DNA from: a virus
Reading direction: 5' to 3' (one strand)
Length of the DNA: 22,835 bases
Virus record (IMG/VR): IMGVR_UViG_3300008740_000421
Location: 1 to 22,835 of that record
Made by a program: the position numbers and the translations under genes. Positions 1-22,835 of the stretch are shown piece after piece. Position 1 is the stretch's first letter; each line of letters opens with the position of its first letter. The notes beneath the pieces were generated by a model. That model had not been told where the DNA came from. It saw only the letters and a list, made by a program, of their open reading frames with translations, and ran no database searches.

Positions 1-66
1 GGTGTATCCGACGGAGGAACTGTAGGTTTTTTTGAATGGGGTCTGGTGAGCAGGCTACCCTCATAG
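1..66 (+). other. Out-of-frame 5' fragment of the tail sheath gene
   Basis: Reading from base 1 in frame 1 gives GVSDGGTVGFFEWG, which resembles the N-terminal region of T4 gp18 (there ...GKFQWGP...), and then runs into a TAG at 64-66. The sheath protein continues in frame 3 as GEQATLIDSQDTL. One extra base near 38-44, either in the GGGG run at 38-41 or at the C at 43, would join the two as EWG-(S/P)-GEQ. The reading frame is therefore broken by an apparent one-base deletion, and the true gene start lies upstream of the window. Confidence 0.8.
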
Positions 67-1925
67 ACAGTCAAGATACACTACGAAGTACCTTCGGATC
101 ACCAAATACTGCACAATTGAATGGCGCTCATTGGTGGAGTGCTGCAAACTTCTTGTCATACAGCAATCGACTGTATGTTGTTCGTGCAATAGGAACAGGA
201 TCAAACAATTCTATTTTCCCTGTTGGTTCTGCCCAATGGGCGCTCATTAAAAATGATACAGATTATGCAGAGGCTTGGACTGAAGGGTCAGGTATATCTG
301 GAGCCGAAACTGGTTCTACTACAACTGTTTTTATTGGACGTTATCCTGGAGACCTTGGCAATAGTCTTCGCGTTTCTATCTGTGACTCAACTGCTGGTAT
401 GTTTAGCAATACCGCTACTGCGGTTAGTGCTGTATCATGTAGTGCTGGTGCGAGAACCGCATCTGGAGTCACAGCAGGCACAGTGAGAGTTGGTGATGTC
501 ATTGATTTCAATAATGAAAGTGAAGCTCCTACAGGCAAATATAAGATTACTGCAATTGATGGAACAACCATTACTGTTGATAAACCATTCAATGCTACTG
601 CTAGTTCAAAAACAATTAATCGCTATTGGGAATTTTATGAGAATTTTGATGTTGCTCCAGGAACTTCGGATTTTGCAAGAGACCGATCAATAACTAGTGA
701 TGAAATTCATATTGCAGTAAGTGATGCCGATGGTCGAATCTCTGGACAAAAAGGAACAGTTCTTGAGACTTATCCTTTTGCGTCAAAATTGTATGATGCT
801 GTTAATGAGGATGGCTCGACTAATTATTACAAGCAAGATATTCAAAATACATCGAGATATATTTTTGTTGGAAGTCATCCTCCATCGGGCAATCTCAGTG
901 GCAGTGGATCTGATTGGGGATCTACAGCCGCAGCCGCAGGCGCTGGTGCAATGAAAACACTTAACAATGATGCAACAGTAGACGCACCTTTGGCCTTTGT
1001 TGGCACACTAAAAAATGGTGCAACTCAGGGGCAAAATGACGCAGCACTACAGCTTGGGTGGGATAAATTTGCAGATGCCGATACAGTGGACATTTCACTA
1101 GCAATTACTGGTCCTGCAAGCCCAACAGTCGCACGATATGTTGTGGATAATATCTCAGAAGTGAGAAAAGACTGTGTTACGTTCATCTCACCAGAAAAGA
1201 GTGACGTTGTTGGTATTTCTTCATTGAATTCGATAAAAACGAATGTTCTTGACTTTAGAAATACTCAATTATCGTCTTTGAATAGTTCATATGCAGTCAT
1301 GGATTGTGGATGGAAGTATCAGTTCGATAAGTACAATAATACGAATCGTTGGATACCACTGAATGGTGATATTGCTGGATTGTGTGCGAGAACAGATCAG
1401 GTTCGAGATCCTTGGTGGAGCCCTGCTGGTTTCAACAGAGGAAACATTAAGAACATCGTGAAGCTCGCATGGAATCCAACGAAGTCTCATAGAGATGAGT
1501 TATACAAGAATGGTATTAATCCAGTAGCAACCTTCCCGGGAGAGGGAACAGTGCTATTTGGAGATAAGACACTCTTGACTCGACCAAGTGCATTTGATCG
1601 AATTAACGTGAGAAGACTATTCATCGTTCTAGAAAAGTCAATTGCTATTGCAGCAAGATTCTCACTATTCGAGTTCAATGATGAGTTTACTCGTGCTCAG
1701 TTTAGAAACCTTGTTGATCCTTTCTTACGAGAAGTACAAGGACGAAGAGGAATTACTGACTTCCGAGTAATCTGTGACGAGACGAATAACACAGGAGACG
1801 TGATCGATAGAAACGAGTTCATTGGTGATATTTACATTAAACCTGCTCGCTCAATTAACTTTATTCAACTCAATTTCATTGCTACGCGAACTGGAGTAGA
1901 TTTTAACGAAGTTATTGGATCATAG
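36..1925 (+). CDS. 18: Contractile tail sheath protein gp18 (5'-incomplete, frameshifted near its start)
   Basis: The product is the tail sheath subunit, which polymerises around the tail tube and contracts to drive the tube through the host envelope. About 629 residues are in this frame, against roughly 659 in T4 gp18. The C-terminal third carries the strongest family signature: NPTKSHRDELYKNGINP, then FDRINVRRLFIVLEKSI, FEFNDEFTRAQFRN, and a terminal block ending INFIQLNFIATRTGVDF. The middle is a more variable surface domain. The ATG at 36 is probably not a real start: a TGA directly precedes it, there is no ribosome binding site, and sheath-like sequence continues upstream in another frame. 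The gene is followed by a late promoter and the tube gene, the usual 18-19-20 order. The break may be a sequencing or assembly error at a contig edge. Confidence 0.93.
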   Translation: MGSGEQATLIDSQDTLRSTFGSPNTAQLNGAHWWSAANFLSYSNRLYVVRAIGTGSNNSIFPVGSAQWALIKNDTDYAEAWTEGSGISGAETGSTTTVFIGRYPGDLGNSLRVSICDSTAGMFSNTATAVSAVSCSAGARTASGVTAGTVRVGDVIDFNNESEAPTGKYKITAIDGTTITVDKPFNATASSKTINRYWEFYENFDVAPGTSDFARDRSITSDEIHIAVSDADGRISGQKGTVLETYPFASKLYDAVNEDGSTNYYKQDIQNTSRYIFVGSHPPSGNLSGSGSDWGSTAAAAGAGAMKTLNNDATVDAPLAFVGTLKNGATQGQNDAALQLGWDKFADADTVDISLAITGPASPTVARYVVDNISEVRKDCVTFISPEKSDVVGISSLNSIKTNVLDFRNTQLSSLNSSYAVMDCGWKYQFDKYNNTNRWIPLNGDIAGLCARTDQVRDPWWSPAGFNRGNIKNIVKLAWNPTKSHRDELYKNGINPVATFPGEGTVLFGDKTLLTRPSAFDRINVRRLFIVLEKSIAIAARFSLFEFNDEFTRAQFRNLVDPFLREVQGRRGITDFRVICDETNNTGDVIDRNEFIGDIYIKPARSINFIQLNFIATRTGVDFNEVIGS

Positions 1926-1927
1926 CA

Positions 1928-1935
1928 CATAAATA
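1928..1935 (+). promoter_or_regulatory. T4-type late promoter (CATAAATA) before gp19
   Basis: CATAAATA differs at one position from the T4 late promoter consensus TATAAATA, which is read by host RNA polymerase carrying gp55. It lies in the 33-base gap between gp18 and gp19, about 23 bases before the gp19 start. A ribosome binding site (GAGGAG, 1946-1951) follows. Confidence 0.65.
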
Positions 1936-1958
1936 AAGGTAAGACGAGGAGATAATCA

Positions 1959-2561
1959 ATGCCCTTTAATGTAAACGATATTCGTCAACAATTTACTGCT
2001 GGTGGCGCCAGACCAAATTTATTTGAAATTTCGATGCCATTTCCTACAGCGGCAGGAGCAGATGCAGGAGCGGCCGCGTCAAAGCTAACTTTCATGGCTC
2101 ATGGAGCACAAATTCCTGGAGCTGATTTTACTACGATTGAAGTGCCATACTTTGGTCGTCAAATCAAAATACCAGGAAATAGAACATTTGCTGAGTGGTC
2201 TCCTATCATTTATAATGATGAGGATTTTCTGATACACAATGCAATAAACACTTGGATGAATTCTATTAATAGCCATGTTTCCAATGTACGTTCTCCTGTT
2301 GCGATTTCTACTACGGGTTACTGCACCAACGCTGATGTCGTACATTACTCTAAAGCTGGAGATATTATCAAGCGAGTGACTTTGATCAATGTTTGGCCTT
2401 CTTCTATCACTCCACTTGATCTGGAGTGGGCATCGAATGATCAGCTTGAAGATTTTACGGTGACATTCCAGTATGACTATTGGGTTTCTTCTAGCGTAGA
2501 AAATATTGCTGGAGTGAGTGAGTTTGTTGTGGGGGACAGCGGAACGTCTTCTGGAACATAA
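1959..2561 (+). CDS. 19: Tail tube protein gp19
   Basis: This is the major tail tube subunit, which stacks in rings inside the sheath and forms the DNA channel. It has 200 residues, somewhat longer than T4 gp19 (163). Family-like features are the N-terminal RPNLFEISMPFP strand, PGADFTTIEVPYFGRQIKIPG in the first half, the NTWMNSINSH helix, and a C-terminal tube fold near LEDFTVTFQYDYW. An Ala/Gly-rich stretch around residues 30-40 is probably a loop. The ATG at 1959 has a good GAGGAG site at 1946-1951. It has its own late promoter and lies between sheath and portal, as in T4. The tube identity is secure; a second tube-family gene lies at 8736. Confidence 0.92.
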   Translation: MPFNVNDIRQQFTAGGARPNLFEISMPFPTAAGADAGAAASKLTFMAHGAQIPGADFTTIEVPYFGRQIKIPGNRTFAEWSPIIYNDEDFLIHNAINTWMNSINSHVSNVRSPVAISTTGYCTNADVVHYSKAGDIIKRVTLINVWPSSITPLDLEWASNDQLEDFTVTFQYDYWVSSSVENIAGVSEFVVGDSGTSSGT

Positions 2562-2575
2562 CATAGGAATATAAT

Positions 2576-4087
2576 ATGGCAATTCGTTTATTTGGATTCA
2601 AAATTGGAAGAGATTCTGTTGAGGAATCTCTTCCTTCATTTACACCACCCGAACAATCTGACGGTGCGATGGTCGTTGAGTCTACTGGATGGACCGCGGC
2701 TGGAGCATATGGTCAAAATATTGATTTGAACGGTACTGCAAAAAATGAAGCAGACCTTATCAATCAATATAGAAACATGGCATTATATCCAGAATGTGAA
2801 TATGCCATTGACGACATCACGAATGAATCCATTATTTGTGAAGAAAATAAACCATCTGTTGCTGTTGTGTTGGATAACCTAAAACAGCCCGAATCTATTA
2901 AAAAGAAGATTAGGGAAGAATTTGACAGCATAATGAGAATGCTCGATTTCAAAGACCGAGGATATGATATATTCAGAAGATGGTATATCGACGGCAGACT
3001 CTATTATCATATTCTCATTGATGTGACTAATCCAAGGTCTGGTATTCAAGAGCTTCGACCAATTGATTCTAGAAAAATTAGGCTCATTAAAGAAATCAAA
3101 AGAGGTCCCGGCGCGCCCCCACAAGGAAACGCAGCCGCAGATACAATCGTCAATAAGAGTGTTGAATATTTTTTGTATAATCCTAGTGGCGTTGCTCCAA
3201 TGAACGCTGCACAAGGATTGAAAATATCAACAGATAGTATTTCATATACTACATCTGGTTTGCTTGATGTCAATAAGACAATGGTGATTGGTCATATGCA
3301 TTCTGCGATTAAGCCCCTCAATCAGTTGAAAATGATTGAAGATGCATTGGTGATTTATCGATTGTCTCGTGCTCCAGAGAGAAGAATCTTTTATGTAGAT
3401 GTTGGCAATCTTCCCAAGGCTAAGGCTGAGCAATATCTCAAAGATATTATGACTCGTTTCAAAAATAAATTAGTATACGATTCGTCGTCTGGCACAATCA
3501 CAGATGATCGACATCATAGAACGATGCTGGAAGACTATTGGCTGCCTCGTAGAGAAGGTGGTCGGGGCACAGAGGTTACTACTTTGCCTGGTGGACAAAA
3601 CTTAGGTGAAATCGAAGACATTGAGTATTTTCAAAAGAAACTATACAAGTCATTGAAAATTCCAATATCAAGACTTCAACCAGATGATGGATTCAGTCTT
3701 GGGCGCTCAAACGAAATAACAAGAGATGAAGTTAAATTTGCGAAGTTTGTTACTCGATTGCGACAACGATTTTCCAGTTTATTTTCTGGATTGCTTCAAA
3801 CCCAATTAAGACTCAAAGGAATTATCACAGAAGATGATTGGATTGAGATGAAAGATGACATTGAGTTTGATTTTCTCAAGAACGTGCATTTTGCCGAGCT
3901 ACAAGAATCTGAAATAATGCGAAATAGGCTTGAAATGTTACGAGAAATTGATGAATATAATGGAAAGTATTATTCTACCGAATGGATTAGAAAGAACATA
4001 CTAATGCAAACTGATGATGATATTGATGTAATTGATAGACAAATAAAAACACAAGAACCTCAAGAAGAAGAAGGGCCCCAACAGTAA
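2576..4087 (+). CDS. 20: Portal vertex protein gp20
   Basis: This is the dodecameric portal through which DNA is packaged and on which the head initiates. Its 503 residues compare with 524 in T4. Recognisable blocks are the N-terminal YRNMALYPECEYAIDDITNE, a mid-protein SRAPERRIFYVDVGNLPKAK, then KNKLVYDSSSGTITDDR, the LPGGQNLGEIEDIEYFQKKL block, and IPISRLQPDDGFSLGR. The C-terminus is charged and low complexity (QEPQEEEGPQQ). The start at 2576 follows a TAGGAA site and lies 14 bases after gp19, so it is probably read from the gp19 late promoter. A loop coded by unusually GC-rich DNA at 3107-3120 (GPGAPP) stands out from the AT-rich surroundings. gp20 is a standard marker for marine T4-like phages. 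Confidence 0.95.
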   Translation: MAIRLFGFKIGRDSVEESLPSFTPPEQSDGAMVVESTGWTAAGAYGQNIDLNGTAKNEADLINQYRNMALYPECEYAIDDITNESIICEENKPSVAVVLDNLKQPESIKKKIREEFDSIMRMLDFKDRGYDIFRRWYIDGRLYYHILIDVTNPRSGIQELRPIDSRKIRLIKEIKRGPGAPPQGNAAADTIVNKSVEYFLYNPSGVAPMNAAQGLKISTDSISYTTSGLLDVNKTMVIGHMHSAIKPLNQLKMIEDALVIYRLSRAPERRIFYVDVGNLPKAKAEQYLKDIMTRFKNKLVYDSSSGTITDDRHHRTMLEDYWLPRREGGRGTEVTTLPGGQNLGEIEDIEYFQKKLYKSLKIPISRLQPDDGFSLGRSNEITRDEVKFAKFVTRLRQRFSSLFSGLLQTQLRLKGIITEDDWIEMKDDIEFDFLKNVHFAELQESEIMRNRLEMLREIDEYNGKYYSTEWIRKNILMQTDDDIDVIDRQIKTQEPQEEEGPQQ

Positions 4088-4104
4088 TACGGGCATTCTT
4101 GTTT

Positions 4105-4112
4105 TATAAATA
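4105..4112 (+). promoter_or_regulatory. T4-type late promoter (TATAAATA) before the gp67-like gene
   Basis: An exact TATAAATA match to the T4 late promoter consensus lies in the 55-base gap after gp20. A ribosome binding site, AGGAG at 4130-4134, follows, eight bases before the next start codon. Confidence 0.8.
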
Positions 4113-4142
4113 TTAAGCAAAAGATTCTTAGGAGAAAATAAT

Positions 4143-5255
4143 ATGAGTAAATTAATCAACTCGGCGCTTAACGGTGATCCGATTTCGTTTCGCGATGAAA
4201 TTGTCGATGCGCTATCGAACAAGGTAACCGATGCGATTGATGCCAAAAAAATTGAAATAGCTCAGACTTTTGTTCCTTCAATAGATGAAGAAGATATTGA
4301 AGAAGAAATCGATGACGATTTTGAGTCAGCCTATGACTACTCAGATGAGGAAGAGGATGATAGTGAGATTGTCAACGCTATTGATGATCTTCCTGGTGCT
4401 GGTTCGATGAAAGGTGCTAATCTTCCTACCGATGCATATGAGACAACTGGCGACGAACTTTCTGATATGGAATATAGAGAAGTTGATTCTGTTCCTCCAG
4501 CCTATGTTCGTGGCGAGAATGGTGTATATACACACAATACAAACGAAGCGGTAGAGCTTGATGAGCTTTCCAAGAAGACATTAGCTTCATACGTTAAGCA
4601 AGCACACGATGATGCTGGTTCGAGAGAACACCAGTCTGGAGCGAGAAAAAGTCGACCTGGTGCAAGGTGGTCGTCTCGGTTGGACGACCCGTCGGCCGCC
4701 GGGATCGCCGCGGCGCGCCGAAATCGTGCTGATAGAGAACTTCAAACAAAGATTGATGATAGAAATATTAAAAATCGACGCAAGGGAATTGGTCGGGCAG
4801 TGGCCAAATTAGCCACTGGCGAATATGCCGAGCATATTGAGGAGGTTCGTAAAACAGGTAGTGGCAGTGAAATGATTAAAAAAGAGAAATATCAGAAGTT
4901 GTTGAAGAAGTATGGTAATACGCCAATAACGAAAGTTCCCCGAAAAGATTTGAATCAAATTGTGACTTTAGGTTATGAGCTTCAGGCAAAAAAGTTAATT
5001 GAAAACGATGAGCAGATTGACGAGAATGTATTTCATTGTCTAGAAAGAGTTGCTGGAACCAATCGAGGCAGTAAATATCGCTTTGATGATGGATCAGTAG
5101 CTAACATTAGTGTTGATGCGGCCACTAAGATGCTACAAACATATGGCTCTCTTAATCCTAAGAATCAGGGGCGATTTGCACAAATGGCCCAAGAGTCTAA
5201 AGACGGATTCAATCGTTTAAGCGAATTTGCATTCAATTATAAGCAGGGGCACTAA
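4143..5255 (+). CDS. Prohead core protein, gp67-like N-terminus with a long C-terminal extension
   Basis: The first 40 or so residues (MSKLINSALNGDPISFRDE..., then DAIDAKKIEIAQTFV) match the start of the T4 prohead core protein gp67 (MEGLIEAIKSNDL..., KEEKIAIARNF), and both are followed by a run of Asp and Glu. T4 gp67 is only 80 residues and this protein is 370. After the acidic region comes ELDELSKKTLASYVKQA, a short motif I associate with structural or core proteins of marine phages, then an Arg/Lys-rich segment and a C-terminal domain of about 130 residues that I cannot assign. The position between portal and protease is where T4 has 67 and 68. The likely role is an internal scaffold component trimmed by gp21. 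A block at 4681-4720 is extremely GC-rich. The start has a strong AGGAG site. Confidence 0.72.
   Translation: MSKLINSALNGDPISFRDEIVDALSNKVTDAIDAKKIEIAQTFVPSIDEEDIEEEIDDDFESAYDYSDEEEDDSEIVNAIDDLPGAGSMKGANLPTDAYETTGDELSDMEYREVDSVPPAYVRGENGVYTHNTNEAVELDELSKKTLASYVKQAHDDAGSREHQSGARKSRPGARWSSRLDDPSAAGIAAARRNRADRELQTKIDDRNIKNRRKGIGRAVAKLATGEYAEHIEEVRKTGSGSEMIKKEKYQKLLKKYGNTPITKVPRKDLNQIVTLGYELQAKKLIENDEQIDENVFHCLERVAGTNRGSKYRFDDGSVANISVDAATKMLQTYGSLNPKNQGRFAQMAQESKDGFNRLSEFAFNYKQGH
4681..4720 (+). other. GC-rich island inside the prohead core gene
   Basis: By direct count 34 of these 40 bases are G or C, in a window that is otherwise AT-rich. It codes in frame for Asp-Pro-Ser followed by Ala/Gly/Arg-rich residues (DDPSAAGIAAARR) between two charged stretches. 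It contains GGCGCGCC (4712-4719), and the same octamer occurs in the portal gene at 3110-3117. The frame is intact across it. It may be an inserted linker or a constrained basic segment; I see no flanking direct repeats. Confidence 0.6.
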
Positions 5256-5258
5256 CAA

Positions 5259-5903
5259 ATGAAGCTCATCACGGAAACATTAGAAGATGTTCAGTATATT
5301 GTAGAAGGAACTGGTAATGACCAGAAATACTTTATCAAAGGTATTTTCATGCAGGCTGAACAGAAGAATCGAAATGGTCGTGTGTATCCCATAGCGACAC
5401 TTCGCAAAGAAGCGACTCGTTATGTGGACACATACGTTAAAAATAACCGTGCTTTTGGTGAGCTTGGACACCCAGATGGTCCTCAGATTAATCTAGAGCG
5501 CGTTTCGCATATGATCACAAGTCTAGATGAAGATGGAAATAACTTTATTGGAAAAGCAAAAGTTATGGACACACCTTATGGCAACATCGTAAAGAACCTG
5601 ATGAAAGAAGGTGCAAAGTTAGGTGTTTCTTCTCGTGGTATGGGTTCATTGAAGTCGCAGGCAGGTGCAAATGTAGTACAACCAGATTTTTATCTTGCAA
5701 CAGCCGCGGACGTTGTGGCCGATCCATCTGCTCCTAATGCATTTGTTGAAGGTATTATGGAAGGAAAAGAGTGGGTTTGGGACAATGGTATATTACAGGA
5801 AAGAGAGATCAGCAACTATCATGATCAGATCGAAAAGACATCTAGGGTTAATTTAGAGGAACAGAAACTTAATTTATTTAAGGATTTCCTTTCAAAATTA
5901 TAA
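5259..5903 (+). CDS. 21: Prohead core protease gp21
   Basis: This is the serine protease that matures the prohead by cleaving scaffold, core and major capsid proteins. Its 214 residues match T4 gp21 (212). It belongs to the herpesvirus-assemblin-like phage protease group. The candidate catalytic His is H71 in AFGELGHPDGP, and the candidate serine is S124 or S125 in GAKLGVSSRGMGSL; both blocks are typical of the family. The conserved N-terminal stretch FMQAEQKNRNGRVYP precedes them. The start is three bases after the stop of the prohead core gene, with an AGGGG site at the end of that gene, so the two are co-transcribed from the late promoter at 4105. The order core-21-22-23 is as in T4. Confidence 0.95.
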   Translation: MKLITETLEDVQYIVEGTGNDQKYFIKGIFMQAEQKNRNGRVYPIATLRKEATRYVDTYVKNNRAFGELGHPDGPQINLERVSHMITSLDEDGNNFIGKAKVMDTPYGNIVKNLMKEGAKLGVSSRGMGSLKSQAGANVVQPDFYLATAADVVADPSAPNAFVEGIMEGKEWVWDNGILQEREISNYHDQIEKTSRVNLEEQKLNLFKDFLSKL

Positions 5904-5907
5904 TTTA

Positions 5908-5915
5908 CATAAATA
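5908..5915 (+). promoter_or_regulatory. T4-type late promoter (CATAAATA) before gp22
   Basis: CATAAATA, one mismatch from the late consensus, lies in the 46-base gap between gp21 and gp22. A strong AAGGAGA ribosome binding site (5934-5940) lies downstream, nine bases before the gp22 start. Confidence 0.68.
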
Positions 5916-5949
5916 GGTACTAGAATTTTTCCCAAGGAGAATTGAAAAA

Positions 5950-7221
5950 ATGTCAGCACAATCACTCGAAAGAACAATCGTAGAGGTGGCTACTCCAGGA
6001 AATGTAGCCCTTCCTTCGGAAGGTAGCACTCCTGAGAAGTCTGGTTCACCAAAGGCTTCGGGGGGAACTGTTGCTCCTCCTAAACAGTCTACTGATCCTG
6101 GTGGAAATTTCAAGGCTTCTGAGAAAGCCGGAGATTCTACCAAAAAGACAAAGGGCCGAAGAGGCGACAAGCAGGGCCAGGAGTCTTCAGACACACCAAC
6201 TACAATTGCTGACCCAACCAAAAAGGTTCTTTCTCCTGAAAACGTAAAGGAAGAGGATATGGAAGATGCATTTGGATTCGATACAGAAGAGTTAGAAGAA
6301 GATGATCTTCCGATGACTCGTGCTGGTATTGCAAAATCACTTCTCGATGCCATTCAAGAAATGGATAAGGATGAGCTAACTGACCTGCTTGGTGCAGTCA
6401 CCGAAGCGAGCGAAGAAGAAGTAGACGAGGACGAAGGCGAAGAGTACGAAGTAGAAGAGTCTCTTGTTTATGAAATTCCTCGAATCACTTCTGATGACCT
6501 CGACCTATCTGATGATCTTAGTGTCATTGTTAGTGGCGAAGCTGGACTATCAGAAGAATTCCAGAACAATGCAAAAATTCTCTTTGAAAGTGCTGTCGTC
6601 GCGAAGGTCAACGGAGTGATTGATCAACTTGAAGAAAATTATAAGGTCGAACTATCTGAGGCAATTGAGAGTATTTCTTCCGAACTTACCGAGAAGGTAG
6701 ATGGCTACCTCAATTACGTTGTAGAGGAATGGATGAAAGAGAATGAACTCGCTGTCGAGCGTGGTATTCGTTCCGAGATTACAGAGGATTTCATCACTGG
6801 TCTACGAAATCTATTCCAGGAACACTATATTGACATGCCTGAAGAGAAGGTTGATGTTGCAGAAGCATTAGCCGAGAAGGTAGAAACTTTGGAATCACAG
6901 CTAAACCAAGTTGTGGAATCAAACATTGAGTTGCAGCGAGCGTTGAAGGGCCACGAACAGTCCGAAATGCTTGATGAACTAACAAACGACTTGGCTGATA
7001 CGGAGTCCGAAAAACTTAGAGGTCTTGCAGAGGGAATCGAGTTTGAGGATAATGATCAGTACAGGGATGCTCTAGAAACTCTTCGGGGTAAGTATTTTCC
7101 AAAATCAGACTCAAGTTTGATTGCAGAAGAGACACTTGAAGAGGGGTTAGACGTAAATGATGAGTTGTCAGGGGCAATGGCTGCCTACACCAACACACTT
7201 GGTAGAACTGTAAGAAACTAA
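5950..7221 (+). CDS. 22: Prohead core scaffold protein gp22
   Basis: This is the main internal scaffold of the prohead, assembled before the shell and later degraded by gp21. It has 423 residues, longer than T4 gp22 (269). The excess is an N-terminal low-complexity region rich in Ser, Pro, Gly, Thr and Lys (about residues 10-85), followed by very acidic segments. The family core starts near DLSDDLSVIVSGEAGLSEEF and runs through a long alpha-helical region: KILFESAVVAKVN, the VVEEWMKENELAVERGIRSE block, and a heptad-like stretch VEALAE-type helix before ELQRAL. The C-terminus ends in AYTNTLGRTVRN. The AAGGAGA site and the dedicated late promoter suggest high expression. Confidence 0.92.
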   Translation: MSAQSLERTIVEVATPGNVALPSEGSTPEKSGSPKASGGTVAPPKQSTDPGGNFKASEKAGDSTKKTKGRRGDKQGQESSDTPTTIADPTKKVLSPENVKEEDMEDAFGFDTEELEEDDLPMTRAGIAKSLLDAIQEMDKDELTDLLGAVTEASEEEVDEDEGEEYEVEESLVYEIPRITSDDLDLSDDLSVIVSGEAGLSEEFQNNAKILFESAVVAKVNGVIDQLEENYKVELSEAIESISSELTEKVDGYLNYVVEEWMKENELAVERGIRSEITEDFITGLRNLFQEHYIDMPEEKVDVAEALAEKVETLESQLNQVVESNIELQRALKGHEQSEMLDELTNDLADTESEKLRGLAEGIEFEDNDQYRDALETLRGKYFPKSDSSLIAEETLEEGLDVNDELSGAMAAYTNTLGRTVRN

Positions 7222-7224
7222 TTT

Positions 7225-7232
7225 TATAAATA
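7225..7232 (+). promoter_or_regulatory. T4-type late promoter (TATAAATA) before gp23
   Basis: An exact TATAAATA lies in the 50-base gap before the major capsid gene. Initiation about six to eight bases downstream would put the small inverted repeat at 7241-7255 at the extreme 5' end of the gp23 transcript. An AAGGAG site at 7257-7262 follows. Confidence 0.82.
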
Positions 7233-7240
7233 AAAACAAT

Positions 7241-7255
7241 ACTGAGAAAATCAGT
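7241..7255 (+). repeat. Short hairpin in the gp23 leader
   Basis: ACTGA (7241-7245) and TCAGT (7251-7255) are perfect inverted repeats around a GAAAA loop, placed between the late promoter and the gp23 ribosome binding site. In RNA this is a five-base-pair stem near the predicted 5' end of the mRNA. Such leader hairpins can protect transcripts from decay; that role here is inferred. Confidence 0.45.
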
Positions 7256-7271
7256 TAAGGAGAAAAAAGAT

Positions 7272-8639
7272 ATGTTGCTTTCAGAAGAGTTACAGAGGAA
7301 GTGGCAGCCAGTCCTAGACCATGATTCACTTCCCCCAATTACGGATCCTTATAAGCGAGCCGTAACTGCTGCGATGCTAGAGAATCAGGAACAGGCTCTC
7401 AAGGAGTCTGGCGAAGCGGATGGCGGCCTTCTTGCCGAAGAAGGAACAATGACCGGTTCGGTTAACAACTATAATCCTGTCATGATTTCGCTCGTTCGAC
7501 GTGCGATGCCTAACCTTATCGCGTATGATATTTGTGGTGTTCAGCCAATGACAGGCCCAACTGGCCTGATCTTTGCGATGCGCGCCGTCTATGCGAACTC
7601 TATCGCCACTGGCGTTGAGGAGCCTCTAGTGCCTGTCACTCGACAAGGTCCTTCAGGTCTTGACGGTCCAACACCTGCTACTGGTTCGGGTCCAGAGAGC
7701 CCACAGTCTGAGGCGTTCTACTGGGAAGCGAACACTGGCTTCTCTGGTTCTGGTTCACAGAGTGGTTCTGCTGCACAGGAGTCAGTAGACATCAATGATA
7801 CTGGTTCTGGTATGACTACCGCTGCTGCTGAGGTACTTGGTACTACAGGTACTTTCCAGCAGATGGGCTTCAACATCGACAAGGTGACAGTCACAGCCGA
7901 CAGCCGCGCGCTAAAGGCTGAGTACACAATCGAGCTTGCTCAGGACCTCAAGGCGATTCATGGTCTTGATGCTGAGACTGAACTCTCAAACATTCTTAGT
8001 GCTGAGATTCTTGCTGAGATTAACCGAGAAGTTGTTCGTAAGATTGTTGTTAGTGCGAACGAGGGCGCCCAGAGCGGCACAGCAACAGCAGGTCAGTTTG
8101 ACCTTGACGTTGATGCAAATGGTCGTTGGAGCGTTGAGAAGTTCAAGGGGCTCATGTTCCAGCTTGAGCGAGAAGCAAATCAGATTGCTAAGTACACTCG
8201 TCGAGGCAAGGGTAATCTCATTCTTTGCTCGTCAGATGTTGCTTCTGCACTCTCGATGGCTGGCGTACTAGACAACACTCCAGCACTCGCTTCAAATAAC
8301 CTACAGGTCGATGACACTGGCAACACCTTCGCGGGTGTTCTCAATGGCCGCTTCAAGGTCTTCATCGATCCTTACCACATTGCGACAAACGGCTTTGAGT
8401 ATGCATGTGTCGGGTATCGTGGATCTTCAGCGTATGACGCTGGGTTCTTCTACTGCCCATATGTTCCTCTCCAGATGGTTCGCGCCGTTGGTGAGAACGA
8501 CTTCCAGCCAAAGATCGGCTTCAAGACTCGATATGGTCTTGTTGCTAATCCATTTGCTGTTCAGAGTAATGCTCCACAGACAATTACTGCTAGCAGCAAT
8601 GCCTACTATCGAAGAGTTATGATCAAGAACCTACTCTAA
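7272..8639 (+). CDS. 23: Major capsid protein gp23
   Basis: This is the main shell subunit of the head (HK97 fold). Its 455 residues compare with 521 in T4. The N-terminus (MLLSEELQRKWQPVLDH, ...DPYKRAVTAAMLENQE) is the removable propeptide. A likely gp21 cut is after E56 in LLAE|EGTMTGS, fitting the hydrophobic-X-Glu rule of T4 prohead cleavages. The conserved core follows: PVMISLVRRAMPNLIAYDICGVQPMTGPTG. Later blocks include AEYTIELAQDLKAIHGLDAE, VVRKIVVSANEGAQ and a C-terminal GFKTRYGLVANPF. The gene uses more GC and more C-ending codons than its neighbours, as expected for a highly expressed virion gene. It has an exact late promoter and an AAGGAG site, and a strong terminator follows directly. 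Confidence 0.97.
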   Translation: MLLSEELQRKWQPVLDHDSLPPITDPYKRAVTAAMLENQEQALKESGEADGGLLAEEGTMTGSVNNYNPVMISLVRRAMPNLIAYDICGVQPMTGPTGLIFAMRAVYANSIATGVEEPLVPVTRQGPSGLDGPTPATGSGPESPQSEAFYWEANTGFSGSGSQSGSAAQESVDINDTGSGMTTAAAEVLGTTGTFQQMGFNIDKVTVTADSRALKAEYTIELAQDLKAIHGLDAETELSNILSAEILAEINREVVRKIVVSANEGAQSGTATAGQFDLDVDANGRWSVEKFKGLMFQLEREANQIAKYTRRGKGNLILCSSDVASALSMAGVLDNTPALASNNLQVDDTGNTFAGVLNGRFKVFIDPYHIATNGFEYACVGYRGSSAYDAGFFYCPYVPLQMVRAVGENDFQPKIGFKTRYGLVANPFAVQSNAPQTITASSNAYYRRVMIKNLL

Positions 8640-8666
8640 GATATAAGCATCACCGACTGAAGAACT

Positions 8667-8698
8667 GCCCCACTCCTTTTTGGAGTGGGGCTTTTCTT
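8667..8698 (+). terminator. Strong intrinsic terminator after gp23
   Basis: A perfect ten-base-pair stem, GCCCCACTCC (8667-8676) with GGAGTGGGGC (8682-8691), encloses a five-T loop and is followed by a T-rich tract (CTTTTCTTT). It lies 27 bases after the gp23 stop and just upstream of the next late promoter, so it ends the capsid transcript. Confidence 0.9.
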
Positions 8699-8707
8699 TG
8701 CCTCCTT

Positions 8708-8715
8708 TATAAATA
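8708..8715 (+). promoter_or_regulatory. T4-type late promoter (TATAAATA) before the second tube gene
   Basis: An exact TATAAATA lies 21 bases upstream of the ATG at 8736 and downstream of the gp23 terminator. Its position rules out the earlier in-frame ATG at 8685 as the start, because that codon would be upstream of the promoter and inside the terminator. Confidence 0.8.
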
Positions 8716-8735
8716 GTAACAAAGGGGCAGTTCGT

Positions 8736-9251
8736 ATGGCACAACCAGATAATCAAAATTTTCTATCACCTGTTGGATTTAAATTCAACATCAATAAACT
8801 ACCAAACGTAGAGTGGTTTATTCAATCAGTAAATCTACCGGGTATCACAGTCGGCAGCATCAAGATGGCAAAGCCTTTTCGTGGAACAGATTTGCCTGGT
8901 GACAATTTTGAATACGAACCCCTTAATATTCGATTCAAAGTAGACGAAGACCTGACCAATTGGAGTGAGATTCAAAATTGGATGATTGGTCTTGGTTTTC
9001 CCGATAGCTATGACCAGTATGCTGATCTATTGGCAGAGAGAACGACAAGTGCATCCGATCCTAGATTTTCTGATGCCACACTCACTTGCCTAAACAGCAA
9101 CATGAATGGCAATTTTGCAGTTACGTTTGAAGATGTGTTTCCAGTCTCGTTGTCTTCTTTAGAGTTTGATTCCATGGCGAGTGACATTGATTATCTTACC
9201 GCAGATGTTACGTTCCAATACTTGACATACACATTTACTAAGCTACCTTAG
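8736..9251 (+). CDS. Second tail-tube-family (gp19-like) structural protein
   Basis: This 171-residue protein resembles tail-tube-like structural proteins of marine T4-like phages. The N-terminal FLSPVGFKFNINKLPNVEWFIQ and SVNLPGITVGS correspond to the first beta strands of the tube fold. Later come FKVDEDLTNWSEIQNWMIGLGFP, the helix-loop block, and a C-terminal strand set near DVTFQYLTYTF. It is only distantly similar to the 1959-2561 gene, so it is a divergent paralogue. It may be a tube-end, baseplate-hub or specialised tube protein. The ATG at 8736 is chosen because it follows an AAAGGGG site and the late promoter at 8708; longer versions would run back through the terminator. It is a single-gene late unit between gp23 and the recombination module. 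The exact virion role is not known to me. Confidence 0.78.
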   Translation: MAQPDNQNFLSPVGFKFNINKLPNVEWFIQSVNLPGITVGSIKMAKPFRGTDLPGDNFEYEPLNIRFKVDEDLTNWSEIQNWMIGLGFPDSYDQYADLLAERTTSASDPRFSDATLTCLNSNMNGNFAVTFEDVFPVSLSSLEFDSMASDIDYLTADVTFQYLTYTFTKLP

Positions 9252-9252
9252 C

Positions 9253-9281
9253 TTGACATATTTTTTTAATGCTTATATTTT
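9253..9281 (+). promoter_or_regulatory. Sigma70-like promoter before uvsY
   Basis: A perfect -35 hexamer TTGACA (9253-9258) is followed after 17 bases by TATTTT (9276-9281); TATATT at 9274-9279 is an alternative with a 15-base spacer. It lies in the 60-base gap at the change from virion genes to recombination genes, where no late promoter motif occurs. It is a plausible early or middle promoter read by unmodified host polymerase. Confidence 0.55.
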
Positions 9282-9311
9282 ACATAGATTTGTACAGGAG
9301 ACGGAACTGTA

Positions 9312-9749
9312 GTGAAACTTGAAGAGATTGAATCGGAATGGACGAATGACTGTAAAATTGACGATACCGAACTTGATACCGAATCGTTAAAAATACCTCA
9401 ACTTCATAATAAGTATCTGAAGTTTTACAATCAAGAAAATTTGACATATAAAAAGCTGAACTATCAATATAAAGAATTGGAGAAGATTAAGTACGAATAC
9501 TATTCTGGTAAAATGTGCCAAGAAGATTTGAATGAACATGGATGGGAACAGTTCGACCATAAGCTATTGAAGCAAGACGTTCCTCGTTATCTTGAGAGCG
9601 ATTCTCAACTCATTGCCATTTTGATGAAGATGGACCTACAAAAGGAAAAAGTAGAATTTCTGAAATCAATCATCTCTAGCATTAATTCTCGAAATTGGCA
9701 GATCAATAATGCTATTAAGTGGAGGCAGTTTATCAATGGAATCGGATGA
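9312..9749 (+). CDS. uvsY: UvsY recombination mediator
   Basis: UvsY loads the UvsX recombinase on single-stranded DNA covered with gp32, so it supports recombination-dependent replication and repair. The product has 145 residues (T4: 137). The match to T4 UvsY is visible across the protein: MKLEEIESEWTNDCKIDDTEL against MRLEDLQEELKKDVFIDSTKL, then LHNKYLKFYNQE against YSKWLNKH, and IKYEYYSGK against ARLDYYSGR. It is largely helical and charged. The start is a GTG at 9312, with an AGGAG site at 9296-9300. It is the first gene after the sigma70-like promoter, and its end overlaps the next gene by 14 bases. The recombinase uvsX itself is not in the window. Confidence 0.85.
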   Translation: MKLEEIESEWTNDCKIDDTELDTESLKIPQLHNKYLKFYNQENLTYKKLNYQYKELEKIKYEYYSGKMCQEDLNEHGWEQFDHKLLKQDVPRYLESDSQLIAILMKMDLQKEKVEFLKSIISSINSRNWQINNAIKWRQFINGIG

Positions 9750-10128
9750 ATTCGGATACACACATATGCGAAAAATTCAATTTGCAAAAGCCTATCAAAT
9801 AGAAGACGATAAGAGCAAATGGCCAAGTTGGATCACCGAAGATGAAGATATATATGAAGAAGTAAATGCAAGATATACTCGTTCAATGATTAAGCCTTTT
9901 GTTTCAATTGTTGGTGATTGGGTAGTGCGTGTTTCTGATTCTTCAAATCTATTATTCATTCCTAATGGAGCTTTTGAAGAAGAATACACATCTCTTGGAA
10001 ATTACGAAGATGATCTATTGGAAGAGTATTTGTCCGAAGAAGAGGTAAAAGCTCTGGGTTTGACCGAAGACGAGATTGAATGGATCGAATACGATTTCGA
10101 CGAAGAGTTCTCAGACGAAGACGAGTAA
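9736..10128 (+). CDS. Small acidic protein between uvsY and uvsW, function unknown
   Basis: I do not recognise this 130-residue protein. The N-terminal half has a Trp/Ile-rich segment (KWPSWITEDEDIYEEVNARY) and a hydrophobic stretch that looks like beta strands (FVSIVGDWVVRV, then LLFIPNGAF). The C-terminal 45 residues are extremely acidic and end in DFDEEFSDEDE. I start it at the ATG at 9736, with a GGAGG site at 9721-9725, rather than the upstream in-frame codon at 9709 deeper inside uvsY. It overlaps uvsY by 14 bases and ends one base before uvsW, so all three are probably translated from one mRNA. T4 also has small genes (uvsY.-1 and uvsY.-2) next to uvsY, but I see no clear similarity. 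The acidic tail could mimic DNA or bind a basic partner; that is speculation. Confidence 0.7.
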   Translation: MESDEFGYTHMRKIQFAKAYQIEDDKSKWPSWITEDEDIYEEVNARYTRSMIKPFVSIVGDWVVRVSDSSNLLFIPNGAFEEEYTSLGNYEDDLLEEYLSEEEVKALGLTEDEIEWIEYDFDEEFSDEDE

Positions 10129-10129
10129 G

Positions 10130-11596
10130 ATGCCAACAAGTTCTACGCTATTCATCACGCAAGTAAACGATGTGTATTTGGGTGTATATGCAGAAGAGTA
10201 TATACTTCGCGAATTATCAGATCATTTCACGTTTTTTGTTCCTGGCTATAAGTTCATGCCTGCATATCGTAATCGTGTGTGGGATGGCAAGATACGTTTG
10301 CTCAATACAAAGAACGGTCAAATATATGTAGGGCTGCTAGAGTATATTGTTAATTGGGCAGAAGAGAGAAACTATGACATCATCTTTCAGGATGATGCAT
10401 TGGTTGGTGATGAAGAGTTTTCTGTTGCAGAAGCAGAAGAATTTGTTTCGACACTGAATCTTCCTTTCGCACCAAAAGAGTGGCAGATGAAAGGATTTGT
10501 TCATGCAGTTCGTAAGCGCCGAACGCTTCTTTTGTCACCAACGGGTTCTGGTAAATCACTAATCATCTACTTACTAGTCAGATATTATCAGCCCAAGCGA
10601 ACGCTAATTATTGTGCCAACTACATCACTGGTTGCACAGTTGTCTTCAGACTTTGCTGATTATGGATGGGATTCAAAAACAAACGTGCATCAGATTATGT
10701 CAGGTAGATCCAAAGAATCGAATGCACCAGTCGTCATTTCAACTTGGCAATCAATCTATAAAATGCCTGTCGAGTTCTTTGAGCAGTTCAGCGTAATTAT
10801 TGGTGATGAGTGTCATCTATTCAAAGCAAAATCATTGACGACGCTAATGACCAAGCTGACAAATATTCCATATCGAATCGGCACAACAGGAACGCTAGAT
10901 GGAACACAGACACATCAGCTAGTTCTTGAAGGATTGTTTGGGCGAGTTAAATCTGTTGCAACTACAAAAGAGCTAATCGATAAAGATTTTCTTGCTGGAT
11001 TTCAAATCAAAGCATTGGTGTTAAATTATACCGAAGAAGTGAAAAAGGAAATGGCAAGAAAAAAGTACCAAGAAGAAATTGACTTTTTGGTTGGCAATGA
11101 AAAGCGAAATGCGTTCATTGTGAATCTTGCAGTATCGCTAAAACAGAATACACTCGTACTGTTTCAATATGTGGAAAGGCATGGTGTTCCTCTTTTTGAG
11201 ATGATTCGTGATAAGGTGGGCGACAAGCGAAAAGTGTTTTTCGTTTCGGGTAAAACAGAAACGGAACAAAGAGAATCGATTAGAAGTATTGTAGAATCTG
11301 AAAAAGATGCTATAATAGTAGCTTCAAGTGGGGTGTATTCGACTGGAGTTAATATCAAGAAATTGCACAACATCATCTTTACACATCCAGGCAAATCAAG
11401 AGTTCGCACACTTCAGTCGATTGGTAGAGGATTGAGAAAAGGGGACCAAAAAGAAGAAGCGGTACTGTATGATATTGTAGATGATTTGACATACAAAAAT
11501 TATGAGAATTTTGCGACAAGACATTTCAAGGAAAGGTTTGAACTATATCGATCGGAAAAGTTTCCGGTAAAGATATATCAAGTTAAATTCAAATAA
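10130..11596 (+). CDS. uvsW: UvsW-type superfamily 2 DNA/RNA helicase
   Basis: UvsW unwinds R-loops and branched DNA, stops origin-dependent initiation late in T4 infection, and helps process recombination intermediates. The product has 488 residues (T4 UvsW about 500). The N-terminal domain resembles that of T4 (LRELSDHFTFFVPGYKF, then YRNRVWDGKIRLL). Helicase motifs are in order: motif I SPTGSGKS (136-143), motif II DECH (226-229), motif III GTTGT (251-255), and motif VI QSIGRGLR (429-436). The ATG at 10130 gives an N-terminus that aligns with T4; the in-frame ATG at 10076 would add 18 residues lying wholly within the preceding gene. It has no strong ribosome binding site and is probably coupled to the upstream gene. 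Confidence 0.93.
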   Translation: MPTSSTLFITQVNDVYLGVYAEEYILRELSDHFTFFVPGYKFMPAYRNRVWDGKIRLLNTKNGQIYVGLLEYIVNWAEERNYDIIFQDDALVGDEEFSVAEAEEFVSTLNLPFAPKEWQMKGFVHAVRKRRTLLLSPTGSGKSLIIYLLVRYYQPKRTLIIVPTTSLVAQLSSDFADYGWDSKTNVHQIMSGRSKESNAPVVISTWQSIYKMPVEFFEQFSVIIGDECHLFKAKSLTTLMTKLTNIPYRIGTTGTLDGTQTHQLVLEGLFGRVKSVATTKELIDKDFLAGFQIKALVLNYTEEVKKEMARKKYQEEIDFLVGNEKRNAFIVNLAVSLKQNTLVLFQYVERHGVPLFEMIRDKVGDKRKVFFVSGKTETEQRESIRSIVESEKDAIIVASSGVYSTGVNIKKLHNIIFTHPGKSRVRTLQSIGRGLRKGDQKEEAVLYDIVDDLTYKNYENFATRHFKERFELYRSEKFPVKIYQVKFK

Positions 11597-11610
11597 GGCA
11601 TATATACAAT

Positions 11611-12138
11611 ATGGCAAACACTAAAAACGAGCCTGAAGAAATTTATTTGCGTTACTTTCGTCTGATGAACGGAGACGAAATTATTGCTGGTGTGAATCAC
11701 CCTGGCCATTTTTCAGATTTTCCAAAGATTGTTGAACTTTATGATCCGCTGAAATTTGAACAGATGGAAAATATACACACTCAAAATATTACATTTATGT
11801 TTTACGATTGGATTCCTTGTACAGATTTCAAGAACATTAAGATACAATCAGATACAATTATTGCCATTACGACTTTGGCAAAAGATATGAAAGAGCTATA
11901 TAGAACGGCAGTAAAGAAAACTGAAGAGAATCGACAAGAATGGAGAAATGCACCACTTGACAAAAAGATATCAAATACTGATAAAACCAAAACTGCACTA
12001 CAAGATTTATTGTCTATAATGCCTGAGGTTCCATCTGATTTGATGGACGCGATATTTGGAGAATACGACGAGTATTATAATTCTGAAGACGATATAATTA
12101 GGTCGATGCTAGAGAAGAAGAAGTCTACTATTCATTAG
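11611..12138 (+). CDS. Possible Sm-like fold protein of marine T4-like phages
   Basis: The N-terminal 90 residues have a short beta-rich pattern: EEIYLRYFRLMNGDEIIAGV, then PKIVELYDPLKF, ITFMFYDWIPCTDF, and SDTIIAITTLAKDMKELYRTAV. This recalls the Sm-like proteins reported in marine cyanophages and pelagiphages, in which a metabolite- or RNA-binding barrel (LxNGExIxAxV ... ENP ... LTPW) is followed by a helix containing KEL. The C-terminal 80 residues are charged and probably helical or disordered (TEENRQEWRNAPLDKK, then acidic DEYYNSEDD). The protein has 175 residues and sits 14 bases after uvsW, directly before gp55. The family call rests on pattern resemblance only. If right, an RNA-binding or regulatory role is possible, which fits the neighbouring late sigma factor. 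Confidence 0.55.
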   Translation: MANTKNEPEEIYLRYFRLMNGDEIIAGVNHPGHFSDFPKIVELYDPLKFEQMENIHTQNITFMFYDWIPCTDFKNIKIQSDTIIAITTLAKDMKELYRTAVKKTEENRQEWRNAPLDKKISNTDKTKTALQDLLSIMPEVPSDLMDAIFGEYDEYYNSEDDIIRSMLEKKKSTIH

Positions 12139-12148
12139 GAGAAGTGAA

Positions 12149-12664
12149 TTGGCAAAAAAAGAACATTACATAGATAATAAGAAGTTTTTTCAGGCAATGG
12201 TTGAATATAAAAGATCGATAGAAGAGGCTGAAGAGATAGGCGAACCAAAGCCTCAGATTCCCAATTTTATTGGTGAGTGTTTTATGAAGATTGCAGAACA
12301 TTTGTCGTACAAGCCAAACTTTATTAATTATACATTTCGCGAAGATATGATTTCTGATGGCATTGAAAATTGCATTCAATACATCCACAATTTTGATCCA
12401 CAGAAATCTCAAAATCCATTTTCGTATTTTACGCAGATTATTTACTATGCATTCCTGCGAAGGATACAAAAAGAGAAGAAGCAACTATATGTTAGATATA
12501 AGTCTTTAGAAAGAGCAATCACAGAAGACGAATTGGTCACTTTGCAAGAATATGAAAATTCTGAAAGTGGCCCAACATATGATATGCATCAAAATTTGTA
12601 TGATTTTATCGAACAATTCGAGGAAAAGAATTTCAAGAAAAAAGAGCCAAAGACAGCCGAGTAG
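12149..12664 (+). CDS. 55: Late-transcription sigma factor gp55
   Basis: gp55 replaces the host sigma factor and directs RNA polymerase to TATAAATA late promoters, aided by the sliding clamp. This protein has 171 residues (T4: 185). It aligns with T4 gp55 through YIDNKKFFQAMVEYK (T4 YVNNKELLQAIIDWK), a central FREDMISDGIENCIQYIHNFD (T4 QEMIADGIEASIKGLHNFD), and YFTQIIYYAFLRRIQKEKKQ (T4 [20 protein letters not shown]); this is the sigma region 2-like core. The start is a TTG at 12149 behind a strong AGGAG site that overlaps the previous stop. The T4 C-terminal clamp-binding motif is not obvious, although LYDFIEQF near residue 152 may serve. The five late promoter motifs in this window are its expected targets. 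gp33 is not seen here. Confidence 0.9.
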   Translation: MAKKEHYIDNKKFFQAMVEYKRSIEEAEEIGEPKPQIPNFIGECFMKIAEHLSYKPNFINYTFREDMISDGIENCIQYIHNFDPQKSQNPFSYFTQIIYYAFLRRIQKEKKQLYVRYKSLERAITEDELVTLQEYENSESGPTYDMHQNLYDFIEQFEEKNFKKKEPKTAE

Positions 12665-12667
12665 TGT

Positions 12668-13744
12668 ATGAAGATAGCTTTGTTGACCGATACGCATTTC
12701 GGTGCGAGAAATGATTCCCAAGTATTTAATGAATACTTCATGCAATTTTATGATGAGCTATTCTTTCCATACCTAGAAGAGCACGATATTAAGACTGTTA
12801 TTCATTTGGGTGATATTGTCGATAGACGAAAGTATATCAACTTCAAAACGCTTGAGAATTTCAGAAACAATTTTGTTTATCGGCTGGGTAAGATGGGCAT
12901 TGAGACTCATGTGATTCTCGGCAACCACGACATTTATCATAAGAACACAAATAGCATTAATTCAATGCAAACTTTGTTTACTACTCTTGACGGTAAGTAT
13001 GAACCATGGATATACACTGATCCAACTGTTGTCAATTTTGATGGGTTGAACATACTATTCATTCCTTGGATCACACCAGATAATTATGAACAGTCAATCC
13101 AAACAATCAAAGACACAAAAGCTCAGGTCGCGTTTGGTCATCTAGAAGTTCAAGGTTTTCTCATGGCACCAGGTATGCAGCCCTCTCCGCATGGATTGTC
13201 TGCATCTCTGTTTGATAAATTTGACATTGCTTGTTCTGGTCATTATCATCATCGATCAAATAATGGCACTCTGTTCTATCTGGGTTCTGCTTATGAAATT
13301 ACATGGGCAGATTATCAAGACGATAGAGGATTTCACATTTTTGATACTGATACACGAGAGTTGACATTTATCAAAAATCCACACCATATGTTTTACAAGA
13401 TTTTCTATGATGACAAAGATAGGCAATTAGAAGATGTGATTCCTACGAATTTGTCACAGTATAAAAATCGAATGGTAAAGGTGGTCGTGACCAATAAGAC
13501 AAATCCATATTGGTTTGATATTATGTTGGACCATTTGTATAAATCTGATCCATATGATGTGACTATTGTAGAAGATCATAGTGAATATGATGTAGACGAT
13601 GAAACTATTTCTGTTGATCAGGCTGAAGATACGCTTACAATTCTTGGTAAGTTTATTGATACGATGGAAACAAATGTGCAGAAGGAAGAACTCAAGACAT
13701 TATTTGGTGAGCTATACAGTGAGGCAATAACAGTTAATGATTAA
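12668..13744 (+). CDS. 47: gp47 recombination nuclease subunit (SbcD/Mre11-like)
   Basis: gp47 is the metallophosphatase nuclease that, with gp46, resects DNA ends for recombination and takes part in host DNA breakdown. The 358-residue product (T4: 339) has all Mre11-type motifs: DTHFG (D8, H10), GDIVDRR (D49, D52), GNHD (N86, H87, D88), GHLE (H158), and GHYHHR (H192, H194). These supply the two-metal active site. The ATG at 12668 lies three bases after gp55, with no strong ribosome binding site, so coupling is likely. Its last eight bases overlap the gp46 start. The gene order 55-47-46 is as in T4-like phages generally. Confidence 0.95.
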   Translation: MKIALLTDTHFGARNDSQVFNEYFMQFYDELFFPYLEEHDIKTVIHLGDIVDRRKYINFKTLENFRNNFVYRLGKMGIETHVILGNHDIYHKNTNSINSMQTLFTTLDGKYEPWIYTDPTVVNFDGLNILFIPWITPDNYEQSIQTIKDTKAQVAFGHLEVQGFLMAPGMQPSPHGLSASLFDKFDIACSGHYHHRSNNGTLFYLGSAYEITWADYQDDRGFHIFDTDTRELTFIKNPHHMFYKIFYDDKDRQLEDVIPTNLSQYKNRMVKVVVTNKTNPYWFDIMLDHLYKSDPYDVTIVEDHSEYDVDDETISVDQAEDTLTILGKFIDTMETNVQKEELKTLFGELYSEAITVND

Positions 13745-15446
13745 GTTTGAGAAAATTCGTTATAAGAATTTTTTGTCATCGGGTAATAATTTTTCAGAGA
13801 TTGATTTAGCCAAAGATGCAAGAACTCTTATTGTTGGTAAGAACGGATCGGGCAAAAGCACATTGCTTGATGCGATTACCTTTGGTCTTTTTGGTAAACC
13901 ATTCAGAAAGATCAACAAACCACTATTGGTCAACACGGTAAATGATGGTGAGTGTTTGGTCGAAGTTGAATTTAGTATAGGCACTGCACAGTATAAAGTT
14001 CGCCGAGGTATCAAGCCTGCGGTCTTTGAGGTGATCCATGACGGTAATACAATCGATCAAACTGCAAGCGCCAAAGACTTTCAGGAATATTTTGAGCATC
14101 AAATACTGCATCTAAATTTCAAATCGTTTACGCAAGCGGTGATTCTAGGTAGTGCCACATTTCTTCCCTTTATGCAATTGCCGGCTGCACATAGAAGAGA
14201 AGTGATTGAAGACCTACTTGATATTCGCATCTTCTCTGGAATGAATGTGATTCTCAAAGAGAGAATAGGGCAAGTAAAGACAAGCATTTCTGAGAATGAA
14301 CGAAACGTCGAGGTTGCAAACGAAAAGATTGAAATTCATCGAAAACATCTTAATAAGATACAAGATGACAGAGAAGCAGTAATAACTGCAAAAGAAGCCG
14401 ATATTTCAAATACCGCCATTACCATTGAAAATCATCAAGAAATAGTAAGCAAAAACAATACGTTAATTGATGAACTATCTGGTAAAATTAAGAATTTCGA
14501 GAAATTTGAAAAAACGAAGAATAAGATAGAAGGTCTGATTGATAAGATATTAGTCAAAGAAAAGAAGCTCAATAAAGAGATTGATTTCTACCAACAGCAC
14601 GACGAATGCCCAACGTGTCAGCAAGATATTCAATCAGAATTTAAATCTTCCATCATTGAAGATAAAACTAAGATGATCGAAGAAGTCACTTCTGGCATCG
14701 AAACGCTGAACACCAAATTTGAAAAAATTACCACTAGCATCAAAGAAATGTCTGCCATTAAAGATAAGATCGTGAAGCTAGAGACAAATAGAAATAACTA
14801 TTCTGGTGAAATAAAAACTCTTGAGATGTATATTAAGAAAATAAATCAAGAGATTGAGAACATGCGACCAATCAATGAAGATTTTTCGCGAGAACAGGAA
14901 GAACTGGAAACTCTCGAAAAATACATTCGAGAATATGAGTCAGAAAAAGAAGAGTTGATCACGGATAATGAATTGTATAGTGTAGCTTCGACTTTGCTCA
15001 AAGATAATGGTATTAAAACACTTATCATTAAACAGTATATTCCAGTTATCAATAAACTCATTAATCATTATCTAGCTTCAATGGATTTCTTTGTCAATTT
15101 CACACTTGATGAGAATTTCAACGAAACGATTAAGAGCCGACATCGTGATAACTTTTCATACTACAATTTTTCAGAGGGAGAAAAGAAACGAATTGATCTT
15201 GCTCTACTGTTCACTTGGCGAACGATTGCGAAACTCAAGAACTCAGTTAATACCAATTTGCTGATCATGGATGAAGTGTTTGATTCAAGTCTTGATAGTG
15301 AAGGCACAGAAGAGTTTTTTAAGATTCTATATTCTGTTCCTGAGGATCTAAATATCTTCATTATCTCACACAAAGATGCGCTGCAAGATAAATTCACAAA
15401 TACAATCTCTGTGCAAAAGGTGAAAGGATTTAGTAAACTAACATGA
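13737..15446 (+). CDS. 46: gp46 recombination ATPase subunit (SbcC/Rad50-like)
   Basis: gp46 is the SMC-like ATPase partner of gp47. The product has 569 residues (T4: 560). The N-terminal ATPase half has Walker A GKNGSGKS (34-41) and the Q-loop region FTQAVILGSATFLPF. Two long coiled coils follow, separated by a zinc hook with C291-P-T-C294. The C-terminal half has the ABC signature FSEGEKKRID (S479 onward), Walker B LLIMDE (about 508-513), and the His-switch region FIISHKD. The ATG at 13737 overlaps the end of gp47 by eight bases, which ensures coupled synthesis of the two partners. The gene overlaps the following hydroxylase gene by four bases (ATGA), so the accessory block is probably transcribed with it. 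Confidence 0.96.
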   Translation: MIKFEKIRYKNFLSSGNNFSEIDLAKDARTLIVGKNGSGKSTLLDAITFGLFGKPFRKINKPLLVNTVNDGECLVEVEFSIGTAQYKVRRGIKPAVFEVIHDGNTIDQTASAKDFQEYFEHQILHLNFKSFTQAVILGSATFLPFMQLPAAHRREVIEDLLDIRIFSGMNVILKERIGQVKTSISENERNVEVANEKIEIHRKHLNKIQDDREAVITAKEADISNTAITIENHQEIVSKNNTLIDELSGKIKNFEKFEKTKNKIEGLIDKILVKEKKLNKEIDFYQQHDECPTCQQDIQSEFKSSIIEDKTKMIEEVTSGIETLNTKFEKITTSIKEMSAIKDKIVKLETNRNNYSGEIKTLEMYIKKINQEIENMRPINEDFSREQEELETLEKYIREYESEKEELITDNELYSVASTLLKDNGIKTLIIKQYIPVINKLINHYLASMDFFVNFTLDENFNETIKSRHRDNFSYYNFSEGEKKRIDLALLFTWRTIAKLKNSVNTNLLIMDEVFDSSLDSEGTEEFFKILYSVPEDLNIFIISHKDALQDKFTNTISVQKVKGFSKLT

Positions 15447-16552
15447 AAGATTGGCAACACGGATATGAATTAGAATATTTGAAAGAGATTGAGAATCGGT
15501 ATTCGCTGTACAACCATTACTCGTGTTCTCCTTTCTCTGAAATGAAAAAGAATACGATTGCAAAGGAACTACACGAGGATAATCTTGTCATAGAAGAATA
15601 TGGCATGTATGTTGAAAAAATTGCAAAAGCCGAATCTGCAATTAAGATGTTTGATGATGTGATCATTGGCAAAAAAGAAAAAGGTGATCGAATCATTACA
15701 CGATTTGAATATGACTCCGATCGATGGTGTCGTCGCACGCTGTCTAAGTTTGAGGGACCGTGTTGGTTGGAGCTTTGGGCAGAAAATTTTGCAGCTAGAC
15801 GAATTGCTCAGGAGTGTGATTTTGTAGAAGTCGGTACGAAGGTAACTTCATTCGGTGAGCTTTTAGTGTGGTTCTTTAAGGATGCAGATAATCCGTTGTT
15901 TGAGCGTCAACATCCGCAAATTGTGCCAGAAGAGTTTTACACACTGAGAAAAGTTAGACTGTCTGACATTCCGATTCAGCCTCTTATTGATTCACTTGAT
16001 CGTATTGATTTGGATTATACAGATCATTACTCAAATTATAATAAAAAGCACTCTTGGTCTGCTCTTTCATTTCGTGGATATACAAACGATCCAGCATTTA
16101 TCACTAAACCAGAAGAGATGAATAAGAAGTGGAAAGAAGAGCATAAAGATGTCGTGTTCGCTATGCAAGATACGCCTTTGCGAGAAAAGTTCCCGGAACT
16201 TGAACCAATTATAAATATGTTACCTGGTGAAAAGCATAGAATAAGATTAATGAAACTCGTTCCTGGTGGCGGCGAGTTACAGAGACACACCGATCAAGTT
16301 GATAAAGATTCTGGAATACGAGATGGAAAAATCATGCGATTTCATTTTCCTTTGATTACGAATCAGAATGTGTCTTTTACGAATTGGGAGACTAGCGGAA
16401 AGCCGACACACGCAAACATGCGAGTTGGTGAGTGTTGGTATATTGATACAAGAAAACCTCATAGTGCTATTAATTCTGGAAACAAAGATAGAATACATTT
16501 AGTTGTTGACGTGAAAGCAAATGATACATTAAGGTCGTTAATAGGAGATTGA
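15443..16552 (+). CDS. Aspartyl/asparaginyl beta-hydroxylase-like dioxygenase with a GNAT-like N-terminal part
   Basis: The C-terminal half is an Fe(II)/2-oxoglutarate dioxygenase of the aspartyl/asparaginyl beta-hydroxylase type. The metal triad is H282-x-D284 (QRHTDQVD) and H340 (KPHSAIN), with R350 in DRIHLVVD as the 2-oxoglutarate ligand. The supporting blocks RIRLMKLVPGGGELQRH, MRFHFPL and RVGECWYID are typical of the family. The N-terminal 150 residues contain WLELWAENFAARRIAQECDFVEVG, which looks like the end of a GNAT acetyltransferase (N-x-x-A...GF.EVG); I see no clear acetyl-CoA P-loop, so this part may be non-catalytic. The substrate is unknown: a protein side chain, a small molecule or a base-linked group are all possible. 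The 369-residue gene overlaps gp46 by four bases. Confidence 0.8.
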   Translation: MKDWQHGYELEYLKEIENRYSLYNHYSCSPFSEMKKNTIAKELHEDNLVIEEYGMYVEKIAKAESAIKMFDDVIIGKKEKGDRIITRFEYDSDRWCRRTLSKFEGPCWLELWAENFAARRIAQECDFVEVGTKVTSFGELLVWFFKDADNPLFERQHPQIVPEEFYTLRKVRLSDIPIQPLIDSLDRIDLDYTDHYSNYNKKHSWSALSFRGYTNDPAFITKPEEMNKKWKEEHKDVVFAMQDTPLREKFPELEPIINMLPGEKHRIRLMKLVPGGGELQRHTDQVDKDSGIRDGKIMRFHFPLITNQNVSFTNWETSGKPTHANMRVGECWYIDTRKPHSAINSGNKDRIHLVVDVKANDTLRSLIGD

Positions 16553-16553
16553 T

Positions 16554-17462
16554 ATGCGTGCATTGATTACGGGTGGAGCCGGTTTTATTGGAAGCACTCT
16601 GGCTGACAGGCTATTGGAGCTTGGACACGAACGAGTGGTTATTGTTGATGATTTGAGTAATGGCAAGAGAGAGTACATCAATCCTAAAGCAGAATTTTTG
16701 TTCTTTGATATTTGCAATCCTAGATTGTATGAACAGAAAGATGTGTTTGAGGATATTGATGTTATCTTTCATCTAGCAGCGAGAGCTAGAGTGCAGCCAT
16801 CAATTCAAGATCCTATTTCGTTTAATGAAACAAATGTAGATGGTACGCTTCGACTATTAAAAGCTGCTGTTGATTATAATATCAACAAATTCGTTTTTAG
16901 TTCTTCATCATCAGTATATGGTAATGTAGAAGTGTTGCCAACAAGTGAAGATCATTCGTTGAATCCTTTGAGCCCTTATGGTGCTCAAAAGTTAATTGGT
17001 GAAGTTTACTGTAAGCAATTTCATGAAACGTATGGGCTACAGACAGTTTGTCTTCGTTATTTCAACGTATATGGAGAACGTCAAGCCGTTGAAGGTGCAT
17101 ATTCTCTGGTCATGGGAAAATTCATTCAGCAAAGAATTAATGGTGAGCCCATGACAATTCGGGGAGATGGCGAACAGAAGAGAGACTTCACATATGTCGG
17201 AGATGTTGTAGATGCAAATATACTTGCTGCTGTCGCTTTGGTTCCATGGAAAGGCGAATGTATTAATATTGGTAGCGGAGACAATCGATCTGTAAATCAG
17301 ATTGCCGATTTTGTTGGTGGACCTAGAGTGCATGTTGATCCTGTCATCGAACCATATGAGACTTTAGCTGATAATAGTTTCGCAAAGCATAGACTTGGCT
17401 GGTTTCCTGAAGGAAACATTGATAGGTGGATGAAAGATAGAAAACGATTAGGTCTAGCCTAA
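16554..17462 (+). CDS. NAD-dependent sugar-nucleotide epimerase/dehydratase (extended SDR)
   Basis: This 302-residue protein is an extended short-chain dehydrogenase of the UDP-glucose 4-epimerase group. It has the NAD-binding TGGAGFIGS (residues 6-14), an acidic pair binding the adenosine ribose (D32, D33), FHLAARA (72-78), the catalytic serine region SSSSSVYG (116-123), and the Y142-x-x-x-K146 pair (PYGAQK). The substrate-side blocks NVYGERQ and RDFTYVGDVVDANI are also present. Such enzymes interconvert nucleotide sugars and are frequent in large marine phages, where they may alter lipopolysaccharide or supply sugars for virion or DNA decoration. The start has an AGGAG site inside the end of the hydroxylase gene. 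No glycosyltransferase is seen in the window. The sugar specificity cannot be read from the sequence. Confidence 0.9.
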   Translation: MRALITGGAGFIGSTLADRLLELGHERVVIVDDLSNGKREYINPKAEFLFFDICNPRLYEQKDVFEDIDVIFHLAARARVQPSIQDPISFNETNVDGTLRLLKAAVDYNINKFVFSSSSSVYGNVEVLPTSEDHSLNPLSPYGAQKLIGEVYCKQFHETYGLQTVCLRYFNVYGERQAVEGAYSLVMGKFIQQRINGEPMTIRGDGEQKRDFTYVGDVVDANILAAVALVPWKGECINIGSGDNRSVNQIADFVGGPRVHVDPVIEPYETLADNSFAKHRLGWFPEGNIDRWMKDRKRLGLA

Positions 17463-17463
17463 A

Positions 17464-18246
17464 ATGATATTCGATGAGGCAAAAACTTATTTGAATAGAA
17501 TTGGTGATTGGGCTGATCCAAATCCAGAACCAATTATTATGGAACACGAAGGCTTTGTTGTTGTCCGTGACGACTTGCTTGGTGCGGGAACAAAAGTTCG
17601 TGGTCTTGACTATTTGATCGGCCATGCTCCAGAATATGAGAATATTAAAGAGTGGGTTTTTGGATCATGCCCTGCGACTGGTTATGCTCAGATTAGTCTG
17701 CCTACTGTGTGTTCACGATACGACAAACGTGCAGTTTTGTTTATGGCGAAGAGAGATCCTAAAAACTTCCATCCATATCAAAAGCAGGGGCTACTTGCAG
17801 GTACAGATTATCGGTGGGTGCCAAATGGTATGTTGAATGTGACTCAAGCCAGAGCGCGTGAGTATGCAGAAGAGTTGCCAGAGACGAGAAAGGTTTTGCC
17901 TCTCGGTCTAGAGCATCCATATGTGACTGCATGTTTCATTAAGGTTGCACGATCATTGCCCGAGCCAAAAGAGTTTTGGACTGTTGGTTCAAGTGGTTCG
18001 TTGAATCGCGCATTACAACTAGCATGGCCAGATGCAGATGCTCATGTGGTTTCTGTCGGGCATAAAATGAAAGAACATGAAATTGGTCGAGCGAAATATT
18101 ATCGTTCAGACTTGAAGTTTGATAAAGCAGTATTACCAAAGGACGAACCACCTTTTCCTTCTGCTCCTACATATGATGCAAAAGCATGGAAGTTTGTGCG
18201 AGAACATGCATCACCGGGTGCGCTGTTCTGGAATGTTGGTGCTTAA
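17464..18246 (+). CDS. Fold-type-II PLP enzyme, ACC deaminase/D-cysteine desulfhydrase-like
   Basis: The N-terminal VVVRDDLLGAGTKVRGLDYLI matches the PLP-lysine region of ACC deaminase and D-cysteine desulfhydrase (RDDL..GGNKVRKLEYL); the candidate Schiff-base lysine is K44. EWVFGSCPATGYAQISLPT (64-81) takes the place of the GGxQSNHxR loop, with the usual Ser-Asn-His changed. TVGSSGSLNRALQLA (173-187) is the glycine/serine loop expected to hold the cofactor phosphate. The length, 260 residues, is shorter than the usual 325-340, so parts of the C-terminal region are missing. Because the substrate loop is altered, I cannot predict deamination or desulfhydration. The gene begins one base after the epimerase stop and is followed 11 bases later by the CysH-like gene, so a shared pathway is plausible. 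Confidence 0.65.
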   Translation: MIFDEAKTYLNRIGDWADPNPEPIIMEHEGFVVVRDDLLGAGTKVRGLDYLIGHAPEYENIKEWVFGSCPATGYAQISLPTVCSRYDKRAVLFMAKRDPKNFHPYQKQGLLAGTDYRWVPNGMLNVTQARAREYAEELPETRKVLPLGLEHPYVTACFIKVARSLPEPKEFWTVGSSGSLNRALQLAWPDADAHVVSVGHKMKEHEIGRAKYYRSDLKFDKAVLPKDEPPFPSAPTYDAKAWKFVREHASPGALFWNVGA

Positions 18247-18257
18247 TAACATTTGTT

Positions 18258-18935
18258 GTGATTGATGAGACTAAAGAATTCCTATATAGTACAATAAAAG
18301 AATATGAACATGTTGCGTTGTCGTGTTCTTTTGGTGCGGCTGAAGGCATGGTGATCATAGACTTGTTGAATAGTCTTGATATTCATATTCCTATCTTTGT
18401 GCTTGATACTGGAAGACTACCTCAGGAGACACACAATTTGATTGACCGTATACGAGATCGCTATGATGTCAACATCGACATGGTGTTTCCAAATTCAGAT
18501 GAACTGTTTGATCTGGTCAAGACAAGGGGACCAAACTGTTTCTTCGATTCGGTTAGTAATCGAAAGCTCTGCTGTCATGTGAGAAAAGTGGCACCATTAA
18601 AAAGGTACATGGAAAATAAAGGATATAAAGCATATATATCAGGAGTGCGAAAAGAACACAGCGAAGAAAGATCAAAAGCAGCACGCATCGAAAAACAAGC
18701 CGATGGTATGATTAAGATTAATCCACTATGCGACTGGACATACACTGACGTATGGGAATATGTAAATGCAAATAGTGTTCCAGTGAACAAATTACACACA
18801 ATGGGATATGAGTCAGTTGGATGTGCTCCATGTTCTCGACCAGGAAAAGGTCGAGACGGTCGTTGGTGGTGGGAAAATTCAAATAAAGAATGTGGCATAC
18901 ATGATTATGGTCACACAGATGGGTCAGGCATATGA
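18258..18935 (+). CDS. cysH: APS/PAPS reductase (CysH) family protein with Fe-S cysteines
   Basis: CysH reduces adenylyl sulfate (APS) or PAPS to sulfite in assimilatory sulfate reduction. This 225-residue protein carries the full set: the PP-loop SFGAAEG (24-30), LDTGRLPQET (49-58), CCHVRKVAPLKR with the C105-C106 pair, GVRKEHSEER, and GCAPCSRP with C189-x-x-C192. The CC and CxxC pairs bind a [4Fe-4S] cluster in APS-type reductases. The C-terminal NKECGIH holds the catalytic Cys (C212). It therefore looks intact. I choose the GTG at 18258, which starts just before the conserved core; the in-frame ATG at 18186 would read back through the previous gene with unrelated residues. It overlaps the methylase gene by four bases. 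CysH genes are known as auxiliary metabolic genes in phages; a role in base or RNA sulfur chemistry is an alternative. Confidence 0.87.
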   Translation: MIDETKEFLYSTIKEYEHVALSCSFGAAEGMVIIDLLNSLDIHIPIFVLDTGRLPQETHNLIDRIRDRYDVNIDMVFPNSDELFDLVKTRGPNCFFDSVSNRKLCCHVRKVAPLKRYMENKGYKAYISGVRKEHSEERSKAARIEKQADGMIKINPLCDWTYTDVWEYVNANSVPVNKLHTMGYESVGCAPCSRPGKGRDGRWWWENSNKECGIHDYGHTDGSGI

Positions 18936-20527
18936 AGCATTTTTATGAGCGAAACGACTATATACTCAATCATGAAATCAATAAGAATTTTGAAGAGATT
19001 TTGTGGATGAATGATACGGAGTTTCGGCAATGGGTGATTGACATGCGAAAGGTGATTGCTTATGCTTGGGATGAGCTAGGCATTCCTCCTCGTGTTGGAT
19101 TCAATGAAGATCAAATCATCGACCAGTTCAACAAACTTGATTCTTTTCCTGTCCACAAGTTTGTTCAGACTGATGAGGTGACTGGTGAAAAAGATGTTAT
19201 TCGTAATACATCTGTTGTAGGTAATGCTGCCAATCAGTGGTTTCCTACGATGATGGCAACCAAGATCAATTATAAAAATTCTTCTGATGGGCTTTCGATC
19301 TACGATCATTTTGTGCGTGATGATTTGCTCGAAAAGGTGACTACCTATTCGCGCAGACACTTCAAGCGAGACAGTTTCTATCATTACTCGCTTCCAGTAA
19401 AAGCTCGCGATCAGAAAAATTTTGTGTTTTATGCTGATACTGGAATCGAATGGATCGAACAGTTTGAGAAGAATGAGCGTCAATATGACCGGAGTGATTA
19501 TTGGCTTTGTCCGAAAAAAGAAGATGCTAAGTATACAGGTTACAACGAAAAATTAAAGAATCAGATATGGCTTACTATCACGAAAGATGAGATTGAGAGC
19601 ATAAATATACCTGAAAAATGCAAAACAAATGTTGATTATAATAAAAGCGAATACTATCAGATAAGGTATTTCCCCTATGAACAAAAACTCTTTCCCCTTG
19701 GACTCAAGGCCTTCCGAATCTCTTGGTGCCAATACGCAGTCAACTTTCCACCGCTCACCGCGAAGTATCTATATGAGACGTATACGGAGAGCTTGGTCAC
19801 AGAAGGAAAAGACGACAGCAACGGAAATAATCGTATTGTTGTTTATGATCCCAGTAGTGGTTGGGGCGGCCGTATTCTTGGGGCTATGTGCGTCCGCCCT
19901 GACCGTAGTATTCATTATATCGGCACCGATCCTAATACTGACCATGTTATTGATGAGTATGATGGGATTGCTCATACAAAGTATGAAGACCTTGCGGCAT
20001 TTTATAACGAAAAAACTTATAGAACTCAAGGACTATTCCCGAAAGTAAATACATATGAACTATTTCAAGATGGTTCTGAAGTTATTTCGCAGAATGAAAA
20101 GTTTCAAGAATACAAAGGTAAGGTGGATCTAGTATTCACTTCACCTCCATATTTTGCTAAAGAAGCATACTCTCAAGACGAAACACAATCTTATAAAAAG
20201 TTTGGTGAATATGACGAATGGCGAGACGGATTTCTTGTTCCCACACTAGAGACGTGTGTAGAATGGTTGGCACATGAACGATATCTTCTGTGGAATATCT
20301 CAGATGTTAAGTTTGGTAAAGATATGCTTCCTCTTGCAGAAGATTCTCAGAAAATTCTTGAGTCCTTAGGTATGAAATTTGTTAAGATATGGAAGATGTC
20401 AATGGCACAGATGCCTGGTGCAAACAGACTCGATCCCGACACAGGACTCCCAATGGCTAAATATTCTTGTAAGGTCAAAGACATTTGGCTGAAATACGAA
20501 CCTATATTTGTGTATTATAAACCATAG
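18932..20527 (+). CDS. TSPPY-type DNA methyltransferase-like protein with a large novel N-terminal half
   Basis: The C-terminal half (about residues 300-531) is a SAM-dependent methyltransferase. Motif I is DPSSGWGG (306-313), the acidic residue after strand 2 is in GTDPN (D333), and catalytic motif IV is TSPPY (403-407), the form typical of N4-cytosine and related amino-methyltransferases. The order motif I then IV is the standard non-permuted one. The first 260 residues do not match anything I know; they are rich in aromatic and charged residues and contain FVQTDEVTGEKDVIRNTSVV and WFPTMMATKINYK. They may be a target-recognition or second catalytic domain. No restriction enzyme is adjacent, so protection or modification of phage DNA is more likely than a restriction system. 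The ATG overlaps the CysH stop (ATGA), which suggests coupled expression. Confidence 0.8.
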   Translation: MKHFYERNDYILNHEINKNFEEILWMNDTEFRQWVIDMRKVIAYAWDELGIPPRVGFNEDQIIDQFNKLDSFPVHKFVQTDEVTGEKDVIRNTSVVGNAANQWFPTMMATKINYKNSSDGLSIYDHFVRDDLLEKVTTYSRRHFKRDSFYHYSLPVKARDQKNFVFYADTGIEWIEQFEKNERQYDRSDYWLCPKKEDAKYTGYNEKLKNQIWLTITKDEIESINIPEKCKTNVDYNKSEYYQIRYFPYEQKLFPLGLKAFRISWCQYAVNFPPLTAKYLYETYTESLVTEGKDDSNGNNRIVVYDPSSGWGGRILGAMCVRPDRSIHYIGTDPNTDHVIDEYDGIAHTKYEDLAAFYNEKTYRTQGLFPKVNTYELFQDGSEVISQNEKFQEYKGKVDLVFTSPPYFAKEAYSQDETQSYKKFGEYDEWRDGFLVPTLETCVEWLAHERYLLWNISDVKFGKDMLPLAEDSQKILESLGMKFVKIWKMSMAQMPGANRLDPDTGLPMAKYSCKVKDIWLKYEPIFVYYKP

Positions 20528-20538
20528 GGGGATTCTAT

Positions 20539-21273
20539 TTGGGACGCAAAAATAGAAGGATGAAAATGAAGCAAGTCGAGCACCTAAAGTTAGTCAATGC
20601 TCAAATTATGGAAACAGACTTCAGAAAAGAAAGAAAGGTCGACCTCTTAGCAAGAAATCCCAAACAGCAAAGATTGATAAATCTGTTAGAAAATCAGAAT
20701 AAGCACATTACGTTTGCAATAGGACCAGCTGGTACGGGCAAAACGCTAATCAGCACACTCTACGCAATTCGTAGCCTAAAAAACAAAACAACTCAAAAGA
20801 TTGTAATAACGAGACCGGCAGTGAGTGTTGACGAACAACACGGATTTTTGCCGGGAACATTGGTAGAGAAGATGAGCCCGTGGACAAGACCAATGTTTGA
20901 CATATTCGAGGAATACTATTCCCCGAGCGAAATCGGACAACTAATTAACGAAAACATAATTGAGATTGCTCCGCTTGCATATATGCGAGGGCGAACATTC
21001 AAAAATTCTATAATTATTGCCGACGAAATGCAAAACGCAACAGATAATCAAATGAAAATGCTATTGACAAGAATAGGAGATAATAGTAAAATTATTGTGA
21101 CAGGAGACTTGGACCAATATGATCATGGATATCATAATAATGGTTTGAAGCTATTTGTAGATAGATTACACAAACAAAACAGTAGAATGATTGGAGTAGT
21201 AAAATTTTCAAGAACCGAAATCGAACGACATCCTGTTGTTGATGAGGTGCTGAATTTATATGCTATGATCTGA
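20539..21273 (+). CDS. phoH: PhoH-like P-loop ATPase
   Basis: PhoH family proteins are P-loop ATPases, linked in E. coli to phosphate starvation and very common in marine phages; their phage role is unsettled, with RNA metabolism proposed. The 244-residue product has Walker A GPAGTGKT (62-69), the family block RPAVSVDEQHGFLPGT (91-106), the APLAYMRGRTF segment, Walker B IIIADEMQNA (157-166), and VTGDLDQYD. A basic N-terminus (MGRKNRRMKMKQ) precedes the fold. The likely start is a TTG at 20539 behind an AGGGGGA site at 20526-20532; an ATG at 20560 behind AGAAGG is the alternative. It follows the methylase by 11 bases. Two genes downstream is the porin. Confidence 0.93.
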   Translation: MGRKNRRMKMKQVEHLKLVNAQIMETDFRKERKVDLLARNPKQQRLINLLENQNKHITFAIGPAGTGKTLISTLYAIRSLKNKTTQKIVITRPAVSVDEQHGFLPGTLVEKMSPWTRPMFDIFEEYYSPSEIGQLINENIIEIAPLAYMRGRTFKNSIIIADEMQNATDNQMKMLLTRIGDNSKIIVTGDLDQYDHGYHNNGLKLFVDRLHKQNSRMIGVVKFSRTEIERHPVVDEVLNLYAMI

Positions 21274-21300
21274 TACATAATATATTAACAGGATTTTGTT

Positions 21301-21606
21301 ATGGTAAAAATGATAAAAAATTTATATACCTTTATTTTAAGTAATGTAGAGATGTATGGTAGCAATCATATGAACCGATTTATCGTTAGATCAGTTCCAG
21401 AATATAAGGAAAGAGAGAAAGCTCACGGTTCGGCCAGCTGGCCAACCGTGTGTTCTCATTGTGACAAAACTATTAATTCCGGTGAAATGTATGGTGCGGT
21501 TGACGACACATATCAGCACGATTACAGAGACATGCATTTTACTTGCCTATTAAAAAATATTGAAAATCATGAAATTAATTTGAATTCTGAATTAAACATA
21601 TACTAA
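21301..21606 (+). CDS. Small zinc-finger-like protein (CxxC...HxxC)
   Basis: I do not recognise the family of this 101-residue protein. It has four likely zinc ligands: C51-S-H-C54 and H79-F-T-C82, with an INSGE segment after the first pair. The pattern C-x2-C, I-x-x-G-E, then a distant H-x2-C resembles PARP-type DNA-nick-binding zinc fingers, but with fewer residues and no confirmed aromatic contacts. The N-terminus is hydrophobic and then basic, and the C-terminus is Asn-rich. The ATG at 21301 has an AGGA site at 21290-21293. A near-perfect palindrome lies in the coding sequence just before the first Cys pair. It sits between phoH and the porin; DNA or RNA binding is possible but unproven. 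Confidence 0.6.
   Translation: MVKMIKNLYTFILSNVEMYGSNHMNRFIVRSVPEYKEREKAHGSASWPTVCSHCDKTINSGEMYGAVDDTYQHDYRDMHFTCLLKNIENHEINLNSELNIY
21424..21450 (+). repeat. Near-perfect 27-base palindrome inside the zinc-finger-like gene
   Basis: The outer arms CACGGTT (21424-21430) and AACCGTG (21444-21450) are exact inverse complements. Between them lies the 12-base palindrome GGCCAGCTGGCC (21432-21443), and one unpaired C sits at 21431. All 26 other bases pair. It is much richer in GC than its surroundings and codes in frame for GSASWPTV. It could form a hairpin in RNA or be a dimer-binding site. Confidence 0.6.
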
Positions 21607-21634
21607 ATAAAAGCTATCATCAACAAACTAAAGA

Positions 21635-21673
21635 GACATTGTGTTCCTCCTTTGTGGAGCATGGTGTCTTTTT
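21635..21673 (+). terminator. Possible intrinsic terminator before the porin gene
   Basis: GACATTGTG (21635-21643) can pair with CATGGTGTC (21660-21668), including three G-U pairs, and CTCC (21647-21650) with GGAG (21656-21659), leaving a three-base bulge. Five Ts follow at 21669-21673. It lies 28 bases after the zinc-finger-like gene. It is weaker than the gp23 terminator, but it separates the porin from the upstream operon. Confidence 0.45.
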
Positions 21674-21696
21674 GGTATAGGAGAAAAAGTATAAAA

Positions 21697-22803
21697 ATGG
21701 ATAAATTTATTCGATTATTTGTAAGTGCGATTGTTATGACTTTTATGGCTACTGCTGCAACTGCGGACGTAACTGTATGGGAGAATGAAGGCCGTTCAGT
21801 TAGCATTGGTGGTGCTTTACGCACTACTGGAGTTGTCAATTTAGAAGATGGTCAAGATTTTGATGTTCTTGTAGATAATGCGAGAATCAATACTTCAGCA
21901 AAGCTGAATGATGCCATTAGTGCTGTGGTAAGTATTGAAAAGCGAGATGGTGAAGATGTAAACCTACTTGATGGTTTTGTTAATGTTAAGGTCATCGACA
22001 AACTTCAGGTTCGAGGTGGTCGTTATAAAGTAGCCACCGATAGGAGTAATCTTGTATCACCGTTTAACCAACTTGTCTGGAATCCTGCTTCAGTCGTCAA
22101 TCGGTACCCAGATACATATGACCGAAGAGCAGAGGGCGTTTCTGCTTGGTCTAATCTTGGTAGCCTCGGTATATCTCCTTCTAACGAGGGAGACCTAGCA
22201 CCCAAATTCAAGTATTATGTTGGTGTGTTTACTGGAGTTAATAATAACAAAAATCCTCTAGTAGCAATTCGAGGCTCGGTTGACTTCGCTAATGTTGAAG
22301 GTGGTTATGATCTTGCTGGCACTTATTTTGGTCAGAAGGATGTTTTGACACTTGGTGCTTCTTTTGCCAATCAAGAAAATGCATTTGGTAACGGAGACAA
22401 TTTCACTGCGTTTGCATTTGATTTGCTCTTTGAGCGAAATATCGAAGCACTAAAAGGTACGTTTACACTTGGCGCATCTTTTAATGACTATGATTTAGAT
22501 GGTGCATACTATACTGTAGGTGGCGATGTCCGTGATGGTCGAGGATATATGATTGAAACTGGATATATTCCATCTTCTATTGTTCTTGCAAAGGGTACTC
22601 CACTTGAAGGAAAGATTCAGCCAAACTTTAGATTTCAGAATTTCAAGTTCGGTGGGGCACAAAAAGGTCGAGAGCAGCAGTTTGACGGTGGTTTGAATTA
22701 TATTATTTCGCCAACAATTGTGGCAAACGTGAATTACAGCCACAACAAACTGAAGAAGGCTAAGTCTGAAGTTATTACATTTGGTATTCGTTACAATTTC
22801 TAA
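21697..22803 (+). CDS. Outer-membrane porin, resembling phosphate-selective OprO/OprP family
   Basis: The 368-residue protein begins with a signal peptide: basic MDKFIR, a hydrophobic stretch, and a predicted cut after A23 (ATA|DVTV). The rest is alternating beta-strand sequence and ends in ITFGIRYNF; the C-terminal Phe is the recognition signal for outer-membrane insertion. The region 103-170 (LQVRGGRYKVATDRSNLVSP, then YDRRAEGVSAW and YYVGVFTG) resembles OprO/OprP porins, where a GRFK-P segment, an R-x-x-GV block and GVFNG occur in the same order. The trimer and phosphate-channel lysines cannot be verified by eye. I start at the ATG at 21697, behind AGGAGA at 21679-21684, because the in-frame ATG at 21652 lies inside the hairpin and spoils the signal peptide. 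It probably alters nutrient entry or surface receptors of the infected cell. Confidence 0.78.
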   Translation: MDKFIRLFVSAIVMTFMATAATADVTVWENEGRSVSIGGALRTTGVVNLEDGQDFDVLVDNARINTSAKLNDAISAVVSIEKRDGEDVNLLDGFVNVKVIDKLQVRGGRYKVATDRSNLVSPFNQLVWNPASVVNRYPDTYDRRAEGVSAWSNLGSLGISPSNEGDLAPKFKYYVGVFTGVNNNKNPLVAIRGSVDFANVEGGYDLAGTYFGQKDVLTLGASFANQENAFGNGDNFTAFAFDLLFERNIEALKGTFTLGASFNDYDLDGAYYTVGGDVRDGRGYMIETGYIPSSIVLAKGTPLEGKIQPNFRFQNFKFGGAQKGREQQFDGGLNYIISPTIVANVNYSHNKLKKAKSEVITFGIRYNF

Positions 22804-22835
22804 TTTCGACTATATAACATAACGCTGAACCCCCA

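Follow-up and report, generated by a model that had tools for sequence, protein, structure and literature searches.

The 3' end of a T4-like phage contig

The window analysed here is the whole of a viral record of 22,835 bases (IMG/VR record IMGVR_UViG_3300008740_000421), and its setting is clearly T4-like. Profile matches identify genes for sheath, portal, prohead proteins, scaffold and gp23, together with tail tube, UvsY, a helicase and the late sigma factor. SbcD- and SbcC-like subunits (gp47 and gp46) are also encoded, and genes for PAPS reductase, a DNA methylase and PhoH come after the T4-like genes. The phage records with the nearest gp23 infect Methylophilales and Pelagibacter, at an identity of just under 60% that is too low for a host to be named. 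Among the small Methylophilaceae genomes listed, most lack the porin described below; no conclusion is drawn from this.

Other genes of the window are also of note. A 369-aa protein with an aspartyl/asparaginyl beta-hydroxylase domain (15443-16552; PF05118, E 4e-11) adjoins gp46 in many related phages. A threonine-dehydratase-like protein (phrog_7093) and then the PAPS reductase occupy 17464-18935, between an epimerase-like gene and the methylase. A 175-aa protein at 11611-12138 matches phrog_471, 'methylamine utilization' (E 5e-11).

The final gene of the record encodes a porin. It stops 32 bases short of the contig end, so that there is no view of what lies 3' of it. The features of this region are as follows.

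20539-21273, plus strand: phoH (Pfam PF02562, E 9.4e-69; phrog_170, E 1e-74).
21301-21606, plus strand: 101-aa ORF between phoH and the porin gene, with weak matches (Pfam E 0.059; PHROG E 0.018).
21627-21676, plus strand: 21-bp terminator-like hairpin between the phoH group and the porin gene, from RNA folding.
21679-21683, plus strand: Shine-Dalgarno-like AGGAG, read from the sequence, 13 bases before the porin ATG (a rather long spacing).
21697-22803, plus strand: porin gene P0001, with an ATG start and 368 open codons; identified by NCBIfam match, urt-linked homologues, tree, model and fold.
21697-21765, plus strand: signal-peptide-like stretch, residues 1-23 (MDKFIRLFVSAIVMTFMATAATA), from the translation; the model has a helix at residues 2-13 and low confidence after it.
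22030-22125, plus strand: constriction-loop-like stretch, residues 112-143, between strands 5 and 6; the model is strandless between residues 111 and 144, and R116 and W128 are conserved in the family.

The antisense strand of 21697-22803 has many stops in the frame read. The G+C content of P0001 (0.40, and 0.28 at third positions) is like that of the adjoining phage genes. By eye, a Sec signal peptide is apparent at the N-terminus (MDKFIRLFVSAIVMTFMATAATAD), and the translation closes with FGIRYNF, its last residue being F368. An earlier note on this DNA had pointed to both of these ends and to a phage-borne gene near phoH, and all three observations stand: the contig is T4-like and a single ORF separates the porin gene from phoH.

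The hairpin upstream of the porin gene is strong. The fold of 21605-21690 reaches -29.2 kcal/mol (z -5.7), and none of 200 shuffles is equally low, which suggests that the porin is perhaps transcribed separately from phoH. It went unmarked in a simple scan for terminators. A pattern scan found promoter-like sites at chance level and no excess of the late-promoter pattern TATAAATA. A sigma-54-like pattern occurs 18 times versus 9.8 in shuffles (2 of 100 shuffles were as high); it was dropped as a candidate, the hits nearest the porin being intragenic.

Predicted barrel and cellular relatives

An AlphaFold model of P0001 made with 21 relatives (pLDDT 79, pTM 0.78) is fair and predicts a barrel of 16 strands. 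A model from two sequences alone has a pLDDT of 27 and is unusable. Among the features of 16-stranded porins, P0001 has the predicted strand count, the long loop at 112-143, the terminal F368 and the signal-peptide-like N-terminus. These bear out the earlier call of an outer-membrane porin. Sequence searches of the PDB with P0001, A1 and A4 returned no porins.

P0001 is remote from most sequence collections. It matches no Pfam or PHROG family, Pfam porin families included, and neither a direct search of 50,697 phage records nor peptide-pattern searches of viral and genome collections found relatives. Homologues were instead reached via the neighbours phoH and methylase, a plasmid collection and NCBIfam. 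The sole NCBIfam match is porin_ExtI (NF040900), at E 3.9e-21 over residues 74-337, with 75.3 bits against a curated cut-off of 150. Searching the plasmid collection by tblastn with P0001 yields two homologues that are 28-30% identical to it, one from Methylosinus trichosporium and one from Niveispirillum. In genomes the same query gives matches down to E 7e-30, at 35% identity for the closest cellular relative found.

These cellular relatives lie beside urea and amide uptake genes. The Methylosinus homologue has annotated urtABC directly downstream, and the Niveispirillum homologue is followed at once by a gene with an UrtA model score of 561 bits. A scan seeded with these two porins gave 21 loci, most of them immediately upstream of urtABC; in Methylovorus and Methylobacillus, more distant UrtABC-like genes follow slightly farther on. 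Because that scan was biased by its query, it was repeated with P0001 itself. At E <= 1e-6, matches occur in 6 of 385 Alphaproteobacteria and 30 of 369 Gammaproteobacteria genomes. An UrtA-like gene lies within about 1.5 kb of 22 of the 24 best bacterial matches (E <= 2.1e-17), a count that conveys a pattern and not a probability, since neighbouring matches from related genomes are not independent. Of the remaining two, one (G005, the L035 gene) has an UrtA-like gene about 1.8 kb off and the other (L064) is near a contig end. Matches weaker than E 2.1e-17 mostly have no UrtA-like gene nearby, and within the same flank size none of 30 loci of OprO/P-type control porins has one. Some loci related to P0001 also carry urease-accessory, formamidase or nitrilase-like genes, which were named from sequence and not by model search.

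Phylogeny places P0001 in the same company. The trees are quick ones, in which the exact node of the long-branched P0001 is uncertain, and the members of the OprO/P-type clade were picked beforehand, four for their Pfam scores and one because it matches OprP. In the second tree P0001 falls on the side of the urt/fmd porins (support 98), outside both the ExtI clade (98) and the OprO/P-type clade (99). Alignment columns agree: P0001 carries the Urt-type residues R42, P122, G176 and G281, which differ in ExtI, and it has R63, D92, R116, R144, R192 and D242 in common with all aligned proteins. These sequence comparisons place P0001 in the urea and short-chain-amide (FmdC/Urt-linked) porin family.

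P0001 resembles FmdC of Methylophilus methylotrophus and the urt-linked porins of Proteobacteria and Acidobacteriota in sequence family, barrel and the six common residues, a comparison made for FmdC through the FmdC-type loci of Methylovorus and Methylobacillus inside the tree. It differs from them in being phage-borne, in its identity of 28-35% and long branch, and in having no urea or amide genes in view. Its share of lysine and arginine is 10.1%, against a mean of 7.3% in urt porins. In comammox papers a porin of this kind is taken to be a urea porin, and the title of a 1997 paper, cited in PMC7078480, counts in favour of reading the family as urea or amide porins.

Porins in related phages

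Homologous porins occur inside other phage contigs. The closest relative found (L154) has gp46, the 369-aa hydroxylase-like gene, the threonine-dehydratase-like gene and the methylase (73% identity) in the order of the window, without the PAPS reductase and phoH that the window has at that place. After its methylase come a 1541-aa ORF, a porin and a secreted endonuclease I. The L154 porin is 30% identical to P0001 and 43% identical to the porin of a second relative, G001 (IMGVR_UViG_3300007770_000065).

G001 encodes a PhoH that is 73% identical to that of the window, and its porin lies elsewhere. The order there is the gp45 clamp gene, the porin, a 109-aa ORF, a full-length ammonium transporter and a clamp-loader gene. 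The transporter (L021:8970-10226, minus strand), two genes after the porin, scores 383 bits with TIGR00836, above the cut-off. In the related phages L002 and L004, clamp and clamp loader are present without this insert. L154 and G001 have no DNA match to each other, and their homologues of window genes are 73% identical in both cases. L155 is nearly the same sequence as L154 (99.9% identity) and belongs to the sample series that also gave G001 (3300007770). L154 and G001 may come from a single phage that has two different porins, or from two phages. If they are one genome, a single phage would carry two different FmdC-type porins.

In contigs L118-L121 the porin gene is followed by a 138-aa ORF and then by a PhoH-like gene (named from sequence), which is the window's order reversed. 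A porin near phoH therefore recurs in a separate phage group, in another order. In L122 the porin (2288-3397, plus strand) follows ribonucleotide-reductase-like genes, with tail-fibre-like genes on the opposite strand, all named from sequence.

In the second tree P0001 clusters with the porins of G001 and L154 (support 80). The L118 and L122 porins are nested within the urt clade (98-99), apart from the P0001 group, and porin genes of urt/fmd type thus appear to have been taken up by phages at least twice.

Candidate roles of the phage porin

The reading that we favour, with somewhat better than even confidence, is that P0001 is a Sec-exported, 16-stranded porin for urea and short-chain amides with which a T4-like phage raises the entry of small nitrogen compounds. 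The gene, which the phage carries, would be bacterial in origin. Made during infection, the protein would be exported via Sec and inserted in the host outer membrane, probably as a trimer. Small uncharged nitrogen compounds such as urea and short amides could then pass passively into the periplasm at a faster rate. Host transporters and enzymes for urea and amides would in turn supply nitrogen to phage DNA and protein synthesis. The ammonium transporter that G001 encodes close to its porin fits this idea of nitrogen supply. No urea, amide or ammonium genes were seen within the 22,835-base window, which ends 32 bases past the porin. At only 28-35% identity to the cellular porins, and with a long branch in the tree, P0001 may have shifted to another solute. 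Urea also crosses general porins, so the gain from P0001 could be small.

Two other solutes deserve comparison with urea and amides. The earlier note had proposed a phosphate-selective porin that aids phosphate entry where phosphate is limiting. In its favour, VIA-align ranks OprP (Z 27.4) and OprO (Z 27.1), the phosphate and polyphosphate porins of Pseudomonas, as the nearest solved folds, ahead of the next porins at 24.9; they too have 16 strands. However, these fold matches share 13% identity with P0001, and a profile alignment of OprP with P0001 (hhalign, 97% probability) shares 14%. The region called OprO/OprP-like does contain the peptides GRYK, DRRAEGV and GVFTG, which span the invariant or near-invariant family columns R109, R144, G147, G176 and G180, and the likeness is one of fold and remote homology, no closer. 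Among the phosphate-site residues of OprP (K121, S124, S125, K126, R133 and D94; PMC5877670), D94 lines up with D92 of P0001, whereas K121 lines up with N118, and nothing in P0001 clearly corresponds to K126 or R133, in what is a weak loop alignment. Eleven of the 21 alignment relatives match Pfam Porin_O_P (PF07396), and P0001 itself is unmatched at E values up to 10. The closeness of phoH was another clue, but PhoH is an ATPase-like protein that is common in phages, and the porins of two related phage records adjoin other genes; its presence thus says nothing in favour of phosphate transport. Pho boxes are matched no more often than chance predicts. The fold of P0001 is OprP-like, and its phosphate site is unsupported. 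With the OprO/P-type porins in a separate clade and the nearest cellular relatives tied to urea and amide uptake, phosphate selectivity is improbable. The earlier note would have given up its proposal on a best match to another porin without phosphate-binding lysines, and that is largely what was found. An ExtI-like channel, for selenite, tellurite or similar oxyanions, is a little less probable still. ExtI is the only NCBIfam match and is homologous over residues 74-337, and its loss in Geobacter lowers selenite and tellurite reduction (PMC5877670). Membership of P0001 in ExtI was rejected on its place outside that clade, with Urt-type residues at the four differing positions, and on a score of half the cut-off, when urt porins themselves reach 105-115 bits with the same model. 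The window annotation includes no multihaem cytochrome genes of the kind found in the ExtI cluster. The ExtI study makes the same point for its own porin: ExtI was annotated as phosphate-selective yet is unresponsive to phosphate, and FmdC is named as its most similar characterised porin (PMC5877670).

The serious rival to a nitrogen role, and the main one, is superinfection exclusion, which we hold to be clearly less probable, at perhaps half the weight of the nitrogen reading or below. The phage porin would replace or crowd out a host porin that serves other phages as receptor and so limit superinfection, and its solute would be incidental. Lambdoid phages with OmpC-type porins that alter phage sensitivity are the precedent. 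Porins of lambdoid phages include Lc of PA-2 and NmpC of DLP12. They are phage-borne like P0001, but they are general porins of OmpC type, and P0001 matches no Pfam porin family. The endonuclease I directly after the L154 porin (L154:15443-16216, plus strand; PF04231, E 2.8e-29) has a signal-peptide-like start; it may act on periplasmic DNA and could there cut incoming DNA, as exclusion would have it. Against this, both separate phage branches lie within the urea/amide porin family, which receptor swapping does not call for, and another related phage has its ammonium transporter near the porin. An assembly artefact, in which a bacterial porin gene was fused to the end of a phage contig, is brought to mind by the terminal position of the gene. 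It is the least probable explanation of all, given a base composition that resembles that of the neighbours, a homologue that in L154 likewise lies past the methylase, porin homologues inside other phage contigs, and a closest cellular relative that is only 35% identical.

If P0001 is a porin of the urea class, phages would tune the outer-membrane entry of small organic nitrogen compounds as well, an effect that is directly measurable. The viral nitrogen-transport genes that we found described, amt and amtB with glnK, all work at the inner membrane. We put forward, more tentatively than the role of P0001 itself, that a group of T4-like phages has an outer-membrane function in nitrogen acquisition, having taken FmdC-type porins at least twice from bacterial urea-uptake operons, and so adjusts both host membranes. 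The names in this region invite misreading: 'phosphate-selective porin' and PhoH hint at phosphate, while the genomic evidence leads to nitrogen.

Phage porins and viral ammonium transporters are already known. A survey confined to open-licence papers other than bioRxiv preprints turned up no account of FmdC/Urt-type porins in phages. Viruses of oxygen-minimum zones are reported to carry glnK-amtB-ompL cassettes, the porin being of unknown substrate (PMC8115048). As in G001, a virus-borne porin there adjoins an ammonium transporter, a likeness of gene neighbourhood; the cassettes differ in being reported as acquired from Flavobacteriales and in including glnK (PMC8115048). A viral structure library also holds predicted phage porins, one of which is named phosphate-selective.
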